From Haladaptatus sp. ZSTT2 (GTDB lineage Archaea; Halobacteriota; Halobacteria; Halobacteriales; Halococcaceae), in NCBI RefSeq assembly GCF_037081775.1, contig NZ_JBAMHQ010000001.1:2542001-2606000 (forward strand): DNA of 64,000 nt. The letters are read 5' to 3'. Position numbers and translations under genes: made by a program. Shown here piece after piece: positions 1 to 64,000 of this stretch. Numbering within the stretch: the stretch's first letter is position 1; each line of letters opens with the position of its first letter. Under the pieces are notes generated by a model. The model was given only the letters and a program-made list of their open reading frames with translations. It was not told the origin of the DNA and made no database searches.

Positions 1-263
1 TAGCGCGGCGAGGTGTTGTGGGTCGCGTTCGGGAGGATTTTTGTCTCCCACTCGCGGAGAATCGTCTCCGGGTTCTGCCCTCGTTCCGGAAGCGGTTCGT
101 CGAACAGTGCTTCGACCGTCTGCTCTGACTTTGCTGGGAAGACGGGACGAGTCTCAATGTCCTCGTAGAACGCCGTAAGCATGTCCACGGTTTGGTACCC
201 AAGCTTGCGGAACTCTGCGGGTGTCAGGTCGTGGGTCGAAAATTGGTGGCCGCGCGATGCCAT
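1..263 (-). CDS. Pyridoxal-phosphate-dependent decarboxylase, N-terminal fragment cut by the window edge
   Basis: Only the first 87 residues are present; the gene continues beyond base 1. The start MASRGHQFSTHDL is followed by EFRKLGYQTVDMLTAFYED and an FPAKSEQTVEALFDEPLPE stretch. This is the N-terminal swap region typical of group II PLP decarboxylases (aromatic-L-amino-acid or glutamate decarboxylase type). The PLP lysine and the rest of the active site lie outside the window, so the substrate cannot be inferred. The ATG at 263 is the only good start before a non-coding stretch. Confidence 0.7.
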   Translation of the reverse strand, partial: MASRGHQFSTHDLTPAEFRKLGYQTVDMLTAFYEDIETRPVFPAKSEQTVEALFDEPLPERGQNPETILREWETKILPNATHNTSPR

Positions 264-458
264 AGCTGAGGTTGGCTGTGCGATTCGATAAGTAAGCACC
301 GCGACACTCTTGAAATAGCGATACACCTGCTGCTGGGGTGTTCTCGCGGCGCTGAGTCTCCCGATTTCGTGGCTACCGCAGAGGGCGTGCGGGTTGTGTG
401 TCATGCTAGCACCGGTTAAGAAAGCATTAAGCCACTCCCCTTGCTTGTCCAGCCACGA

Positions 459-686
459 ATGCTTCGCTGTCCCCACGACGATTGCGGCTGGCACGCCGTT
501 GCGCCGACGACACAGGCCGCACAGGACAGGCTCGCAGAACACATCGCCGTCGAACACGCAGTCGAGGTCGATACGACAATCCCTGCGGGGATGGTACAGG
601 TATGCTTCGGTGACGGTGAGTGGAAAACCGTCACCCCGGAAGAGGCGCTCGAACTCCACCGCGAACAGCGTGACGACGAAGCTTAA
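459..686 (+). CDS. Small C2H2-like zinc-finger protein
   Basis: A 75-residue protein starting MLRCPHDDCGWH. Cys4 and Cys9, followed about 20 residues later by a His-x4-His pair (HIAVEH), make one C2H2-like zinc site. The C-terminal half is acidic (TPEEALELHREQRDDEA). The ATG at 459 is preferred over an upstream in-frame TTG at 441 because the finger begins directly after it. A TATA-like CATTAAGC lies near 425-432, which would give a nearly leaderless transcript. Small single-finger proteins are abundant in haloarchaea and mostly of unknown role; the target is unknown. Confidence 0.65.
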   Translation: MLRCPHDDCGWHAVAPTTQAAQDRLAEHIAVEHAVEVDTTIPAGMVQVCFGDGEWKTVTPEEALELHREQRDDEA

Positions 687-769
687 TACGCCACATTTCC
701 TGACTACGCGGCTGCAAGCGACGAATAACTACGTGAAACGCTCGCCATTCTCTGTGGGAGGCTACACCA

Positions 770-934
770 ATGGCTCACCAAGTAATCTGCCGCGACGCTG
801 GCAACGACTGCGACTTCATGGTTCGCTCTGAGAACCAAGACGAGCTCATCGAGATGGTCAAAATGCACGCAAAAGAGACCCACGCTCTCGACTACTCCAC
901 AGACGACGTCAAAGGCGTCATGAAGTCGGCCTAA
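770..934 (+). CDS. DUF1059-family small protein
   Basis: A 54-residue protein, MAHQVICRDAGNDCDFM, then a charged helix and a C-terminal TDDVKGVMKSA. This is the DUF1059 pattern: a Cys-x6-Cys near the N-terminus followed by a helix containing a conserved HAKETH segment. A GGAGG Shine-Dalgarno element at 757-761 is well spaced from the ATG. DUF1059 proteins have no established function. Codon use matches the neighbours. Confidence 0.75.
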   Translation: MAHQVICRDAGNDCDFMVRSENQDELIEMVKMHAKETHALDYSTDDVKGVMKSA

Positions 935-1009
935 ATCACCCGTTCAACTCGTCCTTTTTCAGGTTGCCACAACCCGTAGCGTAAAGCCGGGGCTTTCACA
1001 AGAACGAGC

Positions 1010-1495
1010 ATGTCACTCGAAGGCACACCAGCACCGGAGTTTACGGTCACCGGCACTGACGGAAGCACGCTCTCGCTCGCAGACGCGGTCGAAAACGGCC
1101 CCGTTGTCGTGCTCACGCTCCGCGGTCACTGGTGTTCGTACTGCGCAGAACAGCTCCAGACGTTCAGTAACCACGCTTACGACCTCTGGCGAAATCACGA
1201 CACGACCATCATTCCGGTCAGCCACGACCCCGTCTCGAAACTCACAGAGATGCGCGACCGATTTGGCCTGAAGCTGCAACTCTACTCAGACCCCGACTTC
1301 GAGATGGTGTCTGCTTACTCGGGCACCGAACAGTCGAAAAAACACGGAAAGATTCCGCTCTCGGGGACGTTTATCGTAGACGAAGAGGGTATCGTGCAGT
1401 ACGAACAGGTCGCTGAAAACGCCGCAGACCGGACGTACGCGAACTACGCGCGACATTTCATTAACCTCGGCTTCGAGCGACCGTACACCGACTAG
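1010..1495 (+). CDS. Peroxiredoxin/redoxin-domain protein (AhpC/TSA-like)
   Basis: 161 residues with a thioredoxin fold: PEFTVTGTDGSTLSL at the N-terminus, then LTLRGHWCSYCAEQL with a CxxC pair near residues 42-45, and the strand GTFIVDEEGIVQYEQV typical of redoxins. It would act as a cytoplasmic thiol peroxidase or disulfide reductase. The GHWCSYC site differs from the classical peroxiredoxin PxxxTxxC motif, so a thioredoxin-like or Bcp-like role is more likely than typical 2-Cys AhpC. Its stop lies 2 bases before the end of a convergent zinc-finger gene. Confidence 0.75.
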   Translation: MSLEGTPAPEFTVTGTDGSTLSLADAVENGPVVVLTLRGHWCSYCAEQLQTFSNHAYDLWRNHDTTIIPVSHDPVSKLTEMRDRFGLKLQLYSDPDFEMVSAYSGTEQSKKHGKIPLSGTFIVDEEGIVQYEQVAENAADRTYANYARHFINLGFERPYTD

Positions 1496-1497
1496 GC

Positions 1498-1695
1498 TTA
1501 GCCACCCCACTCGCTGCCGATGTCGTCTGCGACCTGCTGGCGCCACAGACTGAATCCTTGATTACACGATTGACTCGTCTCGATGTGGTCGATGAAGCCG
1601 GAGCCACCATCGACCAACGCTGCCTCACAGAACGGACAGTGTTCCGGGTCACTCCACACCGGGGAAGTATGCATATGTTCAGCTGATTGCGCCAT
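1498..1695 (-). CDS. Small haloarchaeal zinc-binding protein (DUF7501-like)
   Basis: 65 residues: an N-terminal MAQSAEHMHTSPVWSDPEHC, then CPFC, a central glycine-rich ALVDGGSGFIDHI, and a later Cys in SQSCNQGF. The CxxC with downstream His and Cys suggests one zinc site. I recall the same layout (WSDP-HCPFC-GGAGF-DHI) in a haloarchaeal-only family of unknown function; the DUF number is from memory. It is convergent with the redoxin gene. Confidence 0.65.
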   Translation of the reverse strand: MAQSAEHMHTSPVWSDPEHCPFCEAALVDGGSGFIDHIETSQSCNQGFSLWRQQVADDIGSEWGG

Positions 1696-1801
1696 ATGGA
1701 CTGTGTTTCGATGTGTTACTAGATAATTCTTTGGCCGTTAACGCAGATAATTCGCGCATTCTCGTAGACAAACGTCCAAAAATAAGGGGTTTTCTGGATG
1801 G

Positions 1802-2512
1802 TTAGTCGTGGAGCACGAATCGCACCCGCTCGAAGCCCTTGCCCCGCGACTCTCTGCCTTGCATCTCGAATTCGCCTAGCTCCTCGGTGTTGGCGACGTG
1901 CGTGCCCGCACACGCGGTGCGGTCGTAGCCCTCAATCTCCACGATACGGAGCTGGTCGATGGATTTCGGCAGCAGGTCGATGCGCGTGCGCTCGGGGTCA
2001 AGTTCGCGTTCTGCGGTCTCGCGGTCTAACTCGTACCACGTCACCGGCCTCGCGTCTGCGATGAGGTCGTTCATCCGGTCGGTGATGTGCGCGAGGTCGG
2101 CTGCGTCAAATCGGTCGTGTTCGACGTCCATGCGCGCGTAGTCGGTGTAGAGTTGATTCCCCGTCGTCGGGGCGTCGTACTCCTCGATGAGCAACGCCGA
2201 AAGGAGGTGCTGGGCGGTGTGATAGCGCATATGCGCATAGCGCCGTTCCCAATCGAGTTCGCCCGAAACGGTCGTCCCCTCTTTGGGTGGGTCGCCTGCG
2301 AGCGTGTGGTAGATGGTATCCTTTTTCTGGACGTCCGTGACGGCCCACTCAGTGCCGTCTGCGCGAAGGGTGCCGTGGTCTGCGGGTTGACCGCCGCCTT
2401 CGGGGTAGAAGAGGGTTTCAGCCAGTACGACGCGGTCGTCTTTGACGCGCGTTACGGTCGTCTCGAACGACCGCGCGGCAGTATCGGTGAGATACTGTGG
2501 AGTCGTGTCCAT
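1802..2512 (-). CDS. alaX: Alanyl-tRNA editing protein AlaX (AlaX-M type)
   Basis: 236 residues, hydrolysing Ser or Gly mis-charged on tRNA-Ala in trans. The AlaRS editing-domain zinc motifs are intact: HTAQH at residues 98-102 and CAGTH at 201-205. The GGGQPADHG motif of the N-terminal beta-barrel is at about 39-47. Length fits the medium AlaX class. The start is placed at the MDTTPQYLTD methionine, since longer in-frame sequence upstream (to 2650) runs into the region before the divergent HD gene and has no family similarity. Confidence 0.9.
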   Translation of the reverse strand: MDTTPQYLTDTAARSFETTVTRVKDDRVVLAETLFYPEGGGQPADHGTLRADGTEWAVTDVQKKDTIYHTLAGDPPKEGTTVSGELDWERRYAHMRYHTAQHLLSALLIEEYDAPTTGNQLYTDYARMDVEHDRFDAADLAHITDRMNDLIADARPVTWYELDRETAERELDPERTRIDLLPKSIDQLRIVEIEGYDRTACAGTHVANTEELGEFEMQGRESRGKGFERVRFVLHD

Positions 2513-2625
2513 ACCTGCTAGAGGAGGCTCGTTATTAATCAATCGGGTTGTCGTAACGCTAAAGAGTGGTACATACGTTTTTCTACGTAACATGAACACA
2601 TCACCAACGCTCCGGGGGCGATTCT

Positions 2626-3306
2626 GTGGGAGTTGAGATCCAGGAGTCACCCATCACAGACGAGGCGTTCGAGGAGATGAAGCAGTTTGTCTTTGATTAT
2701 CTCCAAGCGTCCGTCCGAAACGAAGACGAGGGTGGCCGAATGCGGTGGTACCCGTGGCACTCTGCGGAGTACCGATACAACCATATCCTGAACGTGGTGG
2801 CGATTGCAACGAAAATCGCACGCAGAGAGGGAGCAAACGTGGACGTGACGCGCGTCGCCGCGCTGTTTCACGACGTTGCCAAACTCGAAGCAGACCAAGA
2901 GATTCACGCAGAAGAGGGCGCTCGCGTCGCCCGCGCGTTCCTCGAATCACACGGCGACTACCCAGAGTCGTTCATCGTCCAAGTGTGTGATTCGATTACC
3001 GACCACTCCTATCAGGGCGACCTCTCGAACCTTACACTGGAAACCCGGTGTCTCATCGAGGCCGACTTGCTCGATAAGGTCGGCGCGAACGGCACGGCGC
3101 TCATGCTCCTGCGGATGGGGTACGAGGCGCGCACGCACATGGATTCGTCCGAGATGGTCGGACGCGTGCTCGAACGCGGCCGCGACGCCGCCCAGCGCGT
3201 CGAAAGCGACACCGCTCGCTCGATTGCCTTCGAGCGCTTAAAGCGCGTCAAGTGGTTCCAAGAGTGGCTCGAAGGCGAAATCGCTGAGATGGAAAGCGAG
3301 CTGTAA
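2626..3306 (+). CDS. HD-domain metal-dependent phosphohydrolase
   Basis: 226 residues from a GTG start. A canonical HD domain is visible: His53 (YNHILNVV), the His82-Asp83 doublet in LFHDVAKLE, and a distal Asp in IEADLLDKVG. These ligate one or two metals in nucleotide or phosphoester hydrolases. The N-terminal WYPWHSAEYRYNHI is characteristic of a haloarchaeal HD subgroup. The substrate is unknown. It is divergent from alaX, separated by about 110 bases that contain a TACGT-TTTTC-TACGT repeat. Confidence 0.8.
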   Translation: MGVEIQESPITDEAFEEMKQFVFDYLQASVRNEDEGGRMRWYPWHSAEYRYNHILNVVAIATKIARREGANVDVTRVAALFHDVAKLEADQEIHAEEGARVARAFLESHGDYPESFIVQVCDSITDHSYQGDLSNLTLETRCLIEADLLDKVGANGTALMLLRMGYEARTHMDSSEMVGRVLERGRDAAQRVESDTARSIAFERLKRVKWFQEWLEGEIAEMESEL

Positions 3307-3317
3307 GCCGATTCGCT

Positions 3318-3995
3318 TTAGAGTAGCGTTCTCGCTGCGTCAGAAAGAAAGAGGACGCCGAACAGCGCGAGAATCCCCGCGCTCGCGTAGGCGACGGCGG
3401 GCGCGACGGCGTCCATCCGGTTTTCGGCAGCCACGAGCATTGCCGGAAAGCCGCCGACCCAGACGAGAATACCGCCGAAAAATCCGGCGAGAAGCATCAC
3501 GCTTCCTGTTTCGACCACAAGCGACCCGGTCAGTGAGTCCCCCACGTAGGGCACGAGTGCGAACACGTCGATAGTGCCGGGTTGGAGCAGGCCAACGCCA
3601 ATCGTGAGCCAGAACACGATTTGGTAGGGGTTCGTGAGCGCGAGCACGAACGCTTTTTTGAAGCCGTTTTGCTCATCGCCGTGACTGGTTCCGGTAAAGC
3701 TCTGTGTCGCGCTCTTTGCTGCGCCGTAGGCGAAATAACACATCAAGATGCCGCCCGCGCCGACCATGAAGCCACGGACGGTGGGATAGGTTTCGACGAA
3801 CGTCACGGCTCCGTACAGCGCGAGCACGAAGAACACCACGTCAGCCGTGAACGCGCCGAGTCCGGCGCGAACGCCCGCGAGCCAGCCGCGGAGGACGCTT
3901 TCCTCTGCGATAACCGCGTTCATCGGGCCGGGGGGCGCAGCGATTGCGAGACCGAAAATAACGCCCGCAAAGAGCGTCGAGAGGGCTTCCAGCAT
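3318..3995 (-). CDS. LysE/RhtB-family amino-acid exporter
   Basis: 225 residues with about six hydrophobic segments. The N-terminus, GLAIAAPPGPMNAVIAEESV, is the LysE signature in which a PGP motif follows the first helix. A second re-entrant region, LALTNPYQIVFWL, corresponds to the conserved NP(K/Y) segment of the second repeat. It would export small amino acids or related solutes across the cytoplasmic membrane. It converges with the HD-domain gene. Confidence 0.85.
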   Translation of the reverse strand: MLEALSTLFAGVIFGLAIAAPPGPMNAVIAEESVLRGWLAGVRAGLGAFTADVVFFVLALYGAVTFVETYPTVRGFMVGAGGILMCYFAYGAAKSATQSFTGTSHGDEQNGFKKAFVLALTNPYQIVFWLTIGVGLLQPGTIDVFALVPYVGDSLTGSLVVETGSVMLLAGFFGGILVWVGGFPAMLVAAENRMDAVAPAVAYASAGILALFGVLFLSDAARTLL

Positions 3996-4039
3996 TGGTG
4001 GACATAGGGGTGAAACTGCGAAAAGGGTGGTGTTCCCGG

Positions 4040-5230
4040 TTAGAAGCCGAGGCCCATCAGGTGACTGCGGAGGATGTCGTCTTCTTTGTTGCCCGCGCCG
4101 GTGTTCATGAGGACGATGGTGTCATCTTCGTCAAATTCACCTCGGTCTGCGAGTTCCCACGCGCCGCTTGCGGCGGCCCCGCAGGTCGCGCCCATCTCGA
4201 CGCCGGTCTGTTGGGCGACCGCGACGGCCGAGTCGAGAATGTCGTCGTCGTCAGTGGCAACCGCACCGCCGCCCGACTCGCGGATGGCGTCAAGAATCAA
4301 CGGACTCGCACCGGGATTCGGAATCTCGATGCCGCCACAGATGGTGTCCGGCACCTCCCACGGCTCGTGGCGGTCGTTGCCTTCCTCGAAGGCTTTGACG
4401 ATTGGCGCACAGCCGGATGCTTGGGCGGCGTACATCGGCGGAAACTCGTCGATGAGTCCCAACTCGCGGAACTCGGTGGCGGCTTTGTGCATCCCGATGA
4501 GACCGACACCGCCGCCGGTCGGATAGAGTATGGCGTCCGGGACCTCCCAGTCAAGCTGCTCGATAATCTCGTAGAGCATCGTCTTCTTGCCCTCGTGGCG
4601 GTAGGGTGTCTCGAAGGTAGCGGTCGAGTACCAGTCTTCATCTTCCATCTCGCTCTTGTAACGCTCGCTCGCGTCGTCGATGCGCCCTTCGACCACCGTC
4701 ATGTCACCGCCGTGGACGTTGACCATCGCCTTGTTCACGAACGGCGAACGAGAGGGGAGAAATACGTGGGAGGCAAGGCCTGCGCGGGCGGCGTAGGCGG
4801 ACGCCGACTGGCCCGCGTTCCCCGCAGAGGGCAGGGCGATGTCGGTCGCACCGTGCTGGACGGCGGCGGTGACTGCGACGGCGTGCCCGCGGTCTTTGAA
4901 TGTCCCCGTTGGATTCCGACCTTCGTCTTTGATGAGCACGCGCCCGACGCCCAGGCTATCTGCGAGGTCGGGAGCCTCGACGAGCGCCGTCGCGCCTTCG
5001 TCCATCGTGACGCTCGATGCGCGGGTGAACGGGAGGAGTTCTTCGTAGCGCCACATCCCCGTGAACGGGCGCGATTCGAGTTCCTCGCGCGTGAGGTCGA
5101 TGGCGTCGTAGTCGTACGTCGCATCCAAAATCCCGCCGCAATCGGGACAGCGGTGAGGCGCGTCCTCGGCGTCGAACGCCTCGCCACACTCTGTGCACGT
5201 AAGGCCGCGGAAGGCCGCAGTCGTCTCCAT
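4040..5230 (-). CDS. thrC: Threonine synthase
   Basis: 396 residues. It converts O-phosphohomoserine to threonine using PLP. The N-terminal zinc ribbon (Cys12, Cys15, Cys28, Cys31) seen in archaeal ThrC precedes the fold-type II catalytic domain. The Schiff-base lysine is Lys113 in NPTGTFKDRG. The glycine-rich phosphate-binding loop YPTGGGVGLIG and the PSAGNAGQSA asparagine loop are present. The start METTAAFRG at 5230 puts the zinc ribbon directly at the N-terminus; the ORF extends further upstream but without family character. Confidence 0.93.
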   Translation of the reverse strand: METTAAFRGLTCTECGEAFDAEDAPHRCPDCGGILDATYDYDAIDLTREELESRPFTGMWRYEELLPFTRASSVTMDEGATALVEAPDLADSLGVGRVLIKDEGRNPTGTFKDRGHAVAVTAAVQHGATDIALPSAGNAGQSASAYAARAGLASHVFLPSRSPFVNKAMVNVHGGDMTVVEGRIDDASERYKSEMEDEDWYSTATFETPYRHEGKKTMLYEIIEQLDWEVPDAILYPTGGGVGLIGMHKAATEFRELGLIDEFPPMYAAQASGCAPIVKAFEEGNDRHEPWEVPDTICGGIEIPNPGASPLILDAIRESGGGAVATDDDDILDSAVAVAQQTGVEMGATCGAAASGAWELADRGEFDEDDTIVLMNTGAGNKEDDILRSHLMGLGF

Positions 5231-5314
5231 ACCTGTGTGTTCGAACCAATCGACTAATCGCTGTCTGTCTAGACGCGCAACACGGTTTAGTGTCTTGCCT
5301 GCCAACAAATTTCC

Positions 5315-6571
5315 ATGACCACAGTCGTGATACTGGGAGCCGGACTCGCCGGACTCGTCGCCGCCCGTCGTCTCGCTGACGCCGGATTCTCTGTCCACGT
5401 CGTCGAACAACAGGACGCCGTTGGCGGCCGCGTCCAGACCATCGAGAAAGACGGCTTCACCCTCGACCGCGGCTTTCAGGTGTTGTTTACGGCCTACCCC
5501 GCCGCCCGACGCGAACTCGACTTCGACGCGCTCGACCTCCACGCCTTCTCCCCGGGCGCGACGATTGCCCGGCCCGGACACCGCGCTACACTCGCAGACC
5601 CGTTTAAGAATCCCGGCGCCCTCACCGAATCGCTGTTCAACCGCGAGGTGACCTTTCGCGACAAAGCCCGCGTGTTGAAACTTCGGCGTGAACTCACAAG
5701 CACCGACCCTGAGACGTTCTTCGACGGTGTAGACCAGTCAATCGAGGACTCGCTGCGTGAGCGTGGGTTCTCTCAGGCGTTCATCGACAACTTTGCCGCA
5801 CCCTTCTACGGCGGCATCACGCTCGACCGGTCGCTTTCGACCTCTGGGGCGGTGTTCGACTACACCTTCAGCATGCTCGCAACGGGCGATACGGTGGTGC
5901 CCAAACAGGGAATGGGAGAGATTGCAGAACAACTCGCAGCCCGCGCCCGGCGCGCCGGTGCCGACATCAGCCTCGAAACGCACGCCGTTGGCGTCTTCGA
6001 CGGCGACTCACCAACCGTCGAATTGGAGGGTGAAACGCTCGATGCAGATGCCGTCGTCGTCGCAACTGACCCGAAAGCCGCAGGCGAGTTAACCGGTAGT
6101 TCGGAGATTCCAACGCAGGCCCACTCCTGTGTCACCCAGTACTACTCGATTTCCGTGCCGCTCGAAACCCACCGACGACTCGTGCTCAATGCGACCGACG
6201 AGGGGCCGAACCACGTCGCGCCACTCTCTGCGGTCTGTCCGAACTACGCCCCCGGCGGTGAAAACCTCGTGAGCGCGACGTACCTCGGCCTGCCTGACGA
6301 AACGGACGCGGCGCTCACCGAGCAGACGCGCGATGCGCTTGCCTCGTGGTTCCCCGAGCAGTCCTTCGGCAGCCTTCGCCACATCCACACAGATCGCATC
6401 GATTTCGCCCAGTTCAGCCAGCCACCGGGCATCCACGACCGCCTACCGGACGTGCGCGACGGCGGCGAGAACGTCTACCTCGCGGGCGACTACACGCAGT
6501 GGTCGTCGATTCAAGGTGCGTTGAAAAGTGGGCGGGTGGCCGCGGAAGCGGTGATTGCAGACAACCGGTAG
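5315..6571 (+). CDS. FAD-dependent amine-oxidase/phytoene-desaturase-type oxidoreductase
   Basis: 418 residues. The dinucleotide-binding motif VVILGAGLAGLVAARRL opens the protein, followed by the FAD-contacting GGRVQT and DRGFQVLF segments. The C-terminal FAD motif is NVYLAGDYTQWSSIQGALKSGRVAAEAV. This arrangement is the flavin-containing amine oxidase / protoporphyrinogen oxidase / carotenoid desaturase superfamily. No carotenoid cluster surrounds it, so the substrate is unassigned. It is transcribed away from thrC. Confidence 0.85.
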   Translation: MTTVVILGAGLAGLVAARRLADAGFSVHVVEQQDAVGGRVQTIEKDGFTLDRGFQVLFTAYPAARRELDFDALDLHAFSPGATIARPGHRATLADPFKNPGALTESLFNREVTFRDKARVLKLRRELTSTDPETFFDGVDQSIEDSLRERGFSQAFIDNFAAPFYGGITLDRSLSTSGAVFDYTFSMLATGDTVVPKQGMGEIAEQLAARARRAGADISLETHAVGVFDGDSPTVELEGETLDADAVVVATDPKAAGELTGSSEIPTQAHSCVTQYYSISVPLETHRRLVLNATDEGPNHVAPLSAVCPNYAPGGENLVSATYLGLPDETDAALTEQTRDALASWFPEQSFGSLRHIHTDRIDFAQFSQPPGIHDRLPDVRDGGENVYLAGDYTQWSSIQGALKSGRVAAEAVIADNR

Positions 6572-6628
6572 CGGACACCCTCTCAGTAAGGCGACGCAAT
6601 TTATAGCCCCCCGTCCGTAGGTTATGAC

Positions 6629-7405
6629 ATGGCGGATGTTCTCGAAAACAAGCGCGCTGCCACACGGTTTCGTATCCTCGTCGAAATCGCAGATCGGCAA
6701 CCAGCCGTGAGTCAAGGCGAGATTGCTACCGCGGTTGGCGTGACGAGTCAGGCTGTGAGTGAATACATCCGCGACCTCGTAGATGAAGGCCTCGTCCGCA
6801 AAGAGGGGCGCTCTCGCTACCGCGTGACCAAAGAGGGTGTCGACTGGTTGTTTCAGGCCGCGACCGACGTGCGGAGGTTCGCAGAACACGTCACCGACGA
6901 CGTGCTCGGCAACGTCGGTGAAGACGCCGCAATCGCCACCGACTCGGTCGAGGCAGGCGAGACGGTGACGCTCTCGATTGTGGATGGCCTCCTCCACGCA
7001 ACGCCCGGAGACGACGGCCCGGCGACCGGCGTGACGACGACGCTTGCTGAGGAAGGGAAGGTCGTCGGCGTCACCGGCTTTTCGGGTGTTATCGACTTAG
7101 AACCCGGCCTCGTCACCGTCTATCAGGTTCCACCAATCCGTGCGGGCACCGACGAGGTAGACTTAGAGACGCTCGCAAAGGCGTGTGAAGGCGCAGACCT
7201 CGTTGCCGCGATGGGCGTCGAAGCGGTTGGCACGCTTCGCAGTCTCTCGCTCACACCGGACACGATTTTCGCCGCCGGTGAAGTCGCTGCAGACGCTGCA
7301 AGCCGCGGACTGGACGTGGTCGTCGTCACCACCATCAATACCGCCGGGCGTGTTACGGACGCGCTCCGCGATTCTGGCCTCGCCTACGAAGTCGCAGACC
7401 TCTAA
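6629..7405 (+). CDS. Predicted winged-helix transcriptional regulator with C-terminal sensor domain
   Basis: 258 residues. Residues about 12-75 form a MarR-like winged helix: RFRILVEIADRQPAVSQGEIA, then GVTSQAVSEYIRDL as the recognition helix and a GRSRYRVTKEG wing. The remaining 170 residues form an alpha/beta domain with AAMGVEAVGTLRSL and VVVVTTINTAGRV, resembling a family of predicted archaeal regulators (COG1497-like, from memory). The ligand is unknown. Its stop overlaps the convergent J-domain gene by 4 bases. Confidence 0.75.
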   Translation: MADVLENKRAATRFRILVEIADRQPAVSQGEIATAVGVTSQAVSEYIRDLVDEGLVRKEGRSRYRVTKEGVDWLFQAATDVRRFAEHVTDDVLGNVGEDAAIATDSVEAGETVTLSIVDGLLHATPGDDGPATGVTTTLAEEGKVVGVTGFSGVIDLEPGLVTVYQVPPIRAGTDEVDLETLAKACEGADLVAAMGVEAVGTLRSLSLTPDTIFAAGEVAADAASRGLDVVVVTTINTAGRVTDALRDSGLAYEVADL

Positions 7406-8046
7406 TTGGCGCGCTTTTTCGCCGTCGTGTAGGCTTCTCGCACCCGCGTGAACGTCTCGTAGTCGCCACCGTGGTCGGGGTGGACCTCTTTGATGCGCTT
7501 TCTGTAGGCCTGTTTCAACTCGTTGCTGCTTGCGGTTTTCGGGACGCCAAGCACGGCGAACGCCATACTCGTCGCATCCGGCGTCCCATCGGTGAGTTCG
7601 ATTTCCGGCGTCTCAAAGGGGAGGCGTCCGGCGAGCTGGAAGCCCGGCATCTCGTGTTCGACGAGGACGGCGTAGGTTGGCGAGCGCTCAATGCGGTAGT
7701 ACGCCCGGGCGTCGAACGTAATCGCTACGTCGCGCATCGGGAGGTAGAAGGCGACGGTTTGGCCTTCCACGAAGTGATTCTCTGCAAATGGTTCGTTGAT
7801 GGTTCGCAGAAACTCGCGGATTTCGGCGCGCCTGCGCTCGTCGCCGCTCCACACCTGCCTCGGGTCTATCGGAGCGGTCGGGTACAACCGCTCGCCGACG
7901 ATGAAAGTGGCCGCGATGGCGACAGAAAACACCATGCCGAGGGCCACTCCAAGGACGAGCCAGTCTGGCAACACCGCCAACAGCTCACCAATCACACCGG
8001 TGTCTTTGGGCGCGACGACTAAGAACCGTGTGGGCACGTCGCGCAC
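7402..8046 (-). CDS. Membrane-anchored protein with C-terminal J domain
   Basis: 214 residues. One long hydrophobic stretch at about 24-51 (LPDWLVLGVALGMVFSVAIA) forms a membrane anchor or hairpin. A middle domain of about 100 residues is unrecognised. The last 54 residues are a compact J domain with the HPD tripeptide at 189-191 (KEVHPDHGGDYE), which would stimulate DnaK ATPase. It has neither the Gly/Phe region nor the zinc domain of DnaJ, so it is a type III co-chaperone with the J domain at the C-terminus, likely facing the cytoplasm. Confidence 0.8.
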   Translation of the reverse strand: MRDVPTRFLVVAPKDTGVIGELLAVLPDWLVLGVALGMVFSVAIAATFIVGERLYPTAPIDPRQVWSGDERRRAEIREFLRTINEPFAENHFVEGQTVAFYLPMRDVAITFDARAYYRIERSPTYAVLVEHEMPGFQLAGRLPFETPEIELTDGTPDATSMAFAVLGVPKTASSNELKQAYRKRIKEVHPDHGGDYETFTRVREAYTTAKKRAN

Positions 8047-8110
8047 AGCAGGTGCGGTGGCTGGCTACTCGAAGAAACTCGTCCGCAGACGGGTGAAAAT
8101 GGGGGTGTCG

Positions 8111-8860
8111 TTAGCCGATGTAGCGCAAGTCTTCGTCTGTCGCGCTCGAACCCTGCTCCATCTCTTTGATTTTGCCCATCACGTCTTCCATCTCGTCTGC
8201 GCGCTCCTCTAAGTCCTCGTAGTCGAGCTCGACCGAGAGCACGGATTCGAGGATTTTGAGCACGGCTTGGGCACTTTTTGGGTCGACGAGGTAGCCGCTC
8301 GTCTCGCCCATCAGACAGGCCGCGGGAATCCCCCGACGGCGACCGAGGCCGAGCATGAGCCCGCTCACGCCGACGATGCCGCCTGCAGGCTCGTCCTCGC
8401 GGAACTCAACGTCGAGTTCTTCGAGCGATTCGACGAGGTCTTCGTTCGTCGCCGCGCCGAGGACGGCGTACTCCTCGATGAGTTCGCCGGTTGGCACGCC
8501 ACCGAGCGCGTAGATTTGCGAGACGTCGAACTCTTCTGCGATGTCGAGGAAGGCGTTCGTGAGGTGGTAGTGGCCGGCGTTGTCCTGTGCCTGGTGGTCG
8601 CCCGTGAGAATGAGCAAGTCCTGTTCGTCGCCTTCGATGGCGTGGAACTCAGCGCAGGTGAGTTCTGCAATCCCGTCTTCGAGGGTCACCTGTGGCGGGA
8701 AGTGCTCTGAGTAGACGCGGCGTACCAGTTCGCTATCTAACTGCTCAACGAGGTACTCTGCGGCTAGCTTTCCAACGTGCCCAACACCCGGCAGCCCCTC
8801 GACAAGAATCGGCTCAGAGAGGTCTGGGTCTGCGAAGACCTCGATATCAAACTCGTCCAT
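8111..8860 (-). CDS. PAC2-family protein (proteasome assembly chaperone-like)
   Basis: 249 residues. The N-terminus PILVEGLPGVGHVGKLAAEYLVEQL and the internal GGVPTGELIEEYAVLGAA and VGVSGLMLGLGRRRGI segments are typical of the archaeal PAC2 (PbaB-type) fold. A charged C-terminal helix (EDLEERADEMEDVMGKIKEME) may be the tail seen in PbaB-like proteins. It is the last gene of the L44e - S27e - aIF2 alpha - Nop10 operon, starting 6 bases after nop10, which is a conserved archaeal arrangement. A role in proteasome assembly is inferred from the family. Confidence 0.85.
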   Translation of the reverse strand: MDEFDIEVFADPDLSEPILVEGLPGVGHVGKLAAEYLVEQLDSELVRRVYSEHFPPQVTLEDGIAELTCAEFHAIEGDEQDLLILTGDHQAQDNAGHYHLTNAFLDIAEEFDVSQIYALGGVPTGELIEEYAVLGAATNEDLVESLEELDVEFREDEPAGGIVGVSGLMLGLGRRRGIPAACLMGETSGYLVDPKSAQAVLKILESVLSVELDYEDLEERADEMEDVMGKIKEMEQGSSATDEDLRYIG

Positions 8861-8866
8861 ATGGCC

Positions 8867-9049
8867 CTACTCGTGTTCTCGGCGCTTAAGTGCGCGTCGG
8901 TACTCCCCGTAGGGGTCTTCAGGGTTGAACTTCGCCGGGGCTGAATTTACGGCCTCGGCTCCACAGATGGGACAGGTCGCAGAAAGCGTGTACACCGGGC
9001 GGTCGTGCGCGGTCGCACTCGCCGAACACACCCGGATGTCGGATTTCAT
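8867..9049 (-). CDS. nop10: H/ACA ribonucleoprotein component Nop10
   Basis: 60 residues. Nop10 binds Cbf5 in the archaeal H/ACA guide RNP for pseudouridylation. The zinc-ribbon CPICG and the extended C-terminal segment [21 protein letters not shown] that wraps on Cbf5 are both present. The usual first CxxC is replaced by a single Cys (RVCSAS), as in many archaeal Nop10. Its ATG overlaps the aIF2 alpha stop by 4 bases (ATGA), indicating translational coupling. Confidence 0.92.
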
Positions 9050-9846
9050 TCGTCGTCTTCGTGGCGCTCGCGGTGGTAGTGGGCAGTACCGCCGTTTGCC
9101 TTGATGTAGTCGGCTGCTCGCTCGGCGCTCGATTCGAGCGCGTCTTCTGCGAGCTTGTAGTCCGGTGCCTTCACCTTGATGCGGTATTCGGGCGACCCGA
9201 CGTAGCTGACGGAGAGTTCGATGTCATCGGAGAGGTCGTCGTCGCTTTCGGCAACCTTGAGCGCCTCTTTGATGACGTCCACGCCGTCCGGGTCCGGACA
9301 GCGCAGGTCGATGTAGCCCGTGACGTTCACGTACGGCACCGACACGTTCTCGCGGGCGGATTCGACGATGGCGCTGACTTCGTCATCGTCCAATCCCGTC
9401 TCTTCTAAGGCTTCTGCGCCGTGAATCGCGGCGGCCTCGAACCCGGCGTACAGGCTGCCGTACTCGTCGAGCAGTTCGTTTGCGATGGCGGCGTACTCGT
9501 CGTCGGCGATGTCCTCGCCAAACGCGATGAGCATCCACTTATCGGCCTTCTGCTCGTTTTTCCAGTCCTGAATCTTGTCTTTGCGCTGGTGGTCGTTTAC
9601 GTCCTTGATAGAGAGGTCAATCTGCTGGGAGCTCTCGTCGACAGAGAGCACCTTACAGACGACAGTTTGTCCCTCACGGACGTGGTCACGAACGTTCTTG
9701 ATCCATCCGCTGGCCACCTCGCTGATGTGGACGAGTCCGCGCTTTTCGTCGTACTCCTGAAGGTCGATGAACACACCGAAGTTCTCGATGTCTTCGACCT
9801 TCCCGACGACGAGTTCGCCCGGCTCGGGCCAGCCGCTGTATTTCAT
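9046..9846 (-). CDS. eif2a: Translation initiation factor 2 subunit alpha
   Basis: 266 residues. The subunit assists the gamma subunit in delivering initiator tRNA to the small ribosomal subunit. The N-terminal S1 domain ([20 protein letters not shown], then [21 protein letters not shown]) is followed by a helical domain and a C-terminal alpha/beta domain. Length is typical. Its ATG overlaps the S27e stop by 4 bases, so it is coupled within the ribosomal operon. Confidence 0.95.
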
Positions 9847-10016
9847 CGTGACTCGACGACCTCTGTGACCTCACCCTCGATGGCCGCTTTGCCACCGGTC
9901 GGGCGGGCGAGCGTGTGCCCGCAAACGGCGCACGCAACTTCGGTGGCTGCGCGTTCGAAGAGGGTCTGTTCGTTCTCACAATCTGCGCATTTGACGGTGA
10001 TGAAAGAGCCTGCCAT
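9843..10016 (-). CDS. rps27e: Small-subunit ribosomal protein S27e (eS27)
   Basis: 57 residues. It has the four-cysteine zinc ribbon of eS27: CADC near residues 10-13 and CAVC near 29-32, followed by [16 protein letters not shown]. The ATG at 10016 is 5 bases beyond the L44e stop; longer in-frame sequence upstream is antisense-like and lies inside L44e. Confidence 0.95.
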
Positions 10017-10020
10017 GAGA

Positions 10021-10302
10021 TTACTCCTGGAACTCAAGCTTGCCTGCCCGCCAGCCAGCGCGGAGGTGGGCTTTGCCGCAGTCGCTGCAGCGGTATTTGA
10101 GGTTCGTTTTCTTGGTTGGCTTGTCGCCACCAGGCACCTTCGAGAACTTACCGGCGTTACCAATCGTGGCTTTGCCACGGGCACGCTGGCGGTCGATCCA
10201 CTTCATCCCGGTCTCGCGACCGCGGCGAACTTTCTCGACTTCGTGTTCGTGATGCGTTTGGCAATGCGGACAGTACGTATTGAAGCGTCGTGGCATCTGC
10301 AT
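10021..10302 (-). CDS. rpl44e: Large-subunit ribosomal protein L44e (eL42)
   Basis: 93 residues starting [14 protein letters not shown]. It has a zinc ribbon with CPHC at the N-terminus and CSDC near residue 72, and the conserved [21 protein letters not shown] segment that sits near the ribosomal E site. It is the first gene of the operon. A TATA-like GTTTTAAGG lies on the minus strand near 10337-10346. Confidence 0.95.
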
Positions 10303-10492
10303 AGCTAATCCCTTACTTCAGCCGTAACGTGCCACGCCTTAAAACGCATTTGGTTTATCCGTGTCTCACGCGCGGCGCGTCCGCCCGCCCTCCGGGAGTC
10401 CTCGCGCTACTCGCTCACACACAGAGTACCAACTATCGGCCAATTTTCTGTGTCTCTGTGACTTCGCTCTCGGTGCGCTGTCTCGTCACGCC

Positions 10493-10876
10493 TTATCGCG
10501 GTTGGACGCACTCTCCAGAATTTTCGAGCGTGTCGTCGGTGAATCGGACGGTCGCACTGTACGACGCGCAGGTCTCGGTGTCCCACGTCTGTTCTGTTTT
10601 CCAGTCGATCCCTGACACAGTCACCGTGTAGCGACCTCGCTCTGTGACGGTGAAATCGAAGGTTCGACCAACGCTTCCGTCAAGGCGGTCGGTTTCTTCG
10701 TCTATTACCGTCTCATCTGCGTCGGTGACCGTGACGGTCACGTCGGTCGGTGAACTGCTCTCGTTTTGAATCGTAAGCGAGAGCGAACTCGACTGCGATG
10801 TGGACTGGGTTGGGATAAGCGAACAGCCCGACAAGGCAGCTGCGAGGACGAGGAGAAATGGGCGACGACCGTACAT
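10493..10876 (-). CDS. Predicted haloarchaeal lipoprotein
   Basis: 127 residues from the MYGRRPFLLV start. The signal peptide ends in a lipobox, ALSGC, so Cys would be lipidated and the mature protein anchored outside the membrane. The exported part is Ser/Thr-rich with a beta-sandwich-like pattern (SLTIQNESSSPTDVTVTVTDADE) and two Cys (ETCASY, SGECVQ) that could form a disulfide. No enzyme motif is seen. An ATG four codons upstream (10888) is an alternative start. Confidence 0.65.
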   Translation of the reverse strand: MYGRRPFLLVLAAALSGCSLIPTQSTSQSSSLSLTIQNESSSPTDVTVTVTDADETVIDEETDRLDGSVGRTFDFTVTERGRYTVTVSGIDWKTEQTWDTETCASYSATVRFTDDTLENSGECVQPR

Positions 10877-11014
10877 TACACCACCCACGCACTCTACGAC
10901 GAAAATCCTTCTGTGACTACAGGACGCACGGGTTCGGTTTGCCGGCTCACTGCTAGCCTACAACAGTCACCGACAACCGACAGTATAATTTCACCCACGT
11001 CCATATCCGAGACC

Positions 11015-11281
11015 ATGAAGCGGCTCATCATCCACGGGGACCCCGGCATCCGTAAGGGTGGTATCATCGAATACGACGGCGAACAAATGCACTGCTTTGG
11101 TGTCGCACGACAGGGCGATTACCACGGCCCAGACCGCGTCCAGCTCTGGTGTACCATCGGTACCGAAGACGAACTGGAGGCCTTCGAGCGCCGGGAGTTC
11201 ATCCCGATGCACTTAGACGTGGACGCCGTAGACGCCTCGGAAATCGTCGTCGTGAAAGCGAAAGGCGACCTCGCTGTTTGA
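11015..11281 (+). CDS. HAH_0734-family conserved haloarchaeal protein
   Basis: 88 residues starting MKRLIIHGDPGIRKGGIIEY. I recognise it as the HAH_0734 family, a single-copy protein conserved across Halobacteria with no known function. The fold looks small and beta-rich (LWCTIGTEDELEAFER, SEIVVVKAKGDLAV). The ATG at 11015 matches family starts; the ORF runs further upstream without similarity. Confidence 0.85.
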   Translation: MKRLIIHGDPGIRKGGIIEYDGEQMHCFGVARQGDYHGPDRVQLWCTIGTEDELEAFERREFIPMHLDVDAVDASEIVVVKAKGDLAV

Positions 11282-11383
11282 GAAACTCGGTTTTCCTCTC
11301 GAACCTGGTTCTGGCCCAAAAGTACGTCTCACGTTCTGAGACCTGACGATAGGTGTATTCCCCTAAACAGCCTATCATATCGT

Positions 11384-11872
11384 ATGGCCAGCACAACGGC
11401 TGCGTCAAGAGGAGTACCGAGTGGGGAACGGGGAGATAGTACTGGCAGACGCACCTTCTTGAAGGCAACTGGGGGACTCGCCATTGTCGCACTCGCTGGC
11501 TGTACGGGCGGTTCCGGCCCAAGCGCGGACACGACAGTGGATGTGACGCTGTCCGACTTCAAAATCGAATTGAGTGACAGTTCAGTCTCCGCTGGCCGGA
11601 TTCAGTTCGACATCACGAACATGGGGCCATCGCTCCATGAGTTCGTAGTACTGAAGACGGAGATTATGGCTGGAGAGCTACCGACCGACGAAGACGGGGC
11701 GGTAGACGAAGCGGGTGCAGAAGGTATCGAACTCGTAGACGAAGTCGAAGATATTGAGGACGAGGCGACAGCGACGTTGACACTTGACCTTGACGCGGGT
11801 CACTACGCGCTCATCTGTAATCTTCCCTCGCACTACGAGTTGAGGATGTTCACAGACTTCGTGGTGACGTAA
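11384..11872 (+). CDS. Lipid-anchored cupredoxin-like copper protein
   Basis: 162 residues. A twin-arginine signal (GRRTFLKATGGLAIVALAGC) overlaps a lipobox, predicting Tat export and lipid attachment at Cys40. The cupredoxin ligands are His85 (SLHEF), Cys145, His150 and Met155 (CNLPSHYELRM), a complete type-1 copper set. An acidic insertion of about 35 residues between His85 and Cys145 is unusual. It may carry electrons or bind copper at the outer membrane face. No oxidase genes are adjacent. Confidence 0.8.
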   Translation: MASTTAASRGVPSGERGDSTGRRTFLKATGGLAIVALAGCTGGSGPSADTTVDVTLSDFKIELSDSSVSAGRIQFDITNMGPSLHEFVVLKTEIMAGELPTDEDGAVDEAGAEGIELVDEVEDIEDEATATLTLDLDAGHYALICNLPSHYELRMFTDFVVT

Positions 11873-11920
11873 GTCACTGCCAACTGTGGCTTTTTACGAG
11901 TGCCACACCTACCGACTGCT

Positions 11921-12613
11921 ATGCGCGTGGCCCTCGTTTCCGTCGGTGATGAGATACTTGCGGGTGATACCGTCAACACGAACGCGACGTGGCTCTCCCA
12001 GCAACTGAACGCTCGGGGAGCGACCGTCGAACGCATCACAGTCGTCCCCGACCGCATCGCGGACATCGCCCGCGTCGTAAACGAGTACCACGCAGAATAC
12101 GACGCCGTCATCGTGACCGGCGGGCTTGGCCCGACCCACGACGACCTGACGATGGAGGGCATCGGGGCTGCGTTCGGCCGCGCTGTCGAACGCCACGAAG
12201 AAGCTCTTGCGTGGCTCACGACCCACGGCGGCTACTCTCACGATGACCTCGCCACGGGAACCGCCCACCTGCCCGTCGGCGCGCGGATGCTCCCGAACGA
12301 AGTCGGCGTCGCGCCGGGGTGTGTCGTAGACGCCGTCTACGTGTTCCCGGGCGTGCCCGCCGAGATGAAAGGGATGTTCGACCTCGTCGCAGACGAGTTT
12401 TCGGGTGTGAAACGCTACACAGACGAGGTGATTGCTGCAGAGCCAGAGAGCGCGCTCATCGACCGGATGAACGAGGTCCAGGAAAAGTTCGGCGTGAAAG
12501 TCGGGAGCTATCCCGGTGAGAACGTTCGCATCAAACTCGAAAGCGAGGACGAAGACGCCGTCTCAGCGGCGAAAGCGTGGTTACAGGAACGTGTGACGGA
12601 AGCCTATCGGTAG
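11921..12613 (+). CDS. CinA N-terminal / molybdopterin-binding-fold protein
   Basis: 230 residues starting MRVALVSVGDEILAGDTVNTN. It has the MoaB/MogA-like fold with VTGGLGPTHDDLTMEGI, GARMLPNEVGVAPGC and VFPGVPAEMKGMF, all hallmarks of the COG1058 CinA N-terminal domain. This domain is linked to ADP-ribose pyrophosphatase activity in bacterial CinA. The C-terminal nicotinamide-nucleotide deamidase domain is absent, as is usual for archaeal stand-alone versions. Its 3' end overlaps a small convergent gene by 10 bases. Confidence 0.85.
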   Translation: MRVALVSVGDEILAGDTVNTNATWLSQQLNARGATVERITVVPDRIADIARVVNEYHAEYDAVIVTGGLGPTHDDLTMEGIGAAFGRAVERHEEALAWLTTHGGYSHDDLATGTAHLPVGARMLPNEVGVAPGCVVDAVYVFPGVPAEMKGMFDLVADEFSGVKRYTDEVIAAEPESALIDRMNEVQEKFGVKVGSYPGENVRIKLESEDEDAVSAAKAWLQERVTEAYR

Positions 12614-12732
12614 AGCGAGTACCACCACGCGCCGACGATGGCGAGGCCGATAATCCCGACACCCCCACCAATAAGGTTCATTTGTCCTGCAGTGAACGCC
12701 GTTTCTCCCATCTCAGCGAGCGGAACATACAT
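12604..12732 (-). CDS. Tiny single-span membrane protein
   Basis: 42 residues: MYVPLAEMGETAFTAGQMN, then one hydrophobic helix rich in Gly/Ile/Ala (about residues 20-36) and an aromatic end WWYSLYR. The reading frame is open between ATG 12732 and TAG 12604-12606 and it overlaps the cinA 3' end by 10 bases tail to tail. It has the composition of a real small membrane protein. Function unknown; a later methionine (MGETAF) is an alternative start. Confidence 0.5.
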   Translation of the reverse strand: MYVPLAEMGETAFTAGQMNLIGGGVGIIGLAIVGAWWYSLYR

Positions 12733-12777
12733 GAATGGCCGTTACAAGCGGGTTCGCATAAATGTTGATACGTTGGC

Positions 12778-13167
12778 TCAGTGGGACTCAGCCGCTTCGA
12801 GGTGCGACCGGCAGGTGCTGAGAAACTCCACGAACGAACATTCGGCGTCAGTGTCAAACGAGAGGATGACCGCGCCGTATTCGACCAAATCGTCAAAGAT
12901 TACCATGACCGCTTGTTCGAAGACACGCACTGTGGCCTTGAGCGACCCGACGGCGTACAGCCCTTCGTGGTGGCGCTGTTCGAGCGTACTCAAGACGAGT
13001 TCGTCGCGGATACGCGAAAGCGCAAGCTCATCGTAGAGTTCAGAGACATCCTCTCGCATGAACGTGTACGTTATCTCCGCTTCTGTGGCGTAGCCGACCG
13101 CTCGCAACTTCTCCCCCAAACACGCCGTCGCATACTCCAAAACCGCTTGTAGGCCTTCAATATCCAT
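12778..13167 (-). CDS. Conserved haloarchaeal hypothetical protein (DUF7522-like)
   Basis: 129 residues, acidic and alpha/beta in pattern, with no signal peptide or membrane segment. Visible features are LRAVGYATEAEITYTFMREDV and SLKATVRVFEQAVMVIFDDLVEYGAVILSFD. I recall similar haloarchaeal proteins of unknown function; the family number is uncertain. A TATA-like ACATATACACC on the minus strand near 13185-13195 fits leaderless transcription from the ATG. Confidence 0.65.
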   Translation of the reverse strand: MDIEGLQAVLEYATACLGEKLRAVGYATEAEITYTFMREDVSELYDELALSRIRDELVLSTLEQRHHEGLYAVGSLKATVRVFEQAVMVIFDDLVEYGAVILSFDTDAECSFVEFLSTCRSHLEAAESH

Positions 13168-13283
13168 GGTGGTGTTTATAAGTCGGTGTATATGTCACAA
13201 ACAAGGACTATAAGAGTTGGCCTTAACGGAACTCGAATGGCGCCACCGCATGCCTTTTCTATCGCTCTCGCACATGAGCAGGT

Positions 13284-14348
13284 ATGCGACGCATCGGCGT
13301 GGTTGTCAACCCAATCGCTGGCATGGGCGGGCGCGTCGGCCTCAAGGGAACCGACGGCGCAGTCGAGCGTGCCCGCGAACTCGGCGCAGAGCCGCGCGCA
13401 CCCGAACGCGCACGCACCGCCATCGAGCGCCTCGCAACTGACGCCCCCGACACCACGATTCTCACTGCCGCCGGTGAGATGGGAGAACTCGCGGTCACCG
13501 CTGCCGGATTCGACCCCGAACTCGTCTACGAACCGCCTGCAGCGTCGAGCGCCGCCGACACCCGCGAAACCGTCCGTCGGTTCGTCGCGGAAGGCGTTGA
13601 TTTGATTCTGTTCGTCGGCGGCGATGGCACCGCCGTGGACGTTGCAGAGACACTCGCGGAACTGGACGCAGACACACCCGTGCTCGGCGTCCCGGCGGGG
13701 GTGAAAATCTACTCGTCTGTGTTCGCCGTCTCGCCTGCGGAGGCCGGGCGAATCGCAGCCACCTACACCCGCAGCGAGCCAAACGAAGTGATGGACATAG
13801 ACGAGGAGGCATATCGAGCAGGCGAGGTGCGCGCCGAACTCAAAGCCGTCGTGAACGTTCCGGTCGCAGAGGGCCTCCAATCGTCAAAACAGCTCTCATC
13901 GGGAACCATCGAAACGCTCGTCGAGGGGTTCGTCGAAGATGTAGACCCAACGGTCACCTACGTACTTGGCCCCGGCAGCACAGTCGGCGCAATCAAAACA
14001 GCGCTTGGGTTCGACGGCTCGCCGCTGGGCGTCGACGTGTGGAAAGACGGCGACCTGCTCGTCAAAGACGCCCGTGAACAACAGATTCTCGACGCGCTCG
14101 GTGAACAAAATCGCATCGTCGTGTCCCCGATAGGCGGACAAGGCTTCATCTTCGGGCGCGGGAACCACCAACTCTCACCGGCCGTGATTCGCCGGTGTGA
14201 CATCGACGTCGTTGGCTCGCGGGAGAAAATCGACGACATCGGGGTCCTCCGCGTTGACACGGGTGATGCGGCGCTTGACGAGGAGTTAAAGGGCTGGTAT
14301 CAGGTTCGAGTCGGGCGATTCGAGCGGCGGATGCTGAAAACGGTTTAA
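13284..14348 (+). CDS. ATP-NAD kinase family protein (AcoX-like)
   Basis: 354 residues, MRRIGVVVNPIAGMGGRVGLKGTDG at the N-terminus, with the diagnostic GGDGT at 112-116 (LFVGGDGTAVDVAE). The long PAGVKIYSSVFAVSP segment and the C-terminal VVSPIGGQGFIFGRGNHQLSP are typical of the COG3199 ATP-NAD/AcoX kinases, which are longer than classical NAD kinase. It probably phosphorylates NAD or a related cofactor. A second, degenerate NAD-kinase-like protein is encoded at 54046-54777. Confidence 0.85.
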   Translation: MRRIGVVVNPIAGMGGRVGLKGTDGAVERARELGAEPRAPERARTAIERLATDAPDTTILTAAGEMGELAVTAAGFDPELVYEPPAASSAADTRETVRRFVAEGVDLILFVGGDGTAVDVAETLAELDADTPVLGVPAGVKIYSSVFAVSPAEAGRIAATYTRSEPNEVMDIDEEAYRAGEVRAELKAVVNVPVAEGLQSSKQLSSGTIETLVEGFVEDVDPTVTYVLGPGSTVGAIKTALGFDGSPLGVDVWKDGDLLVKDAREQQILDALGEQNRIVVSPIGGQGFIFGRGNHQLSPAVIRRCDIDVVGSREKIDDIGVLRVDTGDAALDEELKGWYQVRVGRFERRMLKTV

Positions 14349-14380
14349 CAATGCATAGGTCCCTAGTACGAAGCATGGGG

Positions 14381-14395
14381 TATGGGGTTCCCATA
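14381..14395. promoter_or_regulatory. Perfect palindrome upstream of the AbrB-PhoU gene
   Basis: TATGGGgttCCCATA is a perfect 6-base inverted repeat with a 3-base spacer. It lies 5 bases upstream of the TATA-like AGATATAAGG and 39 bases before the PhoU-gene ATG, a typical position for an archaeal operator. The AbrB-type DNA-binding domain of the downstream protein makes autoregulation a reasonable guess. Confidence 0.45.
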
Positions 14396-14400
14396 TAGTG

Positions 14401-14410
14401 AGATATAAGG
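14401..14410 (+). promoter_or_regulatory. TATA box of the AbrB-PhoU gene
   Basis: AGATATAAGG is centred about 29 bases before the ATG at 14435, so the transcript would be leaderless or nearly so. Confidence 0.5.
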
Positions 14411-14434
14411 TCGTGCAAATAGAGTAATCTCCCT

Positions 14435-15469
14435 ATGGAAACACGTAAGGTACAGCGACTCGGCCCCTCGACGTTAGCAATGACGTTGCCCGCAGAGTGG
14501 GCGAAGGCACACGGTGTCGAGAAGGGCGATGAGGTAACGATTCGGATGGGTGGAAAGGGGACGCTCACGGTCATGCCGGAGTCCGCGCAGACAGAAGAGT
14601 CAGAAGCGATTATCCACGCCAAAAACCTCGATGCGGATTCTGTCGAACGGGCAATCGTGGCACAGTACGTCCTCGGACGCCGCGTCATTCATGTCGAAGC
14701 CGACGAAGGTGAGACGCTTACGAGCGCGCACATCAACGCGGTGTACAACGCAGAGACCCAGCTCATGGGCCTCGGCGTCATCGAAGAAACCCCAGACCGC
14801 ATCGCGATTCGGTGCTCTGTCGACCCCGAAGACTTCACCCTCGACAACCTCTTAGAGCGCCTCGAATCGACGGGCAGCACGATGCGAAACGAGGCCGTGA
14901 AGGCACTCGCCCACGGCAACCCCGACTTGGCCCAGCGCGCGCTCAATCGCGAACGCCAGGCGAACAAGATTTTCGTCCTCCTGCTTCGCCTCATCTTCAC
15001 CGCCTACCAGAATCCGAACCTCGCCCGAGCTGTTGGTCTCGCAGACGGCTTCCCGCTCATCGGCTACCGGTCGATTGCGAAAAACCTCGAACTGACGGCT
15101 GACAACGCAGAAGACATCGCAAAGACCGTCATCGAAACCGACGGGCACACCCTGAACGTCGACTCGGCGACGATGCGCCGCATCCGCGAGTTCACCGACC
15201 AAGTGAACGAAATCACGGAACTCGCCGTCCGCTCTGCGGTCGAGCGTGACTTCGATATGACCATCGAGGTGCGCAAAATGTTCGCAGAAATCGGTGATAA
15301 GGAACACGAGATTCTCGACGACCTCCCGGAGATGTCGAACAAAGACCTCCTTCAGGTGCGCGAAGTGCTCGTAAGCCTCCAGCAGACCGCCCAGTACGCC
15401 GTCCGCAACGCCGAAATCGCCACCAACCTCGCGCTGAACGAGGAGTCAGAACACACGACGATTCGGTAA
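14435..15469 (+). CDS. phoU: AbrB/SpoVT DNA-binding domain plus PhoU phosphate-uptake regulator
   Basis: 344 residues. The N-terminal 50 residues (METRKVQRLGPSTLAMTLPAEWAKAHGVEKGD) form a swapped-hairpin AbrB/SpoVT domain. The rest is a PhoU-type helical bundle with repeated acidic helices (IEVRKMFAEIGDKEHEILDD). This fusion is the usual archaeal PhoU-like regulator. No pst transporter genes lie next to it. Its stop abuts the stop of the convergent gene at 15470. Confidence 0.88.
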   Translation: METRKVQRLGPSTLAMTLPAEWAKAHGVEKGDEVTIRMGGKGTLTVMPESAQTEESEAIIHAKNLDADSVERAIVAQYVLGRRVIHVEADEGETLTSAHINAVYNAETQLMGLGVIEETPDRIAIRCSVDPEDFTLDNLLERLESTGSTMRNEAVKALAHGNPDLAQRALNRERQANKIFVLLLRLIFTAYQNPNLARAVGLADGFPLIGYRSIAKNLELTADNAEDIAKTVIETDGHTLNVDSATMRRIREFTDQVNEITELAVRSAVERDFDMTIEVRKMFAEIGDKEHEILDDLPEMSNKDLLQVREVLVSLQQTAQYAVRNAEIATNLALNEESEHTTIR

Positions 15470-15841
15470 CTACGCTTTTTTCACCGTCAACGGATTTCGC
15501 CGCGTGATACGGCAATCGAACGCCGGTTGCTCAGCGACGTGTCGGACCAACAGGTGGCGACGCGACCCGGTGATTCCGCTTTTGTCGACGTCCGTCGCGG
15601 TGAACGTCTCTGGCAGTCGGTCGTAGAGTCGCTCTAGCTCCTCGAAACGCTGGAACACTTTTGCGTTGCCCGAGGAACTCCCCGCCCGGCGACTCACGCG
15701 ATACGAGCCATTCTCGCGGTATTCGGAAACCGTTCTGAAAAACTCCGTCCGCTGGCACAGCGCGTCGCCGAGGTCGTCATGCAACTGCCGGGCGACCGCG
15801 CGTGGCAACTCGTGAGTTTCCCCGTCGATTGTCACGAACAC
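15470..15841 (-). CDS. Conserved haloarchaeal hypothetical protein (DUF7528-like)
   Basis: 123 residues. An N-terminal strand VTIDGETHELPRAVARQLHDDL is followed by YRENGSYRVSRRAGSSSGNAKV and a C-terminal ITGSRRHLLVRHVAEQPAF. The GTG start at 15841 is used because no ATG, GTG or TTG lies upstream before an in-frame stop. The family name is from memory; function unknown. It converges with phoU without a gap. Confidence 0.65.
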   Translation of the reverse strand: MFVTIDGETHELPRAVARQLHDDLGDALCQRTEFFRTVSEYRENGSYRVSRRAGSSSGNAKVFQRFEELERLYDRLPETFTATDVDKSGITGSRRHLLVRHVAEQPAFDCRITRRNPLTVKKA

Positions 15842-15955
15842 CGAGTCACCGTCCGCCGTTACGCCATGCTCACGGGAGAAGAACGCGACCAGGAGTGTGG
15901 GTACTCCGCGTCATTGTAGCCTAATTTACACGAGACCGAAATAAAATGCTATCGC

Positions 15956-17128
15956 CTACCGACGAACGAGCGCGAGCGGGGAGCGTGGCACGTTGAGGAT
16001 GCCGCCGTCGTCGGTGGTCTCGGTCGCGGTTGTGGTCGTCTCTGTGGTCGTGGTTTCCGTGGTCGACTTTGTCGTTTCAACCGACTGCTCGGTTGTCGTG
16101 GTCTCTGCGGTTTGCGTCTGCTCGTCGTCTGTCGAGGTACTGCTGTTCAGGTTCGTGTCGATGTCCGTCTGTTCTTTCGTGCCGAAGATGTCCGTTTCGA
16201 CGGTCTGGGTGTGGGTCAAATCGTCGAGTGGGAGTCTAAAGGAGGGGCCGCTCTGGCCGACTTGCACCTTCGCGTAGAAGTCGATGCGGAGTTCTGTGAC
16301 CTGATTATTTCTGAGGTGGGAGGCCCACCAGTCATCGAGCAGCTGGTTGTTTATGTTTGCCGTCGTGGCAACGGTCTCCGTTGCGCCGCCGGGGATGACG
16401 TACGAGCGGTCGGTCACGCCCTCGCCCACGGTGATGTTGTTCATCGTAATCGTGTAGCCGAGTTCGGTGATGGTGTAGGGAGTGGCTTTCGGGTTGTAGA
16501 GGACGAACTGGAGGTCGATTGGCGTCTGTTGGTCGGTGACCGTCCCCCACGTCGCGCTCGTCTGGTTGATGTAGAGCACCGGGTCTGAGATGACCGCCTG
16601 ATTGGCGTTTATCGGCCGCGTCTCGTCTGAGTTCAACTGCCCAATCAGATTCGTGTGGATCTGCTGTGACTGGGGGACGTTGAACGTGCGCCCGAGCAAC
16701 GAGGAGTGAACTTGCGCGTTGATGTTCACGTTCGTCGTCTCGTTGTTCTGGATGTGCGTGACCCACCACGCCGGTATCTTCTCGTTGTCCATTCGCGTCT
16801 CGAAATGGAGGGTCGTGTTGCCCTGTTCGATGTTGAGTCCCTCTTTTTTCCCGTGGGCGATGGACACGTCGTTCATCGCCACGTCGTACTCCACCGAGGT
16901 ACCCCCGAGCTGGAGGCTGATGGGGTTCGGATTCGAGACGACGAGGTCGGTCTGGATGGCGGTTTGGGTGTCGCTCACGCCCGTAAATCGGTTCTCGACG
17001 CCGCCGACGACCGGGACGCCGATGATGCCAAGCGCCCACGCGCCGCCAACGCTTGCGACAAGGAGGCCGACGACTGCGACGAGAACCTTCAATTTACTCC
17101 CAAAAACGAGTGTCTTTGCCCCTGCCAT
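15956..17128 (-). CDS. LEA14/WHy-type desiccation-related membrane-anchored protein
   Basis: 390 residues. An N-terminal signal-anchor (LKVLVAVVGLLVASVGGAWAL) is followed by two tandem LEA type 2 (WHy) domains, about residues 45-180 and 185-310. They carry the repeated themes TDLVVSNPNPISLQLGGTSV and DLQFVLYNPKATPYTITELG. The last 80 residues are a Thr/Glu-rich low-complexity tail (TTTTEQSVETTKSTTETTTT) that may be glycosylated on the outside. The family is associated with water-stress protection; the haloarchaeal role is unproven. Confidence 0.85.
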   Translation of the reverse strand: MAGAKTLVFGSKLKVLVAVVGLLVASVGGAWALGIIGVPVVGGVENRFTGVSDTQTAIQTDLVVSNPNPISLQLGGTSVEYDVAMNDVSIAHGKKEGLNIEQGNTTLHFETRMDNEKIPAWWVTHIQNNETTNVNINAQVHSSLLGRTFNVPQSQQIHTNLIGQLNSDETRPINANQAVISDPVLYINQTSATWGTVTDQQTPIDLQFVLYNPKATPYTITELGYTITMNNITVGEGVTDRSYVIPGGATETVATTANINNQLLDDWWASHLRNNQVTELRIDFYAKVQVGQSGPSFRLPLDDLTHTQTVETDIFGTKEQTDIDTNLNSSTSTDDEQTQTAETTTTEQSVETTKSTTETTTTETTTTATETTDDGGILNVPRSPLALVRR

Positions 17129-17223
17129 TATGCTCAGATATGCGCTTTCCTGTATAGTTCTTCGGACGGCAGGCCGTCGCCGGAAAAGAATGAACTAAGA
17201 CCCTCCTGTCGTTACCACATGAT

Positions 17224-17412
17224 ATGACCGCAGAATCCGCCGCCGCGACGGACAAGGGCATTGGCATGGCCATGCTGTTTGGCGCACTCGCCCTCGTTGG
17301 AGCACTCGTGATGTACGTCTTCCCAGAGACGCTGAACGCCGCCTACGGCTTCGCTGCCGCCATTGTGTTTGGGTGTATCTTGATTACCACCTTGCACGTC
17401 TACGGCAACTGA
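17224..17412 (+). CDS. Small two-helix membrane protein (DUF7525-like)
   Basis: 62 residues with two transmembrane helices (GMAMLFGALALVGALVMYVF and YGFAAAIVFGCILITTLHVY) and a short polar N-terminus. It resembles a small haloarchaeal membrane-protein family of unknown role, divergent from the LEA gene. Confidence 0.65.
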   Translation: MTAESAAATDKGIGMAMLFGALALVGALVMYVFPETLNAAYGFAAAIVFGCILITTLHVYGN

Positions 17413-17454
17413 GTCGGTAACGGTTAAACCGTTGAGCGTCGTATTTACTTGTTG

Positions 17455-17679
17455 ATGACAGACTTCACAGATGAGGACCTGCGAATTCTCGCGCACCTGC
17501 GAGAGAGCGTCGCCAAGGGAGAACGCTACTTCCGGGCGAAGCACATCGCAGAACAGATTGGGCTTACAGCCAAGCAGGTTGGCGTCCGCCTTCCCCGTCT
17601 TTCTGAGAAGTCAGAGGACATCGAAATCGAAAAATGGGGTCGCGCCCGCTCGACGACGTGGCGCGTGACGCTTGGCTAA
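17455..17679 (+). CDS. Small winged-helix-like protein (DUF7123-like)
   Basis: 74 residues. Helix-turn-helix character is clear: DLRILAHLRESVAKGERYFRAKHIAEQIGLTAKQVGVRLPRLSE, followed by a strand-rich KWGRARSTTWRVTLG wing. The ATG at 17455 is preferred over a TTG two codons upstream. The family is conserved in haloarchaea (number from memory) and may be a small DNA-binding regulator. Confidence 0.7.
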   Translation: MTDFTDEDLRILAHLRESVAKGERYFRAKHIAEQIGLTAKQVGVRLPRLSEKSEDIEIEKWGRARSTTWRVTLG

Positions 17680-17784
17680 TCGGGCACCCGCTTTCTGCAC
17701 CGTCGTTTTACGACACGCCTATTCGGACAGGGCGTACTCCCCAGTCAGCGCCTTTTTTACGTGGCGAGCAAGTAGGAGTGTCGT

Positions 17785-18222
17785 ATGACCGTCCGGGTTT
17801 CAGAAACGTTCGAGTTGCCCGCCACCCCCGCTCGCGTCTGGGAGTTCATCGCAGACCCGGCCAAACGCGCAGAGTACATCAGCGTGGTCGATTCCTACAC
17901 CATCGACAACAAGGAGGGGACGAAAGCCACGTGGCAAATCAGCCTCCCCATTCCGTTTATCAATAAAACCGTTCCCGTGCGCACAGAGGACGTAAAACGC
18001 GAGGAACCGGCGTTCATCAAGTTCGTCGGCAAGTCGTCGGTGATGCACGTTGTTGGCGAACACGAACTCACGGAAACGGAGACTGGCACGAAACTCGCAA
18101 ATCGGTTCGTCGTCGAAGGCAAAGTGCCGGGTGTCGAGCGATTTTTCAAACGCAATCTGAGCAAAGAGCTCTCCAATCTCGAAGCTGCGTTGCTCGCAGA
18201 CCTCCGCGACTCAGCCGAGTAA
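17785..18222 (+). CDS. SRPBCC/CoxG-like lipid-binding-fold protein
   Basis: 145 residues with the START/SRPBCC pattern: VSETFELPATPARVWEFIADPAKRAEYI at the N-terminus, a beta-sheet core (TKATWQISLPIPFINKTVPV) and a long C-terminal helix (GVERFFKRNLSKELSNLEAALLADL). It resembles CoxG-type cyclase/dehydrase-like proteins but is not next to cox genes. The ligand is unknown. Confidence 0.75.
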   Translation: MTVRVSETFELPATPARVWEFIADPAKRAEYISVVDSYTIDNKEGTKATWQISLPIPFINKTVPVRTEDVKREEPAFIKFVGKSSVMHVVGEHELTETETGTKLANRFVVEGKVPGVERFFKRNLSKELSNLEAALLADLRDSAE

Positions 18223-18477
18223 CAACCGGGTCGGCAATGCGCGAATTTATGTGTGGTGAGTGTCTTATCTCAGACACCGGGACGACGCTTTTCTCGTCAG
18301 ACCGGTAACAACGCACCGCCACATCGGACCGTCATGGCCACGGTCCACCGACGCCCGCCGCAGCGTCACCACGGCTCGGTCGCGTGCAGGGCGCACACGC
18401 GACTCAGCCATCATCACTTGTTCACTATCGCTCTCAGCCGTGAGCCACTGCGCCGGAAAAAGCGTTCGTCGTCGCCG

Positions 18478-19275
18478 TCAGGTCGCGCGCTTTTCGATTT
18501 CACCCTTCACGACTCCAGCTTCGAAATCGTGGTCGGGGCGCATGTTGATGAAGTCGAGAAAGTCCTGTGCGGCCAGCAATTCGTCTACGCTGTAACTTTC
18601 GAGTGCGGCGTCTACGGCCGATCCTGCGCCGATGAGCGGTTCGAGCGCCGCAAGCGCGCACGCGAGATCGTACGACCGGGCGTCTGCGAGGCCGGACTCT
18701 TTCACGTTGGTCGCGTCGATGAAGTAGAGCGTGTTGTTGGCGATGAGGACGTTCTCACCGCGGAGGTCGCCGTGGGCGAGGCGGTTGTCGTGCATGGTGG
18801 CGAGCGACTCGAACATCTCCGGCGCGTAGGACAGTGCCTCGCGGCCCGACAGCTCGTTGAGCGTGCGAAATTCGGGGAGATATTCGAGGACGAGCACGCC
18901 GAGGTCTTCGAATTCGAAGGCTTCGACGGGTTCGGGGGCGTTGATGCCGATTTCGCGCAGTTTCTTCGTCGCCTCGAACTCGTGTTCGGCCATGCCGTAG
19001 GCGGTTCCAAAGTGGTCGAAAAAGCCCTCCGTTCCGCTCGTAAACGCACCGATGTTGCGGCCCGTCGTGAGCAGGGCGTGGACGAACGAGTTCTGCTCGG
19101 TGATGATTTTCACGAACCAGCGTTCGTTGATGACACAGGGTGTAGAGAGCCAGTTGTCGGCTTCGAGAAACTCGATGCGAACCTCGTCTTCGTCGTAGCG
19201 CTCGGCGATTGCTCTTGCGACCGACTCTAATCGGTCCCATTCAATCCGTCCGCGGAGGAACCGCCTGAATGCCAT
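18478..19275 (-). CDS. RIO/ABC1-like protein kinase-fold protein
   Basis: 265 residues. Kinase motifs are present in atypical form: a lysine strand RWFVKIIT (Lys56), Glu99 in AEHEFEATKKL, the catalytic loop HGDLRGENVL at 168-175 with Asp170 and Asn175, and IDATN at 186-190 in place of DFG. The short hinge (LVLEYLPEF) and lack of an activation segment match RIO-like or small-molecule kinases. Substrate unknown. The start MAFRRFLRG at 19275 is used; sequence upstream has no kinase character. Confidence 0.75.
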   Translation of the reverse strand: MAFRRFLRGRIEWDRLESVARAIAERYDEDEVRIEFLEADNWLSTPCVINERWFVKIITEQNSFVHALLTTGRNIGAFTSGTEGFFDHFGTAYGMAEHEFEATKKLREIGINAPEPVEAFEFEDLGVLVLEYLPEFRTLNELSGREALSYAPEMFESLATMHDNRLAHGDLRGENVLIANNTLYFIDATNVKESGLADARSYDLACALAALEPLIGAGSAVDAALESYSVDELLAAQDFLDFINMRPDHDFEAGVVKGEIEKRAT

Positions 19276-19399
19276 TTGAAAAATACGGGCGGCCCGGAGA
19301 CATATGTCTTCGCCAGAACGCTTATGCGCCGTATCACCGCGTGGCACAGTCGTTAATGATTGTCGGTGTTTTTATCTTCCGTTGCCCGAATCTTCGGGT

Positions 19400-20542
19400 A
19401 TGGATTTCAGCCTACCTGCAGAACACCGGATGATTCGAGATACCGTCCGGGAGTTCTGTGACGAGGAGATTGTCCCCATTGCACAGGAAATCGAGGACGA
19501 GCACCGCTGTCCGACCGAAGTGTTCTCCGCCCTCGCAGACCTCGACATGATGGGCGTCCCCATCTCCGAGGAGTACGGTGGGCTTGGCGGCGACCAACTC
19601 ATGTACGCGCTCACGACCGAAGAAATCGGGCGCGCCTCCGGCTCTGTCGGGCTCTCCTATGCCGCACACATCTCGCTTGCCTCGAAACCTATCGAGATGT
19701 TCGGTACCGACGCACAGAAAGAGCGCTGGCTTCGCCCGCTCGCAGAGGGCGAGTACCTCGGGTCGTGGGCGCTCACCGAACCGGGCAGCGGCAGTGACGC
19801 CTCAAACATGGACACCACCGCCGTGAAAGACGGCGACGAGTGGGTCATCAACGGCACGAAGCAGTTCATCACGAACGCGAGCGAGGCCGGTTCGGTGCTC
19901 GTAAAGGCAGTCACAGACCCCGACGCCGGGTACGACGGCATCTCGACGTTCATCGTCGACCCGCGCAACGACGACGGTTTCGAAGTCACGACCATCTGGG
20001 ACAAGATGGGCTTGAACGCCTCCCCGACCTGCGAGATTCAGTTCAACGACGTCCGTGTCTCTGAAGACCGCCTCCTTGGCGAGGTTGGTGAAGGCTGGAA
20101 ACAGACGATGAAGACGCTGAACGGCGGGCGCATCTCGATTGCCGCCCTCTCCGTTGGCATCGCACAGGGCTCTTACGAAGCCGCCCACAAGTACTCGAAA
20201 GAACGCGAACAGTTCGGCCAGCCGATTTCGAAGTTCGACGCCATCCGCGACAAAATCGTCTCGATGGACCGCAAAATCGAACGCGCACGCCTCCTGACCC
20301 ACAAGTCGGCGTGGCAGTACGACCAGGGCATGGACGTGACCAAGTCTTCGGCGCTCGCCAAACTCGACGCGAGTGAGGTCGCCCGCGAGGTCTCAGAGGA
20401 CGCCGTGCAGGTGCTCGGCGGCTACGGCTACACCACGGACTTCGCCCCACAGCGGATGTACCGCGACGCAAAGCTCATGGAAATCGGGGAAGGTACCTCA
20501 GAAATTCAGCACCTCGTCATCGGCCGCGAACTCGGGCTGTAA
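19400..20542 (+). CDS. Acyl-CoA dehydrogenase
   Basis: 380 residues, FAD-dependent alpha,beta-dehydrogenation of acyl-CoA. Signature segments are GSWALTEPGSGSDASNM and QVLGGYGYTTDFAPQRMYRDAKLMEIGEGTSEIQHLVIGREL; the latter carries the FAD-binding GGYGY and the catalytic Glu of IGEGTSEI. The length is typical. No electron-transfer flavoprotein genes are adjacent. Confidence 0.93.
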   Translation: MDFSLPAEHRMIRDTVREFCDEEIVPIAQEIEDEHRCPTEVFSALADLDMMGVPISEEYGGLGGDQLMYALTTEEIGRASGSVGLSYAAHISLASKPIEMFGTDAQKERWLRPLAEGEYLGSWALTEPGSGSDASNMDTTAVKDGDEWVINGTKQFITNASEAGSVLVKAVTDPDAGYDGISTFIVDPRNDDGFEVTTIWDKMGLNASPTCEIQFNDVRVSEDRLLGEVGEGWKQTMKTLNGGRISIAALSVGIAQGSYEAAHKYSKEREQFGQPISKFDAIRDKIVSMDRKIERARLLTHKSAWQYDQGMDVTKSSALAKLDASEVAREVSEDAVQVLGGYGYTTDFAPQRMYRDAKLMEIGEGTSEIQHLVIGRELGL

Positions 20543-20611
20543 GGCGACACACCGAGCGGTCACTAACCAGATTTTTCAGAATTGTCGGAAAACGAGCGGG
20601 CGCGAGCGGTT

Positions 20612-21868
20612 TTACGGGAAGGTGCCGCCTTCTTCGAACGCCTTGACGACGCGCTGGATAGCGACGACGTAGGCTGCCGTGCGGAAGCTTGGCAGGCCGT
20701 GGGTTTCGTAGGCGTCCACGAGGCCGTTGAACGCGTTGACGATGACCGTCTCGAGTTCGTCGTTGACGCGCTCTTCAGACCAGTAGAAGCGCTGGCGGTT
20801 CTGTACCCATTCGAAGTAACTGACCGTCACGCCGCCGGCGTTTGCGAGGATGTCGGGGAAGACGTACACGTCGCTCTCGGTGAGCACTTCGTCGGCCTCG
20901 GGGGTGAGTGGGCCGTTTGCGGCTTCCACGATGACGTCTGCGCGAACCTGCTTTGCGAGGTCGCCGTCGATGGCGTTTTCGAGCGCTGCGGGGACGAGCA
21001 GGTCCACGTCGAGGGTGAGGAGGTCTTCGTTCGTCAGCTCCTCGGTGGCTTCGGCGTAGCCCGTGACCGAGCCGGTGTCGTTTTTGAACTCCTTGACCGC
21101 GCGGGCGTCTAAGCCGTCTGGGTTGTAAACGGCACCCGACGAGTCGCTCACGGCGACGATGTTCGCGCCGAGGTCTTCGATGAGGTAGGCGGCGATGGAG
21201 CCGGCGTTCCCGTAGCCTTGGACGGCCACGCTCGCGCCTTCCATGTCTTTGTCGAGATAGTCGAATGCCTCGCGGGCGGTGAGCATCGTCGAACGGCCGG
21301 TCGCCTCGACGCGGCCTTCACTGCCGCCACTTTCTAAAGCTTTCCCCGTCACGACGCCGGGTGCGGTCGTGTTTTCGAGGGTCTCGTAGGTGTCTTTAAT
21401 CCAGTTCATCTCGCGCTGGCCGGTGTTCACGTCGGGCGCGGGGATGTCGCGGTCTTCACCGATAATCGGTCGCAGTTCCTTTGCGAACGACCGCGTGATG
21501 CGTTCGAGTTCGCCTTCCGAGTGGTCTTTGGGGTTGATGACGATGCCACCCTTGCCGCCACCGTACGGGATGTCCACGACGGCGCACTTGTACACCATCC
21601 ACCCTGAGAGTGCTTTGACTTCGTCGCGGGTGACACCCGGGTGATAGCGAATCCCGCCTTTGTACGGGCCGCGGTCGCCGTTGAACTGCGAGCGGAAGGC
21701 TTTGAACACGCCAATCGTTCCGTCGTCCATCTTCACGCTTAGATTCGTTTCGAGCACGCGCTGGGGATGTTTGAGCCGCTCTAAAACATCCGATCGAACG
21801 TCGAGGAACTGAGACGCGTTGTCGATTTGTCGCTGTAGGCTTTCGAATGGGTTCGCCTCTTCAGACAT
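20612..21868 (-). CDS. gdh: Glutamate dehydrogenase (Glu/Leu/Phe/Val family)
   Basis: 418 residues. Catalyses reversible oxidative deamination of glutamate. The substrate-binding region includes [11 protein letters not shown] and the catalytic-lysine loop [13 protein letters not shown] (Lys106), and the Rossmann motif [16 protein letters not shown] is intact. Four residues past Lys94 the Cys-Ala-Val-Val-Asp segment is typical for GDH. It is followed downstream by a CitE-like CoA lyase transcribed in the same direction but lying upstream of it, so a shared role in glutamate-based C5 metabolism is possible. Confidence 0.93.
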
Positions 21869-21933
21869 ACCCTGTAAAAATGGGACACGATACGGTTAAA
21901 CGTACCGGCAATTTTTCGTATGAAGGGTCTTCC

Positions 21934-22785
21934 CTATAGCAAGTTTGCAGCCCGTGCTCGCGCGACGATTCGCTCTGCTTGGGCGATGAGCGGGGCATCT
22001 ATCATCTCGTCGTTGACACGGAACACACCGCGACCCTCCGCCTCGGCCTCATCGCGTGCGGCAAGGACGGCACGCGCCCACTCGACTTGGTCGGGCTCGG
22101 GCGTGAACGCGTCATTGATGACCGACACCTGTGCTGGGTGAATCGCCATCTTGCCGTCGTAGCCGAGTTCGATGGCGAACGCTGTCTCGTCTGCGAGACC
22201 GTCTGTGTCACGAATCGCGGTGTAGACGGTGTCGATGACATCGACACCCGCCGCGCTCGCCGCGAGAACGACGTGTTCGCGCGCGTAGAGCACTTCCGTC
22301 CCGTCCTCGGTGCGGGTCGCGCCGATGTCTGCGGCGAGGTCTTCTGCGCCGAATACGAGCGCGGCTGTCGCCTCCGCATTCGCAATCTCGACGGCGTTCA
22401 ACACGCCCGCCGCGGATTCGACCAGCGAGAACGCGGGCAGGTCGAAGCCACGTTCTGCAAGCAGGGTCTGAAGTGCGTCTACGTCGGCCGCACCCGTCGC
22501 TTTCGGAAGCATGATGGCGTCGATGCGCGGGTCGCCAGCGAGAACGCCATCGAGGTCGGTGTCCGTGACGGTACCAATCGGGTTCACGCGAACACAGACC
22601 TCGCAGTCGGGGTCGAACGACGAGTCTGTGAGCACTTCGTTTACCGCCTCGCGTGCGGCTTGTTTGCGTTCTGGGGCCACGGCGTCTTCGAGGTCGAAAA
22701 TCACTACATCCGCGCCGACACCGGGCGCTTTCTGCATCATCTCCGGGCGGTCGCCGGGGGAGAACAGGAGGCTTCGTCGTGCCAT
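21934..22785 (-). CDS. HpcH/HpaI-type CoA ester lyase (CitE / beta-methylmalyl-CoA lyase-like)
   Basis: 283 residues. The N-terminus MARRSLLFSPGDRPEMM, the VIFDLEDAVAPERKQAAR acidic metal-binding motif, VRVNPIGT and FSLVESAAGVLNAVEIA are the conserved elements of the CitE-like TIM-barrel family. In haloarchaea a homologue cleaves malyl- or beta-methylmalyl-CoA in the methylaspartate cycle. It is divergent from a MaoC hydratase gene 87 bases away. Confidence 0.85.
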   Translation of the reverse strand: MARRSLLFSPGDRPEMMQKAPGVGADVVIFDLEDAVAPERKQAAREAVNEVLTDSSFDPDCEVCVRVNPIGTVTDTDLDGVLAGDPRIDAIMLPKATGAADVDALQTLLAERGFDLPAFSLVESAAGVLNAVEIANAEATAALVFGAEDLAADIGATRTEDGTEVLYAREHVVLAASAAGVDVIDTVYTAIRDTDGLADETAFAIELGYDGKMAIHPAQVSVINDAFTPEPDQVEWARAVLAARDEAEAEGRGVFRVNDEMIDAPLIAQAERIVARARAANLL

Positions 22786-22872
22786 ATTCAACCCTCTCGC
22801 GGAGACGGTTTGAACGTACCTCTCTTCGGCCAATCGGCGGGATTTTTCACCTCACTTCGCGCATGTGCGGAT

Positions 22873-23325
22873 ATGACCGGCCGATACTACGAAGAGTTCG
22901 AGGTTGGCGAAACCGTCGAGCACGCCGTTCGTCGCACCATCTCAGAGAGCGACAACCAGACGTTCTGTGACATGACGATGAACCAACAGCCACTCCACCT
23001 CGACGCGGAGTTTGCAAAGGACACGCAGTTTGGTCAACGGCTCGTAAACGGTCTCTACACGATGAGTCTCGCGGTGGGTCTCACCATCCCCGACATGACC
23101 GACGGCACCATCGTCGCAAATCTCTCGTACGACAACGTCAGCCACCCGAACCCCGTCTTCCACGGCGATACGATTCGCGTCCAGTCGACGGTAACAGAAA
23201 AGCGCGAGACCTCAGACGGCGAACGCGGTGTCGTCACCATGCACGTCGAAGTGTTCAATCAGGACGACGAACTGGTCTGTGAGTTCGACCGAACCACGCT
23301 GTCGCTCAAAAAGCCAGCCGAATAA
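22873..23325 (+). CDS. MaoC-family hot-dog dehydratase/hydratase
   Basis: 150 residues, single hot-dog domain: YYEEFEVGETVEHAVRRTISESDNQTFCDMT, then NQQPLHLDAEFA (hydratase-2 motif with Asp and His) and GLYTMSLAVGL, and VFHGDTIRVQSTV. The hydratase 2 active-site pattern (D-x4-H-x3-A) is recognisable as N-x4-H-x-D, so chemistry could differ. Probable role is hydration or dehydration of an enoyl- or mesaconyl-type CoA ester, by family and by its CoA-lyase neighbour. Confidence 0.85.
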   Translation: MTGRYYEEFEVGETVEHAVRRTISESDNQTFCDMTMNQQPLHLDAEFAKDTQFGQRLVNGLYTMSLAVGLTIPDMTDGTIVANLSYDNVSHPNPVFHGDTIRVQSTVTEKRETSDGERGVVTMHVEVFNQDDELVCEFDRTTLSLKKPAE

Positions 23326-23721
23326 CTAGATAACGAGGAACACGAGCACCGTATTGATACACACCGCGATAATCGACGGTGTGGCAAGCCCGAGCGGAAT
23401 AATTGGGGCGTAGTGGTGTGGGGTGAGCGCCCAACACACCACTCCGATTCCGAGGGCCAGACATTTGAGTAAGCCAAGTCCCGCGTAACCAAACGCCGAG
23501 ATTGCGCGGACAGCAATGGGGTTCAGCTCCGTCAATCCGAGTTCGAGACCGTACATCGTGAGCAATACGTCGGCAGCCATGGCACTCACCACGATGAACC
23601 ACAGTTTGTACTGGAGCGGGCCAAGGACGTGGGTAATCCAACCGTCGGACTCATCGGGGGGTGTCGATGAAACGTCAGCGCGCGTCTGTCGAAGACGACG
23701 AGACTCATCAGTATGGGACAT
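23326..23721 (-). CDS. DUF5658-like integral membrane protein
   Basis: 131 residues. After a polar 45-residue N-terminus come about three to four hydrophobic helices. The VSAMAADVLLTMYGLELGLTELNPIAVR segment matches the DUF5658 pattern (D-x-L-T, then E-x-N-P). Function unknown. It is immediately convergent with the MaoC gene (stop next to stop). Confidence 0.75.
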   Translation of the reverse strand: MSHTDESRRLRQTRADVSSTPPDESDGWITHVLGPLQYKLWFIVVSAMAADVLLTMYGLELGLTELNPIAVRAISAFGYAGLGLLKCLALGIGVVCWALTPHHYAPIIPLGLATPSIIAVCINTVLVFLVI

Positions 23722-23929
23722 TGTAGATACTCTTGGGGTGCTCCGTGGGGAGAGCCGGTGTGCAACTCACACACAGACCGCGATGGGGCGTTTTACAGCA
23801 CCACAACGGCAAAAACAGGTAAGCAGACTGACCGCATAGTTACATGTCGCTTACAACAGCGCCTCGCTGCTAGCACTGACATAACGTTCTCCCAACCCAG
23901 AGTGTTCGAAAAACCGGACGCTCTGCCGA

Positions 23930-25648
23930 TTAGAGAATCGTGCCGTGTTTCTTGCTCGGCAGGTCTTTTTCGACGTCTTCGTAGAAGTTGAATCGGTTGA
24001 TAAGTTCCTGTCGAAGCGTGCTCGGTGGCACGATTTCGTCCACGACGACTTCGCTTGCCATGCGGTGGATGTCGATGTCGTGGCGGTACTCCTCGCGGAG
24101 TTCTTCGGTGCGTTTTGCGCGCTCTTCGGGGTCTTCGATGGCGTCCAAATGGTTGCGATAGACGGCGTTAATCGCAGCTTCCGGCCCCATAATCCCGATT
24201 TCGCCGGTTGGCAGCCCGATGACGCCCTCCGGGTCGTAGGCGGGCCCGGACATGGCATAAATGCCTGCACCGTACGCTTTGCGGATGACGACCGATTGCT
24301 TTGGTACCGTCGCAGACGACGTGGCGTAAATCATCTTCTTGCCCTGCTCTAAGATGCCCTCTTTCTCGACTTGCGACCCGGCCATGAAGCCCGGCGTGTC
24401 ACAGAGGTAGAGCAGGGGCACGTCGAAGGCGTCGCACTTCCAGACGAACTCTGCGGCCTTCTCTGCGGCCTTCGGGAAGATTGCGCCCGCGCGGTGGGCG
24501 GGCTGGTTTGCGATGATGCCGACCGGTCGTCCGTCGAGGCGGGCGAACGCCGTGATAATCTCCTTGCCGTACTCGGCTTGCAGTTCGAAAAAGGAGTCGC
24601 GGTCGACGATGCGTTCGATGAGGTCGACCATGTCGTAGCCGCGATTCGGTTCGCGGGGAATCATGCCGTCGATGCCCTCTGGCGATTTCGCCGGTGGCTT
24701 TGGCTCTGCTCGTGGCGGTTTTTCGTCTGCGTTGTTCGGCAGATACGAGATGAGTTTCGCCCCGAGTTCGCGGGCGTGTTCCTCGTCGCGGGCGACGAGG
24801 TCGGCACTGCCGGTGTGTTTTGCATGAACCATCGGGCCGCCAAGGTCTTCCATCGAGATGTCCTCGCCGGTGACCATCTGCACCATGCGGGGGGAGGCAA
24901 TCGCCATCGCGCTCATCTTCTCGACCATGATGGTGAAATCGGCGAACACCGGGGTGTAGGCCGCCCCCGCGATACACGGCCCGTAGAGCACGCAAATCTG
25001 AGGCACGCGCCCCGACAGCATCGAGTGGTTGTAGTAGTACTTGCCAATGCCTTCGCGGTTGGCGAAGAAGCCGGTCTGCTGGTCGATACGCCCGCCGGAG
25101 GAGTCCATCAGATAGAGGACGGGTTTCCCGCTTTTGAGCGCCCGCTGCTGCATCCGGAGGAACTTCTCAACCCCGTGACGCGCCATCGAACCCGCTTTGA
25201 CGGTGAAGTCGTTCGCCATGAAGTGTACCTCGCGCCCTTCGAACTCCGCCGCGCCCGTGATGAGGCCGTCTGCGGGGAGTTTGTCCTCGGCGTCGAACTG
25301 GGCGAACTTCCCATCCTCGAACAGCAGTCCGTCGTCGAACCAGAGCTTCATCCGGTCGCGGACGAACAGTTTACCCTGGTCGGGGAGGCGTTGTTTGTAC
25401 TTCTCCGGGCCGCCGAGGTCGATTTCCTCGATTTCCGCCCAGAGCTGCTCCTCGCGCTCGGTCGGCCCGAAGTCATCGACTTCCGGCTCCGGTTCTGGCT
25501 CCGGCAGGTCACTCCCGTCCGCGGTTGCGGCGGGTTCGTCCGCTCCGTGCACGTACACCTCAACCTCGTTTCGGAAGTTTTGGGCGAGGGCTTCCGCGAT
25601 GGCTGCGGCTTCCTCCTCGTTTGCACCCTTTGCGATGGTGACTTTCAT
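23930..25648 (-). CDS. pccB: Acyl-CoA carboxylase carboxyltransferase (beta) subunit with an extra N-terminal domain
   Basis: 572 residues. The beta chain transfers CO2 from carboxybiotin to acetyl- or propionyl-CoA. Both crotonase-like halves are present, with the oxyanion-hole glycines in GPCIAGAAYTPVF and RKAYGAGIYAMSG. The first 45 residues (VTIAKGANEEEAAAIAEALAQ, then EVEVYVHG) resemble the small epsilon/PccX-type accessory subunit of actinobacterial and haloarchaeal carboxylases. An acidic Pro/Glu linker (PEPEPEPEVDD) joins it to the main domain. The biotin/carboxylase alpha subunit is not in this window. Confidence 0.9.
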   Translation of the reverse strand: MKVTIAKGANEEEAAAIAEALAQNFRNEVEVYVHGADEPAATADGSDLPEPEPEPEVDDFGPTEREEQLWAEIEEIDLGGPEKYKQRLPDQGKLFVRDRMKLWFDDGLLFEDGKFAQFDAEDKLPADGLITGAAEFEGREVHFMANDFTVKAGSMARHGVEKFLRMQQRALKSGKPVLYLMDSSGGRIDQQTGFFANREGIGKYYYNHSMLSGRVPQICVLYGPCIAGAAYTPVFADFTIMVEKMSAMAIASPRMVQMVTGEDISMEDLGGPMVHAKHTGSADLVARDEEHARELGAKLISYLPNNADEKPPRAEPKPPAKSPEGIDGMIPREPNRGYDMVDLIERIVDRDSFFELQAEYGKEIITAFARLDGRPVGIIANQPAHRAGAIFPKAAEKAAEFVWKCDAFDVPLLYLCDTPGFMAGSQVEKEGILEQGKKMIYATSSATVPKQSVVIRKAYGAGIYAMSGPAYDPEGVIGLPTGEIGIMGPEAAINAVYRNHLDAIEDPEERAKRTEELREEYRHDIDIHRMASEVVVDEIVPPSTLRQELINRFNFYEDVEKDLPSKKHGTIL

Positions 25649-25713
25649 GAAAAACCAGAGGTGGTAGGGGATTGAAACCGTTTCCCTTGAAAATTGATGA
25701 GGGTTATTCGGCC

Positions 25714-26562
25714 TCAGTCTGCGAGTGCGGCTTCGAGCCGGTCGATGAGGCGAGAATTGCCAACGTGAACCGGAACTCGCTGGTGGAGGCCGGTCGCTTC
25801 AACCGAGAGCAGTGACCCGGTTCCATCGGAGGAACGGCCACCTGCGGCCTCCACGATGTAGGCGATCGGGTTCCCCTCGAACTGGAGGCGGAGTTTGCCC
25901 TCCGGGCGCGACTGAAGGCCGGGGTAGGCGAAGATGCCACCGTAGGTGAGCACCTGATTCACGTCGCCTATCATCGCCCCGCCGTAGCGCAGCTTCAACT
26001 CCTGTTCTATCTCGCGGGCGAACTCGGTGAACGCGGGCGTCCACTCGGGGACGCGCCCGCCAAAGCCGTAGGTGACCGGCTCTGGGGGGAGCGTGATGTC
26101 CTCGCGGACGGCGCGCTTGTCGCCGTCTTCGATGACGTACTCGGTCACACTGTCGCCCTCGGCCACAATCATCGTCGTGATGGGGCCAAACAGGACGTAG
26201 GCGGCGGCGACGAGGTCGTGTCCACTCGCGGGGAGCGGGGCGTCGTAGACGCCGAGAATCGTCCCCATCGTGTTGTTGGACTTGAGATTCGACGACCCAT
26301 CGAGGGGATCACACGCGAGATGATACCCATCTGCGTCAGGGTTTCCGTCGATATCGTCGCGTTCTTCCGAGGCGTAGGTCGCAACACCGTCGAGTGCGAG
26401 CAGGCGCTCACTGAGGAGGTCGTCCGCGTAGAGGTCAGCGGCGAGTTGCGCCTCTCCGGACGGATTCTCCTCGGCTTCGTAGGTGCGCCGCCCGGTCAGC
26501 CCCGCACGGATGTCGGGGGCCGTCGCGGCGACGGTGTCGATGATGCGAGTGAGTGTGCTCAT
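25714..26562 (-). CDS. fbp: Class I fructose-1,6-bisphosphatase
   Basis: 282 residues. The metal-binding motif [19 protein letters not shown] and the [10 protein letters not shown] acidic site are intact, as is the C-terminal [18 protein letters not shown] substrate loop. This is the gluconeogenic dephosphorylation of FBP to F6P. Its start overlaps the stop of the upstream aldolase gene by 4 bases, forming a two-gene gluconeogenic operon. Confidence 0.93.
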
Positions 26563-27344
26563 TCGAGGGCGGCTTCGACGGATTTGCCGTTGAAGATGAG
26601 CTCTTCGAGCGCATCGAGGATGTGCTCTGGCTCCTCACGCTGCCAAACGTTGCGGCCCACGGCGAGGCCCTTCGCACCGGCGTTCATCGCGGAGTTGACC
26701 GTCGAGAGGAACTCCTCGTCGGAGGTCTTCGACCCGCCGCTCATGACGACTTTCGTCGCGCCTGCGGCCTTGACGGCGAGTTCCATGGCGTCCTGACTGC
26801 CGGGGTACTTGACCTTCGCAATGTCCGCGCCGATTTCGTGGGCGATGCGGGTCGCGTAGGCGATAGTGTTCGGGGAGGTGTCGTTTTTCAGTCCCTGACC
26901 GCGTGGGTACGACCACATGACGACGGGGAGGTCGTACTCGCGGGCTTTCTCTTGGACGTCGCGGAACTCTTCGAACATCTCGACTTCGTGGTTCGAGCCG
27001 CTGTAGACGGTGAAGCCTACGGCGTCTGCGCCAATCTCTGCGGCGTAGTCCACAGAGCAGTTGACCGGCGAGTCTGGCTCGCCCATCCAGAGATTCGAGG
27101 TGCCGTTCATCTTGACGAGGAGGTTCACGTCGTCCTCGTAAGAGGGGTAGTACGCTTCTGCGAGCCCTTTCTGGACGGCAAAGGCACTCACTGCGTCGTG
27201 CGTTGCGATGTCGAACACCGTCTCGGGGTCCATCCGCTCTGGGACATCGGTGAAGTCCACCGGACCGTGTTCGAGACCGTGGTCGTACGCGAGAATGAGT
27301 GACTTTCCATCCCGGATAATTGGGGAGTCGTCAACCGGAATCAT
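26559..27344 (-). CDS. fba: Class I fructose-bisphosphate aldolase (archaeal DhnA type)
   Basis: 261 residues. A TIM barrel opening [13 protein letters not shown]; the probable Schiff-base lysine is in IAKVKYPGS and the phosphate site in [15 protein letters not shown] and [13 protein letters not shown]. This family is the archaeal class I FBP aldolase. It is the first gene of the operon with fbp, so both enzymes that interconvert triose phosphates and F6P are co-expressed. Confidence 0.92.
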
Positions 27345-27417
27345 ACGCCTAAAACTGGGGTGACTTTGCTTAATAGTCTATTGGGTCGGATTGTGCTGTA
27401 TGCCCACGTATCCCACC

Positions 27418-27729
27418 CTACGCGCCCGAATCTAGTTGTCGCCAGTCGTCGCGTCTGAGGCGGTCGATCGTCGCCTCGACGGTGTCGCGTGGCAGCTCGA
27501 AAAAGCGGAGTCTGCCGACGGGCGTCTGGATTTTGACGACACAGGAGTGTTCGGTGAGCGTGTACGCGGTGAGCGTTTTCCCCGTGCCGTAGCGCAGCGA
27601 GACGGACTGGTCTACTGGTGCGTGCTCGGTCAAGTATTCACCCAACTCACAGCTCAGCCGATGGGCAGATTCGATGTCAAACGGAACGCCGCAGCCACCA
27701 GACTGGTCGCGGACACCATGCGATGCCAT
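27418..27729 (-). CDS. Hypothetical protein
   Basis: 103 residues, unrecognised. The C-terminal 85 residues look like a small alpha+beta domain (FDIESAHRLSCELGEYL, then SVSLRYGTGKTLTAYTLTEHSCVVKIQTP). The strict start is uncertain: a later start near FDIESAH would drop a poorly conserved-looking N-terminus. No membrane segment or metal motif. Confidence 0.5.
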   Translation of the reverse strand: MASHGVRDQSGGCGVPFDIESAHRLSCELGEYLTEHAPVDQSVSLRYGTGKTLTAYTLTEHSCVVKIQTPVGRLRFFELPRDTVEATIDRLRRDDWRQLDSGA

Positions 27730-27850
27730 GAATTACCATAGTCGGTCCGTTCGCAATAAAATATGGTATTCGTGGACACACCTGCCGGTTTGTGGCAGTG
27801 TCTCCCACGACTTCGGCACGTTTACACCCCCTGCCGAGAGTGTCTTTCGT

Positions 27851-28708
27851 ATGCGCGGAATGGACGACATCAACACGATTGGCGTGATTGGCGCGGGAAC
27901 TATGGGCAACGGGATTACGCAGGTCGCGGCCGCCTCGGGCTACGAAGTCGTGATGCGCGACATCAAAGACGAGTTCGTCGAACGCGGACTGTCTGCCATC
28001 GACGACTCGCTCACTCGGTTTGTCTCGAAAGAGAAGCTGAGTGAAACCGAGAAAGACGCCGCCCTCGACCGTATCACGGGCACGACAGAGTTCGACGACC
28101 TCGCAGACTGCGACCTCGTCATCGAAGCCGCAGTCGAAAACATGGACGTCAAACAGGACATCTTCTCGGACTTAGACGACCTCATGCCCGAAGACGTGGT
28201 TCTCGCCACGAACACGAGCACGCTCTCGATTACGACCATCGCAAGCGCCACCGAGCGCCCAGAACAGGTCGTTGGCCTTCACTTCATGAACCCGGTTCCC
28301 ATCATGAAGGGCGTCGAAGTCGTCATCGGCGAGAAGACGAGCCCCGAAGTCGGGAAACTTGCCCACGAACTCTCTGAGAAACTCGGCAAAGAGACGTGGG
28401 AGTCCGACGACAAACCGGGGTTCATCACCAACCGCATCCTCATGCCGTGGCTGAACGAGGGCATCCGTGCCTACGACGAAGGCCTCGGCACGAAAGAGGA
28501 CATTGACAAGGGCATGACCCTCGGGACGAACGTCCCGATGGGGCCGCTCCAACTCGCAGACCACATCGGCCTCGACGTCTGTCTGCATGCGAGCGAAACG
28601 CTGTTCGAAGAGCTTGGCGACCGCTACAAGCCAGCCTACCTGTTAAAGCGCAAAGTCGCCGCGGGCGACCTCGGGAAAAAGACCGGCAACGGCTTCTACG
28701 AGTACTGA
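27851..28708 (+). CDS. 3-hydroxyacyl-CoA dehydrogenase
   Basis: 285 residues. NAD-binding motif IGVIGAGTMGNGITQVAA, the LVIEAAVENMDVK segment, the catalytic histidine in VVGLHFMNPVPIM with a downstream Glu, and a C-terminal helical domain with GKKTGNGFYEY. It oxidises (S)-3-hydroxyacyl-CoA in beta-oxidation or butyrate-type pathways. ATG at 27851 or 27860 are both possible. Its 3' end overlaps the convergent glycosyltransferase gene by 13 bases. Confidence 0.93.
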   Translation: MRGMDDINTIGVIGAGTMGNGITQVAAASGYEVVMRDIKDEFVERGLSAIDDSLTRFVSKEKLSETEKDAALDRITGTTEFDDLADCDLVIEAAVENMDVKQDIFSDLDDLMPEDVVLATNTSTLSITTIASATERPEQVVGLHFMNPVPIMKGVEVVIGEKTSPEVGKLAHELSEKLGKETWESDDKPGFITNRILMPWLNEGIRAYDEGLGTKEDIDKGMTLGTNVPMGPLQLADHIGLDVCLHASETLFEELGDRYKPAYLLKRKVAAGDLGKKTGNGFYEY

Positions 28709-29814
28709 GCGAGTTCGCGTTCGTACACGTCCAACAACTGGTCGACCGCCGCCTCGACGCTAATCTGGTCGCGGCGAGAAACACAATTTTCACTTAGCTC
28801 TGCATTGTTCGCAAGCGCCCGCTCTAAGCCGTCTCTGAAGCCGGCGATGTCGCCGGGTTCGAAGTGGTAGCCAGTTACGCCATCGATGACCGTGTCTTCG
28901 AGCGCACCGGCGTTCACTCCAACGACTGGCGTCCCGGCAGCGTTCGCTTCGAGCGCGACGATGCCTTGGGTTTCGACCGGACTCGGGAACGCGAACACGT
29001 TGAGGGCGGCGTAGAACGACGGGAGGTCTTCGCGGTCGAGAAAGCCGAGGAAGCGAATGTCCATGTCCATCTCTGCGGCTCTCGCTTCGAGCGTTTCCCG
29101 GGCGGGGCCGTCGCCGCCGAAGACGACGGTCACGTCCATTCCGTCGATGGCATCGAGGATGGAGGTGAGCGACTTCTCGAAGCCGTGGCGGCCGGTGTAG
29201 CCAATCAGCGGTCGGTCCGTGTCGATGCCGTGTTTGTGTCGGAACTCTGTGCCGTCTGCGGGGCGAAACGTCTCGATGTCAACCCCGTTCGGGACGACTT
29301 CCACCCGACTTTCGATGCCGACTTCGTCCGTGAGATGCCGTTTCGTGTCTGCACTCGGGACGAGGACGGTGTCTGCTTGGCCGAAAAACCAGCGCTCGTA
29401 GGACTCCGCGATGCGGCCAAGGCCGTTCGAGAGAAACTCGCGCTGAGCGAGGTAGTCTGCATACTCGCTCGTCGGGGTGTGATACGACGTGATGAACGGC
29501 GCGTCGACCTCCCGTGAGAGTCGAAGGCCGCCAAGCCCGAGAGAAAACGGGGTGTGGGCGTGGACGATGTCTACGTCTTCGACTGCCTCCGGAACTGATG
29601 GCGTCCCGAGGTAAAAGCCATCATAGAAGGGGAACGGCAGGCTTCTGACGGCATGTTCGCCCGGGTCGGGGCTGTAGCCGCGCGCTTTGGGAAAGACGAT
29701 GTCCATGCGCCCGCCGCGGGCGAGCCACCGGTCGCGCCACGTTTTGACCGTATACGTGACCCCGTTTACCGTGGGCAGGTAGGTATCCGTGAAGGCGGCG
29801 ACCCGGGGCATCAT
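28696..29814 (-). CDS. GT4-family glycosyltransferase
   Basis: 372 residues with the GT-B two-domain fold. N-terminal domain: RVAAFTDTYLPTVNGVTYTVKTW; C-terminal donor-binding site: SPVETQGIVALEANAAGTPVVG, which contains the E-x7-E motif of retaining GT4 enzymes. The TDTYLPTVNGV start matches archaeal glycolipid and diglycosyl-lipid transferases. It precedes (in the same direction) a region following a second GT4 gene, suggesting sequential sugar additions. Confidence 0.85.
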   Translation of the reverse strand: MMPRVAAFTDTYLPTVNGVTYTVKTWRDRWLARGGRMDIVFPKARGYSPDPGEHAVRSLPFPFYDGFYLGTPSVPEAVEDVDIVHAHTPFSLGLGGLRLSREVDAPFITSYHTPTSEYADYLAQREFLSNGLGRIAESYERWFFGQADTVLVPSADTKRHLTDEVGIESRVEVVPNGVDIETFRPADGTEFRHKHGIDTDRPLIGYTGRHGFEKSLTSILDAIDGMDVTVVFGGDGPARETLEARAAEMDMDIRFLGFLDREDLPSFYAALNVFAFPSPVETQGIVALEANAAGTPVVGVNAGALEDTVIDGVTGYHFEPGDIAGFRDGLERALANNAELSENCVSRRDQISVEAAVDQLLDVYERELAQYS

Positions 29815-29838
29815 TTCTCACCCTTGTTCAGCCGAGAC

Positions 29839-30891
29839 TTAATGGTTTGTGACATCACGATAGATTGTAAGAAGTTCGCTTGCAACGCGGTCTAAGCCGT
29901 GGTCGGCCGCGGTTTGCCTCGCGTTTTCCCCGAGTCGTTCTCGGAGCGCTGGTTCTGCTGCCAATCTGTCAAGTGCGGCGCGGAACTCCTCGTGAGTCGA
30001 ACACTTGAGGCAGTCTTCGCCGTGGGTGTAGAACTCGGAGAAGACAGGAATGTCGCGGATGACGACGGCTTTGCCACAAGCCATCGCTTCGAGGACGGCG
30101 ATGCCCTGATTCTCGTTTTTCGTCGGGAACAGATACACGTCGCCTGCGCCGTACGCGCCGCGAATGTCTTCGACCCACCCGGTGAACGTCACATTTTCCG
30201 GTGGGTTGTTCACCCACTCGGTGACGGTTGCGCTCGCTTGTGGACCGGTGTCGTAGGTGCCGAACCACGCGAAATCGTAGTCGGTCTCTTCTGCGAGTTC
30301 ACAGAACGTGGTGAGGCCTTTTCGCTCGAAGACGCTCCCCACAGCGAAGACGACCATTCCCGAGAGGTCGTATTTGTCCCGGTACTCCTCGCGCAACTCA
30401 TCGTGGCCTTCGAGCGCGTCGATATCCACGCCGTTCGTTATCGGGCGAATCGGGGCGGTCACAGGGTACGATTCGAGGATGTTCTTCGTGAACTCGCTCG
30501 GGCAGAGCACGAGGTCTGCCTGCGAGTAAAACCACTTCAGGTAGCGCGCGAGCACGGGTGCGGCGAGGTTCGACCCGCGAAAGCTCTCTGCGAAGTCTTC
30601 GCCCGTCGTGTGGGCGTGTAAGATGAGCGGGATATCCTTCGATTTCGCGCGGCGAGCAAGTGCAAGCGAGACTGGTCCAATCGTGTTCAGATGCACCACA
30701 TCGACCGATTCGAGCAGCGGGCCGCCGTACAGCGCGCTCCTGAGTCCGCGGTCTACATTCCCACCCACCCACGGGGAGGTGATGACCTCTACATCGGTCT
30801 GTTCGAGCGCCGAGCGTTGCTGGTCAGTTGCGGTGCCAATCCCGCTCCGCGCTAGTGCCGATTCGAGTTCGAGATAGTTGAGCGCGCGCAC
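29839..30891 (-). CDS. GT4-family glycosyltransferase
   Basis: 350 residues. GT-B fold with the C-terminal motif TKNENQGIAVLEAMACGKAVV (E-x7-E). The N-terminus MRALNYLELESALARSGIGTATDQQRSAL is characteristic of a haloarchaeal branch of these enzymes. It is upstream of a second GT4 gene by 24 bases and probably in the same operon. The substrate is unknown; a membrane glycolipid is a fair guess given the pairing. Confidence 0.85.
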   Translation of the reverse strand: MRALNYLELESALARSGIGTATDQQRSALEQTDVEVITSPWVGGNVDRGLRSALYGGPLLESVDVVHLNTIGPVSLALARRAKSKDIPLILHAHTTGEDFAESFRGSNLAAPVLARYLKWFYSQADLVLCPSEFTKNILESYPVTAPIRPITNGVDIDALEGHDELREEYRDKYDLSGMVVFAVGSVFERKGLTTFCELAEETDYDFAWFGTYDTGPQASATVTEWVNNPPENVTFTGWVEDIRGAYGAGDVYLFPTKNENQGIAVLEAMACGKAVVIRDIPVFSEFYTHGEDCLKCSTHEEFRAALDRLAAEPALRERLGENARQTAADHGLDRVASELLTIYRDVTNH

Positions 30892-30962
30892 AGCAAAACC
30901 GACCCACGGATGCCGATTAACTGTTGCGGTAACAGCGATTTATAATCCCGTTAATCGGAATC

Positions 30963-30972
30963 TATTTATATG
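30963..30972 (+). promoter_or_regulatory. TATA box, probably for the Rnp4-YhbY-MscS genes
   Basis: TATTTATATG lies in an AT-rich stretch (a second candidate, GATTTATAATC, is about 25 bases upstream). The first gene starts about 90 bases downstream, so this transcript would have a real leader unlike most haloarchaeal mRNAs. Confidence 0.45.
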
Positions 30973-31064
30973 CAACAACAAATCAATTCGCTTGGGGCTA
31001 CACAGGAGCTTTTCTTTCCTATGTGTTCGGCCCCGGAAACCCCCCACCCCACCCCTCGTTTCCG

Positions 31065-31340
31065 ATGACTACTATTGCCGAAGAGCGGATTGCGCGCCTG
31101 CACGACCTTTCAAGAGACGCCGTCAAAACCGGTCACGATGACCGGGCACGCGAGTACGTGAGACTGGCCAGACGCATCGCCGAGCGACATCGGTTGCGTC
31201 TCCCCCGGGAGTTCAAACGCTTTACGTGCGCCTCGTGCGACGCGTACCTGGTTCCCGGGCGCAACGCACGCGTCAGGCTGCAAGACGGGCACGTCGTCAT
31301 TTCCTGTGATTGTGGCCATCACGCACGACACCCATACTAA
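31065..31340 (+). CDS. rnp4: RNase P protein component 4 (Rpp21/Rpr2 family)
   Basis: 91 residues. An N-terminal helical hairpin rich in Arg (RIARLHDLSRDAVKTGHDDRAREYVRLARRIAERHR) is followed by a zinc ribbon with CASC and CDCG. This is the archaeal Rpp21 layout and it helps RNase P RNA mature tRNA 5' ends. Followed by a YhbY-type RNA-binding protein gene. Confidence 0.88.
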   Translation: MTTIAEERIARLHDLSRDAVKTGHDDRAREYVRLARRIAERHRLRLPREFKRFTCASCDAYLVPGRNARVRLQDGHVVISCDCGHHARHPY

Positions 31341-31422
31341 ACTGTTTTCCCTAACCTGACACCGGGCACGACGGCCATACCTCAATATTCACATAGCTCC
31401 GGTTAATAAAGCGCATAAGCCA

Positions 31423-31668
31423 ATGGTAAATCAAGACTTGCGGAAAGAAGCCCACGATGTCGAAGTCACCGTCTGGGTCGGCAAGAGCGGCCACGGTGCC
31501 GTCCTCGAAGAGTTGAAAACCCAACTCCAAGACCGAAAGCTGGTGAAAGTCAAGTTCCTCCGCGCCTCGCGGGGCGGAACGACGGTCGAAGAGATGGCCG
31601 AAGAACTCGCGGAAAACGCCGGTGCGGAGGTCGTTGATACGCGGGGGAACACGGCGGTTTTCCACTAG
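31423..31668 (+). CDS. YhbY/CRM-type RNA-binding protein
   Basis: 81 residues with the CRM domain fold and the GxxG loop replaced by GKSGHG (VWVGKSGHGAVLEEL), then KLVKVKFLRASRGGTTVEEMAEELAENAGAEVVDTRGNTAVF. YhbY proteins associate with pre-50S ribosomes in bacteria. The stop (31666-31668) abuts the MscS start codon, so the three genes rnp4 - yhbY - mscS are probably one transcript. Confidence 0.85.
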   Translation: MVNQDLRKEAHDVEVTVWVGKSGHGAVLEELKTQLQDRKLVKVKFLRASRGGTTVEEMAEELAENAGAEVVDTRGNTAVFH

Positions 31669-32541
31669 ATGGTTGGAACACTCCCCATCTTCGAGCAGTT
31701 TCTCGGGGCGACGTACGGCCTCATCGCCACGCAGTTCGTGCTGTTCGTCGGCGCGTTCATCGCGGTGTTCCTGCTCGGAAAAATCATCGTCACGCCACTT
31801 TTCGACCGCGTGGTTCGCTCTCGGGGCTTAGACGAACACGCTCGCCAGCCACTTCGTCGCCTCGTCTCCATCATCGTCCTCTTTACGGCCATCTCCGTTG
31901 CATTCGGCGCGGCTGGCTTCGGCAGCTTCCTCACCTCGCTGGCCACCATCGCGGCGGCCGCCACGCTCGCCATCGGCTTTGCGATGCAAGACGTCATCAA
32001 AAACTTCGTCGCGGGCATCTTCATCTACACGGACAAGCCGTTTCGCGTCGGTGACTGGATCGAGTGGGACAGCTACTCGGGCATCGTCGAAGACATCAGT
32101 CTGCGGGTCAGCCGCGTGCGCACGTTCGACAACGAACTGCTCACCGTCCCGAACTCGACGCTCACCGACGGCGTCATCAAGAATCCGGTCGCCAAGAGCA
32201 GGCTTCGCCTGAAGTTCGTCTTCGGCATCGGCTACGACGACGACATCGACCTTGCGTCTAAGATTATCGTCGAAGAAGCCGAGAAACACGAGGGCATCAT
32301 GGACGAACCAGCGCCGACGGTTCGCCTCACGGAACTCGCAGACTCCTACGTCGGCCTCCAGTCGCGCATCTGGATCGACAATCCGAGCCGCGCAGACTTC
32401 GTCAAAACGCGCGGCGAGTACGTCACGAACGTGAAAAACCGATTCGACGAAGCCGACATCGAGATTCCGTACCCACAGCGCGACCTCTCTGGGGCTGTGG
32501 TTCTCCAGAACGGGTCTGACTTCGGCGCGGTCGAACAGTAA
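31669..32541 (+). CDS. MscS-family mechanosensitive ion channel
   Basis: 290 residues. Three N-terminal membrane helices lead into the pore-lining helix GFGSFLTSLATIAAAATLAIGFAMQDVIKNFVAGIFI, the conserved MscS TM3 pattern with small residues. It is followed by the beta domain (FRVGDWIEWDSYSGIVEDISLRVSRVRTFDNELLTVPNS). This releases solutes under hypo-osmotic shock, a plausible need in a halophile. Confidence 0.93.
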   Translation: MVGTLPIFEQFLGATYGLIATQFVLFVGAFIAVFLLGKIIVTPLFDRVVRSRGLDEHARQPLRRLVSIIVLFTAISVAFGAAGFGSFLTSLATIAAAATLAIGFAMQDVIKNFVAGIFIYTDKPFRVGDWIEWDSYSGIVEDISLRVSRVRTFDNELLTVPNSTLTDGVIKNPVAKSRLRLKFVFGIGYDDDIDLASKIIVEEAEKHEGIMDEPAPTVRLTELADSYVGLQSRIWIDNPSRADFVKTRGEYVTNVKNRFDEADIEIPYPQRDLSGAVVLQNGSDFGAVEQ

Positions 32542-32621
32542 GCGGCCCTTTTTTCGAGTTTTTGTCTCCGACAGCAGCATACAGCGCCGCGGCTCACGGG
32601 TGTGAATACGGTATGAATGCG

Positions 32622-32926
32622 GACGGACGGAGTTGCCTGGCGTTCCACCACGGGGAATCCCGGTTGCCGCCTCCACCCCGCACCCCTTCGAGCGACAGGT
32701 GTCCACGAGTTCGCTGCTCGCTTCCGCGCCTGACGGGTTGCTCGCGGTTAACCACGGTGAGACGTCCCTGCAGACGTTCACCGAAAGACCGCTGTCCCCG
32801 AAGGACGAGGCTTCTACGTTGGCTCCCGGGGCCCGTGCCGGTCTGACCGGACGCACCCGTTGTTCGGTCCCCACTAAAGACCATAGCGTGGGTGACGAGC
32901 AGGGCCTAACTGCCCGACCTAGTCCA
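32622..32926 (-). ncRNA. ffs: Signal recognition particle 7S RNA
   Basis: Read on the minus strand, the start resembles the haloarchaeal 7S RNA 5' region (GACTAGGTCGGGCAGTTAGG). The helix-8 core that binds SRP54 is recognisable: GTCAGG, then GGAAG, then AGCAG. 5' GGAC and 3' GTCC can close helix 1. The length is about 305 nt. The ends are estimates. It fills the 432-base gap between mscS and the next gene, which has no protein-coding character. Confidence 0.85.
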
Positions 32927-32946
32927 GTTATTTGATAACTGTCTCC

Positions 32947-32956
32947 GGTTTAAGGG
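32947..32956 (-). promoter_or_regulatory. TATA box of the SRP RNA gene
   Basis: On the minus strand this is CCCTTAAACC, centred about 25 bases upstream of the predicted RNA 5' end, which is the expected archaeal spacing. Confidence 0.45.
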
Positions 32957-32973
32957 CCTTTCGACTTTTCGCG

Positions 32974-33423
32974 CTAAAATAACTTGAGGGCGCGGGCGTA
33001 CCACACGCCGCTCACAGGCACGCCAAGCGAGCAGAACAGCACAATCCAGCGGTGGTTCTCCATGAGCGTCGCGCCAAAGGCGCTCTCGACCGTCGTGAGA
33101 CTGCCGAGTACGTCTACCGGCACCGCGAGCGCCCAGAGCAGCGTCAACAGCACCATGAAGACGCCGAGGGCAGTTGTCGCTGCCGCAACCGTCACCGGCT
33201 CGGTGCGCTGGTTGTATCCCGCCGCAAAGGCGATGAGCGTCACGAGCGCGAACCCGGCCGCGCCGAACACACCTGCGAGGCCGCTCGTGTAGTAAACGGT
33301 CAACCCGGACGCCGCGTTTGCGGGCAAGATGAGATAGGGCGCGAGAATCGCCGCGAGAACGGCGATGTCGGCGGCGATACCAAGCAAAGGTGCAGGGGTG
33401 TGAAACGCAGAATCCTCAGCCAT
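32974..33423 (-). CDS. Four-helix membrane protein (DUF7548-like)
   Basis: 149 residues with about four membrane helices (IAADIAVLAAILAPYLIL, VFGAAGFALVTLIAFAAGY, ALGVFMVLLTLLWALAVPV, WIVLFCSLGVPVSGVWYA). A haloarchaeal family of unknown function; the DUF number is from memory. It ends downstream of the SRP RNA gene and reads toward it. Confidence 0.65.
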   Translation of the reverse strand: MAEDSAFHTPAPLLGIAADIAVLAAILAPYLILPANAASGLTVYYTSGLAGVFGAAGFALVTLIAFAAGYNQRTEPVTVAAATTALGVFMVLLTLLWALAVPVDVLGSLTTVESAFGATLMENHRWIVLFCSLGVPVSGVWYARALKLF

Positions 33424-33507
33424 TGCCGGGAGTTGTCGGGGAATCGAATTAAACGCCCCGCTCTGAAATCCGCAACGCACACGTAGTTCCACTCCATACG
33501 CCCGACC

Positions 33508-33819
33508 ATGGGACTTGGTGGAACCGCAAAGAAGTTGCAAAAAGTCGCAGACACCGCAGAAGAACTCTATAAGCGCTTAAACGAGTTGCGCGACCAGATT
33601 CTCGCGCTCAGACAGCAGGTCGAATCGACCGGCGCGAAAGTCGAGTCGATAGAAGCGGACCTCACCGAACAGCGCGTTCTCTTGGAAGCGCTCGCGGAGA
33701 AAGAGGGCCTCGACGTAGAGAAACTGCTCGCGGAAGCCGAAGCAGAAGCCACAACGGATGACATGGAGGAAGAAGATGTCGCGCCGCCCGCCGAAACGCC
33801 AGCAGAAAGTAGCGACTGA
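33508..33819 (+). CDS. DUF5798-family coiled-coil protein
   Basis: 103 residues, MGLGGTAKKLQKVADTAEEL then heptad-rich helices through about residue 60 and an acidic Ala/Glu/Pro tail. The pattern matches DUF5798, restricted to Halobacteria. Predicted to be soluble and coiled-coil; function unknown. It is 46 bases before the cysteine-synthase gene in the same direction. Confidence 0.8.
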   Translation: MGLGGTAKKLQKVADTAEELYKRLNELRDQILALRQQVESTGAKVESIEADLTEQRVLLEALAEKEGLDVEKLLAEAEAEATTDDMEEEDVAPPAETPAESSD

Positions 33820-33865
33820 CTGGCAAAACGTGCCGCTTTAACTGGCCGGGTGCGAACCATCGGGT

Positions 33866-34846
33866 ATGACCACGCACCGAGAACCGCTCGACTCGGTTCT
33901 TGAGACGATTGGCGAAACCCCGCTCGTCCGGGTCACAGCCTCCCCTGACACTGTACGCGTCTACGCGAAGCTCGAATCGTTCAATCCGGGCGCGAGCGTG
34001 AAAGACCGCATTGGCCTGTATATGTTAGAACAGATGCTCGACCGTGGCGAGCTTTCGCCGGGCGGGACGGTCATCGAGCCAACCGCCGGAAACACCGGAA
34101 TCGGCCTCGCCATCGCGGCGGGCCAACTCGACGTGAACGCGATTTTCGTCGTTCCCGAGCGATTCAGTGTCGAAAAGCAACAGCTTATGGCCGCCCTCGG
34201 TGCGGAAATCATCAACACGCCGACCGAGGACGGGATGGGCGGAGCAATCGACCGCGCCCACGAGCTTGCGGAGGAACTCGATAACGCCGTCGTCCCCCAA
34301 CAGTTCGCAAACCCCCTCAATGCGGAGGCACACTACGAACTCACCGCCCCGGAGATTTTCGACGCCCTCGATGGCGACGTCGGAGCCATCGTCGCCGGGT
34401 GTGGCACCGCGGGGACGCTCATGGGGATCGCCCGCTACGCACTCGAACAGGACGAGGACATTCACATCTGTGCGGTCGAACCCGAAGGCTCGCTCTACTC
34501 GACAACGAAGGGGAAATCTGCAGAAGAAGCCGAGTACAAAATCGAAGGGATTGGCACGCACAACGTGGCCACCAACGAGTTGTTCGACCCTGATCTCGTG
34601 GACAGCGTTGCGCAGGTGAGCGACGAGGCCGCCCATACCGAATTGAAACGGCTTGCCCGCGAGGAAGGCCATCTCGTGGCCTCAAGTTCAGGTGCTGCGA
34701 GCGTTGCCGCCCAGCGTCTCGCCGCGAAAATCGAGGCAGGCGAAATTGCCGCCCCGCACAACTCCGTTGTCACCATCTTCCCCGATTCGAGCGAGCGCTA
34801 CCTCTCGAAGGGTATCTATCGCTCGTTCGAGGATTGGGAAAACTAG
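33866..34846 (+). CDS. cysK: PLP-dependent cysteine synthase family protein
   Basis: 326 residues, fold-type II. Schiff-base lysine Lys46 in NPGASVKDRIGL, the PLP-phosphate loop GCGTAGTLMGIA, and PTAGNTGIGLAIAAG for substrate binding. It makes cysteine or cystathionine from O-acetyl or O-phosphoserine and sulfide/homocysteine; the specific substrate cannot be set from sequence alone. Followed by a convergent CoA-binding-protein gene. Confidence 0.9.
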   Translation: MTTHREPLDSVLETIGETPLVRVTASPDTVRVYAKLESFNPGASVKDRIGLYMLEQMLDRGELSPGGTVIEPTAGNTGIGLAIAAGQLDVNAIFVVPERFSVEKQQLMAALGAEIINTPTEDGMGGAIDRAHELAEELDNAVVPQQFANPLNAEAHYELTAPEIFDALDGDVGAIVAGCGTAGTLMGIARYALEQDEDIHICAVEPEGSLYSTTKGKSAEEAEYKIEGIGTHNVATNELFDPDLVDSVAQVSDEAAHTELKRLAREEGHLVASSSGAASVAAQRLAAKIEAGEIAAPHNSVVTIFPDSSERYLSKGIYRSFEDWEN

Positions 34847-34847
34847 G

Positions 34848-35255
34848 TTACAGCAGCCGGGCGTGTTCGACTTTCAAACACCGATTTTGGACGAATTGCT
34901 TCCCTGCGGCTTCTGCCTTTTTCGCCGCGTCGTCGTCGCGGATGCCGAGTTGCGTCCAGATGACTTTCACGTCGTCGCGGGCGATCGCAGCATCGACAAT
35001 AGACGCGACTTCTTCGGACGGGCGAAACACGTCTACGATGTCGATTTCTTCTTTTACGTCAGCAAGTGAGTCGTAGGGTTCCATCCCGAAAATCTCGTCT
35101 GCGTATGGGTTCACGGGGATGATGGTGTAGCCGTGATTTCGCAAATACTTTGGAATGCTGTGAGCGTCTTTCCCGGGGGTCGCAGAGCAGCCAACGACAG
35201 CAATCGTTTTGAGTCCAAGAATCTCGCGGAGTTCGGCGTCCGTCTCGACTGGCAT
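34848..35255 (-). CDS. CoA-binding-domain protein (YccU-like)
   Basis: 135 residues, a Rossmann CoA-binding domain: LKTIAVVGCSATPGKDAHSIPKYLRNHGYTIIPVNPYADEIFG, later VDIVDVFRPSEEVASIVDAAI and QLGIRDDDAAKKAEAAGKQFVQNRCL. This is the stand-alone domain seen in the succinyl-CoA-synthetase alpha superfamily. Role unknown. The start at 35255 matches the family N-terminus; the longer ORF upstream does not. Confidence 0.85.
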   Translation of the reverse strand: MPVETDAELREILGLKTIAVVGCSATPGKDAHSIPKYLRNHGYTIIPVNPYADEIFGMEPYDSLADVKEEIDIVDVFRPSEEVASIVDAAIARDDVKVIWTQLGIRDDDAAKKAEAAGKQFVQNRCLKVEHARLL

Positions 35256-35322
35256 AACCGTACGAACGAGAGCGGCTTGCAAAAGGGCACTGCAGGTGTG
35301 TACGCCAGACACAGAAGCGCCT

Positions 35323-35943
35323 CTACGCTGTTGACGACCTGAGCGTGACCTGTGGCGTCTCTTGGCTGGTTTCGATGACACCGTCAAACAGTTGGGTCAG
35401 CATGTTCTTCGTCTGCTGGTCGTGGGCCGTAGACTCCATCACGAAGATTCCGAGGGCGTTTGCGCTCTGTGTTCTCCCGGTGAACACGTGGAGGAAGCGA
35501 AACACAGTCTGGATGTTCGAGTAGATGATGAGCGTCGATAGCGAGTGGAGCATCACACGATTGCGGTGGATGCCCTGATTGCCGTAGAAGTGTTCGAGTA
35601 TCTCTGAGAGTTTAATCCCAATGCCGGTCATGTCGTGGGGCGAGGAGGCAAACTTGCGCGTCGCAGTCTCGGTGGTCGTCCCGATTCCCTGGTGTTTCGT
35701 CACGCAATCGACGATGCCCAGTGGCACGTTGTCGAGTGAGTCACCTGTCCGCGTATACTCTTCTACGATGCGGTCGCCACTGTCTTTTGTCGAGATGACG
35801 ATGCCGCCCTCGCCGTCTTCGAACCCCTGTTTGAGAATATCGAGCGCGAGCTGTCGCTTGCCAGAAAGTGGCGGCCCAGTAATGAGGAGGTTCGACCCGG
35901 CCGCTATCGACTGTCCATCGAGTTTCGGTCCGAGATTATACAT
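35323..35943 (-). CDS. RecA/RAD55/KaiC-like single-domain ATPase
   Basis: 206 residues. Walker A GPPLSGKRQ is at about residues 23-31 and a degenerate Walker-B-like strand is at NRVMLHSLSTLIIYS. The KaiC/GvpD-like pattern (GIVISTKDSGDRIVEEY) places it in the haloarchaeal RAD55-like group that often regulates signalling. No adjacent sensor genes. A palindrome at 35990-36006 lies just upstream. Confidence 0.7.
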   Translation of the reverse strand: MYNLGPKLDGQSIAAGSNLLITGPPLSGKRQLALDILKQGFEDGEGGIVISTKDSGDRIVEEYTRTGDSLDNVPLGIVDCVTKHQGIGTTTETATRKFASSPHDMTGIGIKLSEILEHFYGNQGIHRNRVMLHSLSTLIIYSNIQTVFRFLHVFTGRTQSANALGIFVMESTAHDQQTKNMLTQLFDGVIETSQETPQVTLRSSTA

Positions 35944-35989
35944 CTCGGAGTTTCACCCCTGCACGTATGGACATCGATGGACAAGAGTG

Positions 35990-36006
35990 GTGAACATCCC
36001 GTTCAC
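35990..36006. promoter_or_regulatory. Inverted repeat upstream of the RAD55-like gene
   Basis: GTGAAC-atccc-GTTCAC: perfect 6-base arms and a 5-base spacer, 47 bases before the ATG at 35943 on the minus strand. It could be an operator; it could equally be chance. Confidence 0.3.
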
Positions 36007-36070
36007 ACCTTCGCATCTATTCATGATAATGGGACACAGCCTCATAAACCCCTATCGTACTCAACTACGC

Positions 36071-36916
36071 TCAGACGATGACGCCGATGCGCCCCGCGAT
36101 GAACGCCGCTGCCGCGAGGAACATCCCATACTTGAGATGGGACTGGCTCGCCGTCGGGTCGTGAAAGCTCTCGTACCCCGCATACAACATGAGGAGGTCT
36201 GCGGGAACCACGACGAGGAGGTAGGCGAGGCCGAACGTCGCTTGGAGATAGGGAACTGGGCTGGCGAGGACGGCGACCCCGAGCAAGACGACGCCGAGGC
36301 CGAGCGCATTTCGCTCACCGATGGCAATCGGCAGCGTATTGAGTCCCTCTTCGCGGTCGCCCTCGATGTCTTCTACGTCTTTGACGATTTCGCGGGTCAG
36401 CGTCGAGATTGCAGCCAGCGCGAACAAGACGACGACGGCCTCGTTCAGGACGTTGACCGCCGCGCCGCCGAACAGGAAGGTGCTCCCGCCGAGATACGCG
36501 ACGACCACGTTCCCTGCGCCCGGGAGGCCTTTGAACACCTTGGTGTAAGCGACGAGCGCGACGAGGTTCACGACCGCAATCGCAATCGCGGCAAGTGGTA
36601 AGAGCAACGCGAGAACGACCGCGCCCGCAAAGAGCGCGAGGCTGAACACGAGTGCCTCGCGCGGGGTGACGGCTCCACGCGGGATGGCGCGCCCGGGCTG
36701 GTTGATGCGGTCGATTTCGCGGTCGAAATAGTCGTTGATGGCGTTGCCCGCGCCCGTTGCGAAGATGGTTGCGCCGACCGCGGCGCCCGTTTCGATCGGG
36801 AGCGCGAACGCGCCGCCTGCGACAAATGCGCCAATAAACGTCAGAACGCCCGCCGCGACGGCGTTGACTGGGCGGGTTAGCTCCAGCAAGCCGCGGACAC
36901 GGTCTCCCATCGACAT
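36071..36916 (-). CDS. Digeranylgeranylglyceryl phosphate synthase (UbiA family)
   Basis: 281 residues with about seven to nine membrane helices. It adds a second geranylgeranyl chain in archaeal lipid biosynthesis. Prenyl-diphosphate binding motifs are NAINDYFDREIDRINQPGRAIP and the second aspartate-rich VKDVEDIEGDREEGLNT. Both loops face the same side and hold Mg2+. This matches archaeal DGGGP synthases in length and motif. The reverse-strand start MSMGDRVRGLLELTRPVNA is used. Confidence 0.9.
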   Translation of the reverse strand: MSMGDRVRGLLELTRPVNAVAAGVLTFIGAFVAGGAFALPIETGAAVGATIFATGAGNAINDYFDREIDRINQPGRAIPRGAVTPREALVFSLALFAGAVVLALLLPLAAIAIAVVNLVALVAYTKVFKGLPGAGNVVVAYLGGSTFLFGGAAVNVLNEAVVVLFALAAISTLTREIVKDVEDIEGDREEGLNTLPIAIGERNALGLGVVLLGVAVLASPVPYLQATFGLAYLLVVVPADLLMLYAGYESFHDPTASQSHLKYGMFLAAAAFIAGRIGVIV

Positions 36917-37010
36917 GACAGGAGTTCTTCGCGGGGCGCGGTTAAATGGCGCGAATCTCGCGGGGCGAATCGCGGGGTTTAAAATAGTCCGTCGTCTTAG
37001 AATCGGATGA

Positions 37011-37085
37011 GGGCGCTTAGCTCAGCCTGGACAGAGTGCTTGGCTTCGGACCAAGTTGTCGGGAGTTCAAATCTCTCAGCGCTCG
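37011..37085 (+). tRNA. tRNA-Arg, anticodon TCG
   Basis: Cloverleaf: acceptor GGGCGCT pairs with AGCGCTC (one G-U), the D arm contains GCTC..GAGT, the anticodon stem is CTTGG/CCAAG with loop CTTCGGA (anticodon TCG), and the T arm GGGAG/CTCTC encloses TTCAAAT. Discriminator base is G. Length is 75 nt without CCA. No intron is visible. Confidence 0.9.
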
Positions 37086-37094
37086 TACTTTCGC

Positions 37095-37114
37095 GGCTCA
37101 CAAACTCGTGAGCC
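37095..37114 (+). terminator. Stem-loop just after tRNA-Arg
   Basis: GGCTCAC-aaactc-GTGAGCC forms a perfect 7-base-pair hairpin with a 6-base loop, 10 bases past the tRNA 3' end. It may help end or process the tRNA transcript, or be part of the repeat-rich tRNA 3' flank; it is not followed by a T-run. Confidence 0.4.
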
Positions 37115-37130
37115 ACGGCGCTCGGATTCA

Positions 37131-37145
37131 CTGAGAGATTTGAAC
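37131..37145 (-). repeat. Inverted 15-base copy of the tRNA-Arg T-arm
   Basis: CTGAGAGATTTGAAC is the exact reverse complement of tRNA bases 37065-37079. A weaker, direct T-arm-like piece (GGGGTTCAACTCTCG) follows near 37162-37176. These fragments occupy the interval between the tRNA and the VOC gene and may be remnants of past insertion at the tRNA. Confidence 0.55.
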
Positions 37146-37228
37146 GAGGGAGCGAAGCGACCGGGGTTCAACTCTCGTTGGCTGCGCCTACCACCACACT
37201 CACTCCCCAACCGCACCTCAGAAAGCCA

Positions 37229-37597
37229 ATGATTCAGTGGAAGCGAATCGACCACGTCCAGTTGCCCATTCCACCCGGCACTGAGGACGGTGCGCGTGCG
37301 TTTTACGTGGAGATACTCGGTTTCGAGGAATGTGAGAAACCCGCATCACTCCGGAAAAACGGCGGTGTGTGGCTGCAGAACGGGGCAATCGAACTGCATC
37401 TTGGCGTCGAAGCGTCGAGGGAGCCTCAATCGAGACAGCACGTCGCACTCGAAGTTGCAGACCTTGATGCGACACGGGCGGTGCTCGAAGCCCACGTCGT
37501 GCCTATCAACGAAGAAACGCCGATACCGGGCCGCGAGCGAGTTTCCGTTCGCGACCCGTTCGGGAATCGGCTTGAACTGCTCGAACGGACTGACTAA
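37229..37597 (+). CDS. VOC-superfamily protein (glyoxalase/bleomycin-resistance fold)
   Basis: 122 residues, two beta-alpha-beta-beta-beta units: RIDHVQLPIPPGTEDGARAFYVEILGFEE and HVALEVADLDATRAVLEAHVVPI, ending with VRDPFGNRLELLE. Metal ligands of the family (a His in HVQLP, Glu near the end) are placed correctly. Substrate unknown. It starts 52 bases after the tRNA-flank repeats; the ATG at 37229 is chosen. Confidence 0.8.
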   Translation: MIQWKRIDHVQLPIPPGTEDGARAFYVEILGFEECEKPASLRKNGGVWLQNGAIELHLGVEASREPQSRQHVALEVADLDATRAVLEAHVVPINEETPIPGRERVSVRDPFGNRLELLERTD

Positions 37598-37920
37598 TTG
37601 TCGCTTATCTCTCGTTCGATTTCATTGCCGAAGTTTTCTGCGAGCTCGTCGGCTGTGATTTCGCCGCGTTTGAACAGATCAAGGGCGTCGGGGCCGACGA
37701 CTTCTGCGAGCGCGCGATATCGGGCGGCGGTGATGCCCGTTTCGAGAAATTCGACGAAGCTTTCGGTTTCTGCTGGATTGAGCACCGTGCGCTCGCCAAA
37801 CGTTTCGTTTGGGTCGTCACGCGTTTGAATGGAGACGCCAACGACATCGGACAGCTCTACTATCGAGACACGGTACCGTTGCCCCTCGCCAATTGTTCGA
37901 TTTTCGACCCATTCGTCCAT
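37594..37920 (-). CDS. Hypothetical acidic protein
   Basis: 108 residues, unrecognised. First half is beta-like (RYRVSIVELSDVVGVSIQTRDDP), second half helical (TESFVEFLETGITAARYRALAEVVGPDALDLFKRGEITADEL). No membrane segment or known motif. It overlaps the VOC stop by 4 bases tail to tail. Composition is typical for the genome. Confidence 0.55.
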   Translation of the reverse strand: MDEWVENRTIGEGQRYRVSIVELSDVVGVSIQTRDDPNETFGERTVLNPAETESFVEFLETGITAARYRALAEVVGPDALDLFKRGEITADELAENFGNEIEREISDN

Positions 37921-38030
37921 GTAATTAATTCACACGCGGAGAATTTATAGTTACTATCCCAACCACTCTGTCGGTTGTCACACCGATACCGGCCGTATAA
38001 GTTTAGTCGTCTCGTTACAACCTCAAGTCG

Positions 38031-38822
38031 ATGAAACGTCGCGCCGTATTATCTCGGGCTGGCGGTGTCGTTGGAATCGCTGTTGCGGGCAGCGTTCCAG
38101 CAACCGGCGCTAGTCGTGGCTCTCCTGTGGCAACCCGCGAAACTTACACACTACTCGACGGAACCAAACACGCGACTGAGGTGGTCGTTATCGAGGGCGC
38201 ACAGTCGGGGCCAACGGCGATGGTCACGGGCGGGATCCACGGTGACGAAATCTCCGGGTATCGCGCAGCAGAGACCGTTTCTGGGTGGGACATTGCACAG
38301 GGAACGCTCATCGTCATCCCGCGGGCGAACACCGTCGCCATCGAACGCGGCACGCGCGAGGGAACCAGCGGTGACCTGAACCGGCTGTTCCCGCCCGGCA
38401 AAAAGCCGAACTCAGAACTTGCACAGGCGCTCTGGGAAGCGATTGAGCGCCACGACCCGGACGTGTATATCGACCTGCACCGGTCGCTTGGCATCTACAA
38501 CGTCCAGCCCGGCTACGTCGGGCAGGCCATCTTCCCGACGGCGGCGGGTGATGCGCTCGAACACGCACGGGACGTCGCAGCCCTGCTCAACGAAGAAAAA
38601 GTGCCGTGGTATATGCCGTTGCACAAGTATCGCGCAGGCGACCCGATGCCGGAGTCGGGCCCACTCATCGCGAACAAGGTCGGTCAGGACAGGGACACGC
38701 CCGCGTACATCGTCGAATCGACGAGTTTCCTGCTCGACCTCGATACGCGCACTGACTGGACGACGCGCGCGGCAGAAGCGTTGCTCGCCCGCCACGGCAT
38801 CGAGCGGACGGGAGGGAACTGA
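38031..38822 (+). CDS. Exported M14-like succinylglutamate desuccinylase/aspartoacylase-fold protein
   Basis: 263 residues. A signal peptide (MKRRAVLSRAGGVVGIAVAGSVPATGA) with an RR pair may use Tat or Sec. The AstE/AspA zinc site is intact: His70 and Glu73 in GGIHGDEISG, His150 in DLHRS, and Glu in YIVESTSF as the catalytic base; Arg118 in DLNRLF binds the substrate carboxylate. These are normally cytoplasmic enzymes, so the export signal is notable. The stop is one base before the next ATG. Confidence 0.75.
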   Translation: MKRRAVLSRAGGVVGIAVAGSVPATGASRGSPVATRETYTLLDGTKHATEVVVIEGAQSGPTAMVTGGIHGDEISGYRAAETVSGWDIAQGTLIVIPRANTVAIERGTREGTSGDLNRLFPPGKKPNSELAQALWEAIERHDPDVYIDLHRSLGIYNVQPGYVGQAIFPTAAGDALEHARDVAALLNEEKVPWYMPLHKYRAGDPMPESGPLIANKVGQDRDTPAYIVESTSFLLDLDTRTDWTTRAAEALLARHGIERTGGN

Positions 38823-38823
38823 C

Positions 38824-39099
38824 ATGGAGCTAAAGCGCGTCTTACTAGACCCGATTGCCATCTCCGTATTCCTCTTGTTGGTCGTCCCGCTCGCGCTCGG
38901 TGCGCGCAACACCCAGTGGATGACGCCGCTTGCGCTGCCGGGCTATCTCATCCTTACGATTGGCTCTGCGCTTGGCAAGGCCCTGTTTCCGACCTTCGAG
39001 TTCTACGTGTTCTGGGTGCCACACGTCATTGTGAGTTACCTGATTGCCGTCGGCGTCGGGGCGACTTACCGCTGGATTGCCGCCGGGTTTGGCGGCTGA
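38824..39099 (+). CDS. Small membrane protein following the M14-like gene
   Basis: 91 residues with about three hydrophobic helices (AISVFLLLVVPLALGA, LALPGYLILTIGSALGKAL, HVIVSYLIAVGVGATYRWIA). The ATG lies one base after the upstream stop, so the two are translationally coupled. Function unknown. Confidence 0.6.
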   Translation: MELKRVLLDPIAISVFLLLVVPLALGARNTQWMTPLALPGYLILTIGSALGKALFPTFEFYVFWVPHVIVSYLIAVGVGATYRWIAAGFGG

Positions 39100-39184
39100 G
39101 ACCTCTTACTCCTCATTTTCACGCGTCTTAGCGGCCGAATAATAAGGTAGGTACTGTGTGTGTCCCCAAACGGGGTGACCTACA

Positions 39185-39508
39185 ATGCCCCAATCAGGAA
39201 CAAACACCCGGACTCAGTCCGGCCAACAGCGCTCACAACAGCAGAGTGCGAATCAACAGGGCTCACAGCAGGGTCAGCCGACCCAATCGTCCCAGGCGTC
39301 GTGGTTTGCAACGACCGCGGTCCGCACTGGCGTCATCGTCATCGGCTTTATCTTGCTGTTGTTCGCCCTGGGGCAGGCCGTTGGTGCGAATCTGCTGGGC
39401 ATGGTCGCAGACGCGCTCAGCTCACAGACAGGCCAGTGGCTTATCGTGGCGTTCTTCGCCGTGCTCCTCATCGGAGCCGCCCAGCGGGGACTTACCGCGA
39501 CGCGGTAA
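39185..39508 (+). CDS. Gln/Ser-rich two-helix membrane protein
   Basis: 107 residues. The first 40 residues are a Gln/Ser/Thr-rich low-complexity segment (SGQQRSQQQSANQQGSQQGQ), then two helices (AVRTGVIVIGFILLLFALG and WLIVAFFAVLLIGAAQRG). A GGTGA Shine-Dalgarno-like element lies 7-11 bases before the ATG. Function unknown; the tail may be surface exposed or aggregation prone. Confidence 0.6.
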   Translation: MPQSGTNTRTQSGQQRSQQQSANQQGSQQGQPTQSSQASWFATTAVRTGVIVIGFILLLFALGQAVGANLLGMVADALSSQTGQWLIVAFFAVLLIGAAQRGLTATR

Positions 39509-39720
39509 CTTCCCGCGTTCCTGTCTTTCCGTACAGAAACCACCGTGAGAGTGGCACATGATGCGTGGTATCAGTGCACACCAGACGAACGAACTGGCAG
39601 TAGGTTGGGGTTACAAGACTCCTGAAAATTAAGCCAGAACAAACCCCCTGACTGCAGCCGATTCACACACGCTTGACAGCCTCACTCACAGATTGTTCAA
39701 TACCGTTTAATCGCCAGACG
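39509..39720. other. Non-coding interval, nothing recognised
   Basis: This is the first 210 bases of a 301-base gap between the Gln/Ser-rich membrane gene and the DUF7344-like gene. I see no gene, RNA or terminal repeat in it. The rest of the gap holds the phased repeats and a TATA box listed separately. Confidence 0.5.
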
Positions 39721-39765
39721 GAAAACGGTTGAAACGGTTCGAAACAGAAAGAAACGGGTCGAAAC
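39721..39765 (+). repeat. Five 10-bp-phased GAAA(A/C) repeats before the DUF7344-like gene
   Basis: GAAAA at 39721 is followed by GAAAC at 39731, 39741, 39751 and 39761, each exactly 10 bases apart, with GGTT/GGTTC/AGAAA/GGGTC between. Regular helical spacing on one face of DNA, immediately upstream of the TATA box at 39777, suggests a multi-copy regulator-binding array. The arms are not palindromic, so each site would be a direct half-site. Confidence 0.6.
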
Positions 39766-39776
39766 CACTGACCCCC

Positions 39777-39785
39777 TTTATTATC
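39777..39785 (+). promoter_or_regulatory. TATA box for the DUF7344-like gene
   Basis: TTTATTATC starts 33 bases before the ATG at 39810, giving a leaderless or near-leaderless transcript. The phased repeats end 11 bases upstream. Confidence 0.5.
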
Positions 39786-39809
39786 TCCCCTCTTCTTGAG
39801 CAGATTGTG

Positions 39810-40448
39810 ATGACGGTAAGCACCGACTCCCCAAACGCGAACGTGCAGACTGATGCCCTCACGGGTATGCCAGAAGACACAGACGACTCCCCGCTGTCGC
39901 AAGACCAGATCTTCCATCTCTTGCAAAACGAGCGCCGCCGTGCGGTTCTCCGCTACCTCGCGCAGACGAACGAGGACAGCGTCCGCATGCGCGACGTTGC
40001 AGAGCAGGTTGCGGCGTGGGAAAACGACACCACGGTTCAACAGCTGCACTCAGACGAGCGCCAGCGTGTCTACATCGCGCTGTACCAGACGCATCTTCCA
40101 AAGCTCGACGACGAAGGCGTCATCGAATACAACCAGAGCCGCGGCATCGTCGCCCCCACGGCGAACGCCGCTCAGCTCTACCCGTTCATCGACACGGACT
40201 CCCACGACGCCGCCACGTCGAGCCAAGAGGCTGCAGACGGCGCTGACGCCTCCGATGCGCCAGAGACAGACGCAGACAAAGACCTTGCGTGGTCTAACTA
40301 CTACCTTGGTCTCTCCTCTGCGAGCGCCCTCCTCCTCGGCGCGACCTCCCTCAGCCTCGTCCCGGCCGCGCTCATCTCGAGTTACCTCCTGAGCGTGCTT
40401 ACGGTCGCCGCCTTCGGTATCACCGCCCTCGGACAACGGTTCCTCTGA
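39810..40448 (+). CDS. DUF7344-like helix-turn-helix protein with C-terminal membrane helices
   Basis: 212 residues. Residues about 25-110 form an ArsR/winged-helix-like domain (LSQDQIFHLLQNERRRAVLRYLAQ, then RVYIALYQTHLPKLDDEGVIEYNQSRGIV). An acidic linker (SSQEAADGADASDAPETDADKD) leads to two C-terminal membrane helices (ASALLLGATSLSLVPAALISSYL, LSVLTVAAFGITALG). A membrane-tethered DNA-binding protein is likely. The regular repeat array upstream could be its own or another regulator's binding site. Confidence 0.7.
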   Translation: MTVSTDSPNANVQTDALTGMPEDTDDSPLSQDQIFHLLQNERRRAVLRYLAQTNEDSVRMRDVAEQVAAWENDTTVQQLHSDERQRVYIALYQTHLPKLDDEGVIEYNQSRGIVAPTANAAQLYPFIDTDSHDAATSSQEAADGADASDAPETDADKDLAWSNYYLGLSSASALLLGATSLSLVPAALISSYLLSVLTVAAFGITALGQRFL

Positions 40449-40500
40449 CCACAAAGAACCCTTCAATCACAAGCTAGCGCGCGACCGTGCGGTCGCAGCG

Positions 40501-41550
40501 TTACGCTTCCGTCCTCACGCTTTCTGCATCCGTGAGCGATGGTTCGGCAACCTTCACGAGTTGCTTTCCAATGTTGTCGCCCTCGAACAGTCCCAGGAAG
40601 GCCGCTGGCGCATTTTCGAATCCCTCCACGATTGATTCTCGGTAGACGAGGTCACCGGAGGCAACCCACGACGCGAGGCGTTCCGTGGCCGTTTCGAACT
40701 CGGAGGCGAAATCAGAGACGAGAAAGCCCTCGACCCGCGCTCGACTCACGATAAGTTGGCCGAATTTTCGCGGTCCCTGTGGCGGTTCTGTGGCGTTGTA
40801 CTGTGAAATCTGCCCGCAGACAGCCACGCGTGCGCCGACGTTGAGCTGTTGCATCACGGCGTCGGTGATGGGGCCACCGACGTTGTCGAAGTACACGTCT
40901 ACGCCGTCCGGACACGCGTCTGCCAGTGCCGTTGGCATGCTCTCGGTGGTTTTGTAGTTGATCGTCGCGTCGAAGCCGAGTTCCTCGGTCAGCCACGCGA
41001 CCTTCTCGTCGCTCCCTGCGGTCCCGACCACGCGACAGCCCGCGAGTTGCGCCAACTGGCCGACGACCGAACCGACTGCTCCGGCCGCCCCCGAGACGAC
41101 GACGGTGTCGCCGGGCGTTGGTTCTGCGACTTCGAGGAGACCGAAGTAGGCGGTTCGCCCCGGCATGCCGAGGACGCCGAGTGCGGTCGAAATAGGTGCA
41201 TAATCTGGGTCAACGGTCGTGAGTTCGTGGCCCTTCGCGGTCGCATACTCGGCCCAGTCGAGATTCCCGGCGACGATGTCTCCGGTCTCGAATCGTGGGT
41301 TGTTCGATTCGACCACTTCGCCAACGACACCTGCGCTCATCACGTCGCCTACGTCCCACGGTTCTGCGTAGGAGTCTGCGTCGCGCATTCGACCGCGCAT
41401 GTACGGGTCAACGGAGAGATAACAGGTCTTTACGAGTACTTCGTCGTGGCCGGGTTCGGGAACGTCGGCTTCGACGAGATCGAAGTCCTCGCGCGTCGGC
41501 GTGCCGGTCGGTCGCTGTGCGAGACGGAACTGTCTATTGGATTCGGTCAT
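40501..41550 (-). CDS. Zinc-independent NADP-dependent oxidoreductase (MDR family, prostaglandin-reductase-like)
   Basis: 349 residues. The MDR layout is clear: an N-terminal GroES-like domain (SVDPYMRGRM), then VVVSGAAGAVGSVVGQLA as the NADP-binding motif and VYFDNVGGPITDAV. It lacks the catalytic zinc ligands of alcohol dehydrogenase. The family reduces alpha,beta-unsaturated carbonyls. The start MTESNRQFRLAQRP at 41550 is preferred over the long upstream ORF. Confidence 0.85.
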   Translation of the reverse strand: MTESNRQFRLAQRPTGTPTREDFDLVEADVPEPGHDEVLVKTCYLSVDPYMRGRMRDADSYAEPWDVGDVMSAGVVGEVVESNNPRFETGDIVAGNLDWAEYATAKGHELTTVDPDYAPISTALGVLGMPGRTAYFGLLEVAEPTPGDTVVVSGAAGAVGSVVGQLAQLAGCRVVGTAGSDEKVAWLTEELGFDATINYKTTESMPTALADACPDGVDVYFDNVGGPITDAVMQQLNVGARVAVCGQISQYNATEPPQGPRKFGQLIVSRARVEGFLVSDFASEFETATERLASWVASGDLVYRESIVEGFENAPAAFLGLFEGDNIGKQLVKVAEPSLTDAESVRTEA

Positions 41551-41659
41551 AGCAGGGTTTGTGGCCGCCGGAGGTTTGACGCTTCGGGTGGCGGATGTGG
41601 CCACCTCACACGTCAGGTGGCCAATGAGTATTTCCGTTCGCTCGGAGTTACGGACGGCT

Positions 41660-42007
41660 ATGGGAGTTATTGATTCACTCATCGTGTTCGTCGTCGGCCT
41701 GCTCGTCGGTGGCTTTGGGCTGTACGTCGGTGCTCGTGTACTGACCGACATGGACGATTACGGTCACGCGGTGGTGACGGCGCTCATTGGAGCGGTTGTC
41801 TGGGCGATATTGAGCTTCATCCCGCTCATCGGGACGCTGCTCGCGCTCATCGCCTATATTGCGGTGGTCAACTGGCGGTATCCCGGCGGCTGGGGCAGTG
41901 CCATCGGCATCGCGCTCGTCGCGTGGGTTACCGCAACGATTGTCCTGTTCCTCCTTGGCGCGCTCAGAATCATCTCGCTCGGCGCGATTGGGATTCCCGG
42001 CGTCTGA
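41660..42007 (+). CDS. Integral membrane protein of unknown function
   Basis: 115 residues, about four helices (IVFVVGLLVGGFGLYVG, VVTALIGAVVWAILSFIPL, LLALIAYIAVVNWRY, VTATIVLFLLGALRIISL). The GxxxG-type helices suggest close packing. Its stop lies 2 bases before the end of the convergent Ndh-like gene. Confidence 0.6.
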   Translation: MGVIDSLIVFVVGLLVGGFGLYVGARVLTDMDDYGHAVVTALIGAVVWAILSFIPLIGTLLALIAYIAVVNWRYPGGWGSAIGIALVAWVTATIVLFLLGALRIISLGAIGIPGV

Positions 42008-42009
42008 GT

Positions 42010-43134
42010 TCAGTCGGAAAACTCCGCGCGTACGAGGTCGAGCGCTTCTTCGACCGCCCCGATTTGAGTGAGATAGCCCGCGCCAATCGACGCCTTGAGC
42101 GCGAGCGCCGGCGTTCCGGTGATAATTGTCGGGCCGACCTGTGCGACCGTTTGCTCGCCAACGGTGACAATCCAACCCGGTGAGTCGAAGCGAAACGCCG
42201 ACCGTCGCGGCGAGAACGCGTCTGCAGGGTCGTGGGCTGCGATTTTCTCGATGCTTCGTGCGACCGCACGCGCCTCGCGGATGGCCGCTTGTGCGCTCGC
42301 GGGAACGCGCTGGCCGTCTGCGTCGATGACGTCCGCGGCATCACCCACGACGAACGTGCCGTCTGCGACTTCCAACGTGTACCGCACGCGGTGGCGCGTG
42401 CCGTCGAGGGCAGCGGGGCCAGCGATACCGCCCGTCCAGATGAGTTGGTCGTAGGCCATCGTTCCGTCTTCGAGGTGAACCGCCGTGTCGTCCGCGCGCA
42501 GCACCGTGGTTTCCGTCTCGATGGTAACGCCCTCGCTCGTGAGTGCGTCACGGACGGCCCGCCGGAAGTTTTTCGGAAAGCCTGGCGCGACGCTGTGGGC
42601 CTGTTCGAGCAGTCTGACTTTCGACTCCCAGCCGCGTTCTGTGGCGAGCGCGGCGAGTTCACCGGCGGTTTGGATGCCGGACAGCCCGGCTCCACAGACG
42701 AGGACGTGGCCGTCTTCGGGGCCGAGTTCGACGAAGCGGTCGTGAATCGCCGTCGCGTCCGCAACGGTTTTGAGCGGCGTCGCGTGTTCGCTGAGCCCGG
42801 GTAAGCCGTAGTAGGCGGTTTCCGCGCCGAGACAGACCGCACAGATGTCGTAAGAGAGTGTCTCGCCCGTGTCGAGCGCCACCGTCTTTTCTTCGGGCGA
42901 AACGTGTTCGACGCGGGCGCGCAGTATCGTGTGTTCGGGAAACAGGTCGGTGAGAGAAATCGTCAACTCCGCGGCGAGTGCCGGACGACGAATCACGCGA
43001 TGGAGTTCGTGCTGGATGAGGTGGCTTCCCGTCTCATCTACGAGTGTGAGTTCTGCGTCTGTGGGGAGCGAGCGGGAGAGTCGGTGGGCGAGGGTCAGGC
43101 CAGCGTAGCCAGCGCCGAGGACGAGGACGCGCAT
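42010..43134 (-). CDS. Type II NADH dehydrogenase-like FAD oxidoreductase
   Basis: 374 residues. The FAD motif VLVLGAGYAGLTLAHRL and the second, NAD-binding motif VLVCGAGLSGIQTAGELA are both intact; the C-terminal FAD motif TFVVGDAADVID is also present. This is the Ndh-2 / NADH:quinone oxidoreductase pattern. The hydrophobic C-terminus seen in some Ndh-2 is short here. It can feed electrons into quinone without pumping protons. Confidence 0.82.
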   Translation of the reverse strand: MRVLVLGAGYAGLTLAHRLSRSLPTDAELTLVDETGSHLIQHELHRVIRRPALAAELTISLTDLFPEHTILRARVEHVSPEEKTVALDTGETLSYDICAVCLGAETAYYGLPGLSEHATPLKTVADATAIHDRFVELGPEDGHVLVCGAGLSGIQTAGELAALATERGWESKVRLLEQAHSVAPGFPKNFRRAVRDALTSEGVTIETETTVLRADDTAVHLEDGTMAYDQLIWTGGIAGPAALDGTRHRVRYTLEVADGTFVVGDAADVIDADGQRVPASAQAAIREARAVARSIEKIAAHDPADAFSPRRSAFRFDSPGWIVTVGEQTVAQVGPTIITGTPALALKASIGAGYLTQIGAVEEALDLVRAEFSD

Positions 43135-43166
43135 ACGCCCTCTAGCGCCGCCAGCCTCAAAACGGT

Positions 43167-44138
43167 CTAGAACAGGGCTTCAGATTCGTCGAGGATGTGG
43201 GCGGGGCCGCCGATTTCCCAGACGTGCGTTTCGATGTCGAGGGCGGCAATCGCCTCCTCAACGCGGTCTGCGTACTCGGGTTTCGTGTTGACGTAGACGC
43301 TCGCGCCGGTGTCGGTCGAGAAGTAGACGGGCACGCCGTCGTCGCGGAGTTCGCGGACGGTTTCGAACACGCGGAGGGTGTCCGGCTTCCAGTAGACCCA
43401 GCCTGCAGGCCCGGTCATCGTGGTTGCGGTGAGCGAGAGCGAGTCGTGTTCTGCGAGTTCGAACACACGGTCGAAGTCGGCCTCGCGCAGGCCGTCGCGC
43501 ATCTCGGCGATTTGGCCGTGGATGTGAGCCATCCGCGCGTCGAACATGTGGCTGTCCGCGGCTTCCTTGTGGGCTTCTTCGGTTTCCTTGTACGCCGGGA
43601 CGAGTGCGGCGATGATGGCAACCTCATCCGCTAAGTCGGAGTCGATGCGCTCTGAGCGACAGTCCTCGTCGTTGAGACCGGTTCGGAGGTGGGAGAAGCC
43701 GCCGGTGACGGCGCGGGCAGCAGAGGAAGAGCCGCGGCGGGCAACTGCCGAGATTTCGGGCAGCGTCATGTCGAGGCCTGCAGCCTCACACGCGGCGAGC
43801 GCGGCGGCGGCGAATCCGGAAGAGGAGGAGCCAAACCCGACGTTGCTCGGGAAGTTGTTCTCGCTCTCGAAGCGGACGCGCGTGTCGGTATCTGCGAGCG
43901 AGCGGACGTGGTCTACGACGTGCTTGATGCGTTCTGCGCCGCGCCCGGCGATCTCCTCGCCGTCCACGCGGTAGATATCTTCCGCCAACTCGTCGTCGAA
44001 CTCGACGGTCGTCTTCGAATGGCTCGGGGCGGTACAGAGGCTGATACTGTCGTGATACGGCAGTCTGAGTTCCTCGTTTCGCATCCCGTGATACTTGACG
44101 AGTCCCTGAATTGGGTGGGCTTTCGCCGTCGCTTTCAT
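43167..44138 (-). CDS. Phosphomevalonate decarboxylase (archaeal)
   Basis: 323 residues, GHMP superfamily. The ATP-binding motif is NFPSNVGFGSSSSGFAAAALAA, with conserved RGSSSAARAVTGGF (substrate phosphate binding) and the C-terminal STDTGASVYVN. In haloarchaea the homologue decarboxylates mevalonate 5-phosphate to isopentenyl phosphate. The start MKATAKAHPIQGLVKYHG matches the family; upstream sequence is not conserved. It is divergent from an HTH gene about 100 bases away. Confidence 0.85.
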   Translation of the reverse strand: MKATAKAHPIQGLVKYHGMRNEELRLPYHDSISLCTAPSHSKTTVEFDDELAEDIYRVDGEEIAGRGAERIKHVVDHVRSLADTDTRVRFESENNFPSNVGFGSSSSGFAAAALAACEAAGLDMTLPEISAVARRGSSSAARAVTGGFSHLRTGLNDEDCRSERIDSDLADEVAIIAALVPAYKETEEAHKEAADSHMFDARMAHIHGQIAEMRDGLREADFDRVFELAEHDSLSLTATTMTGPAGWVYWKPDTLRVFETVRELRDDGVPVYFSTDTGASVYVNTKPEYADRVEEAIAALDIETHVWEIGGPAHILDESEALF

Positions 44139-44238
44139 ACTTCGTGAGGTGAGAGAAGCGCGCTTAATTCCTCCGCTCTGTCGTCTCGGTGGGTCGTGAG
44201 ACACAACTGTTTTCAGGTCGTTCACAAGACTGAGACCA

Positions 44239-44490
44239 ATGGGCGCGGGTGAGGAGCCGGGGGTCGAGATAGACGAGATTTCGCCGATGGCGTGGCGACT
44301 TCTGCGGACGGCAGCGGGCTACGAACAGCGCGAAGTCGAGCGGCAAATCGACGGGTTGCTCCAGGCGCACATCTCGATGCTCGAAGGCGGCAGTCGCGGG
44401 CTGTCACATTCACGGCGCACGGCGCTGTTCTCGCTGTACGCAGAACAGTTGCGTTCGCCGCAGATTCATGCCATCGTGGCTCACTTCTAA
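44239..44490 (+). CDS. Cro/C1-type helix-turn-helix protein
   Basis: 83 residues. After an acidic N-terminus, SPMAWRLLRTAAGYEQREVERQIDG is the helix-turn-helix and LQAHISMLEGGSRGLSHSRRTALFSLYAEQL the dimer region. It is a probable small DNA-binding regulator. It lies between the decarboxylase gene (divergent) and the transporter gene (same direction). Confidence 0.7.
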   Translation: MGAGEEPGVEIDEISPMAWRLLRTAAGYEQREVERQIDGLLQAHISMLEGGSRGLSHSRRTALFSLYAEQLRSPQIHAIVAHF

Positions 44491-44503
44491 TTATTTTCCC
44501 ACC

Positions 44504-44522
44504 GATACGTAATTATCGTATC
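44504..44522. promoter_or_regulatory. Palindrome between the HTH gene and the SLC13 transporter gene
   Basis: GATACG-TAATTAT-CGTATC has perfect 6-base arms. It follows the HTH stop by 13 bases and lies about 85 bases before the transporter ATG, near an AT-rich promoter (GTTAAATATC at about 44570-44580). It may be an operator or, followed by TTTTCT, a terminator-like signal. Confidence 0.4.
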
Positions 44523-44607
44523 TTTTCTAACAGTTACTTTTATCATTTTTTACAAACCACGTAAGACAATCGTTAAATATCATCATTTGGAATGAGCCGG
44601 TGTATCA

Positions 44608-46173
44608 ATGATACAGGCGGGTGACGGCACGTCTCGTAGACGGGTCATGTTGTTCGGTATCGCTGTCCTCGGAACGGCGCTCATCGCCCTTGCGCCGAAT
44701 CCTGACGGACTCACCATTCGCGGTCAGTACGCGATTGCGACCATGTTCTTCGCCGGGTCGCTCTGGATTACGGGGGCATTGCCGCTCCCGGTCACGGCGC
44801 TCTCGATACCCGTGTTACTCACGGCGTTCGGCGTCTACGACGACATCGACCCCGCGTTGGCTGGCTTCGCAGACCACCTCATCTTCTTGTTCATCGCCGG
44901 GTTCATGCTGGCGAATGCGCTGCAGAAGTACAACATCGACCGACGGATTGCCCTCTGGCTCATGGCGAAGATGGGCTCTTCTGCTCGGCTGTTGATTCTC
45001 GCCATCATGCTCGCCACAGCGTTCCTCTCGATGTGGGTGTCGAACACCGCGACCACGGCAATGATGACACCAATCGCCCTCGGGGTGCTCGGGCAAGTCA
45101 TCGGTCGCGACGAGATTCAAGAGGACACGGACGACGCCGCAGCGTTCTCGAACATGCAGATTTCGACGCTGCTCGGGACGGCGTACGCCGCGAGCGTCGG
45201 CGGTGTCGGCACGCTCATCGGGACGCCGCCAAACGCCATCGTGGCGAGTCAACTCAAAGAACTCCTCGGCTACGAAATCACCTTCTTCGACTGGCTCGTC
45301 ATCGGCATTCCAGTCGTCTTCGTGACCCTGCCGCTCGTCTGGTACATCCTCACCTTCCGGCTCTACCCGCCGGAAGTGAAAGACGTGAGCGGCGCACGCC
45401 GCAAGGCAGAACAGTACCTCGAAGAGGAGGGAAGTCTCTCCACTCGCGGCCGCCGCGTCGCGTGGATTTTTGGTGCGACAGCGTTCCTCTGGGTGCTCGG
45501 CGGCCTCGACATCCTCTTTGAGGGGATTCTGCCACCTACCGTGTTCACCACGCTGTTCGGCGGTGAGGGCCTGACCATCTTCGGCGTCGAAGGCCACCAA
45601 GGGCTGCTCTACTACGTGATGGTCGGTCTCTACGCCATCCCGGCGCTCGTCCTCGCGGACACGGTCGAGTGGGACGACATCGTTGACATCGACTGGGGGA
45701 CCATCCTTCTGTTCGGTGGCGGCATCTCGCTCGCTGGCGCGTTCGCTGATACCGGCGCGACTGAATGGCTCGTTTCGAGCATCTTCGATGGTCTCGTTGG
45801 GACGAACATCCTGTTCGTCGTCGGCGCAATCGTCCTGTTGGTCATCTTCCTCACCGAGATGACGAGCAACACCGCGACCTCTGCGATTATCGTCCCCATC
45901 CTCATCGCACTCGGTGGCGTGTTCGCTGGCACGCTCGGCGTCGCAGAACCCGAAGCCGCTATCTTCCTCGCGGTGAGCGGCGCGATTGCGGCCTCCTTCG
46001 CGTTCGCCTTGCCCGTGGCGACGCCGCCAAACGCCATCGTGTTCGGGTCGGGGCACATGAAACAAAAACACATGATGAAAGCCGGAATCGTCCTCAACGT
46101 CGTGATGACGGCGGTGCTCACGGGCCTCATCATGCTCCTGTTCATGTTCGTCTGGCCCGCACTGCTCTGGTAA
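44608..46173 (+). CDS. SLC13/DASS-family anion transporter
   Basis: 521 residues with about eleven to twelve membrane helices. Both SNT motifs of the DASS family are present: WVSNTATTAMMTPIAL near residue 146 and MTSNTATSAIIVPIL near 421. These bind sodium and substrate carboxylate. Substrates are dicarboxylates, sulfate or phosphate; the choice is open. A small HTH gene precedes it. Confidence 0.88.
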   Translation: MIQAGDGTSRRRVMLFGIAVLGTALIALAPNPDGLTIRGQYAIATMFFAGSLWITGALPLPVTALSIPVLLTAFGVYDDIDPALAGFADHLIFLFIAGFMLANALQKYNIDRRIALWLMAKMGSSARLLILAIMLATAFLSMWVSNTATTAMMTPIALGVLGQVIGRDEIQEDTDDAAAFSNMQISTLLGTAYAASVGGVGTLIGTPPNAIVASQLKELLGYEITFFDWLVIGIPVVFVTLPLVWYILTFRLYPPEVKDVSGARRKAEQYLEEEGSLSTRGRRVAWIFGATAFLWVLGGLDILFEGILPPTVFTTLFGGEGLTIFGVEGHQGLLYYVMVGLYAIPALVLADTVEWDDIVDIDWGTILLFGGGISLAGAFADTGATEWLVSSIFDGLVGTNILFVVGAIVLLVIFLTEMTSNTATSAIIVPILIALGGVFAGTLGVAEPEAAIFLAVSGAIAASFAFALPVATPPNAIVFGSGHMKQKHMMKAGIVLNVVMTAVLTGLIMLLFMFVWPALLW

Positions 46174-46211
46174 ACCGAACCACTCAATTGGGCGACGGCG
46201 TTTTTTCCGGT

Positions 46212-46895
46212 ATGGGAACGCCGCTTTCGTCGCGCGCGGAACAAGCCGAAGAGGTCTTAGACCGCCTCTACGAGGAGTTTCCCGACACGACGATTTCACT
46301 TCGTTACGCGAACCGTCTCGAACTTTTGATTGCCGTGATGCTCTCTGCGCAGTGTACCGACAAGCGCGTGAACAAGGTCACGAAGGAGCTGTTCGCAAAG
46401 TACGATTCGGCCGAAGACTACGCGAACACGGAGCAAGAGGAACTGGCCGAGGACATCTCCTCGATTACCTACTACAACAACAAGGCGAAGTACATCCGGA
46501 GTGCGTGTGCGGATATCATCGAGAAACACGACGGTGAAGTGCCAGATACGATGTCGGAGTTGACCGACCTCGCGGGTGTCGGCCGCAAGACGGCGAACGT
46601 CGTCCTCCAACACGGCCACGACATCGTCGAGGGAATCGTGGTGGACACGCACGTCCAGCGCATCTCTCGGCGGCTTGGGTTGACTGAGGAGAAAAGCCCA
46701 AAAAACATCGAACAAGCCCTCATGCCACTCATCCCGCGTGAGGACTGGCAGAACCTCACCCACCTCCTGATTAGTCACGGTCGGGCGACGTGTACCGCCA
46801 TCAACCCCGATTGCGACGACTGCGTCTTAGAAGACATCTGTCCGTCGTCGAAACTCGACCACGACGTGGACTTGGCGAAAAACGAAGCCTGGTAG
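46212..46895 (+). CDS. nth: Endonuclease III (DNA glycosylase/AP lyase)
   Basis: 227 residues. Helix-hairpin-helix LTDLAGVGRKTANVVL carries the nucleophile Lys126; catalytic Asp145 is in VVDTHVQR. The 4Fe-4S ligands are Cys194, Cys201, Cys204 and Cys210 with the family spacing C-x6-C-x2-C-x5-C. It removes oxidised pyrimidines. The ATG at 46212 follows the transporter by about 40 bases; longer upstream ORF is out of family. Confidence 0.93.
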   Translation: MGTPLSSRAEQAEEVLDRLYEEFPDTTISLRYANRLELLIAVMLSAQCTDKRVNKVTKELFAKYDSAEDYANTEQEELAEDISSITYYNNKAKYIRSACADIIEKHDGEVPDTMSELTDLAGVGRKTANVVLQHGHDIVEGIVVDTHVQRISRRLGLTEEKSPKNIEQALMPLIPREDWQNLTHLLISHGRATCTAINPDCDDCVLEDICPSSKLDHDVDLAKNEAW

Positions 46896-46943
46896 GCACC
46901 CAAACTGTTTTCTCGATTTGTGACAACTGAAAATCAATTCACT

Positions 46944-47171
46944 ATGCCAGTGACAGATCGGGTGTTGGCCTCACGGTTCGTGAACCCACAGCGGCTTGGT
47001 TTCATCTGTGTGGTTGGGGTTCTGGCGTTGGTCGTAGACGTCACCGCGTTCGAGATTTTTGGCGTCGAAACGCTTGTTGAGGCCGCAGAACAGTTCGTGA
47101 TTATTGTTGTCGGTGGTTATCTCGGATTGACCCTCGCCGACGTGTCGTGGGAGCGGAAGTTCGGGACGTGA
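46944..47171 (+). CDS. Small two-helix membrane protein
   Basis: 75 residues from ATG 46944 (a GTG at 46920 is an alternative). Two hydrophobic helices (FICVVGVLALVVDVTAF and FVIIVVGGYLGLTLADV) with a short basic C-terminus (WERKFGT). Unrecognised; convergent with the DUF7321-like gene. Confidence 0.5.
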   Translation: MPVTDRVLASRFVNPQRLGFICVVGVLALVVDVTAFEIFGVETLVEAAEQFVIIVVGGYLGLTLADVSWERKFGT

Positions 47172-47181
47172 CCCGATTTCC

Positions 47182-47673
47182 TCAGAAAAACTGGTATTTC
47201 GTGAGAAAGCGCGCCATCCCGACGATCCACGCGAAAATCCAGAACAGCACGTAGCCGAACACGCCGATACGGAGGCGGCGGCGCCAGAAGTCCATCTTCT
47301 CAGAGCCGATTTCGGAGAGCAACACGTCCTCGTCGTAGTCGTGGTAGAGGTTGTGTTTCCACTTCGCTTGGAAGATGCGGACGATGCCCGTAAACGCGAA
47401 CACGAGCATGGCGTAGGCCTGCAATCCGAGGAAGGCGTGGAACGCGGCGAAGCCGTTTAGCTGGTCGGTGAGCCGGGGAACCATCCAGAACACGACGGGG
47501 ACGGTGTTGAGGGTGAGGCCGACGAAGATGAATTTGAGGTGGTAGGTGAGCACGCCCCACGTCACCTCGTCTGCGTCTATCATTATCCACGCGCCGTAGA
47601 GGTAGAACGGAAAACTGAGCGTCACGAGGAGGGCAGCCACGGCCGCAGTCGTGGCGTCCGGCAGGCCGAGCAT
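47182..47673 (-). CDS. Membrane protein of the cytochrome bc locus (DUF7321-like)
   Basis: 163 residues with about four membrane helices (AVAALLVTLSFPFYLYGAWIM, HLKFIFVGLTLNTVPVVFWMV, FHAFLGLQAYAMLVFAFTGIV, LRIGVFGYVLFWIFAWIVG). Several His residues (YHLKF, FHAF, KHNLYHDY) are in or near helices and could bind haem, though this is unproven. It is divergent from the bc operon. I recall it as part of the haloarchaeal bc neighbourhood; the number is from memory. Confidence 0.7.
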   Translation of the reverse strand: MLGLPDATTAAVAALLVTLSFPFYLYGAWIMIDADEVTWGVLTYHLKFIFVGLTLNTVPVVFWMVPRLTDQLNGFAAFHAFLGLQAYAMLVFAFTGIVRIFQAKWKHNLYHDYDEDVLLSEIGSEKMDFWRRRLRIGVFGYVLFWIFAWIVGMARFLTKYQFF

Positions 47674-47772
47674 TATCTGGAGTTGCGACGCGAGGCGCTA
47701 AAACATGGCGAAAACAGCGTCAGCGAGGGGGTTCGGAAAGCGTTTACCGGTCGAACGCTAACGTTCCCGGAA

Positions 47773-48714
47773 ATGGGAGATGCTCGTTCCACGGGCCCAG
47801 ACGAACTCGACGAGCAAGCAGACGGCTCGTCGGGCGAGGGGTCACCCTCCGTAGAGGAACTCAGAAAGCGCGTCGAAGAGAAGTACGACTTCGACAACTT
47901 CGGCCCGGCGGACATGGCGAAGATGACGCCCGAAGAGTGGGACGTCGCGTTCGACCCCGACTCGTGGATTACGGGCGACGAGCTGTTAGCCCGCGTCGAG
48001 GCAGACCTGCGCTGGCAGGTCGCCACCCGCGAAGTGTTCGCACGCGTCGAACGAGTCGAAGAAAACGGCGAGGAATGCCTGCTTGCCTACTCAGACGAGG
48101 GGTACGCCGTCATCTACGCGGACGGGAGCGTCGAAGGCAGCGGGACGATTCTCCGCGACGTAAAGCCCACGGTCGCCCTTTGTTCGATGGACGACTACGA
48201 GCCACACGACGCTCCCGCGGGGAGAGTGCTGCCGCGCCCCGACGACGTGCGCGAAGGGACGGGCAAACTCGGCAACACCGTCTTGCTCACCGTTGGCTCG
48301 CTCAACGTGTTCGCTGGACTCATCCTCCTGTTTGGGCCGTTCATCTACGACCCACTCTTGCCGACGCTCTGTACGCCTGCAGCGAGCGGGGGCGGATTCG
48401 TCTGTGGTACTCCGCTCGGTGAGGTGACGCTGTTCCCTGTCGGCAGAGCGATTTTGCTCACGATTATCGTCGGGCTTGGCTTTCTCGCCTTCGGTCTGTT
48501 TCTCTCGGTCATCGTCGCAAACGCTCGGCTTTCAGACCGGTTTCGCGCAGAGGAGTACCGCGACCGACTGCGGGCGCTCGACCTCGAATCGGGCTCCTAC
48601 CCGGCGGCACTCCCCGAAGAATGGCGCGACCGCCTCGATGCGGCCCGCAGAGCCCGCCAGCTAGACACCCCAACCGAGCGCGATGAGACTGGTACATCGT
48701 TCCCTCAGGAATAG
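47773..48714 (+). CDS. Cytochrome bc-locus membrane protein (DUF7319-like)
   Basis: 313 residues. A soluble acidic N-terminal half (EEWDVAFDPDSWITGDELLARVEADL then a small beta domain) is followed by two membrane helices (LLTVGSLNVFAGLILLFGPF, AILLTIIVGLGFLAFGLFLSVIVA). It is the first gene of the operon block leading into the halocyanin, Rieske and cytochrome b genes. Function unknown. Confidence 0.7.
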   Translation: MGDARSTGPDELDEQADGSSGEGSPSVEELRKRVEEKYDFDNFGPADMAKMTPEEWDVAFDPDSWITGDELLARVEADLRWQVATREVFARVERVEENGEECLLAYSDEGYAVIYADGSVEGSGTILRDVKPTVALCSMDDYEPHDAPAGRVLPRPDDVREGTGKLGNTVLLTVGSLNVFAGLILLFGPFIYDPLLPTLCTPAASGGGFVCGTPLGEVTLFPVGRAILLTIIVGLGFLAFGLFLSVIVANARLSDRFRAEEYRDRLRALDLESGSYPAALPEEWRDRLDAARRARQLDTPTERDETGTSFPQE

Positions 48715-48807
48715 CGCCCGAGTGGTGACTTGAGGCGAGAATTTTGCCTGCCAGCCGGTTCTTCGTGACAGCCGACAGTACACGCGCCCACGCCCGTATT
48801 CGGTGGG

Positions 48808-48816
48808 TTTATACAA
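48808..48816 (+). promoter_or_regulatory. TATA box of the halocyanin - Rieske - cytochrome b operon
   Basis: TTTATACAA starts 35 bases before the halocyanin ATG at 48843, consistent with a short-leader transcript. It follows the end of the DUF7319-like gene, so the bc genes may have their own promoter. Confidence 0.5.
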
Positions 48817-48842
48817 ACCGGGTACTGACTTCCCAACTGTAC

Positions 48843-49496
48843 ATGAAGCGACGGGACTTTCTACTGACCGCCAGCGGTGTTGCAGGCGGTACCGCCGTCG
48901 TCGGCGCTGCCCCCGCTGTGGCCCAGGAGGAGCCTACAGCCTCCAACAATAGTTCCTCTGGCGAGGGCACGACGACGCCAGGGGCGGGTAACAACAGCAC
49001 GGATGGCAGTGGCGGCGGTGGCGGCGGTGGCGGCTCGAAAACCGTGGCCGTCGGGCCCGGCGGTGACCTCATCTTCACCCCCGGTACCGAAGAACCGCTC
49101 TACGCATCGCCCGGGACGACCGTGACGTTCAACTGGGAATCTGATAACCACAACATCGTGGTCGACAGCCAGCCAGACGGCGCGGGCTGGGAAGGCCATC
49201 AACCACTCGAAAACACGGGGTTCACCTACGAACACACGTTCGATACGACTGGCACGTACGAATACCACTGCCAGCCCCACGCCTCCTCGGGGATGACCGG
49301 TGAAATCATCATCAACGAGTCCGGTGCGCCGCCACAGAGCGCGGAAGTCGAGATTGACGCAGAGGAGATGGGTGTGCCGATTCAGGCGCACTTCGTGGGC
49401 ATCGCGACGATTCTCATGCTCGTCGTTTCGCTCATCTACACGTTCTTCCTGCTCAAATACGGCGAGTCACCCCACGCAAAAGGAGGGAACAACTAA
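48843..49496 (+). CDS. Membrane-anchored halocyanin-type blue copper protein of the bc locus
   Basis: 217 residues. Tat signal (MKRRDFLLTASGVAGGTAVVGAAPAVA), then a Ser/Gly linker with a poly-Gly run, then a plastocyanin-like domain with His103, Cys143, His146 and Met151 as the type-1 copper ligands. A C-terminal helix (about 180-203, HFVGIATILMLVVSLIYTFFL) anchors it in the membrane. It would accept electrons from the bc complex on the outer face. The stop overlaps the next start by one base (TAATG). A near-identical domain is encoded at 60190-60783. Confidence 0.9.
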   Translation: MKRRDFLLTASGVAGGTAVVGAAPAVAQEEPTASNNSSSGEGTTTPGAGNNSTDGSGGGGGGGGSKTVAVGPGGDLIFTPGTEEPLYASPGTTVTFNWESDNHNIVVDSQPDGAGWEGHQPLENTGFTYEHTFDTTGTYEYHCQPHASSGMTGEIIINESGAPPQSAEVEIDAEEMGVPIQAHFVGIATILMLVVSLIYTFFLLKYGESPHAKGGNN

Positions 49497-49894
49497 TGAG
49501 TTCTTCAGACAGCAGTTACGGTGACATTCACCGCTACGAACCAGCCCGCGAGAGTACGGCCGCGGCAATCGCGATTGTCCTGCTCACGGTCATCGAGATC
49601 GCGTTCGTTGGCCTGTTCGTGTTTGGGCTGCTCACGGGTTGGTCGAACGGCGACCAGACCGGGCTTGGGAGCATGTTCCTCGGTGGCGTGTTGTCGGTCA
49701 TTTTCATCGACCTCGCGTTCATCCTCATGCTCTACCGCAAGGAGTTCCTCCCAGACGTCATGATCGTCAAAAAGCGTCGGCGAAAATGGGAAGACCTCTA
49801 CATCAAAGAAGAGGATATGTATGGCTCCGGTGCGTCCAGCGAGGGACCGTGGGAGAGCATCAAACGCGCAGTCTATCCCTACTATAAGAGATAA
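49496..49894 (+). CDS. Cytochrome bc-locus small membrane protein (DUF7318-like)
   Basis: 132 residues with two membrane helices (AAAIAIVLLTVIEIAFVGLFVFGLL, FLGGVLSVIFIDLAFILMLY) and a basic cytoplasmic tail (KKRRRKWEDLYIKEEDM). It is translationally coupled to the halocyanin and Rieske genes. A subunit of the complex is likely but unproven. The family number is from memory. Confidence 0.7.
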   Translation: MSSSDSSYGDIHRYEPARESTAAAIAIVLLTVIEIAFVGLFVFGLLTGWSNGDQTGLGSMFLGGVLSVIFIDLAFILMLYRKEFLPDVMIVKKRRRKWEDLYIKEEDMYGSGASSEGPWESIKRAVYPYYKR

Positions 49895-49896
49895 TT

Positions 49897-50763
49897 ATGC
49901 CATTAGACGACGACAAATATCCAACTGAATCAGGCCGCCGGCGCTTCGTAAAGGGCGTCGTCGGGAGTGCGACGCTCGCCAGTGTCGGCACTGGCGGGGT
50001 CGCGGCACTCAATTCGGCCACCTCGCCGAGTGGTGCCGGTGGTGGTATCACACAGTATCTTGGCATCGAAAACACCGGAGGGCCCGCGCCACGCGGCATG
50101 CCACAGATCCCTCTCGAACTCGACTCGGAAGGGTTTATCAAGGGTGTCTGGCCAGAACCGGAGACGCAAACGGTTCAGGGACAAGAGATTACGGTCGCAG
50201 AGATGGAACTCGGCGGCGAGACGTACTCCACTGAGTGGTTCCAGTACTGCGGTGCACAGACGCTGCCGGGCATCCAGCCCGACGCAGACCAAGACAACTT
50301 CTTCCGGTCTTCCGGTGACCCACCGTACAGCTGGCAGGCGGACACGTACTCAGCCGGCGACAAACTCCACATTGACGATTTCGCTGACTACGAAAGCTGG
50401 GGTAACGGTATCGGTCAAAGCGGCCTCGGGAAGCCCGCGATGGGGACGTGGCGCTCGGTCGACGTGACGCCACAGGAACAGATTCCGGTGCAGGTCGTCC
50501 GCAGCTCGAAAATCCTCGAACGTGCAGAGAGCGGCGAAGACGAGTTCGCAGAGTGGATTCGAGCGAGCACCGTAGACGGCTGCATTGGCTGGCTCAACAA
50601 GTGTACACACTTCTGCTGTGTGCCCGGATTCAAATCAATCTCTGGCAGTGATAAGTTCAACGCGGAGAACGACGTGTACTGCCCATGCCACCAGTCGGTG
50701 TACGATCCATTCAGCACGATCAAGAAATCGTTCGTGGCACTGCCACGCCCGGAGGGTGAATAA
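49897..50763 (+). CDS. Rieske iron-sulfur protein of the bc complex
   Basis: 288 residues. A Tat-type signal-anchor (SGRRRFVKGVVGSATLASVG) precedes the Rieske domain. The 2Fe-2S ligands are Cys236 and His238 in CTHFCC and Cys262 and His265 in CPCHQS; the disulfide Cys are 241 and 264. Two usual glycines are replaced (CTHLGC to CTHFCC, and CHGS to CHQS). The domain carries an insertion before the cluster. Its stop overlaps the cytochrome b start by one base. Confidence 0.92.
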   Translation: MPLDDDKYPTESGRRRFVKGVVGSATLASVGTGGVAALNSATSPSGAGGGITQYLGIENTGGPAPRGMPQIPLELDSEGFIKGVWPEPETQTVQGQEITVAEMELGGETYSTEWFQYCGAQTLPGIQPDADQDNFFRSSGDPPYSWQADTYSAGDKLHIDDFADYESWGNGIGQSGLGKPAMGTWRSVDVTPQEQIPVQVVRSSKILERAESGEDEFAEWIRASTVDGCIGWLNKCTHFCCVPGFKSISGSDKFNAENDVYCPCHQSVYDPFSTIKKSFVALPRPEGE

Positions 50764-51557
50764 TGAGCCTCGAACGGAAAGACGAGATGGACCACGGCGC
50801 GTGGATGAAAGAGAAGAATTTGACGGCGGTCGAACAGACGTACCTGACGGTGCTCATCTGGCTCGACCAGCGGCTCCGCCTCGTGGACTACCTCGAACTC
50901 CTTGAGAATCTCTACTACAAAGTCAACCTGCAGATGCCAAAGAGCCACACCGAACAGTACAACTTGGACAACAAGTTCTGGTACTGGTATCCACTCTACG
51001 CCCTCGGCAGTTTCTCGACGTTGGCGTACGTGGCCGCCGCAATCAGTGGCGCACTTCTTGGGTTTTACTACGCGCCGGCGACGACGGGCGACCCATCTAC
51101 GGCGTACAACTCCATCGTGTTCATTATGCAGGACCTGAACTTCGGGTTCATGCTCCGGTCGATCCACCGGTGGTCGGCACAGATCATGGTGGCCGCCGTA
51201 TTCTTGCACATGCTTCGTGTGTACTTCACGGGCGCGTACAAGGAGCCGCGGGAACTCAACTGGATCATCGGCATCATCCTCATCAGCCTCACGCTGGTGT
51301 TCGGGTACACGGGGTACCTGCTGCCGTGGGACCAGCTTGCGTTCTGGGCCGGGCAGATCGGCGTCGAAATGGCGTTGTCTATCCCAATCGTCGGAGAGTG
51401 GGCTGCCCAGCTCCTGTTCGGCGGGTTCACGCTTGGACAAGCAACGCTCCAACGAATGTACATCCTGCACGTCTTCCTGTTGCCGTTCGTGGTGACGGCG
51501 GTCATCGCACTCCACATCGGCATCGTCTGGATGCAGGGCATCGCAGAACCACACTAG
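50763..51557 (+). CDS. Cytochrome b, N-terminal (b6-type) subunit
   Basis: 264 residues with four main membrane helices. Haem ligands are His135 and His149 (14 apart) and His236 and His251 (15 apart). The 15-residue spacing in the second pair matches cytochrome b6 rather than mitochondrial cytochrome b. The motif VFGYTGYLLPWDQLAFWA (Qo/Qi region) is conserved. The protein ends after four helices, so the rest of cytochrome b is a separate gene next door, as in b6f complexes. Confidence 0.93.
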   Translation: MSLERKDEMDHGAWMKEKNLTAVEQTYLTVLIWLDQRLRLVDYLELLENLYYKVNLQMPKSHTEQYNLDNKFWYWYPLYALGSFSTLAYVAAAISGALLGFYYAPATTGDPSTAYNSIVFIMQDLNFGFMLRSIHRWSAQIMVAAVFLHMLRVYFTGAYKEPRELNWIIGIILISLTLVFGYTGYLLPWDQLAFWAGQIGVEMALSIPIVGEWAAQLLFGGFTLGQATLQRMYILHVFLLPFVVTAVIALHIGIVWMQGIAEPH

Positions 51558-51563
51558 AGAATC

Positions 51564-52322
51564 ATGAGCGAAAACAACGACACAGAAGTCAGAACCGACG
51601 GCACTGGCATCGTCCCGCCGGACGATGAGACGCCCACGTGGCTGGAGCGCAAACAGCGCACCGAAGGGCTCTCCCGGCTGACCTACGAGTACTTCGAGCG
51701 CTCACGGCGCGAAGACCAGGACCTCCGCATGTCCTCTAGCTACGTCGAACGCGACGTACTCGGATTCCCTGCGTGGCCCCACGAGATGATTCGGAACCTC
51801 TCGCTCGTCGCATTCTTCACCGGAATGTTGCTGTTCCTGTCTGCGACGCTGCCACCGCACATCGGCCCGCCAGCAAATCCGAGTACGACTCCGGCGATCA
51901 TCCTGCCTGACTGGTATCTGTACTGGTCGTTCGGCCTGCTGAAGATGGGGCCGCTCAACCCCGACCTCGCCATCATCGGCGGACAGAAACTGATGGCGGA
52001 CGCGACGTACGGCGTGATTGCGAACCTCATCGTCGTGGGCGCGATTGCGGTCGTCCCCTTCCTGAACAAAGGGAGCGCGCGCAGACCGGTCGAGGAACCG
52101 TTCTGGGCGTCCGTTGGTGTGTTTGGCGTCGTGTTCGCCCTCACCATCAGCGCACTCGCAGTCAAGAACCTCGTCCCGATGAACGCAGACCTGCTGTTCG
52201 ACCTGACGTTCCTCGTGCCGTTCGTCTGTGGCTTCATCAGCTACGCGGTGTTGAAGGCGATGCGCGAAGGCTACATGTTCGAACTCAACCGCCGGTACTA
52301 CCGCCTGCGGCCACCGCAGTAA
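51564..52322 (+). CDS. Cytochrome b, C-terminal subunit (subunit IV-like)
   Basis: 252 residues with about four membrane helices. The quinol-oxidation-site motif is PDWY at residues 115-118 (IILPDWYLYWSFGLLK), where the commoner form is PEWY. The N-terminal 60 residues are a charged extension. It completes the split cytochrome b and is read 6 bases downstream of the first part. Confidence 0.92.
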   Translation: MSENNDTEVRTDGTGIVPPDDETPTWLERKQRTEGLSRLTYEYFERSRREDQDLRMSSSYVERDVLGFPAWPHEMIRNLSLVAFFTGMLLFLSATLPPHIGPPANPSTTPAIILPDWYLYWSFGLLKMGPLNPDLAIIGGQKLMADATYGVIANLIVVGAIAVVPFLNKGSARRPVEEPFWASVGVFGVVFALTISALAVKNLVPMNADLLFDLTFLVPFVCGFISYAVLKAMREGYMFELNRRYYRLRPPQ

Positions 52323-52346
52323 CCGGATTTCCACCACTTTTCGTCA

Positions 52347-52673
52347 ATGGCACCAACCGATGAGCGCTCGCCGGACGCAACCCCGTCTGAGCGTGGCGCT
52401 CGTGACGTCGAAGTCCCGATTCGTCTGTACAAAACCATCACCGTGTTCTCGACGCTGTTCGCCGTGGTCGCCGTCGTTGGCGGCTTTCTCGTCATCGACG
52501 CCGCCACCCAACAGTCGTCGCTTGCTGCGGATGAGGTGAACCTCCCCATTGCCTTGGTTGGCATTGGCCTGATTGCACTCGGTGCCATCGTGTACGCCTT
52601 CTCGACGCGCTTTCGCGCTCAGGGAATGGGAAAGTCTAAAGACGACGCCGACGAACCTCAGGATAATGGCTGA
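52347..52673 (+). CDS. Cytochrome bc-locus small membrane protein (DUF7315-like)
   Basis: 108 residues. A polar N-terminus (about 30 residues) and two membrane helices (TVFSTLFAVVAVVGGFLVID, IALVGIGLIALGAIVYAFSTRF). It is 24 bases after the cytochrome b C-terminal gene and overlaps the next gene by 8 bases. It may be an accessory subunit; function unknown. Confidence 0.7.
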   Translation: MAPTDERSPDATPSERGARDVEVPIRLYKTITVFSTLFAVVAVVGGFLVIDAATQQSSLAADEVNLPIALVGIGLIALGAIVYAFSTRFRAQGMGKSKDDADEPQDNG

Positions 52674-52938
52674 CGAATTCGCAAAAGGGCTTGGTATCTT
52701 CACGGGTGCTGGCCTGCTCTGGATGGTTCTCGCAGGGTGGTACAACACGCCCAGCTTCGAGGGTGAGCAACTTATCGGCGCAACACCCGAAGGGCTCGAC
52801 CTGTACGGGACGATGGCGGTTTACCTCCGCGACGCACTGTTCTGGTTCGCCATCCTCGGCGCGCTCACGTTCTGGGTCATCATCCCCGCCGTGAACCAGC
52901 TGCGCGCGGCCCGTGCAGAGCGCGCGAAATCCGAGTAA
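52666..52938 (+). CDS. Cytochrome bc-locus small membrane protein (DUF7314-like)
   Basis: 90 residues with two membrane helices (IFTGAGLLWMVLAGWY and DALFWFAILGALTFWVIIPAV) and a basic C-terminal stretch (QLRAARAERAKSE). It overlaps the preceding gene by 8 bases and is the last gene in the rightward bc operon. Function unknown; the number is from memory. Confidence 0.7.
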   Translation: MADEFAKGLGIFTGAGLLWMVLAGWYNTPSFEGEQLIGATPEGLDLYGTMAVYLRDALFWFAILGALTFWVIIPAVNQLRAARAERAKSE

Positions 52939-53027
52939 TCGACTGCGGTCTTTCTTCGTTTTCTCCTCCCACAGAGCCCGGCGCTTTTCCACGCAATCGA
53001 TTTTCGATATCGGCCCGTAGTAGCCGT

Positions 53028-53510
53028 ATGGCATCGTCACAGCAGAGGCGGCGGTGGACGCACGTACAGCCATCCATACGGTGGCAAAACGTCCCGATTC
53101 CAGAGCCGCACGTGACCGCACTCGTTCTCAGTGTCGTTCTCCACGCGTTCCGTCCCATTCAGCTCGTTCGGCAACCCCATCGCGTTCGTCGGTTTGGCTG
53201 GGTGCTTATCGCCCTCAGCGTGTCCGGTATTGTGGCTGCCGTTCGTGCAGCCGGTACTGAGACCATCGAGAATCCCAAGTCGCTTCGTACCGCGTTTCCC
53301 TATAGCCACAGCCGCAATCCGATGTACGTAGCGTGGACGGGACTGTACGTTGGCAGTGGACTACTCTGGAATAGTGTGTGGCCGTTCGTGTTCCTCCCGG
53401 CTGTCGCAGGCTGGACGCACCTCGTAGTGCGACGTGAGGAAGCGACACTGGCGCGGACGTTCGGCGCGGAATATCACGAGTACCGCGCGACAGTCAGGCG
53501 ATATCTGTGA
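53028..53510 (+). CDS. Isoprenylcysteine-carboxyl-methyltransferase-like membrane protein
   Basis: 160 residues. The last third (SRNPMYVAWTGLYVGSGLLWNSVWPF, then EEATLARTFGAEYHEYRATVRRYL) is the conserved ICMT/NnrU-like methyltransferase core with the RHPxY-type motif as SRNPMY and the C-terminal E-E-x-x-x-x-x-F-G-x-E-Y. About three to four hydrophobic helices. Its methyl acceptor is unknown. Confidence 0.8.
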   Translation: MASSQQRRRWTHVQPSIRWQNVPIPEPHVTALVLSVVLHAFRPIQLVRQPHRVRRFGWVLIALSVSGIVAAVRAAGTETIENPKSLRTAFPYSHSRNPMYVAWTGLYVGSGLLWNSVWPFVFLPAVAGWTHLVVRREEATLARTFGAEYHEYRATVRRYL

Positions 53511-53564
53511 GCGCCCGACTGCGGGCGCTCGGGCGTGGTAGTGCAGAGAAGAAACGGAGCGTGA

Positions 53565-54005
53565 CTACCCGACGATGGCGGTCCAGACCGGTTCGACGAT
53601 GAAGAACAGCGTCTGGAAGGCAACGTAGAGCAGCGCCAGCACGGAGGCGGCGATTGCGCCTTTCGGTGTGTCGAGTGGCACGTCGCGCCGGGCTTCGACG
53701 AGGCGGGCCTCGAATTCGAAGAAGTCGGTGATGACCATCCCGAGGATGAGGATGCCGGAGACGAGCCCCGCATAGGAGTCCCAGGTGAGGTAGTAGAGGG
53801 TTGCGAGGACGAGCAGCGCCGTCGTCACGTTGTGGAGCATCGAGCGGCTCATCGCGTCTGCGCCCCCGTCGTTGTTCTGGTTCACATGAGACCGGTGGGC
53901 GACGATTCGCGTCACCATGTTGGCCACCAGGAGTCCGAGAACGATGAACTCGATGTAGGGGCCGACGATGGTGTCAAGCGGGCCGAACATCGCAAGCGTT
54001 TGCAT
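53565..54005 (-). CDS. Four-helix membrane protein near the bc locus (DUF7313-like)
   Basis: 146 residues with about four helices (IVGPYIEFIVLGLLVANMVTRI, MLHNVTTALLVLATLYYL, LVSGILILGMVITDFFEF, AIAASVLALLYVAFQTLFFIV). The sequence between helices 1 and 2 is polar with a His cluster (AHRSHVNQNND). I recall it in haloarchaeal bc neighbourhoods; function unknown. Confidence 0.65.
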   Translation of the reverse strand: MQTLAMFGPLDTIVGPYIEFIVLGLLVANMVTRIVAHRSHVNQNNDGGADAMSRSMLHNVTTALLVLATLYYLTWDSYAGLVSGILILGMVITDFFEFEARLVEARRDVPLDTPKGAIAASVLALLYVAFQTLFFIVEPVWTAIVG

Positions 54006-54045
54006 AGGCGTTTCTCAGTCCGTAACCCATTAGAACTTTTCCAAT

Positions 54046-54777
54046 CTACCGGACGCCCGACCCCGGGAGGACGGGGGTAGTTTCGGCAACCACCGCAATC
54101 GAAACCGTCTCTGTAACCGAAATATCGACGGACGAGCCAGCTGGAACGATAAGCTCACGGCGTGTATCGGCCAATAACTCGACTTCCGCCTCGTCGCGCA
54201 CCACCGCAATCGAGAGGTCGGCCATCGGGAGCACCCAGTGGCTCCGGTCGATGGCGAACGGCGAGATAGGGACGATACTTGCCAACTCACCCGGTGCGAC
54301 GACCGACCCGCCCGCCGCGCGCGCGTAGCCGTGACTGCCCGCGGGGGTTGCGACGACGACGCCATCGGCGCGGAACTCTGCGACACGCTCGCCCGCAGAC
54401 GAGATGGCGTACTCCGAGATGCGCGCCGGTTCGGTCGTGACGAGCATCACGTCGCGCAGTGCGCGGACGGTTCGTTCATCCACGGTCGCAGAAAGGAGGG
54501 GGACGGTTTCGGTGTCGAAGTCGCCAACAACGAGCGCGGTCACGGCGTCGAGTGCATCGTCCGCTGTCACTGACGGGATGCCAGCCGCTGCGTCGATTGG
54601 GAGAACTGGCACAGAAACGCCGTCGGAAACGAGTGCCAAAAGCGCCTCCTCGCCCACCGTGACGAGCGCGTCGACGCCGTCGGTCTCAGCGGGAGCCGTG
54701 ACAGCCTCGCCGCCTGCGTCGGTGATGGCGTCGATGATGGCGGTGGCCGGTGAGGGGGCGAACACGCCAATTTTCAC
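54046..54777 (-). CDS. NAD-kinase-fold paralogue lacking the GGDGT motif
   Basis: 243 residues from a GTG start, chosen because a GGAGGTG Shine-Dalgarno element lies 5 bases upstream on this strand. The C-terminal half has the NAD-kinase pattern: ADGVVVATPAGSHGYARAAGGSVVAPGELASIVPISPF. The N-terminal half shows VDALVTVGEEALLAL where active enzymes have GGDGT, so it probably does not phosphorylate NAD. The intact NAD-kinase-type gene is at 13284-14348. Role unknown; a binding or regulatory function is possible. Confidence 0.75.
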   Translation of the reverse strand: MKIGVFAPSPATAIIDAITDAGGEAVTAPAETDGVDALVTVGEEALLALVSDGVSVPVLPIDAAAGIPSVTADDALDAVTALVVGDFDTETVPLLSATVDERTVRALRDVMLVTTEPARISEYAISSAGERVAEFRADGVVVATPAGSHGYARAAGGSVVAPGELASIVPISPFAIDRSHWVLPMADLSIAVVRDEAEVELLADTRRELIVPAGSSVDISVTETVSIAVVAETTPVLPGSGVR

Positions 54778-54876
54778 ATCGACACCTCCCGGCAGGTGAG
54801 CCTGCGACCAGTCATTAGCCTGAATCACGTACCGGGCTGCCAAAAGACTGCGGGATTCGACAACAGGCGAGCGGTC

Positions 54877-56181
54877 TCAGTACGGCCAGTCGCCCGTGAG
54901 TTTGAGCGCTGTATCGAGATTTTCGGCTTCGAGTGCGTTTGCTATCTCCTCTGGTTGCTTGTGGGCCACCTCGAATTCGTCACTGGCGAGGTGGACGGCG
55001 AGTTCCGTGAGGAGAATCGCACTCTCACGGAAGTTGCGCACTTCGAGTTTGTCGAGGGTGTCCGCGCGGGTGTGACCCCAGCCGCGGCCCGATTCGCCGG
55101 TCTCTGCGGTGACGTGGTAGCCGGGGACGCCCCACTGAACGAACTCCCAGTGGTCTGAGTGCGGGCCGAGGCGCGGGGTCGCCGTCATCGGGTGGTCGAA
55201 CTGCTTTGAAATCGTGTTGACGGCGGCTTTGAGTTCGTCGAAGCCGTGGGTGTAGAACTTGAGGTCGCGCCCCTGGACGACGCCGTCGTTGTTCAGGATG
55301 GCTTTGATGGCGTCGTGGTCCATCGTTTTGGCGGCGTGACTCGCGCCGACGAGACCGACTTCTTCTGCGCCGAAGATGAGGAAGTGGACGCGCGTGTCGA
55401 GTTCGTCCTCACGGGTTTTGAGTGCGCGCGCGAGTTCGACGGCCATCGCCGTGCCCGCGCCGTTATCCATCGCGCCCTCGCAGATGTCGTGGGCGTCCAC
55501 GTGACTCGTGATGAGGACGGCTTGCTCGGTGTCCGGCCCGAGGTCTGCGTGGATGTTCTGGCTCGTCGCGTCGTGGATGTTGGCTTCGACGGAGACGGTC
55601 ACGTCGTCGCCCTCGTACCGGCGAGAGAGTCGCGCACCGACCTCTTTCGAGACGCCGACGGCGGGAATCTCACCAATTGGGGCGTCGTCCATTCCGACGC
55701 TGCCCGTGGGTGCGAGACCGCCTTCGACGTGGTTGCGGAAGATGAAGGCCACTGCGCCGCCTTCGACGGCGTGGTAGTACTTTTCGCGGCGGTGGGGGAA
55801 GCGCTCGTACCAGTTTGGGACGTTGGTCGAGACCATGACGACGTTCCCCTCGACGTCCGCGTCCTCGAAGTCCTCAGGGAGGCCGTAGCCGAGGTCAACG
55901 AGTTCTGCGGTTTCCTCGCCGCTTGGACTGCGCGGCAGGGCGATACACCGCTCTTCGTCGTCGCCTGCGTGGATTGCGCTCGTCCCGCGCGTCCAGCCTT
56001 GAATCGGGAACTCGTCTAAGTGGACGTTGCGCGCGCCGACCGCTTCCAAGGCGTCGCGCGTGGCTTCTGCGGCGTCGCGCTCGCCTGCGTTTCCGGCTTG
56101 TCGGTCACCGATGTCTACGAGCGTCTCCAGATGGTCCCACCCAACGGTACTGGTGAAGGTTTGGCCAATCCAGTCGGTCAT
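54877..56181 (-). CDS. M28-family zinc aminopeptidase with PA-like insert
   Basis: 434 residues. Zinc ligands and catalytic residues are recognisable: His-x-Asp in SHVDAHDICEGAMDNGAGTA, the Glu-Glu in IFGAEEVGLVGA, Asp in NNDGVVQG and His in LGPHSDHWEF. A PA-type domain lies at about residues 85-185 (VEGNVVMVSTNVPNW). No signal peptide, so it is probably cytoplasmic. Divergent from the polyprenyl synthase gene by 87 bases. Confidence 0.88.
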   Translation of the reverse strand: MTDWIGQTFTSTVGWDHLETLVDIGDRQAGNAGERDAAEATRDALEAVGARNVHLDEFPIQGWTRGTSAIHAGDDEERCIALPRSPSGEETAELVDLGYGLPEDFEDADVEGNVVMVSTNVPNWYERFPHRREKYYHAVEGGAVAFIFRNHVEGGLAPTGSVGMDDAPIGEIPAVGVSKEVGARLSRRYEGDDVTVSVEANIHDATSQNIHADLGPDTEQAVLITSHVDAHDICEGAMDNGAGTAMAVELARALKTREDELDTRVHFLIFGAEEVGLVGASHAAKTMDHDAIKAILNNDGVVQGRDLKFYTHGFDELKAAVNTISKQFDHPMTATPRLGPHSDHWEFVQWGVPGYHVTAETGESGRGWGHTRADTLDKLEVRNFRESAILLTELAVHLASDEFEVAHKQPEEIANALEAENLDTALKLTGDWPY

Positions 56182-56268
56182 ATTCGAACCTCACTGCACA
56201 GGGCAAAATACTGTCCGGTGTCCGGATTGTGGATAGAACTTTATTCCGCGACTCTAACCTACCACAGT

Positions 56269-57333
56269 ATGCGGGATGTACTCGACGAGTGGCGGCCGAT
56301 TATCGACGAGGAGATTGCCCGACACCTCCCCCGCGATGTAGACGACTCCTACCTTGCGGAGTTTTTCGGTGAACCAACGTACAAGTACGACGCCGTCGCC
56401 CTCCACAAGGCGCTTTCGACGCCGCTCTGGGAGTTGCTAGACCGCGGCGGCAAACGCTGGCGGGCGGTCATCTTTGTCTTGCTCACGCAGGCGTTTGGCG
56501 AAGACCCGGAATCCTATCTCGCTTACGCGGTGATTCCAGAAATCCTCCACAACGGCACCATCATCGTAGACGACGTTGAAGACGGGGCGACCCTCCGCCG
56601 TGGCGGCCCGGCGCTCCACCACGTTTACGGCGAAGACGTTGCCCTGAACGCGGGCAACGCGATGTACTTCCTACCGCTGAAAATCTTGACGCACAACCCC
56701 GGCAACCTCGATGCCGAAGCACGGCTTGCGGCCTACGAGATGCTCATGTACGAACTGAATCGGACGCATCTCGGCCAGGGCATGGACATCCTCTGGCACA
56801 ACGAAAAAGAGATTCGCGTTGGGGAACCCGAATACCTCGAAATGTGTGCGTGTAAAACCGGCTGCCTCGGGCGAATCGTCGCACGCCTCGCGGCTATCGT
56901 GACCGGCCAATCGGCCGAGGTCGAACGCCACGTCGCACGCTACGCCGAACTCATGAGCATCTCCTTCCAGATTGGCGACGACATCCTCGACGTCGAGACC
57001 GCCCTCGAAGACGGCGGCGCGTTCGGCAAGGAGTTCGGCAACGACATCCGCGAAGGCAAAAAGACGCTGATGGTCATTCACGCCGCAGAGACCGCGCCTC
57101 CTGAAACCGTCGCGCGCTTAGAGGAGATTCTCTGGGCCGAGGAAAACACGGACGACGAAATCGAAGAAGTCCTCGACATCTTCGTCGAAACTGGGAGCGT
57201 CGAATACGCCCGCAAGCAGGCACTCTCCCTCTCTGCTGGCGCGCGCGAGGAACTGTCGAACGTCGAGTTGGAGCCTGCGGCCGCAGAGAAACTCGCTGCG
57301 TTCACGCGCTTCGTCGTCGAGCGCAACGTATGA
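56269..57333 (+). CDS. Polyprenyl diphosphate synthase (GGPP/longer-chain type)
   Basis: 354 residues. First aspartate-rich motif (FARM) is IVDDVEDGATLRRG, second is IGDDILDVETAL, both DDxxD-type metal sites. The residues just before FARM (HNGTIIV) are small, which favours geranylgeranyl or longer products over farnesyl. It makes the chain for ether lipids or quinones. The ATG at 56269 is chosen; longer in-frame sequence upstream overlaps the divergent peptidase gene. Confidence 0.88.
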   Translation: MRDVLDEWRPIIDEEIARHLPRDVDDSYLAEFFGEPTYKYDAVALHKALSTPLWELLDRGGKRWRAVIFVLLTQAFGEDPESYLAYAVIPEILHNGTIIVDDVEDGATLRRGGPALHHVYGEDVALNAGNAMYFLPLKILTHNPGNLDAEARLAAYEMLMYELNRTHLGQGMDILWHNEKEIRVGEPEYLEMCACKTGCLGRIVARLAAIVTGQSAEVERHVARYAELMSISFQIGDDILDVETALEDGGAFGKEFGNDIREGKKTLMVIHAAETAPPETVARLEEILWAEENTDDEIEEVLDIFVETGSVEYARKQALSLSAGAREELSNVELEPAAAEKLAAFTRFVVERNV

Positions 57334-57342
57334 CATCCGCCT

Positions 57343-57384
57343 CGCCGTGAACGGCGTAACCGTTCTGAGGACGAGGTTTCCTCG
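57343..57384 (-). ncRNA. Candidate omega (right-end) RNA hairpins downstream of tnpB
   Basis: Downstream of tnpB are three small perfect palindromes: CGAGG-TTT-CCTCG (57372-57384), AACGG-CGTAA-CCGTT (57350-57364) and an overlapping alternative CGCCGT-GA-ACGGCG (57343-57356). TnpB guide RNAs are made from the 3' end of tnpB plus the adjacent right end, so these are placed as expected. The guide would be the flanking sequence just outside the element. RNA boundaries are inferred. Confidence 0.45.
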
Positions 57385-57399
57385 CGCTGGGGGTATCGA

Positions 57400-58734
57400 T
57401 TACCGACCCACGGAGGCAACTTGCGGGTTCGTATGTGCCACGTTGGGAACTGAGCGTGATGACTCTGACCAGTTATGGTCGTCCCACTTGAGGCATACAG
57501 GCCGTGCCATCGACCGTGTTACCGTTGTCTGCCGTTGACGAGACACGTCGTGTCTCGTTCGCCAATCAGAAATCTCTGATTTCTGATGACGTCTCAGGAA
57601 TGATTCACTTGCCACGAGGTCTGCGTGCCCCTCGAACCCACACGAACACGTCAGCGTGTCTTGGTGGCGCGTCGTATCCGCTGTCGAACCACAATTCGGA
57701 CACTCTTGACTCGTCCACGCCTCAGACCGACCCTCGACCGACATACCGTATTCCTCAGCGGTACACGCCAGTCGGTTCACGAACGCTCGGAACGCCCAGA
57801 AATTGTGCGTTTTCGCGTTCGCCTCCACCGACCAGTGTGTTTCCAACACGTCGGTCAAGTCGCCCACGTACACCGTCGAAACGCCCTCATCGTAGAGGCG
57901 TTCGATGAGGTCACGGGCGAGCGCGTCTTGAGCGTGGTCACGTCGTTTTGTTCTCCGGTCGTACAGGCGTCGGATACGGTGACTACTGTGCTGACCGTCC
58001 TCTAACAGCGATTGGAGTCGGGCGATTTCTCGCGTCGTCTCACGGAATCGATTGAATAGGGTGCGTCCTTCGTACAAGAGTTGTTGGCCGGTTGTGGTTG
58101 TGCAGGCGACGAGGTTGTTCGCACCGATGTCCAGCGCGGCTTCTTCCGAAGCCAGTGGGTGTGTCAGCCGAGAAGTGTCTACGGTGACTGGTTGAAAGGC
58201 CCTGAATTTCTGTGCTTGCTCGTCGTAGAACAACTCCAACCGACCTTGTTTGTCGTACTCCTTCCAGTTTGGTTCACCCCTAACTTCGAGTCGGAGACGT
58301 TCGTAATATCCCCGTCCGTACTCGTCTTTCAGGTCTTGACCAACAAGGAGTTCGAGACGAGATTGCTTTCCCCACTCGACGGAGTATGAGGTGTTGCGGA
58401 TGTACGTGCGGAGTTCTCGGCCATCGTCTGCGTTGCCCCAGAAGCCGGGTTTGCCGTTGGCTTCACCCTTCTTTTGGAGCGCGAAGAACGACCGCCACGC
58501 TTCGCGGTTCTTGCGTTCGATTTGCTGAACTGTGGACGCGCCAAGAACACCGCCGTAGCGACCGCGATACTCGCTGATTTCCCACACGTCGCTGTCTGGG
58601 TCAGCATAGTTCTCGCGGCGCTCGTAGGTGATCTCGTTCCAGAGAGCGGCAGAAGCGTCCAACACGCGTCGAAGTAACTCCCCGTCCTCGTCGGATTGTG
58701 GAACCACATCGAACGTGTTGGTTCGCTTCATCAA
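57400..58734 (-). CDS. tnpB: TnpB-family RNA-guided nuclease-like protein (RuvC + zinc ribbon)
   Basis: 444 residues, full length. N-terminal wedge domain, then a RuvC nuclease core: Asp202 in LDIGANNLV (motif I), motif II as [13 protein letters not shown] near 289-301, and motif [11 protein letters not shown] with Asp372. The zinc ribbon is CPNCG (345-349) and CSCG (363-366). The usual motif-II glutamate (V-x-E-D-L) is Gly291 here, with a nearby Glu298. In IS605-type elements TnpB uses a right-end RNA to cut DNA. ATG at 58734 or 58731 are both possible. Confidence 0.88.
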
Positions 58735-58752
58735 TTACTGGTTGCGCCCGAA

Positions 58753-58766
58753 CACACATAAGTGTG
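58753..58766. promoter_or_regulatory. Inverted repeat between tnpB and the small divergent gene
   Basis: CACAC-ATAA-GTGTG is a perfect 5-base inverted repeat between the two divergent starts (58734 and 58785), and a second GTGTG follows at 58773. It could be an operator shared by both promoters or the left-end hairpin of the element. Confidence 0.4.
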
Positions 58767-58784
58767 GGTTTTGTGTGATATTGT

Positions 58785-58922
58785 ATGGTTGAAATCCGCA
58801 TCGAGTTCGATGACGACGAACAGTACGAACGATTGAAGGAACTGAAGAAGCACCGTGGATTGACGTGGAAGGGGTTGCTTCTCGAAGGGGAGAAGAAGGT
58901 CAGGGAGGAAACCCCGGAGTGA
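58785..58922 (+). CDS. Small ribbon-helix-helix-like protein divergent from tnpB
   Basis: 45 residues: one predicted strand (VEIRIEFDD) then helices DEQYERLKELKKHRGLTWKGLLLEGEKKVREE. The strand-helix-helix layout fits a CopG/RHH-like DNA-binding monomer, short but plausible. It starts 50 bases from tnpB on the opposite strand. I recall similar small genes beside haloarchaeal TnpB genes; they may control tnpB or be a separate small regulator. Confidence 0.55.
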   Translation: MVEIRIEFDDDEQYERLKELKKHRGLTWKGLLLEGEKKVREETPE

Positions 58923-59034
58923 GCGTCGAACGTGGGTTGTGACCCTATTGTCAGAGTGGCGTCCACGCGAAAGGGCAGGGACTCTTTCCTTGATTTCGAT
59001 AGCGCTTATACGCGGCGGCCACTTCCGAACAGCC

Positions 59035-60099
59035 ATGACCGCCCAGCCGGATTTTGCGTTCGACTACCCACTGTTGAAAGAACTCACCGAAGCCCACGGT
59101 GTGCCGGGCTACGAAGACCGCATCCGCGAGCTCGTCCGCCGCGAGTTCGACGGCCACGTCGACCACGTTCAGTCTGACGCGATGGGCAACGTCGTCGGAA
59201 CCATCGACGGCGCATCGGACTACGAAGTCGTCATCGCCGCGCACATGGACGAGATTGGGTTCATCGTCCGCCACGTCACCGACGACGGCTTTCTCCAACT
59301 GGACGCACTCGGCGGCTGGGACCCGGCAGTACTCAAAGCCCAACGCGTGGTGGTCCACACCGACGATGGCGACCTGACCGGCGTCATCGGCTCTGTGCCG
59401 CCCCACACGCTCGCCGAGGAACAGAAAAAGAAAGAGCCGAAGGTCGAAGACGTGTTCGTCGACCTCGGACTTCCCGGCGAGGAGGCGAACGAGCGCGTCA
59501 CCGTTGGCGACCTCGTCTCGATGGAGCAGACGACGACCGTCGTCGGCAACACCGTCACGGGCAAGTCCCTAGACGACCGCGTCTGTCTGTTTGCGATGCT
59601 CGAAGCCGCAAAGCGCATCGAGAACCCCGCGGTGACTATCCACTTTGCTGCGACCGTCCAAGAGGAGGTTGGATTGCGCGGGGCGGAGGCGCTCGGCGTG
59701 GACTTAGACCCCGACCTCGCGCTCGCGCTCGACGTGACCGTGGCGAACGACGTGCCCGGGTTCAAGCCCGGCGACTACGTCACGACGCTTGGTGAGGGCG
59801 CGGGAATCAAACTCAAAGACGGGAGCGTCATCACGAATCCGAAGGTGAACAAGCGCCTGCGCGCGGTCGCAGCGGAGCACGACATCCCCCGCCAACCAGA
59901 AATCCTGCCCGCGGGCGGGACGGACACCGGCGGGTTACAGAACTCCTCGGGCGCAAAGCCCGTCGGCGCAATCTCGGTGCCGACGCGCTACCTTCACACC
60001 GTCGCAGAGAGCGCCCACTACGCCGACATCGAGGCGACCATCGACCTCCTCACGCAGTTCCTCACGTCGGAAACTGGCCAGCACGACTACTCGTTGTAA
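59035..60099 (+). CDS. M42-family (tetrahedral) aminopeptidase
   Basis: 354 residues. Zinc ligands: His in AAHMDEIGFI, Asp in SLDDRVCLF, the Glu pair in TVQEEVGLRGAEAL, Asp in LDVTVAND and His in TRYLHTVAES. The GTDTGGLQ segment is typical. Members form 12-subunit tetrahedra that trim oligopeptides released by the proteasome. The ATG at 59035 follows a TATA-like CTTATACG near 59006-59013. Confidence 0.9.
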   Translation: MTAQPDFAFDYPLLKELTEAHGVPGYEDRIRELVRREFDGHVDHVQSDAMGNVVGTIDGASDYEVVIAAHMDEIGFIVRHVTDDGFLQLDALGGWDPAVLKAQRVVVHTDDGDLTGVIGSVPPHTLAEEQKKKEPKVEDVFVDLGLPGEEANERVTVGDLVSMEQTTTVVGNTVTGKSLDDRVCLFAMLEAAKRIENPAVTIHFAATVQEEVGLRGAEALGVDLDPDLALALDVTVANDVPGFKPGDYVTTLGEGAGIKLKDGSVITNPKVNKRLRAVAAEHDIPRQPEILPAGGTDTGGLQNSSGAKPVGAISVPTRYLHTVAESAHYADIEATIDLLTQFLTSETGQHDYSL

Positions 60100-60127
60100 G
60101 CTGACGTTCCGCCCGCCAAGCCGATTC

Positions 60128-60136
60128 TTTATAAAG
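60128..60136 (+). promoter_or_regulatory. TATA box of the second halocyanin gene
   Basis: TTTATAAAG lies about 58 bases before the halocyanin ATG at 60190, so the mRNA leader would be about 30 bases. It differs from the bc-locus halocyanin promoter, so the two copies can be regulated apart. Confidence 0.45.
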
Positions 60137-60189
60137 GGGCGCGAACGCGAACCAAAGTATTGAGTACCGGGTGGGTCTTAGCCCCGCGC

Positions 60190-60783
60190 ATGAGCGATGA
60201 CAATTCCGAGAAGGCGGTGAGCCGTCGGGGCTTCCTCCGGGCCGCCGCAGGAACTGCAGCGGTCGCCGGCGCTGCGGGCAACGCAAGCGCGCAGGAAGAA
60301 GGTGGCAACAACAGCTCTGATGGCGGCGGAGGCGGCGGTGGCGGCTCCAAAACGGTCGAAGTCGGCCCTGGCGGTGACCTCGTGTTCACCCCCGGTACCG
60401 AAGAACCACTGTATGCGTCCCCTGGAACCACGGTGACGTTCACGTGGGGGTCTGACAACCACAACATCGTGGTCGACAGCCAACCCGACGGCGCAGGCTG
60501 GGAAGGCTCAGAATCCCTCGAAAACGAGGGGTTCACCTACGAACACACGTTCGATACGCTCGGCACCTACGAGTATCACTGCCAGCCCCACGCCTCCTCG
60601 GGGATGACCGGTGAAATCGTCATCAACGAATCCGGTGCCGCGCCCGCTGGCGGTGGCGCAACGTCCCCGATTCCAGACAGCGCGAAGGTCATCGGTATCG
60701 CAACGACCATCGGCCTGTCTACGGTGCTCGGCTTCGCCTACTTCTTCATGAAGTACGGCGGCGACTACGAAATCGACGAGTAA
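60190..60783 (+). CDS. Second membrane-anchored halocyanin, near-identical to the bc-locus copy
   Basis: 197 residues. Tat signal (VSRRGFLRAAAGTAAVAGAAG), a poly-Gly linker, a copper domain with His91, Cys131, His134 and Met139, and a C-terminal helix (IGIATTIGLSTVLGFAYFFMKY). Between the poly-Gly and INESGA I count about 10 differences in about 98 residues from the 48843-49496 protein; the signal peptide and tail differ much more. No other respiratory gene is adjacent. Confidence 0.9.
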   Translation: MSDDNSEKAVSRRGFLRAAAGTAAVAGAAGNASAQEEGGNNSSDGGGGGGGGSKTVEVGPGGDLVFTPGTEEPLYASPGTTVTFTWGSDNHNIVVDSQPDGAGWEGSESLENEGFTYEHTFDTLGTYEYHCQPHASSGMTGEIVINESGAAPAGGGATSPIPDSAKVIGIATTIGLSTVLGFAYFFMKYGGDYEIDE

Positions 60784-61308
60784 TCAGGCGAGGTCTGGCG
60801 GTTGGTGAATCGTCAACTCGACGGTTCTGCGCCGTCCTTCGATGTCGGCGACGATTCGTTCGACCACGCGCTGTGCTTCTTCGAGAATGAGCGGTTTGAC
60901 CTTTCTGACGACCCAGTCGAGCGAGACGAATCGCGGGAGATTGAGCGCGCCAACGTGTGCTGAGTGCGGGTCGTACTCGATGTAGAGCCAGACGCGACAG
61001 GCGTGAGATTCGTCTTCGGGTGGGTCTATCTCGTCTACGCGCCAGTAGCCCGTCGCCTCGATATCTTTTACGACGGCCCACTCGATTTCGTTCGGTGGCG
61101 AGAGGTCGGTGACCCGCGAGCGCGCTGTATACGAGAGCTTCCACCACGTAAAGCGCAGGTCGTACTCCGTGCCGGGGCTGCCGTCGCCGTAGCGGCGCAC
61201 CTCCTGCAGGTGTTTCGAGTAGCGGGTGTAGCGCGGGAAATCGACGAGAAACTCGTACACCTCCTCGGGGGGCAGATAAATGACGGTGCTGACTTCGATT
61301 TCGTCCAC
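60784..61308 (-). CDS. SRPBCC/START-fold protein
   Basis: 174 residues from a GTG start. The N-terminus IEVSTVIYLPPEEVYEFLVDFPRYTRYSKHLQEVR is the START/SRPBCC opening, followed by TEYDLRFTWWKLSYTARSRVTDLSPPNEIEWAVV and a long C-terminal helix. It binds an unknown hydrophobic ligand. It is convergent with the halocyanin gene (stop next to stop) and divergent from the FAD gene. Confidence 0.75.
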   Translation of the reverse strand: MDEIEVSTVIYLPPEEVYEFLVDFPRYTRYSKHLQEVRRYGDGSPGTEYDLRFTWWKLSYTARSRVTDLSPPNEIEWAVVKDIEATGYWRVDEIDPPEDESHACRVWLYIEYDPHSAHVGALNLPRFVSLDWVVRKVKPLILEEAQRVVERIVADIEGRRRTVELTIHQPPDLA

Positions 61309-61388
61309 GGGACAGCAATAGGCGCGTGCAAGCAAGAAGGTGTGCCCGAACCAATTGGTTTGTAACCCCAAGCCACGAAATTCGGCCA

Positions 61389-62141
61389 ATGACCGACGAA
61401 AACCGACACGACGTCCTCATCGTAGGTGGCGGCGTCTCCGGGCTGACCGCTGGCATCTTCACTGCCCGCGCGAACCTTGACACGCTCGTCGTCACCCACG
61501 GCGAATCGATTCTCAAGCGCAACGCCCACTTGGAGAACGTCCCCGGCTTCCCGGCGGGCGTGAACTCGCGGCTGTTTCTCGACATGACCCGCGCGCAGGC
61601 GGCGCGAAATGGCTGCATCTTCACCGACGAGCGCGTCATCGCCATCGAACGAGACGACGAGGGGTTCGTCGTGAACACCGACGAAGGCATCCTCAAAGCC
61701 GACCGCGTCATCGCCGCGTCGTGGGCTGACAGCACCTATCTCGAGAACCTCGACGTGGAACTCGACAAGCGCGGGAGCAAGCAGTACATCGGCACGGACG
61801 ACAACGGGCGCACCGACGAATCCGGCCTCTACGCCGCGGGCCGACTCGCCGCCCAGTACCACCAGACAGTCGTCGCGGCGGGCCACGGCGCGCAGGTCGC
61901 ACTCACCCTCATTCACGACTCTGACGTACCTTTCTACAACGACTGGGTCGCCCCCGAGGGCTACTTCACCGAGCGCGGCCGCGAGGTGCCACCGGGCTGT
62001 GAGGAGATCTCAGAGGCCGAGCGCAGACGCCGCGAGAGCCAGTCGCGCGAGTTGATGCAGTCGTACTTCGAAGAACCGCACCCGGACGGGCCGACGATGC
62101 ACCCGAGCGTGCTCGCTGCGCGTGCCGAAGAAGACGAGTAG
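61389..62141 (+). CDS. Thioredoxin-reductase-like FAD protein lacking CxxC and the NADPH domain
   Basis: 250 residues versus about 310 for thioredoxin reductase. FAD motifs are VLIVGGGVSGLTAGIFTARA and GLYAAGRLAAQYHQTVVAAGHGAQVAL. There is no CxxC and only one dinucleotide-binding GxGxxG, so the NADPH domain is missing. The C-terminus is an extra charged helix (SEAERRRRESQSRELMQSYF). Electron donor and substrate are unknown. A similar family is common in haloarchaea. Confidence 0.75.
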   Translation: MTDENRHDVLIVGGGVSGLTAGIFTARANLDTLVVTHGESILKRNAHLENVPGFPAGVNSRLFLDMTRAQAARNGCIFTDERVIAIERDDEGFVVNTDEGILKADRVIAASWADSTYLENLDVELDKRGSKQYIGTDDNGRTDESGLYAAGRLAAQYHQTVVAAGHGAQVALTLIHDSDVPFYNDWVAPEGYFTERGREVPPGCEEISEAERRRRESQSRELMQSYFEEPHPDGPTMHPSVLAARAEEDE

Positions 62142-62194
62142 CCACCCGCGACTGTCCTATACTTTTACCCTCGCGCGACAGAGATACGACAAGA

Positions 62195-63349
62195 ATGCTA
62201 GAGGGAGTGAACGTTGCGCTGGGCGTGACCGGGAGCATCGCGGCGGTCAAAACCGTGGAACTCGCCCACGAACTGCGACGACACGGGGCGTCCGTCCGGG
62301 CGGTGATGACCCAGAGCGCACAGGGAATCATCCACCCGTGGTCGCTCGAATACGCCACCCAACAGCCCGTCGTCACCGAAATCACGGGCAAGGTCGAACA
62401 CGTCGAACTGTGTGGCTACGACGGCTGGGCTGACGTGCTCCTCATCGCGCCGGGAACCGCAAATTCGGTGGGGAAAATCGCAAACGCGGTCGATGACACG
62501 CCGGTCACGACGTGCGCGACGACGGCGCTGGGGTCGGGAATTCCCGTCGTCATCGCCCCGGCCATGCACGAACCGATGTACGACCATCCGGGCGTTTTGG
62601 AAGCCATCGAGAAAGTCGAGTCGTGGGGCGTCCACTTCGTCTCCCCGCGCATCGAGGAGGGCAAGGCGAAAATCGCGACCAAGGACACAATCGCCCTCGC
62701 GCTCGCGCGCCACGTCACTCCGAGTCCGCTCTCGGGCAAGCGCGTTGTTGTCACCAGTGGCGGCACGTCGGAGGCAGTTGACCCCGTGCGCGTCATCGCA
62801 AACCGCTCGTCGGGAAAGACCGGCCGCTCAGTCGCCCGTGCGCTCTACACCAAGGGTGCGGACGTGACGCTCGTCCATGACGGCCCCGACGTGCCCTACG
62901 CAGACATCGTACGCGTCGAAACCGCGGCAGAGATGCTCGATGCGGTCATGGATGCAGCAGAAACGGCGGACGCGCTCATCTCCGTCGCCGCAATCAGCGA
63001 CTACACCGTCGAGACGAGCGACGAGAAGATTCGCTCGAAACAGGACGACCTCTCGCTCTCGCTCGTCCCGACGCCAAAGCTCATCGACAGCGTGCGAAAG
63101 GCCCATCCTGACCTCACCATCGTTGGCTTCAAAGCCGAATCAGACGGCACAGACGACGCGCTCATCGAGAAAGCTCGTGAGATTCTCACGCGCGCCGACC
63201 TCTCCTTTGTCGTCGCAAACGACGCGAGCGTGATGGGACAAGACGAAACGCGCGCGCTCATCGTTCGAGAGCATAGTGCGCGAGTGTTCGAAGGCGAAAA
63301 AACTGCCCTCGGCGTTTGCGTTGCAGAAGAGTTGGAAACCGAACTTTAG
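62195..63349 (+). CDS. coaBC: Bifunctional phosphopantothenoylcysteine decarboxylase / phosphopantothenate-cysteine ligase
   Basis: 384 residues. The first 180 residues are the FMN-dependent CoaC domain (GVTGSIAAVKTVELAHELRR, then IAPGTANSVGKIANAVDD and PVVIAPAMHEPMYDHP). The rest is the CoaB ligase (VVVTSGGTSEAVDPVRVIANRSSGKTG, then VVANDASVMGQDETRALIV). Together they make phosphopantetheine for coenzyme A. Confidence 0.93.
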   Translation: MLEGVNVALGVTGSIAAVKTVELAHELRRHGASVRAVMTQSAQGIIHPWSLEYATQQPVVTEITGKVEHVELCGYDGWADVLLIAPGTANSVGKIANAVDDTPVTTCATTALGSGIPVVIAPAMHEPMYDHPGVLEAIEKVESWGVHFVSPRIEEGKAKIATKDTIALALARHVTPSPLSGKRVVVTSGGTSEAVDPVRVIANRSSGKTGRSVARALYTKGADVTLVHDGPDVPYADIVRVETAAEMLDAVMDAAETADALISVAAISDYTVETSDEKIRSKQDDLSLSLVPTPKLIDSVRKAHPDLTIVGFKAESDGTDDALIEKAREILTRADLSFVVANDASVMGQDETRALIVREHSARVFEGEKTALGVCVAEELETEL

Positions 63350-63687
63350 TCGTCTTCGTCGCCCGGCCACGCGATGTCGTTCATGAACGGGATGCCCATC
63401 TTCTGGGCCGCCCGCGAAATCATGTGCGCACCCGTGGGTGCGGTCAGGAACAGGAACCCAATGCCGACGAGCGAGGTCAGCCCTTCTGCCCGCGGGCCGA
63501 AGTAGACGAACGCAGCGAGGAACATGGAGGCCACGCCGAGCGTGGTCGCCTTACTCGTCGAGTGCATCCGGTTGTAGACGGTCGGGAGGCGAAGCAGGCC
63601 CACGGTGCCGACGGTGAGGAAGAACGCACCGACGGCGACGAGGGCGACGACGATGATGCCCTGCAGGGTGGAGATTGCGGCGGTCAT
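63346..63687 (-). CDS. mrpG: Na+/H+ antiporter Mrp complex subunit G
   Basis: 113 residues with three helices. Motif VGAFFLTVGTVGLLRLPTVYNRMHSTSKATTLGV is typical of MrpG/MnhG. It is a membrane component of the multisubunit cation:proton antiporter. Start overlaps the MrpF stop by 4 bases. Confidence 0.9.
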   Translation of the reverse strand: MTAAISTLQGIIVVALVAVGAFFLTVGTVGLLRLPTVYNRMHSTSKATTLGVASMFLAAFVYFGPRAEGLTSLVGIGFLFLTAPTGAHMISRAAQKMGIPFMNDIAWPGDEDD

Positions 63688-63989
63688 TCGATGATGTCCC
63701 CCTCCGTGACGTAGCGTGCCACGGCAATTGTACTGATGAACCCGATGATGGCGAGCACCAGCGCCACGTCGATGAACAGCCCTTCGTCGGTGAGCAGGGC
63801 GAACAACACGGCGATTGCGACGACGTTTGTCCCGATGGTATCGAGGGCGACGACGCGGTCTGGCGTCGTTGGCCCCGTGATGACCCGGTAGCCCGCGAGC
63901 AGCGTGACAGTGCTTGCGACGATGAGGCCCGCCTGCAAGGCGAGCGTGACGAACTCTGGCGCGGCGGCCTCAGTTGCCATCTGGCTCAC
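63684..63989 (-). CDS. mrpF: Na+/H+ antiporter Mrp complex subunit F
   Basis: 101 residues from a GTG (63989), or 98 from the ATG at 63980. Three helices; YRVITGPTTPDRVVALDTIGTNVVAIAVLFALLTDE is the MrpF signature. The GTGA at 63989-63986 would overlap the stop of an upstream gene reading in from the window edge (its last residues would be RPRG), probably mrpE. The operon continues beyond base 64000. Confidence 0.9.
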   Translation of the reverse strand: MSQMATEAAAPEFVTLALQAGLIVASTVTLLAGYRVITGPTTPDRVVALDTIGTNVVAIAVLFALLTDEGLFIDVALVLAIIGFISTIAVARYVTEGDIIE

Positions 63990-64000
63990 CCCCGTGGACG

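Follow-up and report, generated by a model that had tools for sequence, protein, structure and literature searches.

A phased, TATA-registered array upstream of a haloarchaeal DUF7344 gene is a probable operator for the encoded winged-helix protein

Introduction

OmpR/PhoB-type response regulators are winged-helix proteins that occupy tandem half-sites ~10-11 bp apart, and in the gas-vesicle promoters of haloarchaea the GvpE UAS is an activator site that adjoins the BRE and contains TGAAACGG. As stated in an excerpt of the EarA study (PMC5512572), archaeal activators typically bind upstream of the BRE, and the excerpt describes EarA of Methanococcus maripaludis as an activator of the fla promoter, where four short consensus sequences lie immediately upstream of the BRE. 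In Sulfolobus acidocaldarius, ArnR and ArnR1 are membrane-bound one-component winged-helix regulators with an N-terminal helix-turn-helix, and regulators of this type form multimers (PMC6396743, PMC13286277). Finally, the winged-helix protomers of BldC from Streptomyces bind cooperatively, head to tail, to direct repeats of variable number, placed at about one per turn (PMC5859096).

The locus analysed here lies in a 64,000-nucleotide stretch of the Haladaptatus sp. ZSTT2 genome (the window), to which all coordinates refer unless a genome or locus identifier is given. A preliminary description of the window had pointed to five GAAA(A/C) elements before a "DUF7344-like" gene, and had proposed that they are half-sites for a cooperative activator or repressor, perhaps the protein that the gene itself encodes. 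We have compared this array with the rest of the genome, with its orthologues and with the promoters of related genes across the order.

Results

The layout that had been reported, including the exact 10-bp period and the 11 bases left before the TATA box, is confirmed by the sequence. GAAAA starts at 39721 and GAAAC at 39731, 39741, 39751 and 39761, in exact 10-bp steps, and the whole array (39721..39765, forward strand) reads GAAAACGGTT GAAACGGTTC GAAACAGAAA GAAACGGGTC GAAAC. It is followed by an 11-bp gap, CACTGACCCCC (39766..39776, forward strand), which presumably contains the BRE, and by the TATA box TTTATTAT (39777..39784, forward strand), 33 bp 5' of the ATG of the DUF7344 gene, whose transcript is probably leaderless. 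On the TATA grid the elements fall at about -54, -45, -35, -25 and -15. Sequence, uniqueness in the genome, conservation in orthologues and register with the TATA box all point to a phased operator array.

The window contains 155 GAAAC, counting both strands, and four of them at one fixed period would be expected by chance ~7e-6 times, summed over periods 6-30. In 300 third-order Markov copies of the window at most three fell in register (one case) versus the four observed, in agreement with the earlier view that such a series would rarely arise by chance. The pattern GAAAMN5GAAACN5GAAAC has a single site in the whole 3.23-Mb genome, this array, with 0 control matches, and the GAAAC N5 triple, a search that had been proposed as a check, likewise matched only here in the 3.23 Mb. 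When up to three mismatches were allowed, the four-element array was found at one locus per genome, upstream of this gene, in the three genomes of the genus (3/3), again with 0 control matches.

The downstream gene (39810..40448, forward strand) encodes a 212-aa protein that, according to Pfam, AlphaFold2 and Foldseek, would consist of a winged helix followed by two C-terminal hydrophobic helices. The label "DUF7344-like" proved too cautious, the protein being a true member of the family: PF24035 (DUF7344) matches aa 35-114 with 108.8 bits, versus a gathering cut-off of 27.8, and an E-value of 1.7e-31. The winged-helix domain (39912..40151, forward strand) was delimited by Pfam and AlphaFold2, the latter predicting helices at aa 31-38, 41-52, 60-71 and 81-101 and strands at 105-108 and 113-116, with pLDDT >90 over most of aa 41-120. 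This predicted helical core with a beta-hairpin wing corresponds to a winged-helix DNA-binding fold, in which helix 81-101 would be the recognition helix. Foldseek returned MarR, HxlR and other winged-helix proteins with probabilities of 0.93-0.99, the best E-value being only 0.015. Two membrane helices are predicted at aa 156-180 and 191-211 (40275..40442, forward strand) from the AlphaFold2 helices and the hydrophobic sequence, and the relatives have similar hydrophobic C-terminal tails. Combining in a single chain a predicted N-terminal helix-turn-helix with membrane segments at the C-terminus, the protein would belong to the ArnR-type class of membrane-bound one-component regulators.

Sequence searches gave no solved relatives, no NCBIfam match and no relatives in phages. 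The relatives, from ~35 named genera, are mostly annotated as "hypothetical protein" or "ArsR family", and our literature search found no paper naming DUF7344, a family without an assigned function. Several plasmid-borne relatives (L240-L244, L248, L249) have glycosyltransferase, nucleotide-sugar, GlmS or polysaccharide genes as neighbours, examples being those of Haloferax mediterranei, H. larsenii, H. gibbonsii, Halorussus vallis and Halobaculum halophilum, an uncontrolled observation that is only a lead towards DUF7344-subfamily genes as possible regulators of surface polysaccharide clusters.

An alignment of the regions upstream of orthologues had been suggested, on the view that promoters lacking the phased elements would speak against an operator; the phased elements are kept. 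In the orthologues at 91% and 77% identity the four GAAACs stand at exactly 10 bp, and over the three sequences 0 of 20 positions vary in the GAAAC elements versus 8 of 15 in the spacers (Fisher p 2.7e-4). Two spacers read GGTTC/GCTTT/GGTCT and AGAAA/TACTC/TTCTC; the last one, GGGTC, is fixed, and the TATA boxes of the orthologues (TTTATTA or TTTATTG) lie at the same distance. Of the five elements described, the four GAAACs are invariant and the first is weaker: GAAAA as such is not conserved and its position only loosely so, the sister species having GGGGAAACGG, with AAAC 9 bp from the next element, and the third species TGAACC, with AAC 10 bp from it. The array is therefore composed of four strict elements and one degenerate distal element. 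A paralogue with 55% protein identity overall and a nearly identical winged helix has, in all three species, a promoter with degenerate AAC elements spaced 11, 10, 9, 10 and 10 bp before CCCTTTATC. The array is absent from DUF7344 genes of other subfamilies, and RMAACRGN3RMAACRG-type pairs elsewhere in the genus are scattered, with no conservation between species.

Conservation in the three orthologues extends to an upstream block, GTTCAATACCGTTTAATCGCCAGACG (also written GTTCAANNCCGTTTAATCGCCAGACG; 39695..39720, no strand assigned), in which the elements are inverted: its reverse strand reads TTAAACGGTATTGAAC, with 10 bp from AAC to AAC. The block is recognisable at subfamily promoters of two other genera, in one genome of g20 (G103) and in several of g28, a genus placed in Haladaptataceae by plasmid matches. 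Its distance to the TATA box is 74 bp here versus 63-64 bp in the other genera, a difference of about one helical turn, such as the gain or loss of a single unit would leave with the DNA face preserved.

For the order-wide survey, 392 genomes were searched with the 86-aa winged-helix domain and the DNA upstream of the best matches was taken. The promoter set, chosen by protein only and blind to promoter sequence, comprised 101 members, 64 after dereplication; 12 of 80 fetched promoters were left out because a simple pattern gave no orientation. Same-strand RMAAC pairs at lag 10, counted with the orthologues of the own genus left out and with the paralogue and a Natronomonas relative included, numbered 22 versus 0.7 in dinucleotide shuffles, and harmonics appeared at 20-22, 30-33 and 41 bp with troughs between. 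Not a single lag-10 pair came from the 43 kb flanking these loci or from the 7 kb preceding other DUF7344 genes. A pair at 9-11 bp was present in 28 of the 64 dereplicated promoters, and many subfamily promoters have just one or two recognisable elements.

Relative to the start of the TATA box, the MAAC cores fall at -15, -25, -35/-34, -45/-44, -55/-54, -65, -75 and -85, with almost none between. By Rayleigh statistics, whose p-values ignore residual relatedness between promoters and genera, also in the one-per-genus version, this TATA-locked grid comprises 119 elements with R 0.72 and a period of ~10.1, or 102 elements with R 0.69 and p ~4e-22 when the own genus is left out; with one promoter per genus (26 genera, 200 draws) the median -ln p was 26 (p ~1e-11) and the minimum 20, compared with at most 6.5 for shuffled upstream DNA, and the 32 elements of 45 TATA promoters of other genes were unphased (R 0.13, p 0.58). 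The preliminary description had held that the same phasing at random in non-promoter DNA would count against it; it is absent from the flanking DNA, and other promoters are without it as well. Among the DUF7344 subfamilies and control promoters tested, the 10-bp grid is confined to this subfamily. The one-turn unit deduced from 4-mer phases is approximately TGMAACRGTT, with MAAC as its core.

One clade of the subfamily (f7) differs in both protein and promoter. Its predicted wing reads YQQNRG in place of YNQSRG, and most members have IPLYQSHLSKLD in place of IALYQxHLPKLD. In its promoters the grid is kept, but positions -36, -46, -66 and -76 are taken by T[GA]AAA[AT] (TRAAA) in place of MAAC: the mean number of MAAC is 1.76 in this clade versus 3.11, and that of the non-C element 1.88 versus 0.11. 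That wing and element differ together is the expected outcome of direct recognition by the encoded protein, though the co-difference amounts to essentially one evolutionary event in one clade.

Similar elements were also seen at other genes. Each of the three species in the genus has a DUF7835 gene, encoding a 66-aa zinc ribbon, with AAAAC, GAAAC and GCAAC phased just before TTTTTAT (L302, G000:C1:1084563-1084828; L301; L303), and related promoters elsewhere keep AAC on a similar grid; this gene is a candidate second target. In genus g22 (L022-L036), GAAACGAAGCGAAACGGGCGGAAAC lies directly 5' of TTATAAG at a conserved ORF whose 81-aa product contains hydrophobic segments, and in one species the GAAACs are retained between spacers that differ (GGGGT, ATACC). 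Halomicrococcus gelatinilyticus has phased TAAAC, GCAAC and GCAAC before TTTATTATT at a gene (L244:12123-12482, reverse strand) that lies near a DUF7344-subfamily gene and encodes a 119-aa protein with no Pfam match. Three phased GAAACs are found in genus g2 (L043-L048) 5' of a conserved small protein of ~107-115 aa, with a weak DUF7344 match ~4 kb off on the opposite strand. In genus g3 (L051-L054), a distinct conserved motif, AATAACGGATTAATAACTATATT, is common to the DNA upstream of genes from another DUF7344 subfamily, which suggests that operators may be subfamily-specific. Overall, GAAACN5GAAACN5GAAAC occurs in 51 of the 392 genomes, at 63 places versus 4 for the reversed pattern. Many of these matches belong to the conserved orthologous groups g1, g2 and g22, and beyond them a rough comparison with other spacings leaves little excess; a genome- or order-wide regulon defined by this pattern was rejected.

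Discussion

We propose, with a probability of about 0.68, that the array is a tandem operator on one helical face, and that the membrane-anchored winged-helix product of the adjoining gene binds there and thereby controls its own promoter. Three observations support self-binding, the possibility raised in the preliminary description: the phased, TATA-locked elements go with the winged-helix subfamily order-wide, other DUF7344 subfamilies are without them, and in one clade the elements and the predicted wing diverge jointly. The operator would consist of tandem one-turn units that share the helix face dictated by the TATA box; the membrane-anchored protein, or an oligomer of it, would lie side by side along this face, upstream of the BRE and TATA box, probably binding cooperatively head to tail, and the encoded protein would act on its own leaderless promoter. 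We lean towards activation, via contact with TFB/TBP, given that the elements lie upstream of the BRE, that most members leave the BRE free and that the TATA register is conserved. Repression by extension over the BRE is somewhat less probable, and would apply especially to the own genus, where the -15 element is nearest to the TATA box.

The helical phasing invites two explanations that need no dedicated regulator. Phased A-tracts, with AAA(A) at 10-bp steps and every element on one face relative to the TATA box, might curve the promoter DNA or position an archaeal histone or TBP. We consider this quite improbable, since CAAC, which is not an A-tract, is phased at least as strongly as AAAC (R 0.78 versus 0.64); the phasing does not depend on A runs. 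Moreover, all orthologues have the same G and C on either side of the A run, and TATA promoters of other genes are without phasing. Alternatively, a decaying 10-bp minisatellite could lie in the promoter by accident, as near-perfect 10-bp repeats of the GAAACGGGTC or GAAACGGACC type do exist in some genomes (such as G349), and outside the conserved groups the count of the GAAAC triple is, by a rough estimate, little above that of other spacings. Such an origin can hardly account for spacers that drift around fixed elements in three species, or for a TATA register that holds across genera in otherwise dissimilar promoters.

It is also conceivable, if unlikely, that the array serves a different conserved regulator (a DUF7344 paralogue, or a GvpE-like or PadR-like protein) and is shared with DUF7835 and other genes. 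The phased elements of the DUF7835 promoters, in the genus and in related ones elsewhere, fit this explanation, and the near-identical winged helix of the paralogue makes cross-regulation within the family hard to tell from self-regulation; against it, the elements accompany a single DUF7344 subfamily in many genera and, in one clade, co-differ with its wing. GvpE itself was rejected: TGAAACGG-N4-TGAACCAA of its UAS is unmatched in the window at up to three mismatches, the array is absent upstream of the GvpA-family genes of this genome (L331, G000:C1:1891500-1898500), and the DUF7344 gene is not a gvp gene. Since the DUF7835 family of the genus has a similar array, the operator is evidently not confined to DUF7344 genes, and it may belong to a small regulon or to a different regulator.

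If the array is indeed bound by the gene's own product, DUF7344 acquires at one stroke a function that can be tested, a DNA motif and a target promoter. Comparative data rarely provide such a signature of direct contact between a regulator and the basal machinery as this order-wide helix-face register with the TATA box, and how archaeal activators reach TBP/TFB becomes directly testable in a genetically tractable haloarchaeon, Haloferax mediterranei having a close relative, WP_004060974.1. As a more tentative generalization, to which we give somewhat less than even odds, these proteins could form a widespread class of membrane-anchored haloarchaeal regulators with a TATA-registered grid, using any subset of positions at 10-bp steps from about -15 to -85 on the TBP-TFB face. 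They would then connect the membrane with the pre-initiation complex as a filament or loop that follows one DNA face, and element and wing would co-evolve.

Among known systems, the sptA cis-element is reported as inverted repeats, unlike the DUF7344 array. OmpR/PhoB-type regulators differ in being bacterial, and the Pfam scan found no receiver domain in the DUF7344 protein. ArnR and ArnR1 resemble it by architecture; they are, however, crenarchaeal archaellum regulators that act on two boxes, not on a one-turn array. BldC is a MerR-like, soluble bacterial protein of 68 residues that reads a 9-bp AATTNNNN(C) repeat and is not homologous by the tests made. EarA acts through 6-bp elements at an archaellum operon, and neither TATA-locked spacing nor an order-wide autoregulatory grid figures in the excerpted description; as in the DUF7344 array, multiple short sites lie just 5' of the BRE. 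The locus presents direct repeats at one-turn spacing; they may form a tandem operator of the BldC/EarA type, in which a protein would bind several such repeats cooperatively in one orientation.
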